NCBI RefSeq assembly: GCF_014652695.1
Contig: NZ_BMZH01000005.1
Span: 161,365-225,364 of the forward strand
DNA length: 64,000 nt
Reading direction: 5' to 3'
DNA from: Algimonas arctica
GTDB taxonomy: Bacteria > Pseudomonadota > Alphaproteobacteria > Caulobacterales > Maricaulaceae
Shown piece by piece: positions 1-64,000 of this stretch. Position numbers and translations under genes: made by a program. The notes beneath the pieces are model-generated. The model was given only the letters and a program-made list of their open reading frames with translations, ran no database searches and was not told the DNA's origin. The first letter of the stretch is position 1; every line of letters starts with the position of its first letter.

Positions 1-102
1 GATTGTCACACACCTCTGTGTCGGAATCGCGCTACCTTGAACCACCATAAATTTGTATTTCATGATTTTGTCAGTTCTCGGCGGTGCGTCGATGATCGTC
101 AT
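1..102 (-). CDS. Unidentified gene, 5' part only (runs off the window)
   Basis: An ATG at 102 opens a frame without stops to the window edge (34 codons, beginning MTIIDAPPRTDKIMKYKF). It begins 13 nt after the pstB stop on the same strand, so it is probably the next gene of the pst operon. PhoU or PhoB would be the usual gene here, but the visible residues do not let me recognise either one. The upstream AGAAAA is a poor ribosome binding site. Confidence 0.4.
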   Translation of the reverse strand, partial: MTIIDAPPRTDKIMKYKFMVVQGSAIPTQRCVTI

Positions 103-115
103 AATTTTTCTGAGC

Positions 116-931
116 TTAACAGTCGCAAAAATCTTCTGTGATATAGGTTTTAGTTTTTGCGGAACAGCGCGGGGAAAACATATGTGCGCGCGTGCCTTGC
201 TCAACAATTTTACCATCACATAAAAATACGACGTGATCTGAAATTCGTTTCGCTTGACCAATATTGTGCGTGACCATAACGATCGATATTTTGCGACCCA
301 GAGAGATCACGAGCTCTTCAATCGCGTGGGATGAAATCGGGTCAATCGACGCCGTTGGTTCATCGAGTAAAAGCACATCGGGCTCCAAAACCAAAGCGCG
401 CGCCAAACACAGCCGTTGTTGCTGCCCGAGTGACAATGAATCGGCCCGCCCTTCCAGCCGATTAGAAACCTCATCCCACAGTGATGCCAATTTCAGTCCG
501 TGTTCAACGATGTCTCTGGCCTGCGCCTTTGAGAGTTTTTGGGTGCGTAAACCCATCAGTATATTGTCATAGATGGAACATGGAAAAACACAGGGTTGCT
601 GAAAGACCATTCCAACGCGACGGCGCAGTTCCGTTACATCCGGATAACCGCTCATAATATCGCGACCTAAAACCTTTACTGTCCCGGAGAAAGATGCACT
701 TTCTGTTTCCTCATTTATACGGTTCAACCATCTCAGTATTGTAGATTTACCCGCACCCGAGGGTCCGACTAAACAGGTCACACCTTTTATCGGGAGCTTC
801 AAATTGATGTCTGATACGATGCAGTTCTTGCCATAATAAGCCGAAAAGCCATCAAGGCGGATCGAGTGAGATTGCACATCGACATCGCTGGATTGATTGC
901 TGCTGACCAATAATAAATTAGGAATGTTCAT
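116..931 (-). CDS. pstB: Phosphate ABC transporter ATP-binding protein PstB
   Basis: Cytoplasmic ATPase of the PstSCAB high-affinity phosphate importer. The 271-residue protein has Walker A GPSGAGKST, a Q-loop (VGMVFQQP), signature SLGQQQR, Walker B DVLLLDEPTA and the switch histidine in VMVTHN. The signature is SLGQQ rather than the usual LSGGQ, a mild departure. I start it at the ATG whose A is shared with the pstA stop (TAATG), which gives the normal PstB length. The same frame is open for another 105 codons upstream, but those overlap pstA and look non-coding. Last recognised gene of a minus-strand operon that also carries arsenic genes. Confidence 0.93.
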   Translation of the reverse strand: MNIPNLLLVSSNQSSDVDVQSHSIRLDGFSAYYGKNCIVSDINLKLPIKGVTCLVGPSGAGKSTILRWLNRINEETESASFSGTVKVLGRDIMSGYPDVTELRRRVGMVFQQPCVFPCSIYDNILMGLRTQKLSKAQARDIVEHGLKLASLWDEVSNRLEGRADSLSLGQQQRLCLARALVLEPDVLLLDEPTASIDPISSHAIEELVISLGRKISIVMVTHNIGQAKRISDHVVFLCDGKIVEQGTRAHMFSPRCSAKTKTYITEDFCDC

Positions 932-1794
932 TACTTCTGTCCCCGACCTGTAAGACGGCTGCGGGCAAACAAAGCCAAAAGACTGAAACCGCTGACCAGA
1001 AGCACCAGAATTAAACTGGCCCCCCACGCATTTTGTAGAGCTTGGGGATCCGTCGATTGTTGGGCGAGTTCTAAAATATGTGTGGGGAGGGTCGAGACCG
1101 GCTCCACCAAACTTTTGGGAACAGAAACGCCTGAGAATGCCGTTGCGATAAACATGATGGGAGCTGTTTCTCCGATTGCGCGCGCTAATCCAATTAACGA
1201 ACCCGTGACAATGCCATGAAAGCTCTGTGGCAATGTCACGCGCCAAATGATCTGCGATTTGCTGAGGCCTAATGCAGCGGCATTTTCATGATAAATTTTC
1301 GGGATAGCGACCATCGCTTGATAGGTAGACAGCGTCGTGGTCGGCAGCATCATAATCGCGAGTATCATTGAGCCGACAAACCAAGAAATACCGGTATTCA
1401 GAAAGTTAACGAAAAATATCAGTCCAAAAATACCGTAGGTGATCGAGGGGATTGCATTGAGCGCGTAGAGGCTTTGTTCAAGCAAATACCCGATGCTTGT
1501 TCGCGTGTTAAACGCATATTGAAACAGGGATGTCCCAATGGCCAGCGGAACAACCAATGCTGCGGCGACAAGCACCATCAACATACTGCCGAGAATTTGA
1601 TAAAACACGCCCCCCGATTTCCCAAATTCCATAGCGGGCATGAACAGAAACTGCAGACTAATCGCACCAATCCCTTTGACAAAAATGGACCCTAACAAAA
1701 AGATCAATGTGCCCGCACATATCAATAGAGAGGCGCGCAAGACCAAGGCGAAACACCTTTCTTTGGTATGTCTGATATTTACCCGATCACACAT
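931..1794 (-). CDS. pstA: Phosphate ABC transporter permease PstA
   Basis: Inner-membrane permease subunit that pairs with PstC. It has 287 residues with about six hydrophobic segments, the first at roughly residues 20-42. The binding-protein-dependent permease loop is visible as AAALGLSKSQIIWRVTLPQS, followed by GLARAIGETAP, which is characteristic of Pst permeases. It overlaps the end of pstC by 8 nt and the start of pstB by 1 nt, implying translational coupling. Confidence 0.93.
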   Translation of the reverse strand: MCDRVNIRHTKERCFALVLRASLLICAGTLIFLLGSIFVKGIGAISLQFLFMPAMEFGKSGGVFYQILGSMLMVLVAAALVVPLAIGTSLFQYAFNTRTSIGYLLEQSLYALNAIPSITYGIFGLIFFVNFLNTGISWFVGSMILAIMMLPTTTLSTYQAMVAIPKIYHENAAALGLSKSQIIWRVTLPQSFHGIVTGSLIGLARAIGETAPIMFIATAFSGVSVPKSLVEPVSTLPTHILELAQQSTDPQALQNAWGASLILVLLVSGFSLLALFARSRLTGRGQK

Positions 1795-2689
1795 TTTCGG
1801 GCGTTTTCCTGAACAAATATCGAGACGTAATTGTTAGAATAACTGTTATTGAGACGAGTATCAGGCTCATGAAAACCAATGCGCTGAAGTGTACTGAGCC
1901 AAAGGCGCTTTCTGCCACTTCTCGGCCAAGTTTAGAGGTAATTGTTTGTCCGGATGACAAAGGGTTAAACAAAGGTGAGGGCAATCGGTCCAACGATCCA
2001 ATCACCAACATGACGGCCATTGTTTCGCCGAGAGCGCGTCCCAATGCTAGCAGACCGGCCCCGGCGATTCCTGTTTTGGCCTGGGGAAGTATAACGCTGA
2101 AGAAAACCTCGTGCCTATAAAGGCCGAGGGACTTTGCATTTTCTCTGAACTTTGTCGGGATCGCAGAAATCGCATCTTCAGTTAACGTCAAAAACGTCGG
2201 CAGGATCATTATTCCAAGCAATATGCCAGCCGTTAAAATAACCCGACCCGATTGAAGGTCAAATATATCCGCAACCCAAATATTAAGGTGAGCCACACCG
2301 ATCAAACCATAAACGATAGAGGGGATGCCCACCAACATTTCCAGAAAGAACTTGATGAGCCGTCTTAATCTAGACGACCGCGTTTCGGCAATATAGACGG
2401 CCGCTAACAGGCCTAGTGGGAATGCGACTGATACGGCAATGATCATGACAAAGACGGAGCCAAACAACATCGGCAAAACACCAAACTGACCTTTGTCCGG
2501 ATTCCAACTCGTGCTCATAAGTCCACTGTTTTCCGCGAGCAATACCGGGCCGCTTTGCACGAATAGTGTCACGATGATCGTCAGGACAATAGACAGCGAT
2601 AAGGCAGCGGATATCAGAGCATATATCTGTAAGCCCTTTAGCTTTCCAAATATCCGATTTGGCCACGTTGGAGAAAGACTGCGGCTCAA
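1787..2689 (-). CDS. pstC: Phosphate ABC transporter permease PstC
   Basis: Second membrane subunit of the Pst importer, 300 residues. A long N-terminal hydrophobic helix (about 22-46) is followed by the permease core, with the EAA-type loop AKSLGLYRHEVFFSVILPQA and then GLLALGRALGETMAV. The only well-placed start is TTG, overlapping the pstS stop as TTGA, so the gene is probably translated by reinitiation after pstS. Confidence 0.92.
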   Translation of the reverse strand: MSRSLSPTWPNRIFGKLKGLQIYALISAALSLSIVLTIIVTLFVQSGPVLLAENSGLMSTSWNPDKGQFGVLPMLFGSVFVMIIAVSVAFPLGLLAAVYIAETRSSRLRRLIKFFLEMLVGIPSIVYGLIGVAHLNIWVADIFDLQSGRVILTAGILLGIMILPTFLTLTEDAISAIPTKFRENAKSLGLYRHEVFFSVILPQAKTGIAGAGLLALGRALGETMAVMLVIGSLDRLPSPLFNPLSSGQTITSKLGREVAESAFGSVHFSALVFMSLILVSITVILTITSRYLFRKTPENV

Positions 2690-3513
2690 TTAGCGATTCC
2701 AATATATCCAGAGTTATTGACCATTTTCTGCCCGTTTGGCCCCAGTAAGTAATCAATAAATTCTTTGGCGGGCGGTTTTACGTCGCCCCGTATGACGACA
2801 TTTAAATCTCTGACAAACGGGTATGAACCTGCTTGAATGTTTTCATGAGTGGCTTCAACGACTTCGCCATCCTGTAGAATAATTGCGAGCCCCCGGACGT
2901 CCTCATTTAACCACGCGACAGAAAGCATCCCAATGGCTGCATCGCTTTGGACGAGGGCGGTTTGCTCTTCATTATTGGACCCGGTTACCAAGTCAGTCCC
3001 AGGCGCTTCGGCTTTAGGGTCTCCTAATACGACCCGCATGAAGACTTGCCGTGTGCCTCGGCTTGCTTCTTTATCAATCACAAATATGGCGCGATCCGGT
3101 CCACCGACTTCGGACCAGTTTTGCACTTTGCCCGTGTAGATGCCTGCGATTTGAGGTAGGGTAAGTGCCTGAACGCCTGCGTCATAAATTTCCGATGAGA
3201 TACTTGGCACAACCGCATCACGCCCAATTGCAATTTCCGTAAAGTTGAAGGACTTGAAGGCGTCTCGTTCACCGTCGGTGATATTGCGGGACATCATGCC
3301 AATGTCACTTTGGCCCTCTGCCAACTGATTAAAGCCTCCACCAGATCCGCCGGCATTCACTATAACTGAAATGCCTGTCTCAGATGAAAATAGGTCAGCA
3401 GCTTTTGAGACCGGGGGCAGAACTGTTGACGAACCGGAAACATAGATAGCTTCCGGCGCAGAACAGGCCGCGAGCAGTACTGCTAAACTTAAAATACCAA
3501 AATTTTTAAACAT
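2686..3513 (-). CDS. pstS: PstS-like phosphate/oxyanion-binding lipoprotein
   Basis: Periplasmic binding component of the importer (275 residues). The N-terminus carries a lipoprotein signal with lipobox LLAAC (Cys17), so the protein should be membrane-tethered. The mature part starts with YVSGSSTVLPP and contains NAGGSGGGFNQLAEGQSDIG, the oxyanion-binding loops of the PBP_like_2 family. It lies 18 nt after arsM. Because it is co-transcribed with an arsenic methylation gene, its preference between phosphate and arsenate is worth asking about; sequence alone cannot settle that. Confidence 0.88.
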   Translation of the reverse strand: MFKNFGILSLAVLLAACSAPEAIYVSGSSTVLPPVSKAADLFSSETGISVIVNAGGSGGGFNQLAEGQSDIGMMSRNITDGERDAFKSFNFTEIAIGRDAVVPSISSEIYDAGVQALTLPQIAGIYTGKVQNWSEVGGPDRAIFVIDKEASRGTRQVFMRVVLGDPKAEAPGTDLVTGSNNEEQTALVQSDAAIGMLSVAWLNEDVRGLAIILQDGEVVEATHENIQAGSYPFVRDLNVVIRGDVKPPAKEFIDYLLGPNGQKMVNNSGYIGIAN

Positions 3514-3531
3514 GCTAAAGACAATCTTGGA

Positions 3532-4596
3532 CTAGCAGCAGCTGCTACCGCCTGAGAATGGGTTATTTTCAACCGCCGGTACATCTTCAAAAATTTGAGG
3601 GGCTTTGCAATTTGGGAACTTTCCGAAATGCGTTTTACCTTCACCCACAACTTCAAAATAGGACGTGAAACGCGTGTCCTTTAACATCGATAATGTGTTG
3701 CCGCAGACAGGAAAGACCCGGCCGGCTTCAATTTCGTGATCTGTGTCGAGTTTGAAAACGCGCTCCATGCCCGGCACGCCGCCTTTATAAATGACGGCCT
3801 GACCATAATCTTCACATCCGGCGTCAGCATTCTCAAGCTTCATCAGACGCGCTGTGACAGATGCAAATTTGATAGACTCGATTTTATCTTTCACTTTTTG
3901 ATCAATAATTGAAAGCGGTCTGTGATCGAAAACGCGCGGATCTAAAAATCCAGCCGTTTTTGCAATTTGAATATAATCATCCCAATACAGCGCACCTGAC
4001 AAACACTCGCCATAAAGCACCTCGTCTTCGATCAAGTGTTGGGGAATGCGTCGATCAGAATAAACATCCGCGAAGTAGACCTCCCCGCCATCTTTCAACA
4101 AGTCATAAGTGGCTTTGAAAACGGCTGGTTTATCAACGCAAAGATTAAAGACACAATTTGATATGATCAGATCGAAACTTCCCTTTTCAAGGTCAAGTTC
4201 GTCCAGCTTCTCGAGATAGCCTTCAAGGAACCGTGTGTTCGGATTGTCGTAGCCAAATTTTTCCGCATGCCACGTCTCATGCGCCCGCGCGACTTCGAGC
4301 TGTTCAGGTGTCATATCGACACCTGTCACATGGCCATTCGGTCCGACGAGCTTTGCTAGGGCGTAAACATCGCGGCCTGCCCCGCATCCTAAATCTAAGA
4401 CTTTCAAACCGTCGAGGCATTCCGGAATGGCTAGACCACACCCGTAGTAACGAGATGAGACTTCATCATGGATAAGGCTAAGTGCGTCCCGAATTTGGAG
4501 TGTCGGTATTTCCAATGTAGAACAGGCGTCCGTTTTTAAATCACACGTCCCTCCCAGCGTATCTCCGTAATACGTTTTGACAACTTCATGTAACAT
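3532..4596 (-). CDS. arsM: Arsenite S-adenosylmethionine methyltransferase
   Basis: Class I SAM methyltransferase of 354 residues. Motif I is VLDLGCGAGRDVYALAKLVG (about 66-85), followed by GVDMTPEQLEVAR, typical of ArsM. Cysteines expected to bind trivalent arsenic are seen in LIISNCVFNLC, in GECLSGALYW and near GCEDYGQ, and the protein ends in SSCC, a cysteine tail also seen in some ArsM proteins. ArsM converts As(III) to methylated arsenicals in the cytoplasm. The gene lies 33 nt after a radical SAM gene and 18 nt before pstS, all on one strand. A related thiol-dependent methyltransferase cannot be excluded. Confidence 0.86.
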   Translation of the reverse strand: MLHEVVKTYYGDTLGGTCDLKTDACSTLEIPTLQIRDALSLIHDEVSSRYYGCGLAIPECLDGLKVLDLGCGAGRDVYALAKLVGPNGHVTGVDMTPEQLEVARAHETWHAEKFGYDNPNTRFLEGYLEKLDELDLEKGSFDLIISNCVFNLCVDKPAVFKATYDLLKDGGEVYFADVYSDRRIPQHLIEDEVLYGECLSGALYWDDYIQIAKTAGFLDPRVFDHRPLSIIDQKVKDKIESIKFASVTARLMKLENADAGCEDYGQAVIYKGGVPGMERVFKLDTDHEIEAGRVFPVCGNTLSMLKDTRFTSYFEVVGEGKTHFGKFPNCKAPQIFEDVPAVENNPFSGGSSCC

Positions 4597-4629
4597 TTGA
4601 AACTCTTTTCTTTAAAAAATAAGTTGGGT

Positions 4630-5577
4630 TTAAGCGGAGCAACTTCCGCCCCCTAAGACGCAAAACGTCGCGCAGTAGGGGTGGTTAAGCGAAACGGATT
4701 GACGCGATTCCTCGAGCGTATTGCCTAATTCAAAACGTTCATCATAAGGGATAAGCGTGCAGGCAACAACAGAGGTCTTTCCAGCTCCTTTTCTTTTCAC
4801 AATCATCCGGCTGTTTGAACACATTTGGTCTGCGGGCGATTTATCCAAAATACCCCAGCAAGCATTTGTGATTTCAGGCGGATCGTCCGTTCCCTTCATT
4901 TCAGGGAACAAGACCAAACGCGTTGTGTCATTCGGGTCTATGCCAAGTTTATGATCTTTTATAAGTTTTGCGTAGCCCGCCCGGGAGACCTCTTCACTTT
5001 CACCCCACACAGTCCTCCCCGCGAGATCGAGCTCAAACCCTTCAGCCGCAAGCCAACTGAGCCCAATTGAGGCAGAAGCGAACGCGCCTCGACCGCGTTC
5101 CACATTGTGTAATTCTTCTGAGTAATGATCAAGACTTACCCGGAAGCGCATTTGTTCATTATAGCGCTCTTGCAAAGCCTTGAGACTGCTTTGAACCCGC
5201 TTGCGCATGAGAGGTTTCATGGCGTTTGTGAGGACCAATGCTGTGTGCCCTCGGCTGACGACGGCTTCGATTATGGCCACCATGTCCGGTGCAAGAAATG
5301 GCTCACCGCCCGTGAACCCAATTTCAATGCCGTGTTCTCCAGCGACGTCAAGCTCATCTAAGTAAGGGACGACATCATCGACGCTCAGATAAACAAGGCG
5401 GTCATTCGTGGGCGAGCTCTCAATGTAACAATTCAGGCACTCAATATTGCACAAAGTGCCCGTGTTGAACCAAAGGGTTTTTGTGCCTTGATACTTAATC
5501 CAAGCGCGCGCCTCCCCTTTCATAGTCCGATGGGGATCGGAAAACTTAGTTTCAGGCAGGATTTGAAGGTTACTCAT
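4630..5577 (-). CDS. Radical SAM protein of the arsenic/phosphate operon
   Basis: A 315-residue radical SAM enzyme. The [4Fe-4S]/SAM motif is CNIECLNC (CxxxCxxC), followed by a GGEP-type stretch (GFTGGEPFLAP). Further cysteines sit at NACWG, QMCSN, VACTL and the tail CATFCVLGGGSCSA, suggesting an auxiliary cluster as in SPASM-type enzymes. It is the first gene of the operon. It is not obviously ArsS, which begins differently and has a DUF3641 tail. By context it may modify an arsenic species made by ArsM, but that is inference. ATG 5577 is preferred over an in-frame TTG at 5586. Confidence 0.75.
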   Translation of the reverse strand: MSNLQILPETKFSDPHRTMKGEARAWIKYQGTKTLWFNTGTLCNIECLNCYIESSPTNDRLVYLSVDDVVPYLDELDVAGEHGIEIGFTGGEPFLAPDMVAIIEAVVSRGHTALVLTNAMKPLMRKRVQSSLKALQERYNEQMRFRVSLDHYSEELHNVERGRGAFASASIGLSWLAAEGFELDLAGRTVWGESEEVSRAGYAKLIKDHKLGIDPNDTTRLVLFPEMKGTDDPPEITNACWGILDKSPADQMCSNSRMIVKRKGAGKTSVVACTLIPYDERFELGNTLEESRQSVSLNHPYCATFCVLGGGSCSA

Positions 5578-5612
5578 TTGGCTCAAACTTTTTAAGACTT
5601 CGTCAACGCATG

Positions 5613-5630
5613 TTTACAGCGAATTTACAC
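5613..5630 (-). promoter_or_regulatory. PHO-box-like direct repeat upstream of the radical SAM-arsM-pst operon
   Basis: Read on the minus strand: GTGTAAA, four bases, then CTGTAAA. Two 7-mers with a 4-bp gap match the architecture of PhoB binding sites (consensus close to CTGTCAT-N4-CTGTCAT). The site lies 36 bp before the ATG of the first gene. The spacing fits, but the bases are a partial match only, so this is suggestive. Confidence 0.45.
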
Positions 5631-5773
5631 ATTTCCAATTCACTTTGTATGGCGCTTTCGTGATGACAAGAAAGATATTGTAGGGCTTTACTATCAAAAA
5701 AAGCCCTGGCTAACGAAGCCGAAAAAACTTGTGCGAGTGTTCTACTTTGATTGTTTGTGGCCATATCGGCAAA

Positions 5774-5810
5774 CATTACCAGCGGCCTTCTTTGGGCGGA
5801 AATGGCCTCT
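5774..5810. repeat. Dispersed intergenic repeat, copy A
   Basis: Contains CATTACCAGCGGCCTTCTTTGGGC, shared (one mismatch) with copy B at 6754 and partly with copy C at 10986. It sits in the 290-bp gap between the radical SAM operon and the DUF6090 gene. No coding potential. Confidence 0.5.
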
Positions 5811-5876
5811 AGTGTCAGCGGCTGTTATGAGGCGACTTAGAGCTACTCACAAAAAGGCTGGTTTTCTGTAGGAAGA

Positions 5877-6650
5877 TCATGGGGCGGCTTCGCTCTTTTG
5901 ACCAAGTTCGATCATCAGCTCGTCGAGGAGCCCTCTGGCGATTTCAGAGTTTCCTTGGACAATTATGTTTGCCACTTCCAGTGCCGAAACCCAGTAGCGT
6001 AATTCGTCCAGAATAGGTTCGCTTGAGTTGAGGCGGTCAATAACGGGCTGAATTTCTGAGTCTTCTGCAGGCGCGGAGCAGGATTTCAACGTCTGAATAC
6101 CGCCGTCAGTTTGGTAGCAGTTGGACCAGATATATAATTGCATGCGCACAGGTATGATGCTCCGAACATGCTCCCGATAAGGCGGACGTTCGCGCAGACT
6201 TTCATAACCGGGATAAGCATAATACTCGGAAAGTTGGCTGCGCAGGTGCGCGTCGCGTATAAGGCCGAGCTCACCCGCACTTTTCAATTCCTCAAACGTC
6301 GCGTTTGAAGGGAAAAATTCAGCCACTTGGCTCGCCTGAAAATAGGCTAGTAAAAGCTCCCAAGGCTTGAGCAATTTGCCGCCATTGTTGGCTTCATCCA
6401 GCACAACCAGACCATTATCAGAAACCTGCCGCCAAAACTGTATCCGGTCATCATAAATCGCGATTTCTTTAACCAGATCGGTGGCTATCCTTTCAAGATA
6501 TTGCTCCGAACGTGCTTGGCTCGCACGCGCTTCATTCCAATTCGCGACCTGAAGCCCGATGAATACGCCGCCGACAACGATGACAAAGTCGAGTGCAACC
6601 GCGAACCAATTCTGGTCTTTCACATGTTTGGATATGCTTCGAAGTAACAT
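5877..6650 (-). CDS. DUF6090-like membrane-anchored protein
   Basis: 257 residues of unknown function. After a short basic N-terminus there is one hydrophobic segment (about residues 18-36, ALDFVIVVGGVFIGLQVANW) followed by a long soluble, mostly helical region containing the phrase ATFEELKSAGELGLIRD. The N-terminal pattern ALDFVIVVGGVFIGLQVANWNE is typical of a family often found in marine alphaproteobacteria and Bacteroidetes, usually annotated as DUF6090. It stands alone with repeat copies on both sides. No enzymatic motif seen. Confidence 0.65.
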   Translation of the reverse strand: MLLRSISKHVKDQNWFAVALDFVIVVGGVFIGLQVANWNEARASQARSEQYLERIATDLVKEIAIYDDRIQFWRQVSDNGLVVLDEANNGGKLLKPWELLLAYFQASQVAEFFPSNATFEELKSAGELGLIRDAHLRSQLSEYYAYPGYESLRERPPYREHVRSIIPVRMQLYIWSNCYQTDGGIQTLKSCSAPAEDSEIQPVIDRLNSSEPILDELRYWVSALEVANIIVQGNSEIARGLLDELMIELGQKSEAAP

Positions 6651-6753
6651 GGTGCGCCCCTGACCCCCGTTAAGCAGAACATAGCGCTTTGCATAATCGT
6701 GTCTAGTCGTGGTTGAGAGGCTTCATTTGGGCAAAACTCACCATTTTGACAGT

Positions 6754-6812
6754 CATTACCAGCGTCCTTCTTTGGGCATTTTAAGCCTCTGAGAAAACGC
6801 AGCGAGATCCCC
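6754..6812. repeat. Dispersed intergenic repeat, copy B
   Basis: Begins CATTACCAGCGTCCTTCTTTGGGC and continues with TTAAGCCTCTGAGAAAACGCAG and AGATCCCC. The second half matches copy D (8551-8605) with only a few substitutions; the first half matches copy A. Confidence 0.6.
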
Positions 6813-7202
6813 AAAGCTGACCTTAGCCCAAACCCTCAATTGGTTTGTGTAATCGATAATTTTCCGCCATTTGTCTAAACGCCCTAACGCTTCACAGTTG
6901 AATTTCTCGTCCAAAAAACCCGTCCAACAATCAACTTGTCCGAAAACTCATCTGGCTCCAGCTTGCAGGACAGCAAAGCACAGTCCGTTAATCGAAGGTT
7001 TGATGGACACATCGTATTGGCTGAATTTCGGAGACATCCTGACCGATATTGTTCGCTCCGCAGTAGCCTTCTAGGCTGTCGTTGCGGCGACTACCCAAGG
7101 TCACGCGTTCAAGCAACATTAGCCAGGAGCGAGTGGCCAGCACAAAGATACTTTCAGGTTCTGAAGCGGCGTGACACGTCAACAAAAAAGATGCCGACAA
7201 AG

Positions 7203-7229
7203 AAAAAGGCCCAGTCCAAGGACCGGGCC
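7203..7229 (-). terminator. Rho-independent terminator-like hairpin on the minus strand
   Basis: On the minus strand GGCCCGGTCC-TT-GGACTGGGCC (one mismatched pair) is followed by TTTTTC. It would end a transcript coming from about 7230-7700, where no convincing gene is visible. On the plus strand there is no T-run. Confidence 0.55.
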
Positions 7230-7843
7230 AAAGGTGTGAAGAGGTTCTAGCATGCGAGGGGAATCGCCAATGCATCCGAGCTTCAATTACGACTCTAACC
7301 AATAGCGCCAAGCCTCTGCAGCCCAATCCGGATTGCTGCGGCCATTCCGAGCACATGCACAATCCTGTCACCCGCATCCTCCAACATTGCTCAATCGGTG
7401 AGCAGTCGAGATGCCTCTCGGACGTATCCGAGGGACGCAAAGCCCTTCACGCTTAGAGAGCACGGGACGGCCCAAAACCTGATCCCCATCGTCCATCGGT
7501 GCAGCAAGATGTTGGCTTCTGCGCCTGAAACTTAGACGCTCAATCGCATTTGATCGATCGGCTACCCGCTTTCTTTGCATTGCGGTTCCGCATACGCCTT
7601 TGTGTGTTCGTGGCCTCCATGCAGGCTCGATACTACGGTTAGAACAGCGGTCGTTATACCAAACGAGCGCGCCGGACAATTCGTCTTAAGTTGCTGTTAT
7701 TACTTATGTTTTTCTGCATAGCAGTCACGCCGATAGTGTGGGTTCCACCAAACTGGAGCTTATGCCAATCCAAAGATGATTGGCGACGAGGGTCGTGACC
7801 TCGCCGCCTTTCGCTCGACACTCAAATGGAAAGGAACCTTCCA

Positions 7844-8266
7844 ATGCTTACCAAACGAAAAACCTCCATGACCCCGCGTGTGGTCCGCGTCAACAAAATC
7901 GCCAAGGCTTCACTCGGCCTGCTGGCGCTGGCAACCACAGCTATGGCTCCCAGCGCTTTTGCAGACGACCGCAATCTTATGGACCGGACAGTCACAGTAA
8001 AGTTCGACAAGTCCGACCTGCTGTCACCCAAGGGCGTCGACGGCGTTTACGCCAAACTGGTCAAAACCGCGAAACGATCCTGCAAATCCGATCCGGTCTC
8101 CGTTCTATATCTCGGCCAGAGCATGAAGGAGTGCGCAGACGATCTCGTCGCCCAGTTCGTCGCGAACGCAGACTTCGATGTCCTGACTCGTTATCACCTT
8201 GCTGCGGTCCCAACGCAGGAGCGTGTGCAGCTCGCGCAGTCCGATGTATCGGTTGCGACACCGTAG
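7844..8266 (+). CDS. UrcA family protein
   Basis: 140-residue exported protein. A signal peptide of about 35 residues ends at SAFA-DDRN, followed by the UrcA-type pattern RTVTVKFDKSDLLSPKGVDGVYAKLVKTAKRSC, with a pair of cysteines (RSCKSD and KECADD). The function of UrcA proteins is unknown; they are periplasmic and common in Caulobacterales, Sphingomonadales and relatives. I use ATG 7844, with AAAGGAA 7-9 nt upstream, rather than the in-frame ATG at 7826, which lacks a ribosome binding site. Monocistronic, closed by the terminator just downstream. Confidence 0.8.
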   Translation: MLTKRKTSMTPRVVRVNKIAKASLGLLALATTAMAPSAFADDRNLMDRTVTVKFDKSDLLSPKGVDGVYAKLVKTAKRSCKSDPVSVLYLGQSMKECADDLVAQFVANADFDVLTRYHLAAVPTQERVQLAQSDVSVATP

Positions 8267-8289
8267 TTCGCCCGGCGTAGCCAAAAATG

Positions 8290-8317
8290 AGCCCGCCTGC
8301 TGATGTAGGCGGGCTTT
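8290..8317 (+). terminator. Rho-independent terminator after the UrcA gene
   Basis: AGCCCGCC, a 10-nt loop, then GGCGGGCT followed by TTC. Lies 24 nt after the stop codon. Confidence 0.75.
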
Positions 8318-8649
8318 CATCTGGTGGCTAAGGATTATTCAACCGACAAAAAACGCTCTGCCTGAGAAAGACCTGACCGAATCATGGGCGCGCAGGTGCA
8401 ATTGACAAACTTTGCGAGATTGTAGGCAAAGGCTGTGTGGCAGAGGCTCCATCGCGTTATCCAACCGGCTAAAACAACTGTGTCCATCAAACCACCGCTT
8501 GCCGGACAAATGTATGAGCTGAGGTCAGCTGCGCCCATTAGTAGAAATAAACGAGCGTCCTATTGTGAGCGTATTAAGCCTCCGAGAAAACGTAGAAAGA
8601 TCCCCTGAGCGGACGTTAGCAGCGGATTAAAACACCCAAAATAAGCCGC
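8318..8649. other. Intergenic region with repeat copy D
   Basis: Between the UrcA terminator and the serine hydrolase stop codon. Apart from repeat copy D I see nothing; the minus-strand frame at 8335-8538 has no recognisable features. Confidence 0.5.
8551..8605. repeat. Dispersed intergenic repeat, copy D
   Basis: ACGAGCGTCCT then TAAGCCTCCGAGAAAACGTAG and AGATCCCC, the same order and spacing as copy B. The similarity continues weakly to a shared TTAGC. Confidence 0.6.
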
Positions 8650-9906
8650 TCAGTCTCGTGCTTTTTCAGTTCTTAGAATGACCTCTTGTGCAATGGCGTG
8701 AACCAAATTCCAAAGCTCACCAACACCGTCCATCTGGCGATTTACCGTAATAGCAATCGACATATCATGTTCGGGATACATAATCAGAAAAGCGATGCCT
8801 CCCATTGCGACGCCGCCATGATGTGAAATCATAACCTCACGGCCGTCGTCAAATATGTCAGTCGACAAATGGCTCCGCCAACCAAAAGCATAGCTCTGCT
8901 CGTTTACCTCGCCGGTCGCCAGTTTTTGTGGCGTATAAAATAAGGATTCACGTGTAGCAGGGGCTACGTAATCCTGGGTTAAAATTGCCTGGGTCATCAA
9001 TATTAAGTCTATTGGTGTGGAAAGAAAGCCGCCACCAGCCGTCTTGTTGGAGCTGTCCACTGGATACGCTTTTTTATATTGCCCGTCTTTTATGACATAG
9101 GGCACTGCGAAATCACCATCAGCCAAGCCTTCACGTAATGTGTTTTTCATACCCAAAGGCGTCGTAAGCTTCGTTTCTATTAAGCTATCAAAAGATTGAC
9201 CGCTCGCGCCTTCCATTGCCGCAGATGCTAAGGTGACGCCATATGAGCTATATGAAAAATCCGTTCCGGGCTCAAAAAGAAGCGCTGATTTTGAGAAACG
9301 ACCAATAGCGCTTTCGACGCTGTCATGATGTTTTTGATTGCTGTACTCATCAAAAGGAAAACAGAGGCAAGGCCCGTAATGGCGAATACCGGCCGTGTGA
9401 GTCATGAGCTGACGAGTGGTGATATCGAAGGCTTTTTGCGGGTAATAAGGCACCAAGTCTTTGATCGACGCATCTATGTCCAAGACCCCTTCATCGGAAA
9501 GCCTGGCTGCTGTTGTCGCGGTCACAGCCTTTGAAACGCTACCAATCCTAAATTTAGTCTGAAGTGTGACTGGCACTTCATTCTTGATGTCCCGAAATCC
9601 TGCAGCGCGCGCCCAAATCAGCGCTCCATTTTTACCTAGAGCAACGGAAACTGCAGGAAAATCATTCGTCAAGATGGCTTCATCCAGGCTTCTATTGGCC
9701 GCAAGAATGATATCGGCATAACCTTCGGGTATGGCCGTTTGCTCTCCAATTAGCCGATCTTTATTGGTGAGCGTTTGCCAGCCGCTATTCCAAACAAATA
9801 CCGGTTCAAATAACCTAAAGATAAAATAGGCCGGAAGTACGAATGCAGATAAAATGATTGCGAGGAGTTTTAGGCCTCGTCTGCTTCGGGTTTTGTGCTC
9901 AGTCAT
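8650..9906 (-). CDS. Beta-lactamase-related serine hydrolase (class C/PBP fold)
   Basis: 418 residues. An N-terminal membrane helix (about 12-34) anchors a beta-lactamase-fold domain. The catalytic SxxK is SVSK in FRIGSVSKAVTATTAARL, the second motif is YSSYG (tyrosine of the YxN element), and HHGGVAMGG occupies the KTG-like position. These features match the large Beta-lactamase (PF00144) family of esterases and peptidases; activity on beta-lactams is not implied. It is the third gene of an operon, starting 2 nt after the XRE regulator stop, so it is probably controlled with it. Confidence 0.85.
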   Translation of the reverse strand: MTEHKTRSRRGLKLLAIILSAFVLPAYFIFRLFEPVFVWNSGWQTLTNKDRLIGEQTAIPEGYADIILAANRSLDEAILTNDFPAVSVALGKNGALIWARAAGFRDIKNEVPVTLQTKFRIGSVSKAVTATTAARLSDEGVLDIDASIKDLVPYYPQKAFDITTRQLMTHTAGIRHYGPCLCFPFDEYSNQKHHDSVESAIGRFSKSALLFEPGTDFSYSSYGVTLASAAMEGASGQSFDSLIETKLTTPLGMKNTLREGLADGDFAVPYVIKDGQYKKAYPVDSSNKTAGGGFLSTPIDLILMTQAILTQDYVAPATRESLFYTPQKLATGEVNEQSYAFGWRSHLSTDIFDDGREVMISHHGGVAMGGIAFLIMYPEHDMSIAITVNRQMDGVGELWNLVHAIAQEVILRTEKARD

Positions 9907-9908
9907 GA

Positions 9909-10160
9909 TTATTGTCCGTCAGAAGAGTATTTAGATTTTGCGTCTTCAAGGTTTATCCAGAAGAAAAGATCGTCAACACCACAATCAAAAACACATGCCA
10001 GCTTCATAGCAAGTTCAAGAGAGGGAGCGTAACGGGAGGTTTCGAGAGCAACAATAGTTTGCCGTGTGACGCCAACATTCTTCGAAAGTTGGGCTTGGGT
10101 CATCTCACCCTTTAGAAACCGAAGTTTGCGCAAATGGTTGCCAATTTGGAGATCAGTCAT
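9909..10160 (-). CDS. XRE-family transcriptional regulator
   Basis: 83-residue single-domain regulator. The helix-turn-helix spans about residues 10-60 (LRKLRFLKGEMTQAQLSKNVGVTRQTIVALE, then SLELAMKLACVFDCGVDDLF). The small form with the VDDLF ending resembles the YozG/Cro subgroup that is usually paired with a membrane protein. ATG 10160 overlaps the end of the membrane gene by 8 nt and has AGG 7 nt upstream. An in-frame TTG at 10166 is the alternative. Likely binds the palindrome at 10799-10839 and represses its own operon. Confidence 0.85.
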   Translation of the reverse strand: MTDLQIGNHLRKLRFLKGEMTQAQLSKNVGVTRQTIVALETSRYAPSLELAMKLACVFDCGVDDLFFWINLEDAKSKYSSDGQ

Positions 10161-10779
10161 TCTCAAGCCTCATCGATAATGCGGCCTCAGTATCTTGGGC
10201 ATACCCAATCAGCTGGATTGTGTACTTGAACGTAATGGAGAGCAGAATGATCGCGACCAGAATATTTGCGAGCGTGAAGTAATTTAGCTCCACTAGAATG
10301 TGCATGGGTAAAAACCCCAGAAGAGATAACAGTAAAATAAGCATACCAATAAGGGATAAATAACCAACTTTTGTCCCTCTTGCGGTTATTGAATCATCTC
10401 TCTCGTCTCTGACAGTTGAACCCTGACGAAACAAAAATCCTGCGATTAGCAAGGCGGCAACCATAGTCCATGAGTCGATCGCCAGACTGTTTCCTTGACC
10501 AACGTGAAGGTCCAGTTCGGGATGAGCGAGTGTTGCAAGCAAATGCCCCAATAAGAGTGCTGTACCAACTGTCCGTAACCGTAAGACTTGTTCAGGACCG
10601 CTAGGTTCAAGACCTGTCTGCGTTTGAGCACGCGCCCATTTTTTGCGTGACCGCACGGCCCATACGATAAGCGCAAGCCCACCTATCCATCCAGTTGGAA
10701 CATGTAGCCGCACGGATAAGATAGCCAGTGCCGTGCCAGCGACCGCTGCCACAGCAACGAAAATCAAGGATTTTAACAC
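10153..10779 (-). CDS. Membrane protein paired with the XRE regulator (DUF2178-like)
   Basis: 208 residues with about five hydrophobic segments: two near the N-terminus (1-43), one near 70-85, one after RDERDDSITARG (about 140-160) and one at 165-190. The stretch RDERDDSITARGTKVGYLSL resembles the cytoplasmic DERD motif of DUF2178-type proteins that accompany small XRE regulators. Start is GTG at 10779 with AGAGG 8 nt upstream. First gene of the operon membrane protein > XRE > serine hydrolase. Role unknown; a sensor or antagonist of the regulator is possible. Confidence 0.65.
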   Translation of the reverse strand: MLKSLIFVAVAAVAGTALAILSVRLHVPTGWIGGLALIVWAVRSRKKWARAQTQTGLEPSGPEQVLRLRTVGTALLLGHLLATLAHPELDLHVGQGNSLAIDSWTMVAALLIAGFLFRQGSTVRDERDDSITARGTKVGYLSLIGMLILLLSLLGFLPMHILVELNYFTLANILVAIILLSITFKYTIQLIGYAQDTEAALSMRLEND

Positions 10780-10798
10780 GATAAGAGCCTCTTTTTAT

Positions 10799-10839
10799 AT
10801 GTCCGTTAAACCAGACATAATGTCTGGTTTAACGGACAT
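10799..10839. promoter_or_regulatory. Perfect 41-bp palindrome, probable operator of the XRE operon
   Basis: Two identical 20-bp arms in inverted orientation (10799-10818 and 10820-10839) around a single A. Each arm is itself a near-dyad of the form TGTCYG-N6-CRGACA, so the site could hold two dimers of a small repressor. It ends 20 bp before the GTG start of the first gene. The lack of a T-run and its position argue against a terminator. Confidence 0.75.
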
Positions 10840-11695
10840 CAAGAGTAGGCATGAGCTCGTTACATGTAGAGCGGTTTCGCAGGGGTCATTTTTTGGATGC
10901 TCAAACTTGGCTAAGGTGAGTGTCTTAAAGTCGCCTGGTTTAAGTCATGGGGTTAAGTTCCGCTTGCGGGAATTACTAGAAATTAGCGAGCGGCCTTCTT
11001 TGGGCGTTTTAAGCCGCTCGTCTAAGGTCCGCTTCGCCCCCCTAAGCGAACGTCCACGCGTTAGGTTGATCGGCACCACCCCTTAATACGGCTGTTGATA
11101 AAACCCCGTCCACGCTCGCGGTTCTCGTCGTGTTCAATCCGACTGCAATCCAAACAACCTCATCCCCGCTGTCCAAAACGCCTGCACTTTACCCTCACCC
11201 GCTTCGGACACGAGAGAGGCATTGCTCTTATGCTGGCGGGGGTTTGGTGGGCTGGACGGTGGGCGAGGTAATGCGGCGCGCGCGGTTCCATCCGACAAAG
11301 CGATTGATGATGGATTGGGGGCTGTTTGGCATAATGGCGAAAGCCTGAATGTCAGAGGGACACCTAATTTATCGGTAGAGAGGACCAGACCGAAAGTCCG
11401 CCATCCTGTCTCACCGTCCCGGACGTGATGAAGATCTGCCGGGTCACAAGGCTTTGTTTGGATGCGCCCCCAAGCGCGCGGGCTCTGCCTTCGTGTAAAT
11501 CGGTTCTCTATTGCTCTACCCGTCACGGGGGAGCGCCCGCGGTCGTGTCATTTTTGACGCAAACGCAGACTTAGCCGCGACCCTGATGTCCGGTTGGCGT
11601 GGATGTCTGTCTTGACTTCATCCCCTGTCCTTGCGACCCCTCCTCATACCCACGCGGACAAGCCAATTCCGGCTCGCTGTTATGAGGACGAAACG
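10840..11695. other. Intergenic region between the XRE operon and yaaA
   Basis: About 850 bp with repeat copy C near its start. Open frames here (11130-11526) have no family features and the wrong composition for protein. I see no RNA gene signature. Confidence 0.45.
10986..11021. repeat. Dispersed intergenic repeat, copy C
   Basis: GCGAGCGGCCTTCTTTGGGC then GTTTTAAGCCGCTCG. Here the flanks GAGCGGC and GCCGCTC pair, so the element can fold into a hairpin with TTCTTTGGGC in its loop. The core TTCTTTGGGC plus TTTTAAGCC is shared with copies A and B. Confidence 0.55.
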
Positions 11696-12481
11696 ATGTT
11701 GACCTTACTCTCCCCTGCTAAAAAATTGAATATGGATGCGTATGACGGGCCCGTGCCTGTCACCCAGCCGCGCCTGCTGAGCGACACACAACTGCTGGCT
11801 AAAACGGCCAAGGAGCAATCGCTTGGCGACCTGAAACGGCTCATGCATTTATCCGATAATTTGGCGCAATTAAACGTCGACCGGTTCGCGCGCTTTGACA
11901 TGGACGGTCAGACGGACGGCATGAAACCGGCGGGTCTGGCTTTTGATGGCGATGTCTATTGGGGCCTCGAGGCGAAAAGCCTGTCTGCGGCTGATTTAAA
12001 CTACGCCCAAACCCACCTCCGCATTTTGTCTGGACTTTACGGTCTGCTTCGCCCGATGGACGAAATTCAGCCCTATCGCTTGGAAATGGGCACGCGCATG
12101 GACAATGATCGCGGCAAAAATCTCTATCAATTCTGGGGCGAAAAAATCGGCGAACAGATCCGAGCCGATTTGAACGGCCATCATGATCAAACCGTGTTGA
12201 ACCTGGCCTCCAATGAATATTTTAAAGCCGTCAATGCCAAGACACTCGACCGCCCCGTCATTGAGGTTAAGTTCCTCGAAGAAAAGGATGGGAAAGCCCG
12301 GCCTGTCCAATATTACACCAAATTTGGACGCGGTTTGTTTGCCCGCTGGGTGATACAAAACCAGATCAACACCGCCGCCGACCTCAGACACTTCAACGAG
12401 AATGGCTATACACTGTCAAAAGAGCGATCGTCCGAGATGGAATTAGTTTTCGAACGCCTGCAACCCCCGAAAAAATCCTAA
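11696..12481 (+). CDS. yaaA: Peroxide stress protein YaaA
   Basis: 261-residue DUF328/UPF0246 protein starting MLTLLSPAKKLN, the invariant opening of the family. Further family signatures are LYGLLRPMDEIQPYRLEMGTR (about 110-130) and FYTKFGRG-like PVQYYTKFGRGLFARW near the C-terminus. YaaA limits intracellular free iron during peroxide stress in E. coli. I choose ATG 11696, which has GAGG 8 nt upstream and gives the normal length; the frame is open further upstream but without family similarity. Confidence 0.92.
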   Translation: MLTLLSPAKKLNMDAYDGPVPVTQPRLLSDTQLLAKTAKEQSLGDLKRLMHLSDNLAQLNVDRFARFDMDGQTDGMKPAGLAFDGDVYWGLEAKSLSAADLNYAQTHLRILSGLYGLLRPMDEIQPYRLEMGTRMDNDRGKNLYQFWGEKIGEQIRADLNGHHDQTVLNLASNEYFKAVNAKTLDRPVIEVKFLEEKDGKARPVQYYTKFGRGLFARWVIQNQINTAADLRHFNENGYTLSKERSSEMELVFERLQPPKKS

Positions 12482-12496
12482 GCGACCCGCGCTGAC

Positions 12497-13630
12497 ATGA
12501 AAATTGCTTCTCTTGATTTTGTCCAGCGCGACGTCAGAAGTCCGCTTCAATTTCGACCGCATGAGTATGCGCAAATTGTCGCGCGCATGTTTGTGCAGAC
12601 CAGCCGCGATAATGTTCCCGTGGTCGCAGCGGGCGTGGCGTTTTTTGCGCTACTGTCGATCTTCCCTCTGATCTCGGCGTCACTGTCAATTTACGGTTAT
12701 TTTGCGGACCTCTCCGACATTCAAGGCTTGGCGAATTTCCTGCGTCCTCTGATGCCCGAAAGCGCGTGGGTCATTATTTCGGATCAGATCGCGTCCGTTG
12801 TCAGCGCCCCGTCAACGGAACTCTCATTGCGGATCGTGTTCTCTCTGCTGTTCGCGCTCTACACGGCTGGGGCCGGCATACGCGCCATTTTACGCGCCAT
12901 GAACGTGGCCTATGGCGAAGAAGAAAAACGCTCCGTTTTACAATTTTATGCTGTCGCGTTTGGGATGACCTTGGGCATGTTTGCCTTTGTCTATCTGTCT
13001 TTGCTGATCATTATCGGCATACCCGCCGCGCTCGCCTTCCTCAATTTGGACCGCACAGCGTCCGTTTTCGCGGGTAATTTACCGTGGGTCGTTTTGATTA
13101 CAGTTTTCATGCTGGGATCCGGTTTCGTCTATCGCTTCGGCCCGTCGCGTCGCTGGGCGCGCAAACGCTGGATCGTTCCGGGCGTATTGTTCACGACCGT
13201 GAGTTGGTTGATGATCAGCTGGGCCTTTTCATTTTTTGTCCGCAACTTCGGGCAATATGAAGCAACTTATGGCGGCATTTCCGCCGTTGTTGTGTTGCTG
13301 CTGTGGTTTTGGCTGACGGCCATGACGGTCATCATTGGTGCCGAACTCAACGCCGAAATGGAACGCCAGACCCTCGCCGACACGACGCGCGGACCGGAAC
13401 GCCCGGTTGGAAAACGTCATGCGCGTATGTCGGATTTCCTCACGGGGGCGATGCGCCGGCTATTCCCTGAAAAATTCGTCCATGCCCCGAGTTTGAACGA
13501 ACAAGATAAGCCCGTTAATCCCAGTGCGCCCGATTTGCATCTGCTAGATATTGATCTTCCCGACACTGATCCGGACGATATGGATCCCGCCGACATTGAT
13601 TTGCCCAAGTCTGAAACAGACCCGTCATGA
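12497..13630 (+). CDS. YihY/BrkB-like inner-membrane protein
   Basis: 377 residues. Six hydrophobic helices between about residues 35 and 275, with GVAFFALLSIFPLISA and the conserved GGISAVVVLLLWFWLTAMTVIIGAELNAE near the end of the membrane domain, both hallmarks of the YihY/UPF0761 family formerly called ribonuclease BN. The C-terminal 90 residues are soluble and very acidic with repeated DxDxxD phrases (LLDIDLPDTDPDDMDPADIDL), possibly ion binding or simply disordered. Starts 15 nt after yaaA. Biochemical role unknown. Confidence 0.88.
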   Translation: MKIASLDFVQRDVRSPLQFRPHEYAQIVARMFVQTSRDNVPVVAAGVAFFALLSIFPLISASLSIYGYFADLSDIQGLANFLRPLMPESAWVIISDQIASVVSAPSTELSLRIVFSLLFALYTAGAGIRAILRAMNVAYGEEEKRSVLQFYAVAFGMTLGMFAFVYLSLLIIIGIPAALAFLNLDRTASVFAGNLPWVVLITVFMLGSGFVYRFGPSRRWARKRWIVPGVLFTTVSWLMISWAFSFFVRNFGQYEATYGGISAVVVLLLWFWLTAMTVIIGAELNAEMERQTLADTTRGPERPVGKRHARMSDFLTGAMRRLFPEKFVHAPSLNEQDKPVNPSAPDLHLLDIDLPDTDPDDMDPADIDLPKSETDPS

Positions 13631-13644
13631 CGGTTTGCTGTGCG

Positions 13645-14328
13645 TTAAACGGCCGGCGTAATCAGCGCCGACCCGCCCGCGCGGTTGGAATTGACAGCCC
13701 GGTCTACCTCCCAAAAAATCAAATCATCTGCGCTCAAGGCCGAATCCAAAACCCGCTCAGCTGTCGAGTCCGGGTCAAGCCACGCCGCCCATTCTGTTTC
13801 CGGCAATCGCACCGGCATCCGGTGGTGCAGCCGTTTGATCGGCCCATCGCTGTCCATCGTCAGAATTGTGCAGGACAGCAGGCTGACGCCGTCCTCAACC
13901 CGCCATTGATCCCACAGGCCGGCAAAGGCGAACAGGCCGCTCTCTTGGGGACTCGCGTCCGGCTTAATGCACCACGGCACTTTCCCGCCCTGTTCGCCCG
14001 TCCATTCATACCAATGGCTCGCGGGGATCAGCGCGCGACGGCGGCGCCACGGCGTCCGGAACGATGGTTTGTCCGCGGCCGTTTCTGCGCGCGCATTAAA
14101 CAGCGGGCGGCCCTGCGGCATGTCTTTCCGCCAATGCGGATGCAAGCCCCAGCGCATCGGCACCAATTTGCGGGCCTTTGTTCCATCGAGGGCAATTGTC
14201 GGAACAACGGTCATCGGCGTGATGTTGTAATTCGGTTCCCAAGTCCACAAACCAAGATCGCTAATCTCGGCCTCAAATCGCGCCGCGACCTGACCTTGGT
14301 TGGTATCAATGACATAGCGGCCACACAT
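13645..14328 (-). CDS. SRAP-domain protein (HMCES/YedK family)
   Basis: 227-residue DNA-protein crosslinking protein that caps abasic sites in single-stranded DNA. The invariant MCGRY start is present: after Met removal Cys2 forms the thiazolidine link. Other active-site elements are NARAET (Asn), SHWYEW (Glu) and HHRMPV (His). The longer open frame upstream is antisense to the Nudix gene and is not coding. Its start is only 34 bp from the proposed start of the divergent Nudix gene, with no clear ribosome binding site. Convergent with the BrkB-like gene. Confidence 0.93.
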   Translation of the reverse strand: MCGRYVIDTNQGQVAARFEAEISDLGLWTWEPNYNITPMTVVPTIALDGTKARKLVPMRWGLHPHWRKDMPQGRPLFNARAETAADKPSFRTPWRRRRALIPASHWYEWTGEQGGKVPWCIKPDASPQESGLFAFAGLWDQWRVEDGVSLLSCTILTMDSDGPIKRLHHRMPVRLPETEWAAWLDPDSTAERVLDSALSADDLIFWEVDRAVNSNRAGGSALITPAV

Positions 14329-14362
14329 AGTTTCAAAGCTAGCACAGAGCGAGGTCAGCGCA

Positions 14363-14800
14363 ATCACCCCTGAGCCAACAAAGCGAACAGATTGCGTCGG
14401 GGTCGCCTGTTTTCGCGATGACACTGTCTTGTTGATCCGCCGCGCCAACCCGCCGCGCGCGGGCGAATGGTCGCTGCCCGGCGGCCGGATCGAACCCGGC
14501 GAGAGCGAAGCTGACGCGGCTCTGCGTGAACTCACGGAAGAGACGGGCGTGACCGCCATGCTTGGCGAGAAAGTTGCGGTCATTGAGGCTGATTTCGAAG
14601 GCTTTTGTTACCGACTTCACGATTATGCCGCCGTCTGGACGAGCGGCGATCCCTGCGGGGCCGATGATGCGTTAGAGGCCCGGTTTATCCCCGTCGCCGA
14701 TATTGGCGCGCTCGGCATGTGGTCAAAGACCAACACCGTTATTCGCGACGCCTATTCTGCAATCGAGTCTCGCCCTGTTAAGAAAGGGGGGCTAGCGTAG
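14363..14800 (+). CDS. Nudix hydrolase with a probable ATC start
   Basis: Nudix box GGRIEPGESEADAALRELTEETG fits Gx5Ex7REUxEExGU. The first beta strand that the family needs (DCVGVACFRDDTVLLIRRANPPRAGEWSLPGG) is encoded upstream of the first conventional start (TTG 14429). The upstream frame has no ATG, GTG or TTG back to a TAG at 14315. An ATC at 14363 has GAGG 8 nt before it, giving 145 residues. Either ATC is the start or a former ATG has been lost. Substrate unknown; the type resembles MutT-like or ADP-ribose-like enzymes. Ends 4 nt before the next gene. Confidence 0.75.
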   Translation: MTPEPTKRTDCVGVACFRDDTVLLIRRANPPRAGEWSLPGGRIEPGESEADAALRELTEETGVTAMLGEKVAVIEADFEGFCYRLHDYAAVWTSGDPCGADDALEARFIPVADIGALGMWSKTNTVIRDAYSAIESRPVKKGGLA

Positions 14801-14804
14801 GCCT

Positions 14805-15239
14805 ATGCGTCATTTGTTCGTCATCATCCTGCTCCTGCTGCCGCTCAGCGCGCTCGCGCAGGATACACAGAGCGAGGAGGACCGCCGCGCCGCACGTGAA
14901 GCGGCTGAATTGCGGATCGAGGCTGACATGGTTCGGATGACGAGCCTCGTTGAAGCCTTGGCGAAAAACCTCGGTCAGATGCACTATTTGCGCACCTTAT
15001 GCTTTGGTGAGGATGATCAGCAATGGCGTGAATATATGTCCGACATGCTCGATATTGAAGCGCCCGGCGATACGTCAAAACAACGTGAGCTCACGCAGGC
15101 CTTTAACGCCGGATATTACCTCGAAAAAAAGAGACATAGCGTATGTAGCCAATCGGTCAGCGCCGACGTTGCCGCCTTGGCTGAAAATGGTCGCTCCGTA
15201 TCGCGCATGCTTGGCGATCCCTATCGGGAGATGAATTAA
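14805..15239 (+). CDS. TIGR02301 family exported protein
   Basis: 144 residues. Signal peptide cleaved after ALA-QDT, then a helical domain with MVRMTSLVEALAKNLGQMHYLRTLCFGEDDQQWREYM and a second cysteine in HSVCSQ, the two-cysteine pattern of the alphaproteobacterial TIGR02301 family. Function unknown. It lies between the Nudix gene and the META lipoprotein and overlaps the latter by one base (TAATG). Confidence 0.82.
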   Translation: MRHLFVIILLLLPLSALAQDTQSEEDRRAAREAAELRIEADMVRMTSLVEALAKNLGQMHYLRTLCFGEDDQQWREYMSDMLDIEAPGDTSKQRELTQAFNAGYYLEKKRHSVCSQSVSADVAALAENGRSVSRMLGDPYREMN

Positions 15240-15649
15240 TGATCGGTCGCGTTGTTGGCTCGCTCGTCCTCATGGTCGCGCTGGGTGCCTGTCAAAAAGC
15301 CATTAGTCACGCCGCCAATCGGCCGCTAGCGACCTTGGCTGGGACAGAATGGGGGCCCATCCAAGGCGGTGTCGATCAGTTTGTGGCCTTTAAGAGTGAG
15401 GGCGAAGTCGTCGGCTCTGGTGGCTGTAATAATTTCTTCGGCAGCTTCACCCAAAATGGCCGCCTCATCACCTTTGGTCCTCTGGCGAGCACCAAGAAAG
15501 CCTGCCCGCCGCCGATTATGGACGCCGAGCGCGACTTTTTGCAATTGCTTGAACAAGTCCGCGCCGTCGATGCGACGTTCAAAGAACTGACGCTCTACGG
15601 CGAAGACAACCAAGTTCTCACGACACTCCGTCGTCGCGATTGGGATTAA
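15239..15649 (+). CDS. META-domain lipoprotein (HslJ-like)
   Basis: 136 residues. Lipobox LGAC near residue 18 marks it as a lipoprotein. The mature part holds one META domain: LAGTEWGPIQ, then SGGCNNFFGSFTQNGRLITFGPLASTKKACPPPIMDAERDFLQLL. This arrangement is the HslJ family, outer-membrane or periplasmic proteins linked to stress such as novobiocin or heat in E. coli. Last gene before a bidirectional terminator. Confidence 0.88.
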   Translation: MIGRVVGSLVLMVALGACQKAISHAANRPLATLAGTEWGPIQGGVDQFVAFKSEGEVVGSGGCNNFFGSFTQNGRLITFGPLASTKKACPPPIMDAERDFLQLLEQVRAVDATFKELTLYGEDNQVLTTLRRRDWD

Positions 15650-15651
15650 AA

Positions 15652-15675
15652 AAAGCCGCCCCAAGGGGCGGCTTA
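15652..15675. terminator. Bidirectional terminator between META gene and clpA
   Basis: AAGCCGCCCC-AA-GGGGCGGCTT, flanked by A-rich sequence on the left and TTAAATATT on the right. Suits two converging transcripts. Confidence 0.8.
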
Positions 15676-15720
15676 AATATTACACGGTGACTCTTTATTC
15701 GGTGACTCTAAGGTCGACGT

Positions 15721-18033
15721 TTATGCGTCTTCTTTGGGTGTCGCTTCGGAATTGTCTTCTTCCGGGGCTTTTGGCTTCGGCGTCGGAACAAATTTGAAGG
15801 TCAAATTTTCCTTCTTCCGATCGACGCCGACTTTGACCAGACCGCCATATTTCAGCTTCCCGAACAGGATTTCGTCAGCCAGTGGCTTTTTGACATATTC
15901 CTGAATCGTGCGTCCGAGCGGACGCGCGCCGTAACGCTTGTCATACCCTTTGTCCGCAATCCATTGGTTCGCACCCTTGGACACTTCAAATTCGATTTTA
16001 CGGTCAGCCAACTGAGCTTCGAGCTGAATAACGAATTTATCGACAACCCGGCCAATGTGCTCTTTGGACAACGGCGCGAACATGACGGTCGCATCGAGGC
16101 GGTTGCGGAATTCTGGCGTGAAGCGCCGTTTAATCGCCACCTCTTGCTCATCATCCTTCATGCCACGACCAAAGCCAATCTCTGACTTTGCCGCATCGGC
16201 TGCGCCTGCATTTGTCGTCATAATAATGATGACATTGCGGAAGTCGACCTTGCGACCATTCGAGTCCGTCAAGAAGCCATTATCCATCACTTGCAACAAG
16301 ATGTTGTAGATGTCCGGATGGGCTTTTTCGATTTCGTCGAGCAACAGCACACTATGCGGATTCTGATTAACCGCATCTGTCAGCAGACCACCTTGATCAT
16401 AACCCACATAGCCGGGAGGCGCCCCGATCAAACGCGACACAGTGTGACGTTCCATATATTCGGACATGTCAAAGCGGAGCAGTTCCAGACCTTGCGTCAT
16501 CGCCAGCTGGCGAGCGACTTCGGTTTTACCCACACCTGTCGGCCCCGCGAAGAGGTAAGACCCAATCGGCTTATTCGGCTCACGCAAACCTGCGCGCGCG
16601 AGTTTCACCGCAGCGGCGACCTGATCAATGGCTGAGTCTTGACCAAACACCATGCGCTTGAGATCTTGCGGAAGACTCTTGAGTGCTTTCTCATCATCAC
16701 GCGAAATCGACTTGGGCGGGATACGCGCGATTTTGGACACGACGGCTTCGATTTCCTTGATGCCGATGAGCGACTTGCGCTCTTCTTCAGGCACAAGTTT
16801 CGTGCGTGCGCCCGCTTCATCAATGATGTCGATGGCTTTATCGGGCAATTTGCGGTCCGTGATATGGCGCACAGATAGCTGCACAGCCGCATCAATCGCC
16901 TCGGTCGAATATTCGACCTTATGGAATTCCTCAAAATAGGTTTTTAGCCCGTGAAGGATCAGCACCGCATCCTCGGGAGTTGGCTCAGAGACATCGATTT
17001 TGAGGAAGCGACGCGCAAGCGCGCGGTCTTTCTCGAAATGTTGACGATATTCCTTATAGGTCGTCGACCCCATGCAACGAAGCTTGCCGCTTTGCAGCGC
17101 TGGTTTGAGCAAGTTTGACGCATCCATTGCGCCGCCACTTGTTGCGCCAGCGCCGATGATGGTGTGAATTTCGTCGATGAATAGAACCGCACCCGGCGTG
17201 TCCTGCAATTTGGTCACAACCGCTTTCAACCGTTCTTCAAAATCACCGCGGTAGCGTGTGCCCGCAAGCAACGCGCCCATATCAAGTGAGTAAATCGTGG
17301 CGTCCGCGAGCACGTCCGGCACATCATCATTGACGATGCGGCGCGCGATACCTTCGGCAATCGCCGTTTTACCGACACCCGGATCCCCCACGAGGAGCGG
17401 GTTATTTTTGCGTCGGCGCGACAGCACCATGATACAGCGTTCGACTTCCTCAGCGCGTCCGATCAGCGGATCAATATCGCCTTCACGGGCCTTCTGATTC
17501 AAATTGACCGTATATTCGGCCAACGGATCTTTGCCTTGTGCTTCTTCGCTATCTTCGTTCACGCCGGTTGGCGTTTTAGGCGCCGCCGCTGTCCCGTTTT
17601 TGGCGATGCCGTGGCTAATATAATTGACCGCATCGTAACGGGTCATGTCCCGTTCTTGCAGGAAATAGACGGCGTGTGACTCACGCTCGGCGAACAAAGC
17701 GACCAGCGCGTTGGCGCCCGTGACTTCTTCGCGGCCAGAGGATTGCACGTGAATAACCGCGCGTTGAATAACACGGTGGAAACCCGCCGTTGGGCGCGCT
17801 TCTTCAAATTCCTCGACGATCAATGAGGCGAGGTCTTCGTCCAAATAACGCGTAACGTCCGCTCGAAGCGGTTCAATATCAACACTACACGCCGTCACAA
17901 CGGCGGCAGAGTCTTTGTCATCCAACAGCGCGAGCAACAAATGCTCCAGCGTTGCGAGTTCGTGTTTCCGGTCACTCGCAAGCGTCAGGGCGCGATGAAT
18001 GGTTTCTTCCAAGACTGGAGAGAATGAGGCCAT
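15721..18033 (-). CDS. clpA: ATP-dependent Clp protease ATP-binding subunit ClpA
   Basis: 770 residues. N-terminal Clp repeat domain ([16 protein letters not shown] to about 150), first AAA+ module with GDPGVGKTA, second with GPTGVGKTE and the pore-loop region [13 protein letters not shown]. The ClpP-docking loop reads EIGFGRG. ClpA unfolds substrates and feeds them to ClpP. ATG 18033 has AAGGAAG 7 nt upstream and gives the ClpA length; an open frame beyond it is unrelated. The acidic C-terminal tail ([15 protein letters not shown]) is typical of alphaproteobacteria. clpS lies immediately upstream on the same strand. Confidence 0.96.
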
Positions 18034-18187
18034 AATTAAGCTTCCTTTCGAATACTCGACTTGGGAAGTCGGGGATCGATATTCAATGCGGCGCGAGGCG
18101 ATGTGGCTGCACGAAACCGTGAAAAGTGTGTCTGCTCTGCAACAATAGCGGAATTTGACTTCAAACTCGGCAAGTGAGCGACGAAAA

Positions 18188-18574
18188 TCATTCTTTCTCC
18201 AACGTGCATTGTAGCGGGTGCATGTTGCGTTTGGCGGCGTCCATGACTTGCGCGACTTTGGTTTCGGCGACTTCAAATGTATAGACACCGCATGTGCCAA
18301 TGCCGGTTTGATGCACCGCGAGCATGACTTGCGTGGCCTCTTCCTGAGACTTTTTGAAAATCCCCATCAAGATCGAAATCACAAATTCCATCGGCGTGTA
18401 ATCGTCGTTCATCAGCAAGACGCGGTACATGGAGGGCTTTTTGGTCTTCTCGCGCGTCTTGGTTGCGACACCGCGTTCCATACCGTCATCGGACCCATCA
18501 TCCGGTTTTCCCGGTCGTCCATTTGCGCCCTTATCCGGGCCAGCCAATTTTATAGGTGTCGTCAAGTTGAGCAT
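18188..18574 (-). CDS. clpS: ClpS, N-end rule adaptor of ClpAP
   Basis: 128 residues. A charged flexible N-terminus is followed by the ClpS core with [16 protein letters not shown] (N-degron pocket residues ND-D), then [25 protein letters not shown]. It hands substrates with destabilising N-terminal residues to ClpA. ATG 18574 is taken; GTG at 18583 is in frame and also possible. The gap to clpA is 154 bp. Confidence 0.95.
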
Positions 18575-18733
18575 TATTCTCACTTACTATGGCAGCGCAT
18601 CGCGTTTGAAAAGTCGCCCACGCGACAAAGTCATACTCAACACACTACGCGTTTATGGGGTTGCCCTGATATTTTCAGGGCATGGTTAAGGCATATTAAC
18701 CTGTCCCTAACCGACCCCGTTTAGCGGTTCGTC

Positions 18734-19831
18734 ATGAATTGGGTTCGTCTCGCCATAATTGCAATAGCGCTTTGCGTCGCGGCGCCGGCTTATGCGGAAC
18801 AACAAGGTCGCTACGCCTCGATTATTGTTGATGCCAATAGTCTCGACATTTTGCATGCGCGCCAGATTGACGCCCAGCGCCATCCTGCAAGCCTGACCAA
18901 GATCATGACACTTTACCTCACTTTTGAAGCGCTGGAGTCAGGCCAAGTGACGTTGGATTTGGCCGTTCCAGTTTCCGCTCATGCGGCCAGCACGGCCCCG
19001 ATCAAAATGGGATTGCGGCGCGGACAAAACGTTCGGATAGACACGCTCATCCAAGCTGTTGCGGTGCGCAGTTCCAATGATGCCGCAGTCGTTTTGGCGG
19101 AAGCGATCGGGGGTAGTGAAGCACAATTCGTTGAGCGGATGAATGCGGCCGCGATCGCGCTTGGCATGCGTAGCACAACATTTCGAAATCCGCACGGGCT
19201 ACCCGACGCGGCGCAAGTCACAACGGCGCGGGACATGGCGAAGTTAGCCATTGCCACGCGCACGCGATTTCCACAGCATTATCATTATTTCGGGCAAACC
19301 CATTTTCGCGGACGCGAAAGTACGAACAAGCTTCTGAAAGAACGCGCCGACGTTGATGGTTTCAAAACGGGTTATACGAATGCCTCTGGCTACAACCTTG
19401 TTATCAGCGCTGTGCGTGACGAGGCTCGGATCATTGCCGTCGTGCTTGGCGGTGCGTCGAGCGGATCCCGCAATAGCCATATGTCGGACCTGATCGACCG
19501 TGGCTTTGACGTCATTGGCGCGAAAACCGATCCCGTCATCGCAGTCAGCGCACTGACGCAATCCCCCATGCACAAACGACACTGGGCGATGCAGATCGAT
19601 GGCTTCGATAGTCCCGCTGAAACCGCCATTTTTACCGACACCTTGATTCGGAGTGCGGGGATTGGCGCGGCAGCCTCTCGCAGTCACACGCGCGGCGACC
19701 ACATATCCCACAGCGTACGGGTCGAAGCACTTGATCAAACCACGGCGCGTAATCTGTGCGCTCACCATGGCGAATTATTAAAAATAGCGCCGCGTCGATG
19801 TAAGGTTTTATCCATCGCAAATTCCGGTTAG
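18734..19831 (+). CDS. D-alanyl-D-alanine carboxypeptidase (S11 family)
   Basis: 365 residues. Signal peptide ends near PAYA-EQQ. The three penicillin-binding motifs are SLTK (HPASLTKIM), SSN (VRSSNDAA) and KTG (DGFKTGYT). The last 80 residues (HWAMQIDGFDSPAETAIFTD and on) have the spacing of a divergent SPOR domain, which would target the enzyme to denuded septal glycan. It trims the terminal D-Ala of peptidoglycan stem peptides in the periplasm. Its promoter lies in the 160-bp gap shared with divergent clpS. Confidence 0.9.
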   Translation: MNWVRLAIIAIALCVAAPAYAEQQGRYASIIVDANSLDILHARQIDAQRHPASLTKIMTLYLTFEALESGQVTLDLAVPVSAHAASTAPIKMGLRRGQNVRIDTLIQAVAVRSSNDAAVVLAEAIGGSEAQFVERMNAAAIALGMRSTTFRNPHGLPDAAQVTTARDMAKLAIATRTRFPQHYHYFGQTHFRGRESTNKLLKERADVDGFKTGYTNASGYNLVISAVRDEARIIAVVLGGASSGSRNSHMSDLIDRGFDVIGAKTDPVIAVSALTQSPMHKRHWAMQIDGFDSPAETAIFTDTLIRSAGIGAAASRSHTRGDHISHSVRVEALDQTTARNLCAHHGELLKIAPRRCKVLSIANSG

Positions 19832-19881
19832 GGGGAGCGGCATTCTCGCCACTCTACTGATTGAGACGGAGCAGCCTGCCG

Positions 19882-20751
19882 ATGAATTTGATTCTGCCCA
19901 CTGTCGAGACAAAGACCGCATTGCGCGCGCGCATGTCGGGCTATGCGTCGGACAGGAAAACGACCGTTCTCGTTCCGACTATGGGCGCGCTACATGCGGG
20001 CCACCTCTCCCTGATTCAGATCGCCAAACGCGTCGCCGATAAGGTTATCGTCTCGATTTTTGTCAATCCGACGCAATTTGCGCCCGGCGAAGACTTCGAG
20101 GCCTACCCTCGTGATATTAGTGCCGATATGGCGCTCTTGGCCCGAGAGAATATTGATCTGCTGTATCTCCCCGCCCCCGATGCGATGTATTTTGGGGATC
20201 ACAGCACCCGGGTCATTGTTGGGGATGTAGGCGAAGGATTGGAAACCGATCACCGCCCAACGTTTTTCCACGGCGTTGCCTTGGTTGTGAACAAGCTTCT
20301 CAACCAAGTTCGGCCCGACATCGCCATCTTCGGCGAGAAAGATTACCAGCAGCTCGCCGTCATCCGCCGTATGGTACGGGATTTGGATATGCCAATCGAG
20401 ATCATCGGCGCCCCAATTGCACGCGACCCGCACGGGTTGGCGCTGTCATCACGAAATCGCTATTTCGACGCCGAGGGACTCGCTGTTGCCCGGACACTCA
20501 ATCATATTTTGTTTGCGGCTCGTGACGCGCTGCAAGGCGGCGCTGAGATTTCAGAGACGTTGTCTAACGCCAAGCAAAAATTGGTCCATGCTGGGCTATC
20601 GGATATTGATTATGTGAGCCTCGCTGACGCAGCCACGCTCGCGCTTAAAACAGACGGTCACGTTGCTGCCCGGATGCGCTTGCTGATAGCAACCCATTGC
20701 CGAGGCGTTCGTTTGATCGATAATTGCGCCGTTATATCCCAAGAAAGTTAG
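19882..20751 (+). CDS. panC: Pantothenate synthetase
   Basis: 289 residues. Condenses pantoate with beta-alanine using ATP. Signatures are TMGALHAGHLSLI (the HIGH-like element), FVNPTQFAPGEDF, GEKDYQQLAVIRRMV and LSSRNRY (KMSKS-like). I use ATG 19882, preceded by GGAG, instead of the in-frame TTG at 19861. The GST gene begins 2 nt after the stop, so the two are probably co-transcribed. panB is not in the window. Confidence 0.94.
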   Translation: MNLILPTVETKTALRARMSGYASDRKTTVLVPTMGALHAGHLSLIQIAKRVADKVIVSIFVNPTQFAPGEDFEAYPRDISADMALLARENIDLLYLPAPDAMYFGDHSTRVIVGDVGEGLETDHRPTFFHGVALVVNKLLNQVRPDIAIFGEKDYQQLAVIRRMVRDLDMPIEIIGAPIARDPHGLALSSRNRYFDAEGLAVARTLNHILFAARDALQGGAEISETLSNAKQKLVHAGLSDIDYVSLADAATLALKTDGHVAARMRLLIATHCRGVRLIDNCAVISQES

Positions 20752-20753
20752 TG

Positions 20754-21425
20754 ATGATTACACTGCACCACCTCGAAAACTCTCAATCCATTCGCATTCT
20801 CTGGCTCCTTGAAGAGCTGGGCGGGGAATATGGGTTCAAAATGTATGACCGAGATACGGAGACCATGTTAGCGCCGGATGATTATAAGGCGATTTCACCG
20901 CTCGGGACGGCGCCTTTCATAACAGATGGCAAAACCGTTTTGGCGGAGAGCAATGCGATTATAGACTATATTTTAGATCAGACAGACGGGCACGCTCTGC
21001 GTCCCGCCCCGAAGACCGCGGATCGCGCACAATATTTGTTCTGGTTTCATGCCGCCCAAGGCAGTTATCAATCGCTGCAAACTGGGCGGTTTATCAATAG
21101 TATTGCGGTCGACCGCTCGCCCCGCCTTGTGCGCGGCATCATTCGTAAGGTGATGGGGATGTTGGACGCGGCATTTTACAGCCCGCGCCTGAATACTGTT
21201 ATGAACCTGATGGAAGATGACCTGTCTCGCCATCCGTTTTTAGCGGGTGAAGCCTTCACAGCCGCCGATATCGCCTTTGGATACACTCTACAAATGGCGT
21301 CAATGCGCGGAGATTTGGGCGAAAACTATCCGCATACCCAAGCCTATGTTGACCGGATGGAAGCGCGTCCCGCGTGGCAAGCGGCATTGGCCAAGGACGG
21401 CAAATTCACTGGCGTTCCAACGTAA
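20754..21425 (+). CDS. Glutathione S-transferase
   Basis: 223 residues. Thioredoxin-like N-terminal domain starting ITLHHLENSQSIRILWLLEELG, with cis-proline in LGTAPFI and the glutathione-binding ESNAIIDYI, followed by an all-helical C-terminal domain (FLAGEAFTAADIAFGYTL). The substrate cannot be predicted. ATG 20754 follows the panC stop directly. Confidence 0.9.
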   Translation: MITLHHLENSQSIRILWLLEELGGEYGFKMYDRDTETMLAPDDYKAISPLGTAPFITDGKTVLAESNAIIDYILDQTDGHALRPAPKTADRAQYLFWFHAAQGSYQSLQTGRFINSIAVDRSPRLVRGIIRKVMGMLDAAFYSPRLNTVMNLMEDDLSRHPFLAGEAFTAADIAFGYTLQMASMRGDLGENYPHTQAYVDRMEARPAWQAALAKDGKFTGVPT

Positions 21426-21450
21426 TATTCCGGTCAAATTTGGTTTGATC

Positions 21451-21972
21451 TCAAATTGTTTTGATCATGGTGTAAAGAGGCACAGGAACGCCGCCCTTGT
21501 CGTCGAAAAACTTGTTCTCAACCCTATACCCACAACGCGCATAAAATGGCCGCCCCGCTTCGGTTGCGGCCATTTCAAGGCCCGTGAACCCGCGCGCTTT
21601 CGCCGCTGCCTCTGATCGATCCAAGATGAGCCGCCCAATCCCCCGCCGAGCGTGATCGGGGTGCGTGTACATGGCGCGTATCCTTGCCCGATCCGTTGCA
21701 GAGTCAAGTTCGCGTGCGCTGCGGCCCGCTGAATGATTGCCGCCATATAGGGTCGCGCGATATGACCAGCCGCCACATCCGACCAGCGTTTCGCCATCAA
21801 AAACACAAAAATACGTCCCATCAGAGATTAATTGCGTGTCCAACCCCATTGACGCTTCGGAGGCCTTTATTTGCGCGTCATCCAGATAACCCTTTTGAAG
21901 TTCATGGATAGCAAGGGTTTGAAGGCGTTGAATTTTTGGGACATCGCCCAAGTTTGCAGCAGAAACGAACAC
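21451..21972 (-). CDS. GNAT-family N-acetyltransferase
   Basis: 173 residues. Acetyl-CoA-binding motif A is RIRAMYTHPDHARRGIGRLILDRSEAAAKARGF (R/QxxGxG/A as RRGIG), followed by FYARCGYRV. Start is GTG 21972 with GAGG 8 nt upstream; the longer frame lacks a site. Substrate unknown. Convergent with the GST gene. Confidence 0.82.
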   Translation of the reverse strand: MFVSAANLGDVPKIQRLQTLAIHELQKGYLDDAQIKASEASMGLDTQLISDGTYFCVFDGETLVGCGGWSYRATLYGGNHSAGRSARELDSATDRARIRAMYTHPDHARRGIGRLILDRSEAAAKARGFTGLEMAATEAGRPFYARCGYRVENKFFDDKGGVPVPLYTMIKTI

Positions 21973-22060
21973 TGTAGCACCCTCATGCGTCGTGGATAAA
22001 AACACCCGACTCGAAATGTTGCACGAATGACACAGAGTCGCCACAATCCATTAATGCGAG

Positions 22061-22093
22061 GGCAAAGTTGATTGCAAAATGTTAATCTTTGCC
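22061..22093. promoter_or_regulatory. Inverted repeat upstream of the TonB-dependent receptor
   Basis: GGCAAAG, 19 bp, then CTTTGCC, centred about 100 bp before the receptor start. It could be an operator for a dimeric regulator; no family match is claimed. Confidence 0.3.
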
Positions 22094-22180
22094 TTAGCGA
22101 AGATAAGTCTTTCCGATTACGATCAGTCAAGGGGGCTTGATCTTAACGCAAAGACACTCAGAGAAATATAGGGATTCCTA

Positions 22181-24868
22181 ATGAAAAACACTGATCTTAA
22201 GGTTTGGCTCGCCGCAAGCGCTTCGTCCGTCATGCTCGCGACTATGTTGAGCGCAGGTACAGCCTATGCCCAAGACAGTTCTGATGACACTGTCACCCAA
22301 GACGAAATCATTACGATCGGTACGCGCCGGACGCAGCGCTCTGCCGCTGATACACCCGCGCCGGTTGACGTTATTTCTGGCATTGAGTTTACCCGTAACG
22401 CGGCTGACGATGTGCAGGATTTGCTTCGCACATCCGTCCCGTCCTTTAACATCAATACGCAACCGATCTCTGACGCTGCATCCATTGTGCGTCCTGCCAA
22501 CTTACGCGGCCTGTCACCTGACCAAACCTTGGTTTTGATTAACGGCAAACGACGCCACCGCGGCTCAGTCATCTCTTTCCTCGGCGGCGGCATTTCCGAC
22601 GGCGCTCAGGGTGCAGATATCTCTGCTATCCCGTCCATTGCTCTCAAACAGGTTGAAGTCCTACGTGACGGCGCATCCTCACAATATGGTTCAGATGCCA
22701 TCGCGGGTGTATTGAACTTTGTCCTTAAAGACTCCGCAGAAGGTGGTTCCTTCGAAGCAAAATATGGCACGACCTATGACGGTGACGGCGATACTTATCG
22801 TTTCTCTGGCAACATCGGCCTTCCTTTGGGTGACCAAGGCTTCGTCAACGTCTCCGCCGAATATGGCGACACAAACGGCACAGTCCGCTCCGTAAACCGC
22901 AATGATGTGACAGAACTTGTCGGTCTGGGTTTGGTGACGAACGATTATAGCCGCATCAACACTTACACCGACTCTGTTCCTCAATATTGGGGGCAGCCGG
23001 ATGTCGAAGATGACCTGAAACTCTTCTATAACTCTGCGCTCGAACTTTCCGATAATGCGGAAATTTACAGCTTCGGTAGCTATGCGTCTCGGACCGTTAC
23101 GGGTGGCTTCTTTTACCGCACCCCTTACGCAAACAGCTTCGGCGGTGCCCGTGGCGGTGTCTATGCCGGCCCAACAATCAACGGGAACCCATCCGTCCTC
23201 GTTGGCGATCTTGATGGCCTCGGCGTCGGCGGTGCCTGCCCGGCTGGTATCGAAATGGTCAACCAGCTACCCGACCCAACGGTTCTGGCCCAAGTTCAAG
23301 CGGATCCAAATTGTTTCAGCTTCATTGAGACGATCCCGAACGGCTTCACACCCCGCTTTGGCGGTGACAATACGGACTATAGTTTTGCCGTTGGTTTACG
23401 CGGCGATGTCAGCATTGGCGACGGTCTCGCTTATGACCTGTCGATGACACACGGTCGAAACAAGACCGAGTTTTTCATCAACAATACAATCAACGCCTCG
23501 CTGGGCCCGAACACGCCGCGCGACTTCCGTCCAGGTGGACAGCAGCAGACTGAAACAGTGCTGAATGCTGATTTCGCTTATTTGTTGCCAACAGGCATGG
23601 CGTCCGATCTGTCGATCGCTTTTGGTGCGGAATACCGCAAAGAAGAATTTGAACTCTTCCAAGGTGACCCCGCATCATTCGCGTTGGGCCCTCTCGCCGA
23701 TCAAGGCTTCTCATCCTCATCAAATGGTTTTGGTGGGTTCGCCAACGCGAGCGTCGCCTCACAAGACTCTTATGGTGTATACACAGAGCTTGAAGCTGAC
23801 GTGACGGACCGCCTCACTGTACAAGGGGCAATCCGATACGAAGACTACTCAGCCTTTGGTGATACATTCAATTACAAGCTGGCTGGCCTTTTCAAAGTCA
23901 CGGATTCATTCAGAATTCGCGGGTCCCACTCGACGGGCTTCCACGCGCCAACAGCGGGTCAAGCGAACATCACCAATGTGACAACCCAAAACGTCGGTGG
24001 CGTCTTGATTGATCAAGGAACGTTGCCCCTCAGCTCAGCTGCGGGTCAATTGGCCGCAACCTTCATTGAGAACCGTGACGGCACGCGTCCGGCTCTTGCC
24101 ACTGAAGATGCGACGATCTTCACATTGGGGGCTGCATTCGACCTTGGCCCGACAAGCTGGACCGTTGATAGCTACCAGATTGATGTGGATGACCGCATTG
24201 CGCTCGGTGCCAATATCGACTTCCTGCAAGTGCTGGAAAGCCTCAACACGTCAGCCACGGCCTTTACGTCCGTCAATGATGGCCTGACTCAACTGAGTGC
24301 TGCCAACGTGATCAACCGGAGTGAGTTTATCGGTCTGGACGATCTGTCCCAGTTCCGATTCTTCGCCAACAGCTTCGATACCCGGACGCGCGGTATTGAT
24401 GTCGTCGGTCGGATGCCATTCGCCTTCTTGAACGGCAACTCAGAACTCACACTTGCGGCAAACTACAATGAGACAGAAGTCACACGTCGTGCTGCCGCCG
24501 GTCAAATTCAACGGATTGACGATGGCCGCGTTGCATCCCTCGAAGATCTGCTTCCAAACTGGAAAGGCTTCGCGCAGTGGACCCACACACAAGGTCGACT
24601 ACGGACTCTCGTTCGGGCCAATTATTTTGGTCAATGGGATGACACCGGCAATGGCGTCAATGACATTTCGTCTGAAATCCTTGTCGATGCGGAAGTCGGT
24701 TACAATGTGACGAAAGCGGTCGAGCTCGTCGTCGGGGCCAGCAACATCTTTGACAACTATCCAGATGAGAACCCCGGCCAAGGTGGCACAGGGCAACTTT
24801 ATCCAGAGGCGGCTCCAACAGGTTTCTCTGGTGGCCAGTATTACGGTAAAATCCGGATCACCTTCTAG
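22181..24868 (+). CDS. TonB-dependent outer-membrane receptor
   Basis: 895 residues. Signal peptide ends TAYA-QDS; a TonB-box-like DEIITIGTRR follows, then the plug domain (LRGLSPDQTLVLINGKRRHRG, VEVLRDGASSQYGSDAIAGVLNFVLKD) and a 22-strand barrel ending in GGQYYGKIRITF with the terminal aromatic residue needed for BAM-dependent insertion. Imports an unknown ligand (siderophore, vitamin or saccharide) using TonB-ExbBD energy. AGGGATT precedes the ATG. Stands alone with its own terminator; no siderophore or transport genes adjoin to indicate the substrate. Confidence 0.93.
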   Translation: MKNTDLKVWLAASASSVMLATMLSAGTAYAQDSSDDTVTQDEIITIGTRRTQRSAADTPAPVDVISGIEFTRNAADDVQDLLRTSVPSFNINTQPISDAASIVRPANLRGLSPDQTLVLINGKRRHRGSVISFLGGGISDGAQGADISAIPSIALKQVEVLRDGASSQYGSDAIAGVLNFVLKDSAEGGSFEAKYGTTYDGDGDTYRFSGNIGLPLGDQGFVNVSAEYGDTNGTVRSVNRNDVTELVGLGLVTNDYSRINTYTDSVPQYWGQPDVEDDLKLFYNSALELSDNAEIYSFGSYASRTVTGGFFYRTPYANSFGGARGGVYAGPTINGNPSVLVGDLDGLGVGGACPAGIEMVNQLPDPTVLAQVQADPNCFSFIETIPNGFTPRFGGDNTDYSFAVGLRGDVSIGDGLAYDLSMTHGRNKTEFFINNTINASLGPNTPRDFRPGGQQQTETVLNADFAYLLPTGMASDLSIAFGAEYRKEEFELFQGDPASFALGPLADQGFSSSSNGFGGFANASVASQDSYGVYTELEADVTDRLTVQGAIRYEDYSAFGDTFNYKLAGLFKVTDSFRIRGSHSTGFHAPTAGQANITNVTTQNVGGVLIDQGTLPLSSAAGQLAATFIENRDGTRPALATEDATIFTLGAAFDLGPTSWTVDSYQIDVDDRIALGANIDFLQVLESLNTSATAFTSVNDGLTQLSAANVINRSEFIGLDDLSQFRFFANSFDTRTRGIDVVGRMPFAFLNGNSELTLAANYNETEVTRRAAAGQIQRIDDGRVASLEDLLPNWKGFAQWTHTQGRLRTLVRANYFGQWDDTGNGVNDISSEILVDAEVGYNVTKAVELVVGASNIFDNYPDENPGQGGTGQLYPEAAPTGFSGGQYYGKIRITF

Positions 24869-24891
24869 TCGGTCTTCGACACATGAATATT

Positions 24892-24924
24892 AAAAGGCCC
24901 GGTCAAGCGACCGGGCCTTTTTTT
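24892..24924 (+). terminator. Strong Rho-independent terminator after the TonB receptor
   Basis: AAAAGGCCCGGTC-AAGC-GACCGGGCC followed by seven T. Could also serve the converging DUF1489 gene. Confidence 0.9.
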
Positions 24925-24943
24925 CATGTCTAACTAAAAAGCG

Positions 24944-25375
24944 CTACCACGCACCAAGTTCGACGAGCTTTCGCATCAGCTTGGTTGGCAACTCATCGTC
25001 GTCGCCAATTGCCTCACCCATATCGTGGGGGGCGTCTTCGGGTTTAAGGTATCGCCAGCCCTGAAAGGCCCGACGCGGCGTCGGCATCACAGGAATCAAC
25101 GTCGATTCCATCAGGATGGAGCACGCTTTGACTCCGTCCCGACGAACGACCTCTTCCAACCGGACGATCGGATTTCGGCACAAAATCATGCCTTTAATGA
25201 CCCAGAAGATCGACCCGCCAGCTTCAAGCGCATCCTTCTGTTTCGGGAACATGCGCGTGACATGCTCATGATGCGCCGACAATCCGGCCGCCTTTCGACG
25301 GTCGACAACCGTCTCTTGCCAATCAGCCAGCGTTTCGATCGATTTCGATCCGACGGAGAGTTTCTGCAAATGCAT
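24944..25375 (-). CDS. DUF1489 family protein
   Basis: 143 residues. Opens MHLQKLSVGSKSIETLADWQ and contains FWVIKGMILCRNPIVRLEEV and PTPRRAFQGWRYLKPEDAP, the typical pattern of the alphaproteobacterial DUF1489 family. No function known. ATG 25375 matches the family start. It is separated by 77 bp from the divergent cyclophilin gene. Confidence 0.85.
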   Translation of the reverse strand: MHLQKLSVGSKSIETLADWQETVVDRRKAAGLSAHHEHVTRMFPKQKDALEAGGSIFWVIKGMILCRNPIVRLEEVVRRDGVKACSILMESTLIPVMPTPRRAFQGWRYLKPEDAPHDMGEAIGDDDELPTKLMRKLVELGAW

Positions 25376-25452
25376 CACACGACAGAGATAGCGCCCCCCT
25401 CTGGTCGTGCAAGGGAGTAGCGCCCGGGCATACACAGGCGTATAGTCACGAT

Positions 25453-26055
25453 ATGAAACATTACCTCCTTCCCCTCGCCCTTACCTTGTCCGCCTGTGGC
25501 GCCACGGATGATGGACGCCCGAACGTGGTTCTTGACACGGAGCTCGGCGAAATTGAGATCGAAGTTCATCTCGATACGGCGCCTATTTCCGGCGCTGATT
25601 TCCTCATGCATGTCGATAAAGGCCTCTATGTCGATCAAGGGTTTTACCGGGTCGTGCGGGCCGATAATGACCCGCGCGGAATGGGGATGAGCTTGATCCA
25701 AGGCGGGATTTTATCGCAAGAGTTCGACACGCCGCTTATCGCTCATGAACTGACGACCGACACAGGCCTATCTAACACGCGCGGCGTGATCAGCATCGCG
25801 CGCGACGCCCCCGGCACAGGCAGCGCGGGCTACTTTTTCATCAATATCGGCGATAATAGCTTCCTCGACACAGGCGGCGACCGTAATCCAGATGGGGCCG
25901 GCTACGCCACATTTGGCACGATCATTCGCGGCATGGACGTCGTCGAAAACATTCATAGCAAAGACGCAAGCGGCGACAGCCCTAGCCCCGTGACAGATAA
26001 TCAATATCTGACACAGCCCGTCAAAATCGTCCGCGCCTACAGGGTAGAGAATTAG
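25453..26055 (+). CDS. Cyclophilin-type peptidyl-prolyl isomerase, lipoprotein
   Basis: 200 residues. A short lipoprotein signal with LSAC (Cys15) places it in the envelope. The domain begins VVLDTELGEIEIEVHLDTAPISGADFLMHVDKGLY and keeps FYRVVRADN, the position of the catalytic FHR element (here YRV, a conservative change), and GSAGYFFINIGDN. Expected to isomerise proline bonds in periplasmic clients. The next gene, a DsbA-fold oxidoreductase, is 33 bp downstream. Confidence 0.88.
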   Translation: MKHYLLPLALTLSACGATDDGRPNVVLDTELGEIEIEVHLDTAPISGADFLMHVDKGLYVDQGFYRVVRADNDPRGMGMSLIQGGILSQEFDTPLIAHELTTDTGLSNTRGVISIARDAPGTGSAGYFFINIGDNSFLDTGGDRNPDGAGYATFGTIIRGMDVVENIHSKDASGDSPSPVTDNQYLTQPVKIVRAYRVEN

Positions 26056-26088
26056 ACAAGGACTTCGCGCTTCGTTAAGCGCCAAACC

Positions 26089-26745
26089 ATGCAAGATATT
26101 CCCATTCAAGTCGACTTGGTGTCAGATTTTGTCTGTCCGTGGTGCTGGCTCGGTTACAAGCAATATGCCCAAGCCGCGAAGGGCGCGAAGCCCCGCCCCT
26201 CCATGACATTTCGCCCTTATATGCTCGACCCGACCGTGCCTGAAGAAGGCCAGGATTACCGCGAATATATGGCGGCTAAGTTTGGCACGGATTCCAAAGA
26301 CCGGCTCAAAGGCTCTCGAGAGCGTTTAGAACAAGCAGGAAAAGATTATGGCATTGCGTTCAATTTTTCCGCCATTACACGCCGTCCAAACAGTCTTAAC
26401 GCGCATCGTCTCTTGAAATGGTCGCAAGGACAAGAGGCCGGTGACGCCGTTGCGGAGGCCATTTTCCGAGCCTTTCACGAAGAAGGCAAAGACATAGGCG
26501 ATACGGACGTTCTGGTGACGATCGCGAATGACGCGGGGCTTGACGGTGAACTGATCCGTGACCTGTTGGCGCGCGACGATGATAAGCTCGAAATTCAGCA
26601 AGAAATCATGTTTTTCCGCGGCCTGGGGATCTCTGGCGTCCCGACTTTCATTTACAATGGTCAGTTCGCCGTCCAAGGCGCACAAGATCCAGATAAGCAT
26701 AGACGCGCCTTCAAAGAAGCGCTGAAAAACCCATCAACCTCCTAA
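26089..26745 (+). CDS. DsbA-family oxidoreductase (FrnE-like)
   Basis: 218 residues without a signal peptide, so cytoplasmic. The redox motif is CPWC in SDFVCPWCWLG, and the cis-proline loop is GISGVPTFIYNG. The insert of helices with NSLNAHRLLKW is the FrnE pattern. Probable disulfide oxidoreductase or isomerase. Nine bases separate it from the MAPEG gene. Confidence 0.88.
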   Translation: MQDIPIQVDLVSDFVCPWCWLGYKQYAQAAKGAKPRPSMTFRPYMLDPTVPEEGQDYREYMAAKFGTDSKDRLKGSRERLEQAGKDYGIAFNFSAITRRPNSLNAHRLLKWSQGQEAGDAVAEAIFRAFHEEGKDIGDTDVLVTIANDAGLDGELIRDLLARDDDKLEIQQEIMFFRGLGISGVPTFIYNGQFAVQGAQDPDKHRRAFKEALKNPSTS

Positions 26746-26754
26746 GGGATTACC

Positions 26755-27153
26755 ATGACCGCCTTTCAGATTGTCACAGTTTATGTTGCCCTCAGCCTCT
26801 TCCTCAATCCGGTGTTGATGATGCGGATTGGGCTGCATAGACAAAAGAAAAAGATCAGTCTTGGAGACGGCGGGGATGCCGACATGTTGTCGCGGATTCG
26901 AGCTCATGGCAATTTTTCGGAAGTCGCCCCTCTCGCCCTCATCGGCTTATTGGCGCTGGCCTCTATGGACGGCTCACCGATCATGGCGCACATTTTTGGT
27001 GCAACATATTTTATCGGTCGCATCCTGCATTTCCTCGGCATGCGCGGCACGTTTGGGCAAGGTCGCCTGATCGGGACATTGATGACGGTCTTCACTTTCT
27101 TGGGCTTGGGCCTTTATCTGCTCTATCTCGTCTTCGTTCACGGACCTGTCTAA
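26755..27153 (+). CDS. MAPEG-family membrane protein
   Basis: 132 residues with four hydrophobic helices. The signature is RIRAHGNFSEVAPLALI, the MAPEG pattern around the glutathione-binding arginine and asparagine, followed by FIGRILHFLGM. Family members are membrane glutathione transferases or peroxidases; bacterial ones are mostly uncharacterised. Start is preceded by AAGGGATTACC. The pmbA gene begins right after its stop. Confidence 0.85.
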   Translation: MTAFQIVTVYVALSLFLNPVLMMRIGLHRQKKKISLGDGGDADMLSRIRAHGNFSEVAPLALIGLLALASMDGSPIMAHIFGATYFIGRILHFLGMRGTFGQGRLIGTLMTVFTFLGLGLYLLYLVFVHGPV

Positions 27154-28518
27154 TTGGCTCTCTCTGATCCCCTTTCGCTCGAACCGCTTGATGCGCCGCT
27201 CTCGGCTTTGATTGATCATGCCCGCGCGGCAGGGGCCGATGCCGCTGACGCGCTCGGACTGTATGGGCGATCCGCGTCCATCACGGTTCGCGGCGGTGAG
27301 TTAGAAGATATCGATAATAGCGAAGGCTTCGATATTGGCCTGCGTGTTATGGTCGGTCAAAGGCAAGCCTGCGTGTCGTCATCGGACTTATCGTCCGGTG
27401 CCATCCAACGACTCGCGGAACGCGCTGTTGCGATGGCTAAATTGGCGCCCGAAGATCCCTATTGCGGCCTTGCACCAGACGCGCGCCTGTCTTTACGACG
27501 GGACGCAGACGGCCTTGATCTGTTTGACCCCACAGAAATGCAGCCCGCAGAATTAAAGGCGCGCGCACTCGACGTCGAAGCCGCCGCTCTGGCTGTTCCG
27601 GGCGTGAGGCAAGCCGAAGGCGCGTCCGCCAGCATGTCATGGTCCGCCGTCCGCCTCCGCACCAGTGCCGGATTTGACGGCGGTTACGCAGCGTCTCGTC
27701 ATGGTTTGTCTGTCTCCGCCGTCGCAGAACGCGACGGCGCGATGGAACGCGATTATGATTTTGACGGCACGCGTTGGTTCAGTGATTTACGCAGTGCGGA
27801 GGACATTGGTCGCCACGCCGGCGAACGCGCAGTCGGACGATTGGGCGCGACATCAATGGGCTCAGGCGCGTTCCCTGTCATCTTTGACCGCCGCGTCTCG
27901 GCGAGCCTCGTTGGCGCGCTGACCGGGGCTATTAGTGGCAATGCTGTCGCGCGCGGCGTCTCTTTCTTGAAAGACGACCTCGGCAAATCCCTGTTCTCAA
28001 AAGACATCCAAATTGTTGAAGACCCGCTGCGTCGACGCGGTCTGTCTTCGCGGCCCTTTGACGGCGAAGGGGTTGAAACCACCCTGTTCAACATCATCGA
28101 AAATGGGCAGCTGAATAGCTGGCTACTCAATACCAGCGCCGCCCGGCAGCTTGGCCTTGAAACCAACGCCCACGGCGCACGCGGCCTCAGCAGCCCGCCC
28201 GGCATTAGCACCTCGAATGTTGCGCTCCTCGCGGGGCAGAACAGCCCGGAGGCATTGATTGCGCTGGCGGGGAACGGCCTTCTTGTGCGTGAAATGTTTG
28301 GACCATCGCTCAATCCAACAACGGGCGATTATTCGGTTGGCGTATCTGGCTTTGCGATTGAAAATGGCGTCCTCACCCACCCTGTCAGCGAAGTCACGAT
28401 TGCAGGCAATCTTCGCGATGTGTTTGCGAGCCTGATCCCCGGATCAGATTTGCGTTATGACAACGACACAAACGCGCCAAGCGTGTTGGTCGAGGGGTTG
28501 ACGATTGCCGGGCGATAG
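27154..28518 (+). CDS. pmbA: TldE/PmbA metalloprotease subunit
   Basis: 454 residues. N-terminal PmbA_TldD domain with VRGGELEDIDNSEGFDIGLRVMVGQRQACVSSSDL, middle domain, and C-terminal domain with PRRRGLSSRPFDGEGVETT-like sequence and NPTTGDYSVGVSGFAIENG. TldE pairs with TldD in peptide maturation and antitoxin degradation; tldD is not in the window. The start is a TTG directly after the MAPEG stop, with only a weak ribosome binding site, so translation is probably coupled. Confidence 0.9.
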   Translation: MALSDPLSLEPLDAPLSALIDHARAAGADAADALGLYGRSASITVRGGELEDIDNSEGFDIGLRVMVGQRQACVSSSDLSSGAIQRLAERAVAMAKLAPEDPYCGLAPDARLSLRRDADGLDLFDPTEMQPAELKARALDVEAAALAVPGVRQAEGASASMSWSAVRLRTSAGFDGGYAASRHGLSVSAVAERDGAMERDYDFDGTRWFSDLRSAEDIGRHAGERAVGRLGATSMGSGAFPVIFDRRVSASLVGALTGAISGNAVARGVSFLKDDLGKSLFSKDIQIVEDPLRRRGLSSRPFDGEGVETTLFNIIENGQLNSWLLNTSAARQLGLETNAHGARGLSSPPGISTSNVALLAGQNSPEALIALAGNGLLVREMFGPSLNPTTGDYSVGVSGFAIENGVLTHPVSEVTIAGNLRDVFASLIPGSDLRYDNDTNAPSVLVEGLTIAGR

Positions 28519-29599
28519 CGCGAGGGATCGCGACGACCTTGCCCTACTAGAACGCGCTGTCCGCGCGGCAGGCGCACTGTGTCTGGATCATTATCATCGC
28601 AACGATGACCGGGTCTGGGATAAGAGCGATAACCACATGGTCACAGATGCCGATATAGCGGTCAATGATTTCCTGCTCCGCGAATTAATGGAAGCACGGC
28701 CTGACTATGGCTGGCTATCGGAAGAAACCAAAGACGATCACTCACGACGGACGCGAACCCGGTCCTTCGTGGTCGACCCGATTGACGGCACGCGGGCCTT
28801 TATTGATCGCCAGCCCGGCTTTTCTGTGTCTGTCGCTATCATCGAAGCCGGCGAAGCTGTGGCGGGCTGCGTCTTTAACCCGCTTAAGGGCGAGTTTTAT
28901 TCCGCTCGGCGCGGCGGCGGCGCGACAATGAACGGCAAAGTGTTGCACGTCAGACCTTGCCGCGAAGAAAGTGGCTGCACCATGGTCGGTTACGCGCGCA
29001 AGTTCAAACGTCTCGGTTTTCCGGAGATGCACTATAAAATTAGCAATTCGATGGCCTATCGCATTGCGATGGTTGCGGCCGGGCATGCCGATGGAACTGT
29101 GTCTTTTACCCCGAAATCCGATTGGGATATTGCCGCAGCGGCGTTAATTGCGACCGAAGCGGGCGCGGTCATTACGGACCTTTATGGGTCGACCCCGCGT
29201 TTCGATGGACCGACAACCTCTGGAAATGGCGTCATTTGCGCTTCCCCGGCCTTGCACGCCTTGCTATTGGAACGCGTGAAACCCGTGATGGATAAGCTCT
29301 CGACGGGCGAAGCCACACGCCAAGACTATCGATATTTGGGAACAACCATGAGCGACCGCGACATTGCGCCGATCCAACTTCTACACCTCGTTATTGGTGG
29401 TGAGTTAGTCGATCCGAGCCGAACCACATTTAAAAACCTTCAAGACATCGACTTTGTCGGCGCCTTTGCCAGTTACGCTGAAGCGCATGATGCGTGGAAA
29501 TCAGCGGCTCAACGCACCGTTGATAACGCGCATGCCCGTTATTTCATCCTGCACGCGCATGAACTGATCGATCCGGATAAAGACGGCATCATTGGCTGA
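28505..29599 (+). CDS. CysQ-type inositol monophosphatase family protein fused to DUF4170
   Basis: 364 residues. Residues 10-265 are an IMPase-superfamily phosphatase with metal motifs WLSEETKD, DPIDGTRAF and SDWDIAAA, closest in style to CysQ (3'-phosphoadenosine 5'-phosphate phosphatase). From residue 282 a second domain follows: LVIGGELVDP, FVGAFASYAEAHDAWKSAAQRTVDNAHARYFILHAHELIDPD, matching DUF4170, normally a separate small protein next to cysQ. An internal ATG at 29348 with GGGA upstream could still make DUF4170 alone. Start is TTG 28505 with GAGGGG 7 nt upstream, overlapping pmbA by 14 nt. Confidence 0.88.
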   Translation: MPGDSARDRDDLALLERAVRAAGALCLDHYHRNDDRVWDKSDNHMVTDADIAVNDFLLRELMEARPDYGWLSEETKDDHSRRTRTRSFVVDPIDGTRAFIDRQPGFSVSVAIIEAGEAVAGCVFNPLKGEFYSARRGGGATMNGKVLHVRPCREESGCTMVGYARKFKRLGFPEMHYKISNSMAYRIAMVAAGHADGTVSFTPKSDWDIAAAALIATEAGAVITDLYGSTPRFDGPTTSGNGVICASPALHALLLERVKPVMDKLSTGEATRQDYRYLGTTMSDRDIAPIQLLHLVIGGELVDPSRTTFKNLQDIDFVGAFASYAEAHDAWKSAAQRTVDNAHARYFILHAHELIDPDKDGIIG

Positions 29600-31367
29600 T
29601 CTCGCCCCGGACGCGCCGAATACGGACCATCAGACCTCCGACGACAAGGCGATGATCCGGCGCTTATGGCGTGACTATCTGGCCCCGCAACGCGGCCGGT
29701 TAATTATCGCTGCTGTCTATATGGCGATTTATGCCGCCGCGACGGCCGCCTATATTTTCGTTGTTAAAATCGTCATCGATGCCGCCGCAGACGGCAGCAG
29801 CGTCGTTGATTACGCGCGTATGGTTCTCCCCATCGTGATCGGTGTACCGTTCATCAGCGCCGCAACCAATTATCTGCAACGGATCGCAACGAATCATATT
29901 GCGCTGAACGCGGTCGCTGACATGCAGACGCATATGTATGACGCGGCCTTGGACGTGGACCTTGCCACATTCAACGCAGAACCGTCCGGCACACTGATTT
30001 CTCGGTTTGTGTCGGATGTCGGCGTTGTCTCTAATGCCCTCATACGGATCATCGGGAATCTCGTCCGAGATGTGCTGGTCGTTATTTTTGCTGTCGGCGT
30101 CATGCTCTGGCAAAGCTGGCAGCTCTCCGCCGCCTTGCTCATCTTCATCCTCGCCCTTGCGCCGTTGATCGCTCTATCGCAGAAAATGCGCGGGTCTGCG
30201 AATGACGCACAAGCCCACGTTGGCCGGATCACTTCAGAACTGAAAGAGAGCTTTGACGGCGCGCGTCTTATTCGGTCCTATGGGCTAGAAGACCGCGAAC
30301 GCGCACGATTGGGCGAGAGTTTCGATACGCGTATCCGGCTCTTCCTCAAACTTGTCAGCCAGCAGGCTCGGGTTGACCCCATTCTCGAAATTCTCGGCGG
30401 TTTTGCAATTGCAGCTGTGATGATTTTCGGCATCTGGCTCTTACGTGCGGACGTCATCACGCCGGGCGAAATCGCCGCCGTTTTAACAGGTGTATTTATG
30501 CTAGCGCCAAAACTGCGCGCGCTGGGCACAATGAACAATGTCGTGCAGGAAATGCTCGCAAGCTTGTCCCGCATTTTTAGCGTTGCCGATATGCGCTCGG
30601 AGATTGCTGAGCATACCAATGCCATAATTCTGTCGGACGTTCGCGGTGCAGTCGCACTGGACAATGTTCACTTTACTTATCCGGACGGCACAACAGCGTT
30701 GGAGGGTGTATCAATCCAAGCTGAGCCGGGACAACGTATCGCGTTGGTCGGTCCATCCGGCGGCGGCAAATCCACAATCCTCAATCTCATTCCCCGTCTG
30801 TTTGATGCGTCAGCCGGTCGCGTTCTAATTGACGGTCATGATGTTCGCGATCTATCGCTCTCCAGCCTCCGCAGCAACATCGCTCTGGTCAGTCAGCACG
30901 TCACTTTATTCTCAGAATCTGTCGCCGATAATATCGTCTTGGGCCGTGAAGATGCGAGCCGGGATGAGGTTATCGCGGCGGCCAAAGCGGCGGACGCCCA
31001 TGACTTCATCATGGCTTTACCACAGGGGTACGACACGGTCTTAGGCGAGAGCGGTGACACATTGTCCGGCGGCCAACGACAACGGCTTTCAATTGCGCGC
31101 GCCCTGCTCCGCGACGCACCTATTTTGCTGCTCGATGAAGCAACGTCGGCGCTGGATGCTGAATCAGAATCCAAGGTCCAAGCCGCGCTGGAACGATTGT
31201 CACAGGGGCGTACAACCATCGTCATCGCGCACCGTCTGTCCACCATCGCCGGCGCAGACCGCGTCTATGTGATTGAGGCAGGCGTAGTCGTCGAAGACGG
31301 CACCGAAGTTGACCTCCGTAAGAAGAACGGTATCTTCGCGCGATTGAAATCGCTGCAAGGCGGATAA
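29592..31367 (+). CDS. MsbA-like ABC exporter
   Basis: 591-residue half-transporter. Six membrane helices lie in residues 35-300, followed by an ATPase domain with GPSGGGKST, Q-loop VSQHVTLFS, signature LSGGQRQRLSIARALL, Walker B PILLLDEATS and switch IAHRLS. The family flips lipid A-core or other lipids across the inner membrane, and the cysQ/DUF4170 context is common next to lipid A genes in alphaproteobacteria. Start is TTG overlapping the previous stop by 8 nt; Met21 is an alternative. Other export substrates cannot be excluded. Confidence 0.88.
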   Translation: MADLAPDAPNTDHQTSDDKAMIRRLWRDYLAPQRGRLIIAAVYMAIYAAATAAYIFVVKIVIDAAADGSSVVDYARMVLPIVIGVPFISAATNYLQRIATNHIALNAVADMQTHMYDAALDVDLATFNAEPSGTLISRFVSDVGVVSNALIRIIGNLVRDVLVVIFAVGVMLWQSWQLSAALLIFILALAPLIALSQKMRGSANDAQAHVGRITSELKESFDGARLIRSYGLEDRERARLGESFDTRIRLFLKLVSQQARVDPILEILGGFAIAAVMIFGIWLLRADVITPGEIAAVLTGVFMLAPKLRALGTMNNVVQEMLASLSRIFSVADMRSEIAEHTNAIILSDVRGAVALDNVHFTYPDGTTALEGVSIQAEPGQRIALVGPSGGGKSTILNLIPRLFDASAGRVLIDGHDVRDLSLSSLRSNIALVSQHVTLFSESVADNIVLGREDASRDEVIAAAKAADAHDFIMALPQGYDTVLGESGDTLSGGQRQRLSIARALLRDAPILLLDEATSALDAESESKVQAALERLSQGRTTIVIAHRLSTIAGADRVYVIEAGVVVEDGTEVDLRKKNGIFARLKSLQGG

Positions 31368-31451
31368 ATCCAGCTTAGCAAAAACTCAGCTACCATTAAG
31401 GTTCTCTCCGTCATAGGTTAACTCATAACCCTAGTCTGCCGGAGCCTTCCC

Positions 31452-33371
31452 ATGCGCAAAGCCCTCATTTCCCTGCTCGGCACATCTATGCTGGCGTCAG
31501 GCGCGCTCACCTCCGGCTGTGCGTCGACAGCCAAAGGGGTGACGAAGTCGACTTTCGTCGCGGGTCCAGACATCAGCCTGACGCAATCCGCACCGCGCGG
31601 CACCGCTCTCGCGGTCGTGCGTTACCCCGCCTTTATCGAAGATGATGCCGAAGCCGATTTCGCCGTCGCCTATGCCGGAATGGCGATTGGTGGGGGGAAT
31701 GGTGCATCTGATCCCGTCGCGACTCAAGCCCTCGCCGACTCCGTTATTTTGAAATCGAATTTCTTCGCTATGTCGCTCTACCGGGAACTCGCATCGCGGC
31801 TGCCAGAACATTCCGTCTTGCTCAGCCCGCACCGCATTACCAAGGCGTCGGACGGCAGCTTAACCTCTGAACCCATGACGCAAGCAGAGAGCATTGCCTC
31901 CGTCGTCACCGTCGATTTCACCGCGTATAGCTATCCCGATCTGGAACGGATGATGGGCGGCAAGCCCCTTACCTTTGGGGATCTCTTCACGCCCATCATT
32001 ACGGTCAGAACCGATCCGCGCGCGGCTGTCGGATCAGAAGGCGTGCTGATGGCGTCAGCCCCCATCATCGGAGCGGCCGCAGGCGGCAATTATTCTCAGG
32101 CCATCACAGACGCCACGACCCTGCAATCCGGTCGGATCGAAGCGGGTGTCCCTGAACTTGACATTCTCAGCCATTTGTCCGGCACACCGCGTTTAATGCC
32201 GGCGACACAAGGCCTGCGTGACCGGTCACGGGGCGCGGTCAAGAGCTATCCGATTGAGAAAATACAATTAAATGGGGCCAAGCTTGCGACCCTTGGCGAA
32301 GATGATACCGATATTCTCGAAACACCTTTTACCGACGGTTTCGCCAATCAGATCATTATGTTGATCAATACCACGGACGCGACCAAGGCCGCAATGTTGC
32401 GCCGCGCGGATGTGATCGCGGATTATGACGATAACCTCGCGGCTTTGACCTTAGTCGGCAGTGACGATCCGGATTATCTAACTCGCTTTCGCTATGCCGA
32501 GCGGTTGTTGGAAGCCGAACAGAAATACCTCTCCGTTCAATCGCTCCGCCTCTACGACGGCGTCATTAATGGCGAGATGGGCGGACAAGTCCGCGATATG
32601 CTCAAAGAAGAATACCGCGTGCTCGAACGCCGTCGTCAATTAGCCCGACAACAAAACATCGCGACGGCGGCGGCCTTCGCCGCGGCTCTGGGTGGGGTCG
32701 CGATTGCTACACAAGATAATAATGGCCGCGGTTCCTCCCTAGGACAACAAATCGCCGCCCAAGCAATGATCCAAGGCGCGATTTTTGCCGCGACAGAAGC
32801 GATGCGGAAAAACAAACTCTCCAAAGGAGTTGGCACTAATTATCTGCAATCCGTCGTCCCTGCGCTGGAGGCACAAACTGAAATTCAGGTCGATTTGATT
32901 GACAGTAGCGAGACGATAACGGCCATTCGGTTCGAGGATTTAAAAACGAAACTGAGCGAGCTTTATTCCGACAATCAGCGTGCGCTGGATACTGTCGCCA
33001 CCCGCTGTGTCTATAAGGGCCCCGTTGAGGCTGGAACCTGGTTGGGCGCGTGTGAAAACGGCGTTGCTAATGGGTCTGGTGTTGGCATCTTCCGCAATCG
33101 CGCAGGCGATCTCGTTGAGCATTATGGCTACGCCCGCGCTGGCGTCGCGGACGGACCCGGCTACCGCATTGTCCGGGCACCCAACGGCTCATACTCAATT
33201 GAAGGGAATTTTTCAGGCGGTATGGCGAACGGCGTCGCACAGGTTGAACGTTCAGGTTCTGTTGCACTGCGGCGCTATACAGGCGGGCGAGATATGGGCG
33301 CAGCCCCCGCCGGGTCGATTATCGCCTCGCCGTTTGCAGCGCCTTATACTGTCGGAGACCGAACCGGATGA
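31452..33371 (+). CDS. Large lipoprotein with MORN-like tail (envelope cluster gene 1)
   Basis: 639 residues, no family recognised for the main part. Lipobox-like LTSGC places the lipidated cysteine at 23. Residues about 415-455 are an Ala/Gly-rich hydrophobic stretch (AAAFAAALGGVAIA) between charged helices. Residues about 540-610 contain MORN-like units (GTWLGACENGVANGSGVGIF, YARAGVADGPGYRI, EGNFSGGMANGVAQV). It begins the cluster with GGAG before the ATG and overlaps the next gene as ATGA. Probably faces the periplasm, either in the outer leaflet of the inner membrane or the inner leaflet of the outer membrane. Confidence 0.75.
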   Translation: MRKALISLLGTSMLASGALTSGCASTAKGVTKSTFVAGPDISLTQSAPRGTALAVVRYPAFIEDDAEADFAVAYAGMAIGGGNGASDPVATQALADSVILKSNFFAMSLYRELASRLPEHSVLLSPHRITKASDGSLTSEPMTQAESIASVVTVDFTAYSYPDLERMMGGKPLTFGDLFTPIITVRTDPRAAVGSEGVLMASAPIIGAAAGGNYSQAITDATTLQSGRIEAGVPELDILSHLSGTPRLMPATQGLRDRSRGAVKSYPIEKIQLNGAKLATLGEDDTDILETPFTDGFANQIIMLINTTDATKAAMLRRADVIADYDDNLAALTLVGSDDPDYLTRFRYAERLLEAEQKYLSVQSLRLYDGVINGEMGGQVRDMLKEEYRVLERRRQLARQQNIATAAAFAAALGGVAIATQDNNGRGSSLGQQIAAQAMIQGAIFAATEAMRKNKLSKGVGTNYLQSVVPALEAQTEIQVDLIDSSETITAIRFEDLKTKLSELYSDNQRALDTVATRCVYKGPVEAGTWLGACENGVANGSGVGIFRNRAGDLVEHYGYARAGVADGPGYRIVRAPNGSYSIEGNFSGGMANGVAQVERSGSVALRRYTGGRDMGAAPAGSIIASPFAAPYTVGDRTG

Positions 33372-34171
33372 AACAGTTTTTAATGACCGCAGCAGCGCTC
33401 TTACTGCCGACGGCCGCTCTCGCGGATATTGAGGTACGTACACTCACGCCTGCCTCGCTCACCGCTGAGCAGAGTGAAACCTGCGTGACCATGATGTCGG
33501 GTTTTCCCGACGACAGTCCGGAATCGCGCTATGTTTTCTTTCGCCTAAGCCAAGAGCTCGCCAAGGATGTCACGCCGGAATTATCCCAATTGATGACAGA
33601 TTTCATGATCGACAATGAAACACGGCGCCTGCCCGCCGACTGGCCGATGCTCGACGTGATTGAAGATATTGCCGACCCTGTTTTACGCCAAGCGGCGCCC
33701 ACGCAAACTGTCGCCAGCATGGCCCATATTGCTTATTTCAATGCGCTGTGCGGACCCTTTGTTCAGGGTCAGGTCGATAGCCTGTTCGCCTTTAATCCTG
33801 CTCTGGCAGACACAGATATAATGATCCGCGAAGACGCCCTTTACTTGCGTCAAATTCTGGCTGAAGCGCTGGACCGTCTCGGCGCATCAGACACGATGGC
33901 GGCGCAAGCCTATGCGCTGTCCCTCGTGATAGAGCGTGACGATATCGAATATATCGGATTTGAAGACGAAATTGGTGAGTTGGAAACCCTTTATATGGGT
34001 GATCTCGACACCAAGCTTTCGCGCTCGAACGATGCCGTGAATGAAGGCATGAATGTCGAATCCTTCCAGGACGCTGTCGCGCTCGCCAATGACATGAACG
34101 ACCAAGCCCGTGAACAAGCGCAAAAGGAACGGCTCTATTCTCTGGTTCGCATTTTAGGCGGGATCGGCTAG
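33368..34171 (+). CDS. Periplasmic protein of unknown function (envelope cluster gene 2)
   Basis: 267 residues. A signal peptide ends at ALA-DIE; the mature protein is acidic and mostly helical, with two cysteines (ETCVTMM and ALCGPF) that could pair. No domain recognised. The helical build and tight coupling (4-bp overlap with gene 1, 9-bp gap to gene 3) suggest a structural or adaptor partner of the lipoprotein and the vWA proteins. Confidence 0.7.
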   Translation: MKQFLMTAAALLLPTAALADIEVRTLTPASLTAEQSETCVTMMSGFPDDSPESRYVFFRLSQELAKDVTPELSQLMTDFMIDNETRRLPADWPMLDVIEDIADPVLRQAAPTQTVASMAHIAYFNALCGPFVQGQVDSLFAFNPALADTDIMIREDALYLRQILAEALDRLGASDTMAAQAYALSLVIERDDIEYIGFEDEIGELETLYMGDLDTKLSRSNDAVNEGMNVESFQDAVALANDMNDQAREQAQKERLYSLVRILGGIG

Positions 34172-34180
34172 CCCCTGTCT

Positions 34181-35119
34181 ATGCGTAGACGGTCCCGCAA
34201 CATCTCGGTCTTTACGATTTCAGCGCTCGACTTGTTCGCGGCGGCGCTCGGGGCCTTTATCCTCATCGTGCTCGTGCTGTTCCCTTATTACAAGATGGGG
34301 GGGACCGACACGTCGATGGAGGAATTGGAAGAGCTCGTCGAAAAACGTCGCCTCGTCGCCAGTTCCACGCAGTCCGAAATGGCGCAAATTCGCGCCATTC
34401 AGGCGGAAGTCCGGCTCTTGGATCGGCAATATCGCACAACGGCTGAAAACATGTCCGAGGTCGAAGCAAAAATCCTTGAGGTGCAGGCGCAAACCGCCGC
34501 CATTGAAATCCCTGAACCGCCGCCCATACCCAAACCTGTGCCGCAACCCGACCCCATTCCCAATCCCCCGCGGTCCAGCGGACGCGGTGTCGAGTTTTCC
34601 ATTTTAGGAGTGGGCACCTCAAAAAAAGATGTGATGATCGTCGTCGATATGTCCGGCTCAATGCGGGCCCATACAAATAATGTCGTCTCCGCTTTGGAAG
34701 AAATCCTCGGTCAGATGCAGACCGATAATCGGTTTTCCATTCTCGGCTATCGGGGCGGGCCAAGCTATTCCGTCTACCCGCCTGGTGGTCAGCTCGCGCG
34801 CGCATCGGCGGGCGAAGTCAATGGCGCACTCGCTTTTGTGCGGCGATTGCCCGGCGATTTTGGCGGCGGCACGCCGACCCAAAATGCTTTGGTGCGCGCG
34901 CTCAATATTAAGCCCGGCGCGATCATCCTGATAAGTGATGGGCAGCCGGATGACGGCAATCCGGGCGACATTGTGCAAAATATCACGCGGCGTAATCGCG
35001 GTCGCACCGAAATTCATACGGTCGCCATTGGGGACTACACATCCGACCCCGCCTTGACGATGTTCTTGCAAGAGCTGGCCAATAATAACCGCGGTGACTT
35101 TGTTGGGAGAGCCCGATGA
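34181..35119 (+). CDS. Membrane-anchored von Willebrand A protein with intact MIDAS (envelope cluster gene 3)
   Basis: 312 residues. A short basic N-terminus precedes one membrane helix (about 14-37, SALDLFAAALGAFILIVLVL) carrying Asp17, in the style of the MotB/TolR helix (ADFxTAMMAFF in MotB). Then come a coiled coil (about 45-115), a proline-rich linker (EPPPIPKPVPQPDPIP) and a vWA domain from about 138. The MIDAS is complete: DMSGS, GGGTPTQ and SDGQPDD. Topology predicts the vWA domain in the periplasm. Overlaps its paralogue by 4 nt (ATGA). Confidence 0.82.
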   Translation: MRRRSRNISVFTISALDLFAAALGAFILIVLVLFPYYKMGGTDTSMEELEELVEKRRLVASSTQSEMAQIRAIQAEVRLLDRQYRTTAENMSEVEAKILEVQAQTAAIEIPEPPPIPKPVPQPDPIPNPPRSSGRGVEFSILGVGTSKKDVMIVVDMSGSMRAHTNNVVSALEEILGQMQTDNRFSILGYRGGPSYSVYPPGGQLARASAGEVNGALAFVRRLPGDFGGGTPTQNALVRALNIKPGAIILISDGQPDDGNPGDIVQNITRRNRGRTEIHTVAIGDYTSDPALTMFLQELANNNRGDFVGRAR

Positions 35120-36099
35120 AGCGGCGCGCCGACAGAGAGGTCAATGTCTTCTCACTCAGCGCGGTGGACCTCTTCGCCGCCGCGATGGGGGCGTTTGCCT
35201 TGCTCGCCATTATTCTGCTGCCTTACTATCAGAAGGAAATTCGCGAACGGACACCGGAGAATGCGATCAGCGACCTGCTGCGTGCGGCCGAGGATAGCTC
35301 GGTCGAAACCGTCGAGAAACGCAAGGCGCTCGAAGCCAAGCGTGCCGCCTCGACGCAAGCTGTGTCGGACATCCGTTCGGACGCTGACAAACTCCTCGCG
35401 GACCTTCGCGCAGCCGAAGCCGCCCTCTTGGAAAAACAAGCCGAGACACTTCGCGCGACCCCGGAACCCGAACCGATTGAGGATAAGCCCGCGCCGCAAG
35501 ATAATCCCAAACCGGCCCTCGTCTCGTTTCGGTTTCTCGGTTTAAAAACGACGAAGGACGACGTTGCTATCGCGCTCGATATGAATCGATGCATGGGCGG
35601 ACATGAGCGCAGTGTCGCCCGCGCCGTGGATCGGATCATCGACAGTTTACAAGATAACCATGCTCTGCAGATTGTGGGCTTCCAACAGACCGATAGCGGT
35701 CCACGCACGCAAAGCTGGCCGCCCGGCGGCGGACTGCGCAACATTAATCTGGCCGGAACGCAGGCGGAAGCCAAACAATTCACGGATCGCCTGACCGGGC
35801 AATTTGGCGGCTCAGCGTCCATGTTGGATGCGTTCGGAAAACTCCTGAGCGGTCCCGGCGACGCGATTTTCCTTGTCTCGGATGGTCTGCCCAATCCAGC
35901 CGCCAATAACGGCCTCTCGCCCAATCGCTTAATCAGCGAGCTGACCCGCCTGAACGGAGGTCGCAAAGAAATTCATACCGTCGTCGTCGGTAACTTTTTT
36001 GACTATGACGGTACGGTCGAATTTATGGAAACGCTGGCTGCGCGCAATGGCGGCCAGTTCATGGCACTCGCCAGTTCCGATAAAGGGGTTTGCGATTAA
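35116..36099 (+). CDS. Paralogous membrane-anchored vWA protein with degenerate MIDAS (envelope cluster gene 4)
   Basis: 327 residues with the architecture of the preceding gene: basic N-terminus, one helix (SAVDLFAAAMGAFALLAIIL) with Asp18, coiled coil (about 50-115), Pro-rich linker and vWA domain. The first MIDAS element reads DMNRCM, so both metal-coordinating serines are gone, and the threonine loop is GGSASMLD instead of GGGTPTQ, while SDGLPN is retained. The domain therefore probably no longer binds metal in the usual way, pointing to a specialised partner of gene 3. Confidence 0.8.
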   Translation: MKRRADREVNVFSLSAVDLFAAAMGAFALLAIILLPYYQKEIRERTPENAISDLLRAAEDSSVETVEKRKALEAKRAASTQAVSDIRSDADKLLADLRAAEAALLEKQAETLRATPEPEPIEDKPAPQDNPKPALVSFRFLGLKTTKDDVAIALDMNRCMGGHERSVARAVDRIIDSLQDNHALQIVGFQQTDSGPRTQSWPPGGGLRNINLAGTQAEAKQFTDRLTGQFGGSASMLDAFGKLLSGPGDAIFLVSDGLPNPAANNGLSPNRLISELTRLNGGRKEIHTVVVGNFFDYDGTVEFMETLAARNGGQFMALASSDKGVCD

Positions 36100-36142
36100 T
36101 GCCCCGTTCCCAAATCAAATCTAGCCCGCTAGGATCGATCCG

Positions 36143-36937
36143 ATGAACCAGACTGATAGCCTTATTAAACGCGCCTTCGTGTTTCTCATCGCGATTGTCG
36201 CGGCCATTGTGCTGATCGGCATCATTAAGTTCACAACAGGCCCGACGTTGCAAGAAATCCTGCTCGACAGCGACGCCACCTTCTGGCCGTTTACGATCCA
36301 GAACATCATGTGGGTCGCGCTGTTCATTGGTTTTGGTGAGCTGGTCCTGCGCTGGTCCGCTGCCAAGGATGAGGAAAGCCAGCTCGCGCGCGGCTACCTA
36401 CCAACGGATGGCCGTCGCCTCGATCATGCGCTGCTCGGTAAAATCCGCGACAGCATCGCCAGCCGTAAATTCGCGCGCAATGCGTTTCTGCCACGAATGA
36501 TAAGCCGCACCATCGATCAATACCGTGTCAGCGGCAAGGAGGACCAAGCGCTGGGCGTGATGAATGCGTCGCTAGAACTGTACATGCACGAGATTGATTT
36601 GCGTTATTCGACGCTACGGTACCTCACGTGGTTGATCCCAAGCTTAGGCTTTATCGGTACCGTCATGGGCATTATGTTTGCTCTGCAATATGCGGGGGTT
36701 CCTGCCAATGCCGAGAGCGAAGAATTTCTCTACCAAGTCACGCAACGCCTCGGCGTCGCCTTCACCACGACCCTGCTCGCCCTCATCATGTCCGCTGTCC
36801 TCGTGCTCGCGCAGAGCATGGTGCAAAGCAAAGAAGAACGCGCGCTGAACGCGGCGGGGCAATATACGATTGATAATCTGATTTTGCGGTTGGGTGGTCG
36901 GGTTGATGCGGACGTCAACACAAAGGCGACTGACTAA
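36143..36937 (+). CDS. MotA/TolQ/ExbB-type proton channel (envelope cluster gene 5)
   Basis: 264 residues with four predicted helices: about 10-30, 46-70, 157-182 and 200-224. A cytoplasmic domain of about 85 residues separates helices 2 and 3. The family signature is in helix 3 (IPSLGFIGTVMGIMFAL), followed by the pore-lining helix GVAFTTTLLALIMSAVLVLAQS with the conserved threonines. MotA/TolQ/ExbB proteins form pentamers around two single-helix partners; here the two vWA proteins upstream are the natural candidates. Overlaps the next gene by one base. Confidence 0.88.
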   Translation: MNQTDSLIKRAFVFLIAIVAAIVLIGIIKFTTGPTLQEILLDSDATFWPFTIQNIMWVALFIGFGELVLRWSAAKDEESQLARGYLPTDGRRLDHALLGKIRDSIASRKFARNAFLPRMISRTIDQYRVSGKEDQALGVMNASLELYMHEIDLRYSTLRYLTWLIPSLGFIGTVMGIMFALQYAGVPANAESEEFLYQVTQRLGVAFTTTLLALIMSAVLVLAQSMVQSKEERALNAAGQYTIDNLILRLGGRVDADVNTKATD

Positions 36938-38481
36938 TGTCCGACTGGCAGCCCCCCAATAATGAATTTGACGTCCGCGAAGAACGGACACCCTATGGAC
37001 GTTACGCGATCTATGCGGTTCTACTCGGCGCAGTCGCCATCGGTGGGATATGGCTCGCGAGCCAAGTCGTAGTCCGCGAACCCGGCGACCGCGCGCCGAT
37101 CATCGACATCGCGCAAGGCGAAACCCCTGACCCTGAGGCCAAGCCCATGGGCGCGGACGAAGCGGCTTGGGTCGCCGCATTGGAGAAGGACACTTTGGAA
37201 GGCTACCGCGAGTATCTGGCTGAATTTCCAGACGGAAAATTCGCCGAGAAAGCTCAAGAACAGATTGACGTTTACGACAATCGCGATTGGGCGACAGCGG
37301 AACAGCGCAATACAATTGTTGGGTATGAGGATTACCTCGCCGCATGGGAAGATGGCCTTCACGCGGATAAAGCCCGCGAACGCATCGCCGAGATGAAAGC
37401 GGCACAAACAGCCGCGGAACGGGACGCCGCAGAGCGGGCAGCGCGCGAGAAAGCGGACTGGCAAACGGCGGCTCAGGCCAACACAATTAAGAGCTATCAG
37501 ACCTATTTAGGCAAACATGCGACGGGGACGAACGCTGATACCGCGCGGTCTCGCATCGCGTCTATGCAAGCGTCCGCTGCGGATAATGCGGCCTGGCAAG
37601 CGGCTGATGCTGCGGGCACGGCGGATGCCTATGAGCGTTACCTGAGTAGTTTTCCGCAAGGCGCTTACGTCGCGCAAGCGATCGCCGCGATCGAGCGACT
37701 ACGACCCTCCGTCGGCAAGGTCTTTTCCGATTGCGACGCCTGCCCGTCCATGACGGTTTTGCCCGGCGGGAATGATACGCTCGGCGCGCTCGACACCGAC
37801 GACACAGCGCGGTCTAATGAAAAGCCGGCCCGCCCTGTGAACTTCAGTGCACCGTTTGCTATGAGCGTGCGCGAAGTCAGCTTTGCCGATTATGACGCCT
37901 GTGTCGCGGCAGGTGGCTGTTCAACCCGTCCGAGCGATAAGGGCTGGGGGCGCGGATTGCGGCCCGTCATCAATGTGTCGTTTGCTGACGCACTAGCCTA
38001 TGCGTCGTGGCTGTCAGCGAAGACAGGATTTGCCTACTCTCTCCCCAGCGAGGCGCAGTGGGAATATGCGGCGCGCGCCGGATCGAATGACATCTATCCC
38101 GGCGGATCAACAGCCGCGCTCTGCGCGTTTGCCAATGGCGCGTCCAAGGAAACCTCTGTCGCGTGGGCCAATACGGCCTGTACTGACCCCGGCGTCGGAC
38201 GCACCCTGCCCGGCGGCACCTTGTCGGCCAATAAATTCGGGCTGCGCGATATGGTCGGCAATGTCGCGGAGTGGACGTTGGATTGTAATACGTTGAACCT
38301 GCGTGATGCGCCCGTGGACGGCAGCGCCGATGCGCGCGGGTCTTGCGGACAACGAGTTGTGCGCGGCGGGTCGTGGTTCTCGGGGCCTGATGACCTGCGA
38401 TATTCGGCGCGCACCATGTTGCGACGGGGCGACAAAAACGACTTTACGGGCTTCCGTGTCGTGCGCAAGATCAGCGGTTAA
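36937..38481 (+). CDS. Membrane-anchored repeat protein with FGE/SUMF1-type domain (envelope cluster gene 6)
   Basis: 514 residues. A cytoplasmic N-terminus (about 25 residues) and one membrane helix (about 26-47) are followed by four repeats of the type WxxAxxxxTxxxYxxYL (from about 69, 121, 180 and 225), helical-hairpin units that resemble TPR-like repeats. Residues about 268-512 form a formylglycine-generating-enzyme-sulfatase (SUMF1) fold: RPVNFSAPFAMSVREVSFADYDACV, LPSEAQWEYAARAG, GLRDMVGNVAEWT and RVVRGGSWFSGPDDLR. Many such bacterial domains are binding modules without oxidase activity. Predicted periplasmic. Confidence 0.85.
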   Translation: MSDWQPPNNEFDVREERTPYGRYAIYAVLLGAVAIGGIWLASQVVVREPGDRAPIIDIAQGETPDPEAKPMGADEAAWVAALEKDTLEGYREYLAEFPDGKFAEKAQEQIDVYDNRDWATAEQRNTIVGYEDYLAAWEDGLHADKARERIAEMKAAQTAAERDAAERAAREKADWQTAAQANTIKSYQTYLGKHATGTNADTARSRIASMQASAADNAAWQAADAAGTADAYERYLSSFPQGAYVAQAIAAIERLRPSVGKVFSDCDACPSMTVLPGGNDTLGALDTDDTARSNEKPARPVNFSAPFAMSVREVSFADYDACVAAGGCSTRPSDKGWGRGLRPVINVSFADALAYASWLSAKTGFAYSLPSEAQWEYAARAGSNDIYPGGSTAALCAFANGASKETSVAWANTACTDPGVGRTLPGGTLSANKFGLRDMVGNVAEWTLDCNTLNLRDAPVDGSADARGSCGQRVVRGGSWFSGPDDLRYSARTMLRRGDKNDFTGFRVVRKISG

Positions 38482-38533
38482 TGCACGCTCTCCGTTCACG
38501 CGCGGCTCAGCTTATCTGTGCTAAGCAACGCTC

Positions 38534-39475
38534 ATGATGTTGAAAACTCTCATGACCAGTTTGGCGCTCACGGCAGCGCTCGGCACCGCCTTGCCTGCTT
38601 ATGCGCAGGTCACAGACCAGACCGATCAGTCCGAAGAGGATTGGAGGAAATCCCGCAAAAAAAGCGGGACATCCGATATTTATCGCACCCCCAATACTAG
38701 CTCGACCGGCGTAGGCGCCCCCGTCATTGACTATGAACCGGTCAGCCCGGTTGAACGCCTCCCGTCTGAATCGCGGCGTCACCTGATGAAGGAACGCGCC
38801 AAAGCGATTGCGGAAAGTGACGACGGTGATATTTCCGACGCGGAATATGTCCCGTCCGATGAGGCAAAATCCGACGAACAATTGATGCGTGACGAGCAAG
38901 AGGCGTGGGACGTTATCGTGACTGATATGCAAGAGTCTGGCGGTGAAGCGACGTCCGAAGGTGGACCGAACAAGGTCGCTGTGGTCGGTGAAAACGGCGC
39001 GACTCCCACACGCGGATCGCGCGGCGGGTCCACGCGCACGTTGCAAGAAATTATGGACGCGATTAAATCTGGTCAGACCGGCGGCGGCAACGCGTCTGGC
39101 GCGGCGAATGGGCAATCACCTGATGGACAGCCACAAGGTCAAAACCCGTCCGAGTCGGTCGCTGATGCGTCCGGGCAAGCTCAAAACGACGGCGACGCAA
39201 ACGCCGAAGGTTCATCGGATAACGACGGCCAAGCACAAGAGGCTGGCCAAGACACGGGCCAAGGCGACGCATCCGATCAGGGCGACAGTTCAGGCGAGGA
39301 CAATAGCACCGATACTGGTGACGCGGACGCTTGGCCCGCCGATACGCGCGCCGAAGAACCGCTCAGCCCGCTTGAGCGTATCCGTCGGGCGAAAGAAGAC
39401 AGCCCAACGCGCGGCACTCAACGCAGCGCGTCCGATTATCTCAGCACGGGCCATGAGAAGACGGGCGACGACTGA
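38534..39475 (+). CDS. Exported low-complexity protein (envelope cluster gene 7)
   Basis: 313 residues. Signal peptide ends PAYA-QVT. The first 150 mature residues are charged and probably helical. From about 165 the sequence is an intrinsically disordered tract rich in Gly, Gln, Asp, Ser and Asn (GNASGAANGQSPDGQPQGQN, GQDTGQGDASDQGDSSGEDN). No domain recognised. 52 bp after gene 6, same strand; likely the last member of the cluster. The long disordered tail could span the periplasm or bind peptidoglycan, but that is speculation. Confidence 0.7.
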   Translation: MMLKTLMTSLALTAALGTALPAYAQVTDQTDQSEEDWRKSRKKSGTSDIYRTPNTSSTGVGAPVIDYEPVSPVERLPSESRRHLMKERAKAIAESDDGDISDAEYVPSDEAKSDEQLMRDEQEAWDVIVTDMQESGGEATSEGGPNKVAVVGENGATPTRGSRGGSTRTLQEIMDAIKSGQTGGGNASGAANGQSPDGQPQGQNPSESVADASGQAQNDGDANAEGSSDNDGQAQEAGQDTGQGDASDQGDSSGEDNSTDTGDADAWPADTRAEEPLSPLERIRRAKEDSPTRGTQRSASDYLSTGHEKTGDD

Positions 39476-39589
39476 TCACGGCCTGTGATCCCGGCGCTTA
39501 ATCACGGCCATCTCAATCACGTCTGTGCCATTGTCGGCTGTGTCTTGGCGCAGCCCTGCAACCCACGCTAAGAGACGGCTCAACTTCAT

Positions 39590-40381
39590 ATGAGCCGTCC
39601 CATGATTGACAAAACCATCGACCTTTCCAACGACATCGCTATCGTCACGGGGGCGACCTCGGGGCTTGGCTGGCGCTTTGCCAAACTTTTGGCGGCACAG
39701 GGCGCCTCCGTGGCTATCGCCGGACGCCGGGTTGACCGCCTAGACGCCCTCGCTAAAGAAATCACAGACGATGGCGGCACAGTGCTTTGCGTACCCACTG
39801 ACATGTCCGACATGGCACAGGTCGAAGCCCTTACCGCGACGGTTGAAGCCCATCTCGGCCTGCCGACTATCCTCGTCAATAATGCGGGGATCGCGGATGG
39901 GCAGCTGGCGACGAAACTGGATGTCGCTTTCATTGAACAGCTCATCGCGGTCAATCTGACGGGGCCTTTTCTGCTCGCACGCGAGGTCGCCAAACGCCTG
40001 ATTAAAGCCAAAAAATCCGGCCGGATCGTCAACATCGCGTCGATCGCCGCCTATAGCTATGACGGCAATGGCGCGGCGCTCTACTCGACTTCAAAAGGCG
40101 CGATTGCGCGGATGACCGAAACACTGGCCGTTGAGTGGGCTCAGTTCCCCATCAATGTGAACGCCATCGCACCGGGTATCGTGAAGTCAGAAATGACGGA
40201 TTTCATGGCGCAACGGATGCAAGCGGGCGAACAAGCCGAAGACTTCGCGGCCCATACTAAACGCAAGCGCGTGCCAACCCCGGACTTTCTCGACAGCACG
40301 CTCCTGTTCCTCCTTGACCCCAAAAGCCATGCGGTGACGGGCACGGTTATTAAAGTCGATGACGGGCAACAAGGCCGCTAG
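39590..40381 (+). CDS. Short-chain dehydrogenase/reductase
   Basis: 263 residues, classical SDR. Cofactor motif VTGATSGLGWRFAK, NNAG in VNNAGIADGQL, catalytic Ser in NIASIAAYS and YSTSKGA for YxxxK. The arginines in AGRRVDRLD suggest NADP preference. Convergent with the enoyl-CoA hydratase gene: the stop codons share bases. Probably acts on a hydroxyacyl or alcohol substrate; not further assignable. Confidence 0.88.
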   Translation: MSRPMIDKTIDLSNDIAIVTGATSGLGWRFAKLLAAQGASVAIAGRRVDRLDALAKEITDDGGTVLCVPTDMSDMAQVEALTATVEAHLGLPTILVNNAGIADGQLATKLDVAFIEQLIAVNLTGPFLLAREVAKRLIKAKKSGRIVNIASIAAYSYDGNGAALYSTSKGAIARMTETLAVEWAQFPINVNAIAPGIVKSEMTDFMAQRMQAGEQAEDFAAHTKRKRVPTPDFLDSTLLFLLDPKSHAVTGTVIKVDDGQQGR

Positions 40382-41178
40382 CGACCTTTAAACTCAGGCG
40401 TTCGTTTCTCTAGAATCGCATCGACGCCCTCGCTGAAATCCTCAGTGAAATGCATCGCGGTTTGGATCGCTGCACTCATTTCCATGATCGCCGGATAGCT
40501 CGCCGTCGCGCCGTGACGCAGCAATGTTTTTGCCGCGCGCAGCGCTTGCGGGGGCTGTTTCGAGATTTTACGCGCCATGATCATAGCCTCGTTCATCAGG
40601 TCATCATGCGGCACAACACGACTGACCAGACCCCAATCAAGCGCTGTCTCCGCGTCGATAACGTCGCCTGTGAAAATCAACTCTGCCGCCCGGCTCGCGC
40701 CGATAATGCGCGGCAGTAACCACGCGCCGCCGTCGCCGGGGATCAAGCCCAATTTCAAAAATGTCGGGCCGAACTTGGCCTTGTCCGACGCAATCCGGAT
40801 ATCGGCCATACAGGCGACGTCATTGCCAAGCCCGATCGCCGGACCATTGACGGCCGCGATGAGCGGGAGTTCAAGATTATAAAGACTATCGACGATGCGG
40901 TGAATATTGCGGCGATAGCCTTGGCGGACGTCTTCAGGCGACCCGCCAAACGCGCCCGTGCGGGCTTTCATCGCCTTAATATCACCGCCGGCAGAAAATC
41001 CCCGCCCGGCCCCGGTCAGCACAACACAGCGTAACGTGTGGTCCGCTTCGAGTGTGGCGCGCATATCCGCAAACGCTTGGCCATCCCCATCCTGTCCCAG
41101 CGCATTGAGCATGTCTGGTCGGTTGAGTGTGAGGATGGCGATAGGGCCATCGCGGTCAAGCGTGAGGATATTGGTCAT
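40378..41178 (-). CDS. Enoyl-CoA hydratase/isomerase family protein
   Basis: 266-residue crotonase. Oxyanion-hole segments are GRGFSAGGDIKAMK and NGPAIGLGNDVACMADIRIAS. In the catalytic loop GLIPGDGGAWLLPRIIG one of the two hydratase glutamates is replaced by Asp or Gly, so reaction type is uncertain. Likely fatty acid or aromatic acyl-CoA catabolism. Confidence 0.87.
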   Translation of the reverse strand: MTNILTLDRDGPIAILTLNRPDMLNALGQDGDGQAFADMRATLEADHTLRCVVLTGAGRGFSAGGDIKAMKARTGAFGGSPEDVRQGYRRNIHRIVDSLYNLELPLIAAVNGPAIGLGNDVACMADIRIASDKAKFGPTFLKLGLIPGDGGAWLLPRIIGASRAAELIFTGDVIDAETALDWGLVSRVVPHDDLMNEAMIMARKISKQPPQALRAAKTLLRHGATASYPAIMEMSAAIQTAMHFTEDFSEGVDAILEKRTPEFKGR

Positions 41179-41376
41179 GGGGCTCTCAAACAGGATGTGG
41201 GGGTCATTGTTGTGACTTCGACGTGCATTTTCTTTCGAAGTCTATTCAAAACAAACGGCTATCAATATAAAACTCTCAGGCTTAGCGTGTGTGGGCATTC
41301 AACACCGTAGAGTGAACGTGCGAGTCTCGACAATAAAAGCCGCAAAAGGCCGTCGACACAATAAGGGGGCCACTGA

Positions 41377-41871
41377 ATGCTTGAAACACTTCGAAAACCT
41401 TGGGTTATTATTGCGAGCTTTGTCGTCGCAATAGCGCTCGTGTTCGCCTTTCAAGCTTGGATCCCATTCGTGGGCGGAGATATTTTGGATCAGGCGGCGT
41501 CTGTTGACGATCAAATGACTGTTTTGACCGCCATGTCGGAGGATCAAAAAAGCAGCCATTTCTGGATGACGCTCTTGCTCGATTATCTTTTCCCGCTCGC
41601 CTACGGCTCATTTTTTGCCGGGCTTGCTTTGAAGTTCCCGAACCGCATCGGCGTCATGCTCGCCATTCCCGCCTTTCTGGTATTCGGCGCCGATCTGGTG
41701 GAAAACACCATTCAGCTCATGGCGTTGAAGGGGAATTACAGTCTCCTTGGGGTCAAGGCCTTCCTGACGCCTGCGAAGTACTTTCTGTTTAATGTCGCCG
41801 CCCTCATCGGCTTAATGTCATTGGTTTGGCTCGCATACAAAGCCGTAAGGTCGCGTTTGAAACGCGATTAA
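41377..41871 (+). CDS. Four-helix membrane protein of unknown function
   Basis: 164 residues with four hydrophobic segments (about 9-29, 62-85, 91-115, 132-155) and a short extracytoplasmic loop after the first. AAGGGGG lies just before the ATG. No family recognised. AT-richer than its neighbours, as is the following gene. Confidence 0.65.
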   Translation: MLETLRKPWVIIASFVVAIALVFAFQAWIPFVGGDILDQAASVDDQMTVLTAMSEDQKSSHFWMTLLLDYLFPLAYGSFFAGLALKFPNRIGVMLAIPAFLVFGADLVENTIQLMALKGNYSLLGVKAFLTPAKYFLFNVAALIGLMSLVWLAYKAVRSRLKRD

Positions 41872-41952
41872 TTATGTGGAGAAGGCTTCGCGAACAAGAC
41901 CATAGCGTTGGCGCAAGTATTTATGAAATCGGTATTTCCAAAGGGGAGACAC

Positions 41953-42369
41953 ATGGACAAGATTTTGATGAATTGGTTATGGAAGAACAGGAAAATAATC
42001 GGAATTATCGCAATCCTTATTTGCGTTCTGACGTGGACGTTAGAGTTGACTGACCTCGTCTACGTTTGCCCCTATTGTCGCGCGCAGCGCACCATCATCG
42101 GCGTGTTAGGTTTGTCTCTTTTACTCCCGAACACGCGAAATTGGATAAACTTGTATTTCGCGTCGATTATTGGTGCGTTTGGATTTTTTGTCGCCTCATA
42201 TCAACATTTTGAGGGATGGAAGAAAATCATGTTTGGGAAATTCGAGTGGGGAGATCACTGGTATATTAACTCATGGCTGCTCTCGGGCTGCGCGATTTTA
42301 ATAATATCAGGACTAGTTTTATTGATATGGACATCTCCGACTCCGTCTAAAAAGTCTGATGTTGAATGA
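41953..42369 (+). CDS. DsbB-like four-helix membrane protein
   Basis: 138 residues with four helices. At the end of the first loop it carries CPYCRAQRTIIGVLGLSLLLP, close to the first redox site of DsbB (CxLCxxQR). DsbB would need a second cysteine pair in its second periplasmic loop, and I see only one further cysteine (GCAIL) in the last helix. So it is related to, or a reduced version of, quinone-linked disulfide oxidases. ATG 41953 with AAGGGGAG just upstream is preferred to an upstream TTG. Confidence 0.5.
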   Translation: MDKILMNWLWKNRKIIGIIAILICVLTWTLELTDLVYVCPYCRAQRTIIGVLGLSLLLPNTRNWINLYFASIIGAFGFFVASYQHFEGWKKIMFGKFEWGDHWYINSWLLSGCAILIISGLVLLIWTSPTPSKKSDVE

Positions 42370-42422
42370 GGCTTTAGATTGGCGGCGTTGATACCGCCCA
42401 CAAACGACCCCCTACACCCCTC

Positions 42423-43166
42423 TCACGGCTCCCTGTGATAAACTCGTTCCATAATTCGTGTAATCGTGGGGCGGGGCAGAAGCCGCGTTGCGGTGGCGGA
42501 GACACGGTTGACGAAGCCCGGAATACGCAAGGCGCGGTCGGACAGATAGAAGGCCATCAGTTCATCCGCCACTTCGTCCGCTCCGGCGAGCATGTTTTGA
42601 AGTTTGGACAAGGCTTCGATGTCAGTCATTTCAGTTTTAATGCCGCCGGGCGTGAACAGACCGACGCTCACCTGATCACGCCATTCTTCTCGTAGCGCGA
42701 GGCTAAAGTTCTGTAAGAAGGCTTTGGTGCCGGAATAGACCGCCTGATAGGGCAGCGCGACTTGTCCAGCCATCGACCCCACGATGACCAAGCGACCGTC
42801 GACAAGCGGCGTATAGAGCGCCCGCGCCAACCGCACATTGGCCATGACATTGGTCTCGACCATCGCCGCATCGTCCGCATCTGATCCCGCGTTAAACGGG
42901 CCCACATGGGTGACGCCGGCATTTAGGACGGCCCCGGTGAGAGGCCCGATTGTATGACAGAGTTTTGCGAGCCCTGCAGCGTCCATCAGATCGAGAATGC
43001 GCGTTTCGATTCCTGGATGACGGTCCGCCAACTCATCCAGCGGAGCTTGCCGACGTGCGGTCGCGACAACAGTCGCGCCCGCATCGGCCAGTCGCACAGA
43101 CAGCGCCCGGCCAAGACCGGAACTCGCCCCTGTGACGAGAATGCGCTGTTGTGCGAGTGGTTTCAT
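42423..43166 (-). CDS. Short-chain dehydrogenase/reductase
   Basis: 247 residues. VTGASSGLGRALS, NAG in LNAGVTHVG, catalytic region VGSMAGQVALPYQAVYSGTKAF, and the basic residues ATARRQ that favour NADP. The C-terminus (FVNRVSATATRLLPRPTITRIM) resembles membrane-associated SDRs of lipid metabolism. The stop-to-start gap to the upstream MDR gene is 7 bp, so the two form an operon. Confidence 0.86.
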   Translation of the reverse strand: MKPLAQQRILVTGASSGLGRALSVRLADAGATVVATARRQAPLDELADRHPGIETRILDLMDAAGLAKLCHTIGPLTGAVLNAGVTHVGPFNAGSDADDAAMVETNVMANVRLARALYTPLVDGRLVIVGSMAGQVALPYQAVYSGTKAFLQNFSLALREEWRDQVSVGLFTPGGIKTEMTDIEALSKLQNMLAGADEVADELMAFYLSDRALRIPGFVNRVSATATRLLPRPTITRIMERVYHREP

Positions 43167-43173
43167 AGAGTCC

Positions 43174-44295
43174 TTAGAGCGTCGGGTTGACTAAGAACTT
43201 TTCACCCGTTTTCTTCGCATTATACCGCCCGACAATATCGGCGTTAAGCGCGTCGGCAAGACTAATTTCATCCGTGTAGGTGCTAGCAAAGGTTGTCGTT
43301 AGTTCACTGGCCACGCGTTGGCGCAGACGGATCGCAGTTTCCATGCCGGCTTTGGCCAGGAAGTTTGGCAGCAACCAGCCGCCCACGCCCCACGCCATGC
43401 CGTAGCCGCGTGTGAGTGTTGTCGGTGACGGGTCGAGCGAGCCATAGAGATAGACTTGTTTGTGATGGATTGAGCCATAGATCGAGTAGGCGCCCGGGGT
43501 GCGTGCTGCGGCGCCTTCCATCGCGGTTAGGATGTCCGACGCCAGCTTCCCGCCGCCCGTTGCATCAAACGCCAATGTTGCGCCCGTTTCGTGAATGGCG
43601 TCGATCAATTGTGGGATAAAATCTTCGTCCGACGAATTGACGATATGCGTCGCGCCGATGGCCTTAAGGATATCCACCTGCTCTTGTTTACGCACAATAT
43701 TGACCAACGGAATACCGTCAGCCTTGCAGATTTTGACTAGCATCTGGCCGAGGTTGGACGCCGCCGCCGTATGGACAATCGCTGTGTGACCTTCTTTTTT
43801 CATCGTCTCTGGGAAACACAGCGCTGTCAGCGGGTTCACAAATGATGACGCGGCTTGGCGCGCCGTGTTGCCTTCATTCACCGGTAGAACTGACATGATC
43901 GGAACGCAGCGATATTCAGCATACATACCGCCGCCCATGGCCGCGACTGTACGGCCCATGAGCGCCTGAGCGGCGTCACTTTCGCCAGCGGCGACGACAG
44001 TGCCTGCGCCTTCATTGCCGATAGGGAGCGCTTGTCCGATACGGGCTTTCATCATCCGCATGCCCATCGGAGGGACCGGCGCGACGAGCGCATCGCCGTC
44101 ATTCGTTGCCTTAGACATGTCGGAATAGCCAAACATGACGCCGTGATCCGATGGATTAATCGGACAGGCTTCGACTTTGATCAAAACTTGATCAGCCGTC
44201 GGAACGGGCATTGGTTTTTCAACCATCTCCATACGGAGTTGACCGCCTTCGGTGACAGTTGAGACGAGAGATTTGTAGGTTTTTGGCAAGCTCAT
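43174..44295 (-). CDS. Zinc-type/MDR alcohol dehydrogenase-like oxidoreductase
   Basis: 373 residues, MDR superfamily. GroES-like domain with ACPINPSDHGVMFG and IGNEGAGTVVAAG, then Rossmann domain with AAASNLGQMLVKICKADGIPLVNIVRK. Catalytic zinc ligands are not apparent, so it is more like quinone oxidoreductase or enoyl reductase types. Upstream member of a two-gene operon with an SDR. Confidence 0.82.
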   Translation of the reverse strand: MSLPKTYKSLVSTVTEGGQLRMEMVEKPMPVPTADQVLIKVEACPINPSDHGVMFGYSDMSKATNDGDALVAPVPPMGMRMMKARIGQALPIGNEGAGTVVAAGESDAAQALMGRTVAAMGGGMYAEYRCVPIMSVLPVNEGNTARQAASSFVNPLTALCFPETMKKEGHTAIVHTAAASNLGQMLVKICKADGIPLVNIVRKQEQVDILKAIGATHIVNSSDEDFIPQLIDAIHETGATLAFDATGGGKLASDILTAMEGAAARTPGAYSIYGSIHHKQVYLYGSLDPSPTTLTRGYGMAWGVGGWLLPNFLAKAGMETAIRLRQRVASELTTTFASTYTDEISLADALNADIVGRYNAKKTGEKFLVNPTL

Positions 44296-44377
44296 GACTT
44301 GAGTCCTTCATTTATGTTGGGCCAACCTAACCTGTTGTGGGCTTGCCCTCCAGCCTTTCCGCCATCATGATAGCGAT

Positions 44378-45511
44378 GTGAGCATAAAATCATATATCGT
44401 CCCGCGTCTCGCCGAACGCATTCTCAGCCGCGAGCGCTTAGAAAAACAGCGCGCCCGGTTTGAGGCAAAGCGGACGGGTCGCCCGCATATTGAGGTTTTC
44501 CTCGACCCTAGCGATCCTTACTCACAGCTCTTAAAGTCTGTCATACCCGACTTTGAAGCCCGCTATGACATTGATTTAACGACTTATATAGTCGGACCGC
44601 CCGATGACGGGGCTGCGCCGGAACGCAGCGCGCTGGCTGTTTATGCAGCGATTGATGCGCAACGCCTTGCCGTTCGTGCAGGCCTTAAGGCCAACCTCAG
44701 CCCGCAACCGCCTGCGCTGGACACGGCTGACGCCAATGCACGTCTCCGCGCGCTGGGGCATTATCAAGGCGGGATGATCCATTATGGCGGTGAATGGTAT
44801 TGGGGTTTGGACCGACTGCATTATCTAGAAAGCCGTCTCGCTGGGATCGGCGCAAAGCGCAAAGAAGCCCCAACGACACCCATATTTACACCGCCTGCCA
44901 CACCCACCCGTGTCCCCGATATATCCCGCGAGACGAACAAAGTGCTGCATTGGTATCTGTCGTTCCGCTCCCCCTATACTGCCATTGTCGCTGAGCGGAC
45001 CGAAGCGCTCGCGGCCACCTATGGGGCCGAGTTACGCTTGCGGTTTGTTCTCCCGATGGTCATGCGCGCGCTCCCTGTGCCGAAGGCTAAGCGCCGCTAT
45101 ATCGTGCGCGATACAGCGCGCGAAGCACACCGACTGGGCGTGTTATTTGGGCGGGTCTCCGATCCGGTCGGTGCCCCTGTTGAGCGTGGCTACGCGATCT
45201 TGAACTGGGCGATAGACCAAGGGCACGGCATCGATTTCGTCCGCACCTTCCTTCATTATGTCTGGGCCGAAGGCGTCGATGCCGGCTCTGACCGCGGGTT
45301 AAGACGCATTGTCGAGGGGGCCGAACTCGATTGGTCCGAAGCACGGCAACAACTCGACACGGATGACTGGCGCGCTGTCGCGGAAACCAATCGCGCCGAG
45401 ATGATGTCCTACGGGATTTGGGGTGTTCCGAGCTTCCGCGTGGGAGAGACCGCCGTCTGGGGACAAGACCGCCTTTGGGTTATGGAAGCGGCCTTGAAAG
45501 ACGAATCTTAA
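44378..45511 (+). CDS. Tandem DsbA-fold protein, HCCA isomerase-like
   Basis: 377 residues containing two thioredoxin-fold halves. The first (about 38-175, HIEVFLDPSDPYSQLLKSVIPDFEARYDI) and second (about 188-375, LHWYLSFRSPYTAIVAERTEALAATYGAEL) both begin like 2-hydroxychromene-2-carboxylate isomerase, with DP/SPY in place of the CxxC of DsbA. The second half ends WGVPSFRVGETAVWGQDRL, the usual HCCA/DsbA tail. No cysteine pair, so it is more likely a glutathione-dependent isomerase-like protein than a redox enzyme. Start is GTG 44378. Confidence 0.78.
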   Translation: MSIKSYIVPRLAERILSRERLEKQRARFEAKRTGRPHIEVFLDPSDPYSQLLKSVIPDFEARYDIDLTTYIVGPPDDGAAPERSALAVYAAIDAQRLAVRAGLKANLSPQPPALDTADANARLRALGHYQGGMIHYGGEWYWGLDRLHYLESRLAGIGAKRKEAPTTPIFTPPATPTRVPDISRETNKVLHWYLSFRSPYTAIVAERTEALAATYGAELRLRFVLPMVMRALPVPKAKRRYIVRDTAREAHRLGVLFGRVSDPVGAPVERGYAILNWAIDQGHGIDFVRTFLHYVWAEGVDAGSDRGLRRIVEGAELDWSEARQQLDTDDWRAVAETNRAEMMSYGIWGVPSFRVGETAVWGQDRLWVMEAALKDES

Positions 45512-45579
45512 TTTCTGGACAGTTCGGGCCGTGAACGGCAAGAGCACAAAAAACCCAGTTGGGTTTAAGGGGAAAATCT

Positions 45580-45957
45580 ATGTCACGCATTGCAAAACTC
45601 GCACTCATTCCACCGTTTTTGATTGGGATTCTTCTCACGTTTCAGGCGTTGTTTGTGCCTGCCAAACTATCGGAAACGCTCGGCGGCATCGCGGGTACAG
45701 GCCCTGTTGGCAACGCGACCATCTTTGCTGACTTCGCCGCTTTATTCGTGACATTCACAATTTGCGTCGCGGGCGCGCTTTTTGCTGGCAAGCGCGGCTG
45801 GCTTTTCGCCCCGATTTGTCTGTTCGGCTTCACGGCTATCGGCCGGATCTACTTTGGCCTCATGAACGGCTTTGCGCCCGGCGCATTACAGCCCATCGCG
45901 ATTGAAATCGTCGCCTGCGCCTTGATGATCTTCGCCTTGCGCAGCAAACCTGCATAA
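45580..45957 (+). CDS. Four-helix membrane protein of unknown function
   Basis: 125 residues with four hydrophobic helices (about 5-25, 47-68, 74-95, 102-121). AAGGGGAAA sits 5 nt before the ATG, and a small 6-bp hairpin (AAACCC-AGTT-GGGTTT) lies directly upstream of it, at 45551-45566, possibly affecting translation. Family not recognised; it resembles small DUF4345-type proteins. Confidence 0.6.
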   Translation: MSRIAKLALIPPFLIGILLTFQALFVPAKLSETLGGIAGTGPVGNATIFADFAALFVTFTICVAGALFAGKRGWLFAPICLFGFTAIGRIYFGLMNGFAPGALQPIAIEIVACALMIFALRSKPA

Positions 45958-45976
45958 GAATACGCGGAAAACCCGC

Positions 45977-47182
45977 TTAACGTCGCGTCACGTCGGCCCC
46001 GTAAAGCCACGACAAATGCTGTCGGATCAACGACGGCGCGACGGTCCCGGCGAGCCACATCGGCCCATAGGTCGCGAGTTGCGAGAGGGGTGTGCGCTTA
46101 TGGAATGTCTTGGCATTCTTCCGCGATCCCGCTTGCACGCGCGATGTTCTTGGCCGGCGGGTGGCCTGATAAATCTGGAGTGCGGCGGCTAAATCGTCGG
46201 ACTCCGTAATCTCCGCAGCCAGCACCCACGCATCTTCGACCGCCATCGCCGCCCCCTGCGCCAGAAACGGCAACATCGGATGCGCGGCGTCGCCGAGGAG
46301 CGTCACGCGCCCTTGTGTCCAATGCGAGAGAGGGTCGCGATCATACAGCGCCCAGCGGAACAGCGCGTCGTCTGGCACAGCCGCAATCAGCTTTGTAATG
46401 GTTGGATGCCAGCCCGCGAAATCATTGAGCGCGTCAGCTTTTCTACCGCGCGCGCTCCACCCTTCGGCGATCGGTTCAACTTGCTCAACCACGCCGACGA
46501 AGTTCGCCAGCGTCCCGCCGCGTAATTGATAGGTCACGGCATGACGGCCCGGTCCCATCCAAGCGCAGGCTGTCGCAGAGGGCGCATCCGCCCCCAAGAG
46601 CTCAACTGGAACAACCGCCCGCCAAGCAATGTTCCCGGTAAATCTCGGACGGTCTGGACCCTGCATCCACGTCCGCACAAAGGAATGTAGCCCGTCTGCA
46701 CCGATCAGTAAGTCGCCGCGATAGTGCGTCCCGTCTGATAGGCTGAGCGTGACGGAAAGGTCCGTCTGGTCAATGGCAGACACGGTCGCGCCGAATTTTA
46801 ACGTGATTGAGGGGTGGTCCTCTAAGGCATCCTTCAAGGCCAAAATATAGTCTGCCCGATGAATGTGGAGATAGGGCGCGCCCCACAGGTTTGCGGCCAA
46901 GTCCTCACCGCGATCATCGCGCAAAGGCACAGAGAAAACTGTCCGACCGCTGAGCCCCATCCGCGTCTCAATCGCGGTCGGCTGAACCGCGTCACGCGCA
47001 ATCCGCTCAGCGATGCCCAGAGCGCGAAACACTTTCATCGCATTGGGCGGAATTTGAATGCCTGCGCCGACGTCACCTAAGGCGTCCGCTTGTTCGAAAA
47101 CAAGGACCTCATGTCCGAAATGCGCACAGGCCAGCGCCGCTGTCAGTCCCCCAATGCCGCCGCCTGCAATCAGAATTTTCAT
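45977..47182 (-). CDS. FAD-dependent aromatic monooxygenase (salicylate hydroxylase-like)
   Basis: 401 residues, group A flavoprotein hydroxylase. GxGxxG FAD site IAGGGIGGLTAALA at the N-terminus, DG motif LLIGADGLHSFVR near 160-172 and GD motif VTLLGDAAHPMLPFLAQGAAMAVEDA near 285-305. Uses NAD(P)H and oxygen to hydroxylate an aromatic ring. Aromatic ring-cleavage genes are not nearby, so substrate remains open. Confidence 0.88.
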   Translation of the reverse strand: MKILIAGGGIGGLTAALACAHFGHEVLVFEQADALGDVGAGIQIPPNAMKVFRALGIAERIARDAVQPTAIETRMGLSGRTVFSVPLRDDRGEDLAANLWGAPYLHIHRADYILALKDALEDHPSITLKFGATVSAIDQTDLSVTLSLSDGTHYRGDLLIGADGLHSFVRTWMQGPDRPRFTGNIAWRAVVPVELLGADAPSATACAWMGPGRHAVTYQLRGGTLANFVGVVEQVEPIAEGWSARGRKADALNDFAGWHPTITKLIAAVPDDALFRWALYDRDPLSHWTQGRVTLLGDAAHPMLPFLAQGAAMAVEDAWVLAAEITESDDLAAALQIYQATRRPRTSRVQAGSRKNAKTFHKRTPLSQLATYGPMWLAGTVAPSLIRQHLSWLYGADVTRR

Positions 47183-47188
47183 CGTCGA

Positions 47189-48199
47189 TCAATCATCAAA
47201 CATGCAAGCCCGACCTGTCTCAAGATCGGCATCGCACTGATAGACCCGGACATAGTCCACAATCAGCGCCGACGGTATAACGCTCGGATCGATACCACGT
47301 TCATTATCCCCTTCTGGCCATTTCCCACCAACGGCAAAGTTGAGCATGAGATAAAAGTCTTCGTCAAACGGTGCGTTGGGGTTTTCGGATTTACGCACCG
47401 CATCCGTAAACCAGTCTTCGGCTTTGGCGGTCCAGAAACGGTCCCCATCGACAAACCAATCTATCCGGCCTTCGCCCCATTCGACCGCGAATGTATGAAA
47501 CTGCTCCCGCGGCATGCCGTCCTGCCCCGCAACAGACGTCAAAGCCCGGCGCTCGCTAACATGAGTATTGTTGGGCGGACGTTTGCCAAAATGGATGGCG
47601 CCAGAGGACCGGTTTTCAACATCGCTGTCCGCGCAATCGTAACAGGTTGCCCCAAGATTAACGGCTTCCATAATATCAATCTCACCCGACAGCGGCCACC
47701 CGCCATGGACGCTGGATTGCGGCATCATCCAAAAGGCTGGCCATGCCCCCTGCCCGTTTGGCAATTCCATCCGCCCTTCAATTCGACCATATTTCCAAGC
47801 CGCCAAATCGCGAGTCCGGACTTTGCCAGATGTATAAGGTTTTGTTTTTGAGGCGCCCGGGTATGCGGGATGTTCCATGTGAACACCGGGACCTGTCCAT
47901 TCTCCGTCGCGAGCGGTAAGCCACAGATAGCCCCCCGCAACACTCACATTTTCAAGGCGGTCGATGTAACATTGGCGTTCTTCGTTCCCGCCGCCCCAGC
48001 AGGACACTTCGGGGGACCATTTGGTTCGGTCAAGCGCATCACCGTCAAATTCATCCGCCCAAACAAGATCCCACCCGCGATCCGATATATGACCGTCTAC
48101 TTTCGCCGTAGAGGGTTGCGACACAGCCGTTTCAGCCGTCACACATGCCGCTAAGATAAACGCCATTACAACGCCCACCGTTCGCATATTTTCCAACAT
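47189..48199 (-). CDS. GH16 family beta-glycanase, lipoprotein
   Basis: 336 residues. A signal with lipobox LAAC marks it as a lipoprotein. Domain begins WDLVWADEFDGDALDRTKW and carries the GH16 catalytic signature GEIDIMEAV (ExDxxE), then the aromatic cleft segments FHTFAVEWGEGRIDWFVDG and FYLMLNFAVGGKWPEG. Likely cleaves beta-1,3-glucans (laminarin) or a related marine polysaccharide at the cell surface. Exact start uncertain: GTG 48205, ATG 48199 and ATG 48187 are in frame. Confidence 0.9.
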   Translation of the reverse strand: MLENMRTVGVVMAFILAACVTAETAVSQPSTAKVDGHISDRGWDLVWADEFDGDALDRTKWSPEVSCWGGGNEERQCYIDRLENVSVAGGYLWLTARDGEWTGPGVHMEHPAYPGASKTKPYTSGKVRTRDLAAWKYGRIEGRMELPNGQGAWPAFWMMPQSSVHGGWPLSGEIDIMEAVNLGATCYDCADSDVENRSSGAIHFGKRPPNNTHVSERRALTSVAGQDGMPREQFHTFAVEWGEGRIDWFVDGDRFWTAKAEDWFTDAVRKSENPNAPFDEDFYLMLNFAVGGKWPEGDNERGIDPSVIPSALIVDYVRVYQCDADLETGRACMFDD

Positions 48200-48209
48200 G
48201 GGCACCGTT

Positions 48210-48776
48210 CTACAACGCTAGATCATACTCGTCTTCGCTCAGAGGCTTCAAAGTCCAAGCGATGTAAAGTGTTGGCAGTAACACAATGACATATGTCAGA
48301 ATGATCGTCAGCGCAGCCATGCCCGGAAAATTCAACACAAGGGATTCACTGAGGTTGAAATTCATCCAACCTGTCATGCCTAACATTTGTAACGCCCCAA
48401 AAATTGAGACGATTAAAAACGCAATCAAAGCTCCCTTTAAGATGATGCGGCAAGCAAATGAATAGGCGTCATCTTGCGTCTTTGCTTCCCATTCTTGCAA
48501 TCCTGAATTTGCACCGGAGAACCTTAAGAAAACACGGTTTGTAACCGCATACACCCCAGATGCGACCACCATAAGCATGACACCCGCGTAGAGACCCAAC
48601 ATAAGGGGAGACGTCAACAATGCGTATTGTTCTGAATACAGAATCATCGCGCCTAATATTTGCACCATGATTGGAAAGCCTACTACAGCTATCGTTGCAC
48701 ACCATCTCAACCGTTTTAAATTTTTGCCCAAAAGAGTGCTAGGGTGCAACGTTACATCAGGTCTCTTGATGGTCAT
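48210..48776 (-). CDS. DUF2975 family membrane protein
   Basis: 188 residues with four hydrophobic segments (about 28-50, 57-78, 110-135, 145-175). Family members sit next to small XRE regulators of the YozG type, exactly as here: the regulator gene ends 3 nt upstream. Function unknown; the pairing suggests a sensor or target of the regulator. Confidence 0.7.
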   Translation of the reverse strand: MTIKRPDVTLHPSTLLGKNLKRLRWCATIAVVGFPIMVQILGAMILYSEQYALLTSPLMLGLYAGVMLMVVASGVYAVTNRVFLRFSGANSGLQEWEAKTQDDAYSFACRIILKGALIAFLIVSIFGALQMLGMTGWMNFNLSESLVLNFPGMAALTIILTYVIVLLPTLYIAWTLKPLSEDEYDLAL

Positions 48777-48779
48777 GAT

Positions 48780-49028
48780 TTATTCCTTTGCGGCAATACT
48801 TGACGCAGCCAATTGTTCAGCGAGTGATTTGAACGGCTTGGGATTGAACACCATTTCAAATGGTAATTCAAAAAAATCGGCAAGTTTGAACGCCAACTCC
48901 AAGGACGCGTTATAGTCCCCTCGCTCTAAATAACCGATCGTCTGGAAGTTTATCCCTATGGCATCAGCCAAATCTTTACGGGATAGACCTTTCTCGACAC
49001 GGAGTAATTTGACACGGTTATGTATCAT
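48780..49028 (-). CDS. Small XRE-family transcriptional regulator (YozG-like)
   Basis: 82 residues. HTH spans about residues 5-60 (VKLLRVEKGLSRKDLADAIGINFQTIGYLERGDYNASLELAFKLADFFELPFEMVF). The ATG at 49028 lies one base from an inverted repeat and has no ribosome binding site, so the message may have a very short leader. Forms an operon with the DUF2975 gene. Confidence 0.83.
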   Translation of the reverse strand: MIHNRVKLLRVEKGLSRKDLADAIGINFQTIGYLERGDYNASLELAFKLADFFELPFEMVFNPKPFKSLAEQLAASSIAAKE

Positions 49029-49029
49029 A

Positions 49030-49049
49030 TTGTTGTGAATATACAACAA
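49030..49049. promoter_or_regulatory. Inverted-repeat operator before the XRE/DUF2975 operon
   Basis: TTGTTGT-6 bp-ACAACAA, touching the start codon, with a TATAAT hexamer just upstream on the minus strand (in TTTATATAATTTG). Position over the promoter fits autorepression by the XRE protein. Confidence 0.55.
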
Positions 49050-49284
49050 ATTATATAAACACAAGACTTTTATAGCGTTTGTTGAACAAAACACCGACTT
49101 GTATCGAAAATCAGTCTTGTTGCGCGTAAAACTTCGACCCTTGCACGCAGGTCAATCTACATATTTCGGCCCTTGGGGGATGAGACCATATTATTGTCGC
49201 CATCTCTGTTCGCTAAAAATCTCAAGTCCATCTCTGAGCGATTGCTCAAACTAGCACTGGCAATCGTATGATTTTGTATCCGGC

Positions 49285-49593
49285 CTATCCCTTGAAAGCC
49301 CCGCCCAGTACGCCTGACAAAACATCAATATAGGCTGCAAAGGCGGTCCGCCCGGACTTTGTCATTCGGATCGTAGTCAAAGGTTTGCGCCCTACGATTG
49401 ATTTATCGATATTAATATATCCTTCCTCTTCCAATTTTCGCATTTGGATCGACAGGTTACCTTGTGTCACATTCAAGGCCGTCTTTAATTCTGTAAAAGA
49501 CGCGACTTCGGCATTCGCCAGATAGGCCATCACGCCCAAGCGAACGCGCACATGAATAATGTCTCTGATATTGTCGATGCTCGGTTCAGACAT
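49285..49593 (-). CDS. Winged-helix transcriptional regulator
   Basis: 102 residues. Begins IRDIIHVRVRLGVMAYLANAEVASFTELKTALNVTQGNLSIQMRKLEEEGYINI, the winged-helix pattern of small MarR/ArsR-like regulators (HTH_34 type), with wing residues KSIVGRKPLTTIRMT. Located 5 nt after a membrane protein gene on the same strand, so it probably regulates that gene or responds to it. Confidence 0.8.
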   Translation of the reverse strand: MSEPSIDNIRDIIHVRVRLGVMAYLANAEVASFTELKTALNVTQGNLSIQMRKLEEEGYINIDKSIVGRKPLTTIRMTKSGRTAFAAYIDVLSGVLGGAFKG

Positions 49594-49598
49594 ATCGA

Positions 49599-50189
49599 TT
49601 ACGCGTTTGACATCGTCTGTTTTCCCGCTCGGAAAATGAGCAGTCCCGGCAAAGCCATACAGACGAAAAGCGCCACACCGAGAGCGAGAACATAGGCGGG
49701 TATATTATCGATGAATAGGCCCAACACGATGGCCGACACAAACCATCCGATGGCGGTGATACCGTGCCAAATGTGACGCCGCAATATCGCGGTCGCCAAC
49801 CAGATCGCGCCTTGGAGTGCACAGACCACGAGGGGGAACAACAACCAAATAGACCAATCTCGCTTCTGAAAAGCGACCCAACCGAAGATGAGCGCCAAGA
49901 CGAGGTTGGCGATGCCCGCCCCTGTAAACGCCGCCCCCACAGCCCGTTTCGTCGTCCCCTTACCGTAAGGGTTCGACAGATTTTGCCATGAATTCTGAAA
50001 GATCATGATGAGAAAAAGGATCGTTGGCAGCCAGCCTACGAGCATCCAAATAAGCGGCGAGACCTGCGCGTCTGTCACAAGAAGCGCCCAATTCAGCAAG
50101 CATTGAGCCCCGTAAAGCACGCCCGCAATGAGATATATGAACCCGAAATTCCGGTTGTGAGAGCCATCATCATCGACCAGTGCCCGCAT
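49599..50189 (-). CDS. Multi-helix membrane protein, partner of winged-helix regulator
   Basis: 196 residues, about six hydrophobic helices (20-40, 47-66, 85-105, 112-130, 142-160, 167-187). The N-terminal phrase MRALVDDDGSHNRNFGFIYLIAGVLYGAQCLLNW is the usual opening of alphaproteobacterial proteins next to such regulators. In-frame codons upstream (KTAEANLAF) also look family-like, but no start codon exists there. Confidence 0.65.
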   Translation of the reverse strand: MRALVDDDGSHNRNFGFIYLIAGVLYGAQCLLNWALLVTDAQVSPLIWMLVGWLPTILFLIMIFQNSWQNLSNPYGKGTTKRAVGAAFTGAGIANLVLALIFGWVAFQKRDWSIWLLFPLVVCALQGAIWLATAILRRHIWHGITAIGWFVSAIVLGLFIDNIPAYVLALGVALFVCMALPGLLIFRAGKQTMSNA

Positions 50190-50221
50190 GAAAGCGAGAT
50201 TCGCTTCGGCCGTTTTTACAT

Positions 50222-50793
50222 CTAAAGTCCTGCGGCTATCTCCTTTTGGTTACGGGCCCGACGGATGCGCTTTCGCCCATTTAAGAGTCCCCCGATAAAC
50301 GTATAGCGTACGAGAATTTCGTAGCTCACCAGCATCAAAGGAATCGAGAGCCCTAATATCATGACGTATTTCAGCGCGGCTGGCCATGCCCATGGCGCCA
50401 CCCAAATTTGCAGCGCCATAATAATCGGCAAATGGATTAGATAGAGCCAATAGGACGCAGAGCCCAATCGCTCAGCCGCCCCAACCCGGCCTTTAGCCAT
50501 ACGAGTGACAGCAGCGCACGAAAGGCCAACATCCCAGTATAGAGCAGCAGTAAGAGATAGAGAAACCACAGATGCGTCTGTGGAAACGTCTTCACTGTCA
50601 TTGGCGAGGGCTCTGGTGGGTTTTCAGGCATCACGCCGCCCTTGGCGGCGACCATGCCCCAGATCGCCAGGGCGATGAAACACACCATCATAATCGGCCA
50701 AAACACGATTAACGGCACACCGACGCGTTTGAGCCCCTCCCGAAGGCGCCACCCAAGAACGTCAGAATAGATTGAAAACTGGAGCCTGAGCAT
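50222..50793 (-). pseudogene. Decayed acyltransferase 3 (OafA-type) gene
   Basis: Two frames together spell parts of an acyltransferase 3. The first (50793 to about 50500) has KRVGVPLIVFWPIMMV and TFPQTHLWFLYLLLLLY; the second (about 50500 to 50222) has GSASYWLYLIHLPIIMALQ and the final helix. The N-terminal third is absent and only about 40 codons lie between HLWFLY and SYWLYLIHLP, where intact members have over 100. So the gene has a 5' truncation, an internal deletion and a frameshift. Confidence 0.75.
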
Positions 50794-50887
50794 ATCCGTT
50801 CGCCGTCAGGCTGAGGCATTTGGAAACTTCGAGCAATGTGAGGCGTATAATAGAAGACACTCACATTTAACGCTCGGAGCCTTTCTA

Positions 50888-51289
50888 ATGTCAGACTTTA
50901 ATCTCCCCCAAAACACGCTTGTAGTCGTCACGACGGGTGAGGAGGCCAAACTCTTCCGTATGAAAGGCGCCCACTTAAAAGCGGATGGTCACTGGGAACC
51001 AACAGACCTTGCCGATGAAGGTCCATCAGGGAAGTCGCCGTCTGAGCAATCCGATAAGGAGTCCATGGAAGCCACTTTCTCTAAACAAGTTGCTGAACGC
51101 CTCTACGCGCTCGCGCACAAAGGCGCGTATCAAAACCTTGTCCTCACCGCCGATCCTGACTCTCTGGGAGAAATTCGCCCGTTGCTTCATAAAGAAGTCC
51201 TCGCCACAATAATTCTACAGCTGGATAAAACGCTGATTAATTCTTCAACCGACGATATTGAGCGATCAATTGCAACGGCGATGCCATAG
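50888..51289 (+). CDS. Host attachment protein family member
   Basis: 133 residues of the family annotated as required for attachment to host cells (first named in Agrobacterium). Pattern: NTLVVVTTGEEAKLFRMKG, acidic centre, FSKQVAERLYALAHKGAYQNLVLTADPDSLGEIRPLLHKEV and final STDDIERSI. Cytoplasmic; molecular role unknown. GGAGCC precedes the ATG. Confidence 0.75.
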   Translation: MSDFNLPQNTLVVVTTGEEAKLFRMKGAHLKADGHWEPTDLADEGPSGKSPSEQSDKESMEATFSKQVAERLYALAHKGAYQNLVLTADPDSLGEIRPLLHKEVLATIILQLDKTLINSSTDDIERSIATAMP

Positions 51290-51387
51290 TTGTTACGGAA
51301 CGACTTTAAATGATCGGCTCTCTGACAGATTGAGCTTATCTCGTTTTAAAAAGGGCGCCCAACATCGCTGACGTCATACATACCGAA

Positions 51388-51945
51388 ATGAAAGATGGCC
51401 GCAGCCTCTGCCTGCGGCCTCTGCAAAGTCGAGACGCGCCACTCCTCGAAGCCGGCATCATCGCTTTGTCAGATCGCTCTCGGTATTTCCGGTTTTTCTC
51501 TGGCTTCAAACAAGCTCCGCCGTCGGTTTTAAAACGGCTGACAGACTTTGATGGCGATGATCATTTAGCGTGGGGCGCGGTTGATTCCAGCTTGGATACG
51601 AACCCTCCCATTGCCGCCGCGCATATTTTTCGCGTCGATAACCTGCCGCCGACAAGTGGGGATTTTGCGATCGCAATCTTAGATGACTACCACCATCAAG
51701 GGATTGCGAGGTCCCTCATTGCCTGTTTGTTTTCTGATGCGATTTCAAAACAGTTCGAACATGTGGAACTGGATGTTTTGAGCGAGAATCGCGTGGGGAT
51801 AGCGCTTTTTCGGTCCTTGGGAGCTCAAATTATAAGCGCGTCCTCAGGTGTCACCCATATAAAAATTGACCTTAATCACGCGGTTACCGTTTTAAAGACC
51901 TCAGACAAACCGCCCTTGAACCGGGTGTTTTTACAGTTTTCGTGA
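51388..51945 (+). CDS. GNAT-family N-acetyltransferase
   Basis: 185 residues. Begins DGRSLCLRPLQSRDAPLLEAGIIALSDRSRYFRFF, the opening seen in Pat-like protein acetyltransferases. Acetyl-CoA site is DDYHHQGIARSLIACLF (QGIA). The ATG has no obvious ribosome binding site and the frame is open upstream, so the N-terminus may be slightly longer. Confidence 0.75.
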   Translation: MKDGRSLCLRPLQSRDAPLLEAGIIALSDRSRYFRFFSGFKQAPPSVLKRLTDFDGDDHLAWGAVDSSLDTNPPIAAAHIFRVDNLPPTSGDFAIAILDDYHHQGIARSLIACLFSDAISKQFEHVELDVLSENRVGIALFRSLGAQIISASSGVTHIKIDLNHAVTVLKTSDKPPLNRVFLQFS

Positions 51946-52112
51946 CCCCCAAATGAGACAGAATAAAGTCTGTTTTAAACGGCAGAGTCAGCGTTGTAAC
52001 GGCGGCCTAATATTGAAGCAATCTGGGTCTGTGACTTGGATAATGAAAGGCCTCCAATAGCGAAGTCTATGAATGGCATTTGGAGCCTGGCCTTCCAAAA
52101 CTTTGTCTCAAC

Positions 52113-52967
52113 CTAGTGCGGTCCGAATACAGACGTTGCGGCTGCGATTGCGGCAATTGCGATAGAGAACAAAACGACATCAGCGAGGAGCGCCCACCGT
52201 AAATGGCGGATGGCCCCCGCGCCATCTACTGTCAATTTGGTCGTCACATAAAGCTTGTTAAACGCGCCAATCCCGAGAGCCACCGAAGCCACGCCCAGTT
52301 TTAGTAAGAGCAGTCGACCATAGGCCGTTTGAAAGAGGCTCGCGATTGATCCCGAGATTTGCACTGACAGCCAGAGTCCCAAAGCGACCATCATCGGAAC
52401 AGTCCAAACGGCAAGGCGACTGAAACGGTCCAGTCTCACCGCTAAAGCCCTGACGTCCGCGCCCGATCTAGGCCACAGAACGACGGGCGCTAAAACCCAA
52501 AACCCTGCCACCAAAACATGAAAAGCGACGGCGAAAGATGCGAGACTGGACCCTTCCAGAGCTTGCGTATGTCCTGCCAATCCAAACCCGGCGGCGGTGA
52601 CGATAGCGCCTAGTCCAGCAAGCACGCGAGGCCGCGAGACGCTAGCAGCTACGAGTAAGACAGCGCCGAGGCCGAGTGCGACAGCTTGCGCCCGCACGCT
52701 CGGCCAGACCCAACTGAACATGGAGACATCCATCACCTGTCCCCAACCGCCTATAATCTCCGCGTTTAAGGACAGGAGCCGCAGGGCCAGCGCAAGCACA
52801 AGACCATGCGCAGCAACCCTCAGCCACAGCGACTTAATAGGCATCCCTATGGCTGTATGCACACCCACGCCGACCGCTGTGAGGCTGCCCGCGTAAAAGG
52901 CAGCTTTTAGCAGGATTGCGAACACATCGAGCACGCTACTAGGCGGCAATCGTGAACGCGATTTCAC
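52113..52967 (-). CDS. copD: Copper resistance protein CopD
   Basis: 284 residues with eight hydrophobic helices. The family pattern is GLAGHTQALEGSSLASFAVAFHVLVAGFWVLAPVVLW, with the conserved histidines of helices 4-5. CopD is the inner-membrane partner of periplasmic CopC in copper uptake. The annotated start GTG 52967 overlaps copC by 29 nt; GTG 52934, just after the copC stop, is an equally good choice. Last gene of the copper operon. Confidence 0.85.
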   Translation of the reverse strand: MKSRSRLPPSSVLDVFAILLKAAFYAGSLTAVGVGVHTAIGMPIKSLWLRVAAHGLVLALALRLLSLNAEIIGGWGQVMDVSMFSWVWPSVRAQAVALGLGAVLLVAASVSRPRVLAGLGAIVTAAGFGLAGHTQALEGSSLASFAVAFHVLVAGFWVLAPVVLWPRSGADVRALAVRLDRFSRLAVWTVPMMVALGLWLSVQISGSIASLFQTAYGRLLLLKLGVASVALGIGAFNKLYVTTKLTVDGAGAIRHLRWALLADVVLFSIAIAAIAAATSVFGPH

Positions 52968-53292
52968 CGGTCATGACATGGCCGTCGCTTGCGACTGCGC
53001 GCCACTGGATTGTATAATTTCCGGGCTCAAGCGATGGCAAATCAACGCGATGCGTTTTCGCCATTGTCCGTTCGGGTGTGAGGTCCAGAACAGTATCTGA
53101 CCCCGCTTCGGTCAGCTCAAGTTTCGCCAGCCCGACAGACTTTACAAAGGTTAGGTCAAGCGTATTCGGCGCGGCAACCATAGAGGCGCCCGCCTCAATA
53201 TTTGACGACGCCAAGACCGTATGCGCATGCGCCGTGAGGGGCAGCGACGTTATAAGCCCGAGGGTCGTTAATCCGATAAGATAATGTTTCAT
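52939..53292 (-). CDS. copC: Periplasmic copper-binding protein CopC
   Basis: 117 residues. Signal peptide ends AHA-HTVL, so the mature N-terminus begins with the copper-binding histidine of CopC. The second site is near the C-terminus in WRAVASDGHVMTGEIAF. The usual Met-rich loop is reduced, suggesting a Cu(II)-only version. Directly upstream of copD. Confidence 0.9.
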   Translation of the reverse strand: MKHYLIGLTTLGLITSLPLTAHAHTVLASSNIEAGASMVAAPNTLDLTFVKSVGLAKLELTEAGSDTVLDLTPERTMAKTHRVDLPSLEPGNYTIQWRAVASDGHVMTGEIAFTIAA

Positions 53293-53325
53293 GTAGCGGT
53301 CCTGTTTGAGTTGAAAAATAGGGTT

Positions 53326-54108
53326 TTAGATCACAGCTTTAATAATCATCCAGATCCCCATACCCATCATGGCAAGGTTCTCTGAGAGTGAGACAAATCC
53401 AAGCGGCACATTCACGCCCCCGCCAACGCAGGCGCATTTAAGCTCGCGTTTGTCGATGTAGACGGCTTTAAACACGCTCCACGCGCCAATCGTGCCGACG
53501 AACAAGGCAACGGGAGCCGCAATCAAGCCGAACACCCCGCCCGCAATCATCATCACGGCAGTGAAGGCTTCCGCAAAAGGGTAGACATAGGCGTAGCGAA
53601 CAACACGCCGGGCCAGCACATCGTAATTCAGGAACATGTTGGAGAAGCTGTCCAAATCACGAAGCTTGAGCATCGCCAGCATCGCCATCGAGAAGGCGAT
53701 AAACCACTCCACAGTTCGACCGGTGACCCAATCCCCAGTCAACGCCCAAACAGCCGCGAGAGCCATCAGGGCCGCGATGATAAACACGACGACGACAGGC
53801 GTATAAGTTTTCTCATTGGGATCTTTGACTGTGTAGCCGAAGTGACGGCGAACATCGTCAAACCCGCCAATCCGCTCACCCCCGATAAACGTTTGGGGTG
53901 TCGTTTTTACATTCCATTTTTCCTTAAAAGCGTCTGTCTGAGGCCGGTTTTCGAGATGATTATCCTCGATCTCAAACCCTTTACGTTTCAACAGGTCCAC
54001 GGTCTTCAGCCCAAACGGACAAATATGCTCACTCGTCACCATGCGGTAGACAATGGCCTTACGGCCCTCTCCTGTTTTGTTGACGGCAAATTCTCCTGAG
54101 GTGGTCAT
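53326..54108 (-). CDS. Glutaredoxin-MauE fusion membrane protein
   Basis: 260 residues. N-terminal glutaredoxin domain (about 20-90, TSEHICPFGLKTVDLLKRKGFEIEDNHL, with TTPQTFIGGERIGGFDD). The active site is CPFG, so monothiol. Four membrane helices follow (about 105-255), with the MauE/DoxX pattern and KRELKCACVGGGVNVPLGFVSLSENLAMM near the end. Such fusions often occur in copper-resistance operons and may handle thiol or copper redox chemistry. ATG 54108 is preferred; the longer frame upstream overlaps DUF305. Confidence 0.82.
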   Translation of the reverse strand: MTTSGEFAVNKTGEGRKAIVYRMVTSEHICPFGLKTVDLLKRKGFEIEDNHLENRPQTDAFKEKWNVKTTPQTFIGGERIGGFDDVRRHFGYTVKDPNEKTYTPVVVVFIIAALMALAAVWALTGDWVTGRTVEWFIAFSMAMLAMLKLRDLDSFSNMFLNYDVLARRVVRYAYVYPFAEAFTAVMMIAGGVFGLIAAPVALFVGTIGAWSVFKAVYIDKRELKCACVGGGVNVPLGFVSLSENLAMMGMGIWMIIKAVI

Positions 54109-54157
54109 GGAAATCTCACTTCTAATTTCATTGAGGGTGCGAGGTGGTATGCTGCGC

Positions 54158-54700
54158 TTATTCCGTCGCGCTAAAATTTGGGATAGGACGGGCACTGGCG
54201 TCGGTTTCAGTTGTGGCTGCGCCGTTCGCTTTAATATCTGCGATCAACCATTCCATCTCGGCGATTTCGCGACGCTGTGCCGCGATGATAGAATCCGCCA
54301 GTTCCCGGACCCGAACATCGTCGATTTCTGCACGCTCACTCGTCAAAATAGCGATGGAATGGTGCGGGATCATGGCGCTCATCCACGCCCGGTCTTGGAC
54401 TGTGGTCTGTGAGCGAACAAGGAAGAGGGCGATAATAAACAGCAAGGCTGATCCGCCAACAATCGTCCAGTTCTTCGTTTTATTCTGATACATGCCCCAC
54501 ATGAAGGCGAGCATGACCAACGCCATCACAGCCCCCATGTAAAGTGCCATATAGGTGCGCGTTTCAGAGAAACGGACGTGGCTCAGCTCATAAGTGTTGA
54601 GATACATCAAGCCGAGCATGATGACCGTTGACGTAGCGATCATGGCAAGGAAGCGTCCGTAACTACTGCCTTTATTTCCTGATTTATGTTTCGTTTCCAT
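54158..54700 (-). CDS. DUF305 family membrane protein
   Basis: 180 residues. Three hydrophobic helices (about 17-37, 52-72, 80-100) precede a short DUF305 helical domain with WMSAMIPHHSIAILTSERAEIDDVRVRELADSIIAAQRREIAEME. The MIPHHS motif is the metal-binding-like signature of DUF305, frequent next to copper genes. ATG 54700 has GGAAAA upstream; TTG 54712 is an alternative. Confidence 0.85.
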   Translation of the reverse strand: METKHKSGNKGSSYGRFLAMIATSTVIMLGLMYLNTYELSHVRFSETRTYMALYMGAVMALVMLAFMWGMYQNKTKNWTIVGGSALLFIIALFLVRSQTTVQDRAWMSAMIPHHSIAILTSERAEIDDVRVRELADSIIAAQRREIAEMEWLIADIKANGAATTETDASARPIPNFSATE

Positions 54701-54748
54701 AGTGTTTTCCAATCATTGAGTAAGTGCCGCGTAGTTTTGTGAAGCGTG

Positions 54749-55840
54749 CTACGGCATGGGTCTGTTGTCCTCTGTGCCGATTGACGGGGCGGCGACGGTC
54801 CGACGCGCACGTGGCTTTAAACGTAACGCGGGTTTCTCGATAAAGTGCCAACTTGCCGCCGAAAATCCGATCCAAAGAGGGGTGGACAAGAGCGCAAGAC
54901 CGAGCGGGCCCGTGTCTGGCCGCAGAAACATCACCGCCTGCATGACCGGAAAATGCCAAATGTAGATACCGTAGGAATAATCCGGCAATGCCACGACTGG
55001 AGCGTGCGCCACGTCAGACAATCCAAAACGCAACATCACACCCGTCAACGCCAGCGTGGCTAACAACTCACCGCCAAAGCCTGCGCCGAGCCATAAAAAA
55101 GCGGCTATCGCGGCAATGACCAAAACCCAATGCGGACGGCGAGCGCGGGGCCATTGCCACAAACACATGCCGAGTAAGAATGCCGCGGACAGACGCATTA
55201 GGGGCATGACGCCTGCTGACAGCGTTCCGACATCCATAACCAAAGGCAGCCCGAGATAGGCCACTTGCACGGTGACGAAGGTCACAACAGTCAGCCATCT
55301 ATTCTTCAAAATACCGAGCGCAAAGCCAACAGCTGCAAGAATATATGCGGCGATCTCAAACCGGATCGTCCAGAGCGGACCATTGAAATCCGCTTCCAAA
55401 TTGCCCGCAAAAATTCCGCCCGGCGCATTCTGTGGGTCGCCCAACAATAGGACTCGCCCCACATAGGACCAGATTTCGCCGGACATGATATTCTCGATCC
55501 CGCCCGGTCGTGAAAACATAGTCGAAAAAATGAACACAAACGCGAGCAGCAGAATAATCAAGGCCGGATAAATACGCAGGGCGCGCGACGCGGCGTAGAT
55601 TTTCAGGTCGCGCCGCAAATCAAGACTTTTCGCAATCAGCATACCGCTCAGCACGAAAAAGCCGTTCACGGCCATGTAACCGCCCGTCCATTGATGGATG
55701 CGGATCGGCTCCCACCCTGTCGTCAGTAGAAAGACATGACCGAGCGCGACGATCGCGGCTAAAATCCACCTGACCGCAGTCAGATGGTTTGCGCCCATGA
55801 GCGGATCGCGCGGCATATTATAGGGTGTAACGGCAACCAT
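54749..55840 (-). CDS. Acyltransferase 3 (OafA-type) membrane protein
   Basis: 363 residues, about ten membrane helices. Signatures are LTAVRWILAAIVALGHVFLL (catalytic His), YMAVNGFFVLSGMLIAKSL, RALRIYPALIILLLAFVFIFST and YSYGIYIWHFPVMQ. Family members O-acylate glycans. GGAGGG 6 nt before ATG 55840. Its presence inside a copper operon is unusual; it has about 230 bp of non-coding sequence upstream, so it may have its own promoter. Confidence 0.87.
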   Translation of the reverse strand: MVAVTPYNMPRDPLMGANHLTAVRWILAAIVALGHVFLLTTGWEPIRIHQWTGGYMAVNGFFVLSGMLIAKSLDLRRDLKIYAASRALRIYPALIILLLAFVFIFSTMFSRPGGIENIMSGEIWSYVGRVLLLGDPQNAPGGIFAGNLEADFNGPLWTIRFEIAAYILAAVGFALGILKNRWLTVVTFVTVQVAYLGLPLVMDVGTLSAGVMPLMRLSAAFLLGMCLWQWPRARRPHWVLVIAAIAAFLWLGAGFGGELLATLALTGVMLRFGLSDVAHAPVVALPDYSYGIYIWHFPVMQAVMFLRPDTGPLGLALLSTPLWIGFSAASWHFIEKPALRLKPRARRTVAAPSIGTEDNRPMP

Positions 55841-56075
55841 TTCATGCCCTCCGAACGACTAGGCGGAGGTGATAAACGTGCGTCAATGACCAGACAGTTT
55901 GTCTTCGATGAGATATTTGCGGCATGTTATCCGCCTTAATCTTGTTCGAAGATACGCCATCTAGACGGTATATACGTCTCCAAAAAACTCTACTTTGGTT
56001 CACCATAACGACCCCCACTAATTGCTTCATTTCGCCGGTTGCGAACGTTCACGCGCTCACAACCGTCTTTTGGCG

Positions 56076-57182
56076 TTAATTTCGCGCAGCGCGGGACGAA
56101 GAATGCGTATGAACAACCTTCCAAGCCCCATCGACTTTACGGAATAGCCACGTCTGCTTGCCTGTATTGTCGAGAACGCGACCTGATTTTATAATCGTCC
56201 CCTGCACAGTTGTACTGGCAACAGCCCAAGCAAAGTCACCTTCATAATAGATTTTCAAGTCAGACAGGCCGAGTTTCAAATCTGGGATCGAGTCTTTTTC
56301 AGGCTCGACATGATTTTCGACCAGATCGCTCAAACCGGTGTTCTGCCCCCCCGATTCAAAATACCGCGCGCCGTCAAAATCTAGGAAATGTGTTCGAAAC
56401 GGTGTTCCGTCGCCGTCTTCCCACCCTTTTTGGATGGCTGTGATGATGGATTTTATCGCCTGATCATCCACCGTTTCAGGCCCGCTATTATGATCCCCGT
56501 CCACATTATCGTGCGCATAAGGTATCATCATAGGCATAGGGTCGTGATGACCATCGCTATTTTCGTGCCCTGACGGCACACCCGCTTCCGGTTTATCAAC
56601 ACTATGATGCCCGTCAGAATTATCATGACCGCCCTGCTCCGGATCCAAAGGGGCCGTCATGGTGTTTGCCATATCTCCCGCAGTCTCATGGTCTGGCATT
56701 GCACCATGCTCATGATCGTGACCGTCACCAGTCACAGTCGGCAAACTCTGCACGCCGATGCCGTATTTGTAGACGATGTTGCCGCCCCACCACGCCGTAA
56801 CAGACAGCGACAAGGTCGCGGCCGCGAGCAAACCTAAGAAGATCGCACTGGGCGCTTTGGTCCGCTCAATAAACCGCCAAACTGCCAGAATAAGAACCGC
56901 AGTCCCAGACGGAACCGCCCAATTTCTATGGGTGGTCATAGCAGCATGTGACGGACCGTCATGAGCCACCGTGTAATAAGCGTAAAACCCGGCTGCGATT
57001 GCCGCGACGATGGCAATGGACCCCAGAGCCAACATCCAGTCCCCGGCATGCTGAGTGCGATCTCGCCTCGGCCCCGGGGGGAATATCCGTCCCATGATAT
57101 AGACAGCCCATGCACTCAAGCTGAGCGCATAGGCGAAGTGAACAAGGATGGGGTGAATGTTCGGTTCAATAAATCCGCCCAT
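56076..57182 (-). CDS. DUF2231 membrane domain - His-rich linker - SnoaL-like domain fusion
   Basis: 368 residues. Residues 1-135 are a DUF2231-type four-helix membrane domain starting NIHPILVHFAYALSLSAW. A linker of about 100 residues (140-240) is extremely rich in His, Asp and Met, with three copies of an HDNSDGHH-like unit (HDNSDGHH, HENSDGHH, HDNVDGDH). From about 245 a SnoaL/DUF4440-like domain follows (AIQKGWEDGDGTPFRTHFLDF, ending GAWKVVHTHSSS). Excellent ribosome binding site AGGAG. Likely binds copper at the membrane surface. Confidence 0.75.
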   Translation of the reverse strand: MGGFIEPNIHPILVHFAYALSLSAWAVYIMGRIFPPGPRRDRTQHAGDWMLALGSIAIVAAIAAGFYAYYTVAHDGPSHAAMTTHRNWAVPSGTAVLILAVWRFIERTKAPSAIFLGLLAAATLSLSVTAWWGGNIVYKYGIGVQSLPTVTGDGHDHEHGAMPDHETAGDMANTMTAPLDPEQGGHDNSDGHHSVDKPEAGVPSGHENSDGHHDPMPMMIPYAHDNVDGDHNSGPETVDDQAIKSIITAIQKGWEDGDGTPFRTHFLDFDGARYFESGGQNTGLSDLVENHVEPEKDSIPDLKLGLSDLKIYYEGDFAWAVASTTVQGTIIKSGRVLDNTGKQTWLFRKVDGAWKVVHTHSSSRAARN

Positions 57183-57191
57183 GATAATCTC

Positions 57192-58013
57192 CTAAAACCA
57201 AGTCCGAAGACCGATAACTCCGACAATATTGTCAGCATCACCGCCATCAGCGCGGGTGAAGTCGGCGGTGTTGCCAAACTGTTTCTGCCATTCGACGCCA
57301 ATATAGGGCGCAAAGGTTCGACGAATTTCATAGCGCAGGCGAACACCGGGCTCGATGCTGCTCAGACCCGCACCAACGCCGATGTCGCGAATATCCTGTG
57401 CCGAAAGGTTGGCTTCAATCCGAGGCTGCAAAACAAGGCGTTGCGAAAAGCGAAGGTCGTATTCCGCTTCTATGCGGGCAGACAGATCACCGTCCGTTGA
57501 CAGGAAGGCCGCCGTATCAACCTCAAACCAATAAGGCGCCAGCCCCTGAATGCCGAGAACGGCATGGGTGCGACCCTTGGGTTCCAAATCATAACGGATC
57601 CCCGCTTGCACATCCCAGAAGGGTGCGACAGCGCGAGACCAGAGCGCCTGCACTTCGGCGTCCTCAATCTCGTCATCCTCAAGCGACACTTCGCCTTCGC
57701 TTTTGATATAAAGCTTGTTGATGTCGCCGCCGTACCAGCCTTGAAAATCCCACAGCAATGTGCCGTCGCCGCCCGTGTCCTGCCATTCCAGACGATCGAA
57801 CATCAACATGGACGTTTTCATGTCGCCATTCTCGGCGAGTAGATCATCACGGGCCTCAGCCATCACCGCTTCGCCCCAATAGCGGTCCGCCATGGACCAG
57901 AGCTTGTCCGGCTCAGCAGCATCGGCATTTTGCGCATGGGCGCTGAGAGGCGCGACAAGCGCCGACACGCCGAGGATGGTAAAGGCCACCCCTCTCACGG
58001 ATAAGACGCTCAT
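57192..58013 (-). CDS. copB: Outer-membrane copper resistance protein CopB
   Basis: 273 residues. Signal peptide ends AHA-QNA. Beta-barrel domain of the CopB family with FDRLEWQDTGGDGTLLWDFQGWYGGDINKLYIKSEGE, VQALWSRAVAPFWDVQAGIRYDLEPKGRTHAVLGIQGLAPYWFEVD and terminal Phe. It lacks the long His/Met-rich N-terminal stretch of many CopB proteins. The ATG overlaps the copA stop (ATGA). Confidence 0.92.
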   Translation of the reverse strand: MSVLSVRGVAFTILGVSALVAPLSAHAQNADAAEPDKLWSMADRYWGEAVMAEARDDLLAENGDMKTSMLMFDRLEWQDTGGDGTLLWDFQGWYGGDINKLYIKSEGEVSLEDDEIEDAEVQALWSRAVAPFWDVQAGIRYDLEPKGRTHAVLGIQGLAPYWFEVDTAAFLSTDGDLSARIEAEYDLRFSQRLVLQPRIEANLSAQDIRDIGVGAGLSSIEPGVRLRYEIRRTFAPYIGVEWQKQFGNTADFTRADGGDADNIVGVIGLRTWF

Positions 58014-59842
58014 GGTGCATCCTCCGTCGATTGACGGGCCATAGCGGCATCGACCGGATCGTTTCTTCTCATCATTGGGTTTGGCAGGACGCTGACGACC
58101 TGCATCATGCCCGCATGCATGTGGTACATGAGGTGGCAATGAAACGCCCAGTCCCCGACATGGTCGGCAGAAATATCTGTCGATAGTTTCTCGCCGGGTT
58201 TCACAACGACCGTGTGTTTACGCGGACGGTGGTTTCCCCCGCCATTGACCAAGTCAAAGAACATGCCGTGCAAGTGGATCGGGTGCGGCATCATCGTATC
58301 ATTCACGAGCGTCATGCGGACGCGCTCACCCTCCATAAAAGTGATCGGCTTGGTGATTTCAGAAAACTTCACCCCGTCAAAGGACCACATGTAGCGTTCC
58401 ATATTGGACGTAAGGTGCACGACGACTTCTCGCGCGGGCACACGCATATCGGGATTAGGGTCAAGACTGCGCAGATCGGCATAAGTCAGGGTTCTATGGG
58501 GAACAGTGTCTAACCCGATCCCCGGCTCATCCAAGCGGCTGACGGGCATCGCGGCTACATTCACGACGCCGGGTCCGGTCGTGAGGTCGGCTTCGACGCG
58601 AGGGAGTTGGACCGTCGGCCCAAAGGGGTCGGGTCCAGAGGTCATATCTCCATGCCCCATCGCGGCATGGTCCATTGCGCCGGACATCGCCCCTGTATCA
58701 GGACCAGCCTTATCCATACCAGCATGGTCCATTCTGGACATTCCGCCCATCGCGGAATGATCCATGCCCATGTCTTTCATAGTGAGGACAGGCACAGCGC
58801 GAATGCGCGGCTCAGCCGCCCGCATGCCGGGCCGCGGACCGAGCGTGGCGACCACTTGCCCGGACCGATCAATCGACTCGGCGACGAAGGCAAAAGGCTT
58901 GGCCTCTGTCGGTTGGACAATAACGTCGTAGGTTTCCGCCACGCCCATTTGAAATTCGTCGGTCTCGACGGGTCGCACATTCAGCCCATCAGCCTGCACG
59001 ACGGTCATCGGCAGGCCCGGCATCCGAACATTAAATAAGGTCATCGCCGCCGCGTTGATAATACGAAGCCGCACCCGCTCGCCGGGCTTGAACACCATAT
59101 TGAAATTATCCGCCGTCGCGTGCCCGTTGATGACGTAGGTGTAGGTTTCGCCCGTGACATCAGCGAGATCGTTTGGCGACATGCGCATCGCACCCCACAT
59201 CCCTGTGAGCCCTTTAGGGTTACTTACCGTTGACTGATTGAAATTTAGGCTTTCCGCGTTCTTTTTCAAACGCGCGAAAAGATGGTGCGGATCAGTATAA
59301 GTCCAATCGCCCAGAACCAGCACATATTCGCGGTCATAGGCGACCGGATCCGTCCCTTTAGGATCGATAATAATCGGACCGTAGTGACCGACTTGTTCCT
59401 GCAAACCGGAGTGGGAATGGTACCAATAGGTGCCGTTTTGCGGCGCCGAAAATTCATAGGTGAAGCTGGACTTTGGCTTGATGCCCGGAAAGCTGACACC
59501 CGGAACCCCGTCCATGTGAAATGGCACCAAAAGCCCATGCCAATGGATCGACGTATCGACATTTAGATCATTATGAACATTCAAGCGGATCGGCGTGTCT
59601 TCCCGAAAACGGATCAGGGGCGCGGGAACCGTCCCATTCACGCCCGTAGCCATCGTCTTGCGTCCATTAATGCGGACAGGAAACTTCGAGACGGTTAGGC
59701 CAAAGTCAGTGCCGCTTAGCGCGGGCAGCCCCATATTGCCCATTGATGCAGGTCTGGCCCACGCGGGCAAAAGGCCCGCCGCGCCAATCGCGGCGGCTGA
59801 TCCCAGCGATGTTTGTAAAAATCGACGTCTATCGAATGTCAT
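58010..59842 (-). CDS. copA: Periplasmic multicopper oxidase CopA
   Basis: 610 residues. Tat signal RRRFLQ, ending near AWARP. Copper ligands: HWHG in SIHWHGLLVPFH, HSHSG in GTYWYHSHSG, HPIHLHGMFF and WAFHCHLMYHMHAGMM. A Met/His-rich loop of about 60 residues (about 360-420: DHSAMGGMSRMDHAGMD and so on) is the CopA-type Cu(I) store. Oxidises Cu(I) in the periplasm. AAAGGA lies 6 nt before the start. Co-translated with copB. Confidence 0.96.
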   Translation of the reverse strand: MTFDRRRFLQTSLGSAAAIGAAGLLPAWARPASMGNMGLPALSGTDFGLTVSKFPVRINGRKTMATGVNGTVPAPLIRFREDTPIRLNVHNDLNVDTSIHWHGLLVPFHMDGVPGVSFPGIKPKSSFTYEFSAPQNGTYWYHSHSGLQEQVGHYGPIIIDPKGTDPVAYDREYVLVLGDWTYTDPHHLFARLKKNAESLNFNQSTVSNPKGLTGMWGAMRMSPNDLADVTGETYTYVINGHATADNFNMVFKPGERVRLRIINAAAMTLFNVRMPGLPMTVVQADGLNVRPVETDEFQMGVAETYDVIVQPTEAKPFAFVAESIDRSGQVVATLGPRPGMRAAEPRIRAVPVLTMKDMGMDHSAMGGMSRMDHAGMDKAGPDTGAMSGAMDHAAMGHGDMTSGPDPFGPTVQLPRVEADLTTGPGVVNVAAMPVSRLDEPGIGLDTVPHRTLTYADLRSLDPNPDMRVPAREVVVHLTSNMERYMWSFDGVKFSEITKPITFMEGERVRMTLVNDTMMPHPIHLHGMFFDLVNGGGNHRPRKHTVVVKPGEKLSTDISADHVGDWAFHCHLMYHMHAGMMQVVSVLPNPMMRRNDPVDAAMARQSTEDAP

Positions 59843-59875
59843 GTCGTGTCCTTTCCGAAAAATCGTAGTGAAAGA

Positions 59876-60392
59876 TTAGTCGTGCGTGCCGTGAGCAGAG
59901 TGGTTCATCTTACTGTGGTCCATAGCGCCGTGGTTCATGCCGTCGGCGCAGAGCCCCGGGGTGACATGCACCCCTTGCGCTGGACACAGCTCGACAAGCG
60001 GAAGACTGCCATTGGGGGCGCGGTGCAGCGTAAACTGGACAGGCTGGCCGGGGGACAGGCGGCTGAGGTCAATCGACGGCCCGACAGGGAAAATCATGTC
60101 AGCGGCAGGCCAGCTGACTTGCGGAATAGCCGCATGTTGGAGCGTGATTTCGCGGCGGGCTGCGTTCACGCGCCGAACTGTCCCGCGCGCTTCGACCATA
60201 TGCTGCGCGCGCGCCGCCATGACGTCTGCGTGGCTGCCCTGCGGCATGTTTGAGTGATCCATTTGTGACGGGTCCATCTGCGGCATGGCATGGCCGCTAT
60301 GGGTCTTGAGCGAACGCAGAGGTCGCCATCAGCAAGGCCGTCGCCGAACTCATCGCGGTGATTTTCATCGCGGAAAAAACGTGGTTATTCAT
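59876..60392 (-). pseudogene. CusF-like copper-binding protein gene, interrupted by a frameshift
   Basis: A first frame from ATG 60392 encodes a signal peptide (MKITAMSSATALLMATSAFAQ within it) and stops at 60297. The mature domain is in another frame ending at 59876: MPQMDPSQMDHSNM, then a CusF-like barrel (VRRVNAARREITLQHAAIPQVSWPAADMIF) with a Met and Trp typical of Cu(I) sites, and a His/Met-rich tail. Removing one C from the CCC run (plus-strand GGG 60301-60303) restores AQDHSGHAMPQMDPSQ, a perfect junction. So either a real frameshift or a sequencing error. Confidence 0.8.
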
Positions 60393-60611
60393 GGGTCATG
60401 TCCTGAATGAGGAAAACACGACGACGCACATCGCCGTCGATAAAGACCGGCGGTGCGAAGGGACAATAGAGGCAGAAATGGGGGTTCCGTCACCACGACC
60501 CGACGCCACCGCCGGAAAACGGGTCAAGAGCGGAGTCTCAGAAGACAAAACCGCGCAAGACCCTTTGCGAGACGGCCAAAACGGTCCGTCACGCTTTAGC
60601 CAAGCGGTGAT

Positions 60612-61106
60612 TTAAATGAGGGCGAGTGTGTTCAGCGAAACGGGCGTCGATCGCGGCGGATCCCGCCATCGGAGCCCGGACAGATTGGTGGCCGCCATGC
60701 CCGCACGGTATCGCGGTGTGGGGTCAGCCATGACAAAGACAAGCTCTGGCTGAGGGACATCGACAACGCTGGGCGTTGGAATATCACTGACTGAGGCATT
60801 CGTGAGGTCCGTATCACAATGTACACAGTCCATCGCATGGTCATGGTCGTCGTCGGCGCGGGACTCACGGTCAGCATCATCCATATCCATCGCCATGATC
60901 GACGTGCCGTGAGCTGAATGCTCACCATGAGACTGGGCCGACATGCCAGCCTTGGACATCGCCATATGCGAGGTATGTGAAGACGCTGACGTTGGTAATA
61001 AATCAGCAGATGTCGCCGCTGGCAGACACGCACAGACGATCTGCATGACGCCAAACAGAGTGGCGACAGCTATCGAAATTAACGCTTTCATCTGCCCTAG
61101 AGCCAT
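60612..61106 (-). CDS. His/Met-rich exported protein, first gene of the copper operon
   Basis: 164 residues. A hydrophobic N-terminus (ISIAVATLFGVMQIVCACLPA) contains two cysteines; then come His/Met-rich stretches (SSHTSHMAMSKAGMSAQSHGEHSAHG, DDDHDHAMDCVHCD) that look like copper ligands. It resembles small DUF2946-like proteins found at the head of cop operons. The ATG at 61106 has GGAGAG upstream; ATG 61091 is alternative. The 219 bp after it, up to the frameshifted CusF-like gene, hold nothing recognisable. Confidence 0.68.
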   Translation of the reverse strand: MALGQMKALISIAVATLFGVMQIVCACLPAATSADLLPTSASSHTSHMAMSKAGMSAQSHGEHSAHGTSIMAMDMDDADRESRADDDHDHAMDCVHCDTDLTNASVSDIPTPSVVDVPQPELVFVMADPTPRYRAGMAATNLSGLRWRDPPRSTPVSLNTLALI

Positions 61107-61132
61107 AAATTTTAACTCTCCTACTCAACCAA

Positions 61133-61159
61133 GTTATACCCTTCCCCCGTATATGTCAA
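61133..61159 (-). promoter_or_regulatory. Promoter and CsoR/CopY-like dyad of the copper operon
   Basis: On the minus strand TTGACA, 15 bp, TATAAC. The spacer carries ATACGGGGGAAGGGTAT, an imperfect GC-rich dyad bounded by ATAC/GTAT that overlaps both hexamers. The sequence type (TAnnGGGG/CCCC with short spacer) resembles CsoR operators; no regulator gene is present nearby. Located about 30 bp before the first gene of the operon. Confidence 0.5.
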
Positions 61160-61226
61160 TCTTGGCAAGAGTGGCCGCAGGATAAACTTCGACAGTCTAT
61201 TGCATCGCGCAGCCTGCACGGCTTGA

Positions 61227-61613
61227 AACCTTCAAAACCGTTTTGGCGGGTCTTGGACATTTATCATTTTATTTTTCTTTGCCTTAGTGCTGTGGACCGG
61301 AAGCAATGCACTAATAGCGGTATCTGGATACATCGCGTTCGATGTTTATCCGTTCATATTCCGAAACCTCATTTTATCCATGTTGGCCGCCATTCAAGCC
61401 CCCATAATTATGATGTCTCAAAGCCGCCAGAGCGAGAAGGATCGCATTTCCGCGGGACATGATTACGAAGTCAATTTGAAAACCGAATTGGAAATCTTGC
61501 AACGGCACAATAAAATGGATGAAATGCGCCAGAGCGAAATTACGGCCTTAATCGAGATACAAGCCCATCAAATCATATTGATGGAGAAACTATTGGACGG
61601 GAAGAAAGCCTAA
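61227..61613 (+). pseudogene. 5'-truncated DUF1003 membrane protein gene
   Basis: The open frame encodes the DUF1003 core: RFGGSWTFIILFFFALVLW, then FDVYPFIFRNLILSMLAAIQAPIIMMSQSRQSEKDR and a helical tail. Normal members carry an additional 50-100 residues before the first GSWTFI. Here a TGA at 61224 blocks the frame and no upstream coding is visible. No ATG precedes the first helix. Probable remnant cut at the boundary with the copper region; a short product starting at GTG 61287 is conceivable. Confidence 0.7.
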
Positions 61614-61814
61614 GGGTCGATGACCGAACAGAACCTGTCGACAGGCCTCAGGGGTAGGATGGCAGCCGCGTCTGCGTCACATCAAACTTTGCGTCTCATA
61701 GGCACCGCAGCCTTAGTCACCGGCACCTTATCAAGGGCGGCGTGTGAATATGTCTCTGTTAGCACTCAAGCTGATAATGAAGCCCCTCGGGCCCAATAAG
61801 AATGAACTGAAAAA

Positions 61815-63080
61815 CTACCTGTCCGGGGGCGTCCAATCGCTTTCAACTGATTTCCGGCGACTGAGGCGTAAGGCTAAGCCCACAGAAACACCGACGCCAA
61901 TGGCGACCGTCAAGTCAACGACAACCGTTAGCCCTAACGTCAGCACTAATAAAAACAGATCGCTTTTGCGGCCCCGCGCATAGTCGCGCCATTTGTGCGG
62001 CTCGGTCATGTTCCAAGCCGTTATGACAAGAAGGGCCGCGAGCGCGGGCATGGCAAGATATCCTGCGAGCGGAGCCGCAAAATACATGACGAGCAAAATG
62101 ATAATGGCATGAATAATACCCGCCACCGGTGTTTTTCCGCCCGCTTTGACATTGGTGGCCGTCCGAGCAATCGCGCCGGTTACAGGAAGACCAGAAAATA
62201 GTGAGGACGCTATATTGGCGACCCCTTGTGCGGACAACTCCGCATTTGGCCTATGATGCCCATCAATCATCTTATCCGCCACCATAGCGGAGAGAAGCGA
62301 TTCAACTCCGGCGAGGAAGGCAATAATGAGGGCCGACGGTAAGAGATCGCCCATACGTGAGAGCGACATATCAGGCCATTGCGGGTGCGGTAATTGGCTT
62401 GGCAAATCCCCGAACCGCGATTGAATCGTATCGACAGGCATGTTCATAAAATAGACAAATGCCGACCCTATTCCCACCGCGATGAGTAGCCCCGGAAAGC
62501 GAGGCGCGATACGCCGCAATACGATTATCAATGCCAACGACAAAGCCGCGATGCCAAGCGCCGCTAAGTTGAGCGTCTCTCGACCCTCCCATAAGGCTGG
62601 AATTTTCTCCAAAAAGTCAGCCGGTATATTTTGGACCGTCAGCCCGAAAAAATCCTGCAACTGGCTCGCCGCAATGATGATGCCGATACCGATGGTGAAA
62701 CCATTCACGACGGCCTCAGGCACGAAAGCAATGAGGTTCCCTGCCCGAAAATATCCCGCGATCAGCAGAATGATCCCAGCCATGAAAGTCGCGAGAACAA
62801 GCCCATCATACCCATGTTGAGCGATCACGCCAAACACGACAACGATAAAGGCACCCGTTGGGCCGCCGATTTGAACGCGACTTCCGCCGAGGAGGGAAAT
62901 AAATAAGCCGCCGACAATTGCGGTGACTAAGCCTTTTGCAGGGTCTGCGCCTGACGCAATCGCGATCGCCAGGCTCAACGGCAGCGCAACCATCGCCACG
63001 GTCAGACCCGCAAGGAGGTCGGCCGTAAAAAGCGACCAGCTATAGCTCTTGAGTGTCGTCAGGATTTTTGGCGTTCGCAT
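61815..63080 (-). CDS. SulP-family anion transporter lacking a STAS domain
   Basis: 421 residues, about twelve helices. SulP signatures: DLLAGLTVAMVALPLSLAIAIASGADPAKGLVTAIVGG, GSRVQIGGPTGAFIVVV and NIASSLFSGLPVTGAIARTATNVKAGGKTPVAG. Such proteins move sulfate, bicarbonate or other anions. The protein stops soon after the last helix (RRKSVESDWTPPDR), with no STAS domain as in most relatives. No frame of STAS type is seen between its stop and the upstream pseudogene, so it is naturally short or has lost this domain. Confidence 0.85.
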   Translation of the reverse strand: MRTPKILTTLKSYSWSLFTADLLAGLTVAMVALPLSLAIAIASGADPAKGLVTAIVGGLFISLLGGSRVQIGGPTGAFIVVVFGVIAQHGYDGLVLATFMAGIILLIAGYFRAGNLIAFVPEAVVNGFTIGIGIIIAASQLQDFFGLTVQNIPADFLEKIPALWEGRETLNLAALGIAALSLALIIVLRRIAPRFPGLLIAVGIGSAFVYFMNMPVDTIQSRFGDLPSQLPHPQWPDMSLSRMGDLLPSALIIAFLAGVESLLSAMVADKMIDGHHRPNAELSAQGVANIASSLFSGLPVTGAIARTATNVKAGGKTPVAGIIHAIIILLVMYFAAPLAGYLAMPALAALLVITAWNMTEPHKWRDYARGRKSDLFLLVLTLGLTVVVDLTVAIGVGVSVGLALRLSRRKSVESDWTPPDR

Positions 63081-63218
63081 GGTTTAGCTTACACCATTTT
63101 GAGACGGTTTCATCTGCTACGCTGCGAGATATTGTCGCGACTCCAACGTTAACGACAGCTGCGCCCGCATGAACGGAAACCGCGCCATCCATGCGGACGC
63201 AATTCCACATAAGCAGTT

Positions 63219-63836
63219 ATGCTCATTGGCCGGCATTGGAAAATGGGCGTGATTGACGCTTTAATCAAACAGACCGCTAAGACGAAGCACCACAAGGCGA
63301 TGCCATGGAACGACGTTACCGCATTCATGAAAGAGATTGAGCCGCGAGACGCGGTCTCGGCTCTCGCTCTCCGATTTCTAATCCTGACTGCGACGCGGTC
63401 TGGTGAGACGCGATTGGCTGAAAGGTCTGAAATTAATTTTGAAACTCAGACATGGACGATCCCGGCCAGTCTGATGAAAATGGGAAGACCCCATCGGATA
63501 CCGCTTTCGCCTCAAGCGATGACAATACTCAATCAATGTAAGGGGTTTGATGAGACCTATCTGTTTCCAGCCTCGAAGCCCAACAAAACCATGTCTGATA
63601 TGGTGTTTTCAGCATTATATAAGCGAATGGGTTTACACGGCCTCACCACGTACGGATTCCGATCTTCTTTTAGAGATTGGTGCTCCGACTATGCGGGAGC
63701 TCCAAGGGAAGTTTCAGAAGTCGCTTTGGCCCATGTCAGAGGCGACATGACGGAGCGAGCTTATGCTCGAAGCGATCTATTCGAAAAACGTAAGGATCTT
63801 ATGTCGGACTGGGGTAAGTTCTTGTTTCGACAATAG
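63219..63836 (+). CDS. Truncated tyrosine recombinase (P4-type integrase), C-terminal catalytic part
   Basis: 205 residues from a family usually near 400. Only the catalytic domain remains: LALRFLILTATRSGETRLAERSEINF (first Arg), GRPHRIPLSPQA, YGFRSSFRDWCSDY, and EVALAHVRGDMTERAYARSD with the final His and the Tyr nucleophile. In the HxxR box the His is Tyr (YGFR instead of HGFR). The frame is closed by TAA at 63210, and no ribosome binding site precedes the ATG. Likely an inactive remnant of an integrative element. Confidence 0.82.
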   Translation: MLIGRHWKMGVIDALIKQTAKTKHHKAMPWNDVTAFMKEIEPRDAVSALALRFLILTATRSGETRLAERSEINFETQTWTIPASLMKMGRPHRIPLSPQAMTILNQCKGFDETYLFPASKPNKTMSDMVFSALYKRMGLHGLTTYGFRSSFRDWCSDYAGAPREVSEVALAHVRGDMTERAYARSDLFEKRKDLMSDWGKFLFRQ

Positions 63837-63896
63837 AGTGACTCTCTGACTTTTAAACTTCGTGACAAAAATTGGCATTCTCGTTTATCTGTAGAG

Positions 63897-64000
63897 TGAT
63901 GTGCCCCTAGCTTTGTAGACACCTTGTTGGGTAAAACTGGAAGCAAGGAGAGTGTCTTATGGGCAGTCGCATTCGATATACAGAAGAGTTTAAATTAGGG
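63897..64000 (+). mobile_element. Left end of an IS3-family insertion sequence
   Basis: TGATGTGCCCCTAGCTTTGTAGACACC looks like an IS3-type terminal inverted repeat (TGA..TGCCCC...GACAC). About 60 bp later a transposase orfA begins. The element continues beyond the window, so the right end and target duplication cannot be seen. Confidence 0.7.
63959..64000 (+). CDS. IS3-family transposase OrfA, N-terminal fragment
   Basis: ATG 63959 with AAGGAG 8 nt upstream opens MGSRIRYTEEFKLG, the usual start of OrfA of the IS3 family (basic residues, then YTxEFK). Cut by the window end. Confidence 0.8.
   Translation, partial: MGSRIRYTEEFKLG

Follow-up and report, generated by a model that had tools for sequence, protein, structure and literature searches.

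We analysed a window of 64,000 nucleotides from Algimonas arctica, in which seven genes (g1–g7) follow one another on the forward strand. The genes, and the features within them that bear on the interpretation, are as follows.

31452-33371, forward strand: g1, 639 aa; predicted lipoprotein whose C-terminal part shows a MORN-like Gly pattern, without a Pfam family above cut-off
31518-31520, forward strand: Cys23 codon of g1, putative lipidation site, invariant in 65/65 aligned sequences
33368-34171, forward strand: g2, 267 aa; predicted secreted protein with a signal-peptide-like N-terminus, without a known family, aligned in 14 loci
34181-35119, forward strand: g3, 312 aa; pore-helix protein with a vWA domain, metal-site motifs intact
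34211-34291, forward strand: pore-helix segment of g3, residues 11-37 (Asp17 codon at 34229-34231)
34628-35095, forward strand: vWA domain of g3 (VWA_3, residues 150-305)
35116-36099, forward strand: g4, 327 aa; pore-helix protein, vWA metal site degenerate
35167-35169, forward strand: Asp18 codon of g4, invariant in 24 g3/g4-type proteins
35560-36057, forward strand: vWA domain of g4 (VWA_3, residues 149-314, below cut-off)
36143-36937, forward strand: g5, 264 aa; MotA/TolQ/ExbB-family channel protein (PF01618)
36659-36772, forward strand: candidate pore threonines Thr173, Thr209 and Thr210 of g5, invariant in 8 g5-type sequences
36937-38481, forward strand: g6, 514 aa; one membrane helix, four W-repeats and an FGE-fold domain
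37741-38466, forward strand: FGE-fold domain of g6 (Pfam; no Cys in the RGGSWFS motif)
38534-39475, forward strand: g7, 313 aa; signal-peptide-like N-terminus, then a low-complexity protein with conserved ends

An earlier note on this DNA had described seven co-directional, tightly packed genes at 31452-39475, and the ORF coordinates confirmed this: g1/g2, g3/g4 and g5/g6 overlap, and the other gaps measure 9, 43 and 52 bp. A scan for promoters and terminators gave 3 and 11 sites, compared with 4.1 and 9.3 in shuffled sequences. The genes g3-g4-g5-g6 adjoin each other in 30/30 short loci, and the full order g1–g7 is kept in 12/12 longer loci that no end cuts; the conserved co-occurrence on which the note had staked its proposal was thus found. 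This togetherness is far beyond chance, and g1–g7 are real genes forming one unit, which sits among at least five distinct sets of flanking genes.

Among 119 genomes of the family, g5 was present in 32; g1 was present in these and in one further, fragmented genome, and 86 had neither gene. The system, absent from 86 or 87 of these genomes, is therefore not essential to the lineage, and its presence and absence required 10 state changes on a ClpA tree of 80 genomes. Two cases are plasmid-borne, a family member in Rhizobium leguminosarum (pRlBT01d) and a distant protein in Anabaena, and a search of 50,697 phage records returned no match to the system. A genome scan with peptide patterns yielded three loci, one of them a partial match of 43 residues in a Rhodococcus record (L004).

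The product of g5 matched the Pfam family MotA_ExbB (E = 4.7e-11), in support of its reading as a MotA/TolQ-type channel, and its C-terminus extends about 40 residues beyond the last strong helix. Invariance of the three candidate pore threonines was observed in four window-family and four distant sequences (8/8). With a g5 profile, the PDB gave no match (E threshold 0.01). The source genome holds four further MotA_ExbB matches, and g5 is therefore not the sole such channel there. In the channel tree, the window family grouped with a kinase-linked set of relatives at 98/99 support; these, together with clade B (on another branch) and an Anabaena protein, formed a larger group (97/95) apart from 22 paralogs. 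Across the genomes compared, the g5-type channels form a lineage separate from the remaining MotA/TolQ/ExbB-family proteins.

The earlier note had read g3 and g4 as MotB-like helices tipped by vWA domains, and both halves of that reading are supported. The helix motif, with Asp17 in g3 and Asp18 in g4, is as described, and D17 and G24 are invariant in 18/18 selected pore-helix proteins from three lineages, with vWA or other tips. Pfam placed VWA_3 in g3 at 6.3e-14 and in g4 at 5.3e-5 (23.8 bits, under the cut-off of 27), and g3 as query recovered g4 at 1.2e-44. In a PDB search with the E threshold set at 10, the helix profile returned no MotB, ExbD, TolR or ZorB chain, and matched only insect odorant receptors (0.23) and a transporter. 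Pore-helix proteins of this kind also occur without a channel gene in the stretch examined (L064, L066 and L067).

The metal-site motifs DMSGSM, TPT and SDG of g3 were found in 14 uncut ortholog rows, the window included; g4 carries D-[ML]-[NS]-x-C at the metal site and a C-terminal G-[VI]-C-D, likewise in 14 uncut rows including the window (the fifteenth row of both alignments, L080, is a fragment whose g4 ends GVCA). At the sequence level the vWA pair is asymmetric: g3 keeps the metal-site motif, and g4 has lost it and has two conserved Cys. In clade B, by contrast, the motif was intact in 21/21 proteins seen by motif scan.

We read g1 as a predicted lipoprotein because Cys23 is invariant in the 65 aligned sequences, as is Ala24. 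Its earlier description as a MORN protein went unconfirmed, as Pfam gave no MORN match up to E = 1; the MORN-like reading reflects a C-terminal Gly pattern, many Gly being invariant in the same alignment. Its relatives include a protein of Algimonas porphyrae, a described marine species that is non-pathogenic. Homology of g1 to the clade B lipoprotein is not claimed: there was one pairwise match (8e-5) within one locus, and profile comparisons were unconvincing (10.5% and 11.9% probability; E = 2.0 against 1,688 ORFs together with reversed ORFs).

The assignment of g6 as an FGE-type protein was borne out by a Pfam FGE-sulfatase match at 1.8e-46. The membrane helix spans residues 28-46, the four W-repeats of about 45 aa span residues 78-255, and the nearest solved relative is PvdO (5hha, 4.9e-37). 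We compared the RGGSWFS region to the positions at which formylglycine enzymes carry their active-site Cys pair. The motif is without Cys in 13/13 readable window-family rows (15 ortholog rows, two cut); the pattern was unreadable in the clade B FGE-fold proteins, and the finding applies to the window family alone. The protein g6 belongs to the fold family of PvdO, FGE enzymes and PorK/GldK; its FGE fold would serve as a scaffold and probably makes no formylglycine. The W-repeats matched a PP2C and a kinase at one locus (L065; E = 5.4e-4 and 0.017, with no third match in 2,006 ORFs), which we treat as a lead only, the whole-g6 profile giving E = 0.97 and 0.79. The conserved ends of g7 read TDQSEEDWR... 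and, in most orthologs, SASD[YF].

The claim that this system is undescribed was not supported. An AlphaFold3-based prediction already exists for pentamers of a TolQ-like protein that hold a pair of pore-helix vWA proteins (PMC12204202, Mol Biol Evol, June 2025); the published core comprises a TolQ-like gene, a heterologous pore-helix vWA pair, no TolR/ExbD, a conserved Asp and a Thr ring. The window unit agrees with these TPH-vWA motors in its TolQ-like gene adjoining a heterologous TM-tethered vWA pair, in having no tolR/exbD-like gene among the seven by profile searches, and in the conserved helix Asp and channel Thr (PMC12204202). Clade B (11 loci) also fits the description that the paper gives, with its Idiomarina set; the window channel stands on a different branch of the tree from clade B. 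The main text of that paper contains no word for kinase, phosphatase, sulfatase, formylglycine or FGE, and has "FHA" solely within FhaC. New here are the seven-gene FGE/lipoprotein variant, the asymmetric vWA metal sites, and the FHA/PP2C/kinase neighbourhood of the closest channel relatives.

Tol-Pal and Ton-ExbBD share the channel family and the presumed proton drive, but g5 scored 18 bits on the tolQ equivalog model against a cut-off of 221, and TolR, TolA, TolB and Pal are all missing from the seven genes, which supports the earlier exclusion of Tol-Pal. Flagellar MotAB stators share the Asp-bearing helix partner, coiled coil and linker, whereas in the window unit vWA replaces the OmpA-type domain and g5 reached 16.2 bits on the MotA equivalog model (cut-off 380).

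On present evidence the best reading, and a reasonably probable one, is that the unit encodes a proton-driven inner-membrane motor, with the vWA pair borne on pore-driven arms and acting on g1 and the envelope. It draws on the channel family, weak profile matches to ZorA (2.8e-4) and ZorB (E = 0.007 and 0.011, at residues 10-91 and 4-57 only), the helix Asp, the gene pairing, and the independent AlphaFold3 prediction of the same architecture (PMC12204202). Five g5, one g3 and one g4 would form the assembly; protons would pass Asp17/Asp18 and the g5 Thr residues, and the coiled-coil, Pro-rich arms would rotate or be pulled. The vWA pair would then likely be turned or pulled in the periplasm, g3 providing a metal-dependent grip and g4 a structural role. 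At the outer membrane the predicted lipoprotein g1 would serve as partner, g6 would contribute its FGE fold as a scaffold, and g2 and g7 would be additional periplasmic parts.

We then consider the genes beside the nearest channel relatives. In 7/8 relatives outside the window family, one or more genes for FHA, PP2C or Ser/Thr kinase lie near the channel gene, and in 6/8 two or three of them do; the corresponding count for control stretches, taken around other MotA/TolQ/ExbB genes in those genomes, was 0/20. An FHA gene is directly upstream of the g5-type channel gene in 6/7 readable loci, and the kinases and one FHA protein at these loci bear beta-helix, SH3, PDZ or peptidoglycan-binding domains, which are presumably periplasmic. 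Since the nearest channel relatives mostly adjoin phosphorylation-signalling genes, phosphorylation may act as a switch for such motors. No FHA, PP2C or Ser/Thr kinase gene was found in 14 window-family loci, in the 9 clade B loci scanned or at G123, and the single FHA match of the source genome lies away from the seven-gene unit.

If the unit is a motor, the same motor would likely be gated in the closest relatives by membrane Ser/Thr kinases, PP2C and FHA readers, with the window lineage having none of these nearby. It is possible, at somewhat short of an even chance, that there exists a branch of proton-driven 5:2 motors under Ser/Thr phospho-control, in which the envelope would be sensed by membrane kinases whose domains bind wall or glycan, FHA proteins would dock on the channel and PP2C would reset it. 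The periplasmic tips would be interchangeable, the vWA pair being one, and the Algimonas-type unit would be a form that lacks the kinases and has its own lipoprotein and FGE-fold partner as well as an asymmetric vWA pair. The same neighbourhoods, with their FHA genes placed directly before the channel and their presumably periplasmic extra domains, would also suit a sensor in place of a motor, the channel and helix pair gating a phospho-signalling circuit while the vWA tips read the envelope state; the empty counts in the window family, in clade B and at G123, and the distant FHA match of the source genome, make this unlikely.

Zorya systems comprise ZorA with a long cytoplasmic tail, ZorB with an OmpA-type peptidoglycan-binding domain, and ZorC/ZorD or ZorE effectors. 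A Zorya-like anti-phage system, in which the motor senses phage damage of the envelope and signals to an effector, would share with our unit the MotA-family channel and single-helix partner, the weak ZorA/ZorB matches and the accessory distribution with its repeated state changes. Relatives also lie near kinases and a trypsin-like protease, one locus has a caspase-like gene about 3 kb off on the other strand (read from sequence), and an Anabaena plasmid carries a long-tailed relative next to type III-B CRISPR genes. However, g5 has no long ZorA tail, g3 and g4 carry vWA in place of the OmpA-type domain, and among the seven genes there was no PADLOC or Pfam match to ZorC, ZorD or ZorE and no helicase or nuclease match; the phage records were likewise negative, and no defence gene was recognised by eye on the window's gene list. 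The earlier judgement that this is not Zorya holds, and we regard a Zorya-like role as quite unlikely.

In the T9SS, the GldLM motor works with PorK/GldK, and by analogy the unit might be a secretion or surface-assembly machine whose motor powers a ring of FGE-fold protein. In the window family, as in 11/11 clade B loci, the motor genes come with an FGE-fold gene, and g6 resembles GldK (6.1e-21) and PorK chains (~1e-9), but the GldK match reached 75.2 bits against an equivalog cut-off of 350, PvdO and FGE enzymes scored better, and none of the seven genes matched a secretion family above cut-off, which renders this distinctly improbable. That the unit replaces or supports a flagellum or other motility organ is very improbable: flagellin was found in 9/32 system-positive (one a weak match) and 72/87 system-negative genomes, a strong link on raw counts (p = 4e-8), but it had no support on the 80-genome tree (8 independent pairs, median p = 1, so few pairs being unable to reach 0.05), flagellin and system both cluster by genus, and the window genome itself carries flagellin.

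To our knowledge, a function has been assigned to few of the PMF-driven 5:2 motors. A unit that is conserved and self-contained, in relatives of Algimonas porphyrae, would make such a motor testable by simple deletion. The kinase-linked relatives, if confirmed, would connect a proton motor with Ser/Thr signalling of the eukaryote-like kind, and one motor type would drive different periplasmic tools.

The stretch 31452–39475 of the window holds seven open reading frames, all in the same direction (g1 to g7). Pfam assigned domains as listed below; for g1, g2 and g7 it gave no family above the cut-off.

Domain assignments within the seven-gene unit (31452–39475, all in the same direction)
g3: vWA domain, Pfam E 6.3e-14
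g4: vWA domain, Pfam E 5.3e-5, under the cut-off; matched from g3 at 1.2e-44
g5: MotA_ExbB channel, Pfam E 4.7e-11
g6: FGE-sulfatase domain, Pfam E 1.8e-46

A hydropathy scan gave g3, g4 and g6 one strong membrane helix each; g5 has three, along with a further conserved hydrophobic stretch (IQNIMW...GELVLR) below the threshold of that scan. Because the window genome contains four other MotA_ExbB matches outside the unit (five in total), g5 is an extra member of this family. Elsewhere in the window (931–5577), reading of the sequence places phosphate (Pst-type) transporter-like, arsenic methyltransferase-like and radical-SAM-like genes side by side, a group that would fit organo-arsenic metabolism.

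We compared this arrangement with loci fetched from relatives. The g3-g4-g5-g6 genes adjoin in 30 of 30 short loci, and the g1-to-g7 order is whole in all 12 longer loci without an end cut (L002, L069–L079); L003 and L080, cut by an end, are outside this count. An extra gene lies between g5 and g6 in L069 (11309–11800) and L070 (7951–8457), its 163–168-aa product having membrane-helix-like segments, and in L076 g7 is about 4 kb away from g6. Presence across 119 family genomes was scored by g5 and g1: g5 was found in 32, all of which also have g1, and one further genome, the fragmented G383, has a g1 split across contig ends. Among 249 genomes drawn from the order, g3 occurred in eight, all belonging to the window's family. 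The seven genes are a real, conserved unit. Across 13 loci the genes flanking it fall into five or more sets (at least six counting L072, whose upstream flank resembles two ORFs lying downstream of the unit in L075), and its presence changes state 10 times on a quick ClpA tree of 80 genomes; the unit is therefore accessory, and appears to be gained and lost as a whole. Second, solitary copies of the g1 lipoprotein gene were observed at L168 (G293:C12:3093-5024) and L169 (G356:C14:4345-6279), with none of the unit's other genes within the 14–16 kb fetched.

The predicted motor is a proton-driven g5 pentamer with the g3 and g4 helices in its pore. PMC12204202 (Mol Biol Evol 2025) uses AlphaFold3 to predict heterologous TM-tethered vWA pairs inside TolQ-like pentamers, describes a conserved Asp and a Thr ring in such vWA motors, and places them chiefly in Proteobacteria and Verrucomicrobia; the core of the seven-gene finding is thereby covered. 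Invariant positions across eight g5-type sequences include Thr173, Thr209 and Thr210, and only Asp17 and Gly24 (g3 numbering) are invariant among 18 helix proteins selected from three lineages. Tips beyond the helix vary: many carry vWA, one helix protein each of L065 and L112 gave no Pfam vWA match, and those of L066, L067 and L068 read from sequence as short or unclassified. PADLOC gave weak matches to ZorA and ZorB, and PDB searches returned no MotB, ExbD, TolR or ZorB chain with the helix profile (E up to 10) and no chain with the g5 profile (E up to 0.01). In L066, two pore-helix proteins with similar short tips are adjacent.

The vWA pair is asymmetric. Every one of the 14 uncut rows, counting the window, shows DMSGSM, TPT and SDG motifs in g3, and D-[ML]-[NS]-x-C plus a C-terminal G-[VI]-C-D in g4; the second g4 motif is SASM, readable in 13 of these rows, and the L080 g4 fragment deviates (SSSM, GVCA). 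Likewise, kinase-linked locus L063 has the metal motif in one partner and not in the other. We infer that the pair would comprise one gripping and one structural arm, g4 perhaps containing a Cys pair. The top solved relative of g6 is PvdO (4.9e-37). Formylglycine enzymes have a Cys pair at the position of its RGGSWFS motif; since this motif is Cys-free in 13 of 13 readable window-family rows (the pattern gave no reading in clade B proteins), g6 is probably not such an enzyme.

Loci with a g5-related channel fall into three architectures: the window family, clade B and a kinase-linked set. The g5 profile matched 3 of 398 genomes at 1e-25 in the phylum draw, own genome counted, and 17 of 385 at 1e-20 in the class draw. 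Clade B comprises 11 genomes from both draws (best matches 1e-20 to 1e-28), and the kinase-linked set seven other genomes from the class draw of 385 (E < 1e-100) plus a Rhizobium leguminosarum plasmid. All 11 clade B loci encode a ~410-aa lipoprotein-like protein, a ~500-aa protein, an FGE-fold protein, the channel and two helix proteins, with one additional gene in between in L103. The FGE protein of L107 additionally contains PEGA repeats, and the ~500-aa protein of that locus shows weak TPR similarity. In the two clade B loci scanned with Pfam, vWA was found at E < 1e-5 in one helix protein per locus and weakly in the other, and D-x-S-x-S is intact in all 21 clade B helix proteins found by motif scan, a pattern that missed the second helix protein of L171. 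The FGE domain of g6 matched a clade B protein at 99.6% probability, and the g6 profile had no match below E 0.7 among control and kinase-linked ORFs. Clade B matches the description of vWA motors in PMC12204202, a comparison by description rather than by Idiomarina sequences.

In the channel tree, the window family groups with the kinase-linked set (support 98/99), and these two, clade B and an Anabaena protein stand apart (97/95) from 22 paralogs taken from the window genome and the seven kinase-linked genomes. Since support for the kinase-linked set as a single clade is 29/60, the window family could branch either as its sister or from within it. At the Anabaena locus (L113, Anabaena cylindrica PCC 7122 plasmid pANACY.03, 5785–8364), the gene for a MotA-family protein of 466 aa, whose C-terminal tail is long, precedes two genes for small single-helix proteins. 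The helix of one contains Asp (FLDILTNTVG), that of the other does not (FLSVLACTIG); a viperin gene and type III-B CRISPR genes lie next to the cluster.

Near the channel gene, an FHA, PP2C or Ser/Thr kinase gene occurs in seven of eight kinase-linked loci, and six have two or three of these classes, with matches from queries of the same locus excluded; kinases proper occur in five. The link was first spotted at L061, L062, L063 and L065, and L100, L101 and L112 (three of the seven positive loci), together with L102 of G064, were added afterwards. In G064, FHA genes alone adjoin the channel, its PP2C genes lying on another contig beside a helix-vWA gene; the G123 channel locus has none of the three. 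None was found in 20 stretches around other MotA/TolQ/ExbB genes carried by the seven kinase-linked genomes (6/7 vs 0/20, p 2e-5, loci taken as independent), nor in the 14 window-family and nine clade B loci scanned; the single FHA match of the own genome is not near the unit. The kinase set was possibly lost in the window lineage. In six of seven readable loci, the gene immediately before the channel gene encodes an FHA protein. Pfam detected kinases with beta-helix, PDZ or SH3 domains, PP2C, and FHA combined with trypsin-like, peptidoglycan-binding or vWA domains. Plasmid pRlBT01d of R. leguminosarum (L112, 2603–18638), typed as conjugative, carries a kinase-linked motor cluster whose products include two kinases and two PP2C, besides FHA proteins and a protein of 1,610 aa that has no Pfam match. 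Against the link stand L064, L066 and L067, whose pore-helix proteins have no channel or phospho-signalling genes in the stretch fetched.

The main text of PMC12204202 mentions no kinase, phosphatase, sulfatase, formylglycine or FGE; the letters 'FHA' stand there solely within FhaC. PMC12505986 groups non-flagellar channels and does not mention vWA. The open-access literature yielded no paper linking channel and vWA to FHA, PP2C or kinase. The greatest novelty lies in the link of the nearest relatives to phospho-signalling.

Rival roles for the motor are signalling, secretion and defence. For a flagellum link, raw counts gave a signal (flagellin in 9/32 system-positive vs 72/87 system-negative genomes) without tree support, independent pairs being too few to settle it. 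Flagellin matches are missing in 38 of the 119 family genomes (not all of them complete), and this trait changes state 11 times on the 80-genome tree. The seven-gene unit is a novel variant of a motor type that was predicted recently. This motor most likely acts on the envelope, given the lipoprotein prediction for g1, the secreted appearance of g2 and g7, and tips that would lie in the periplasm.
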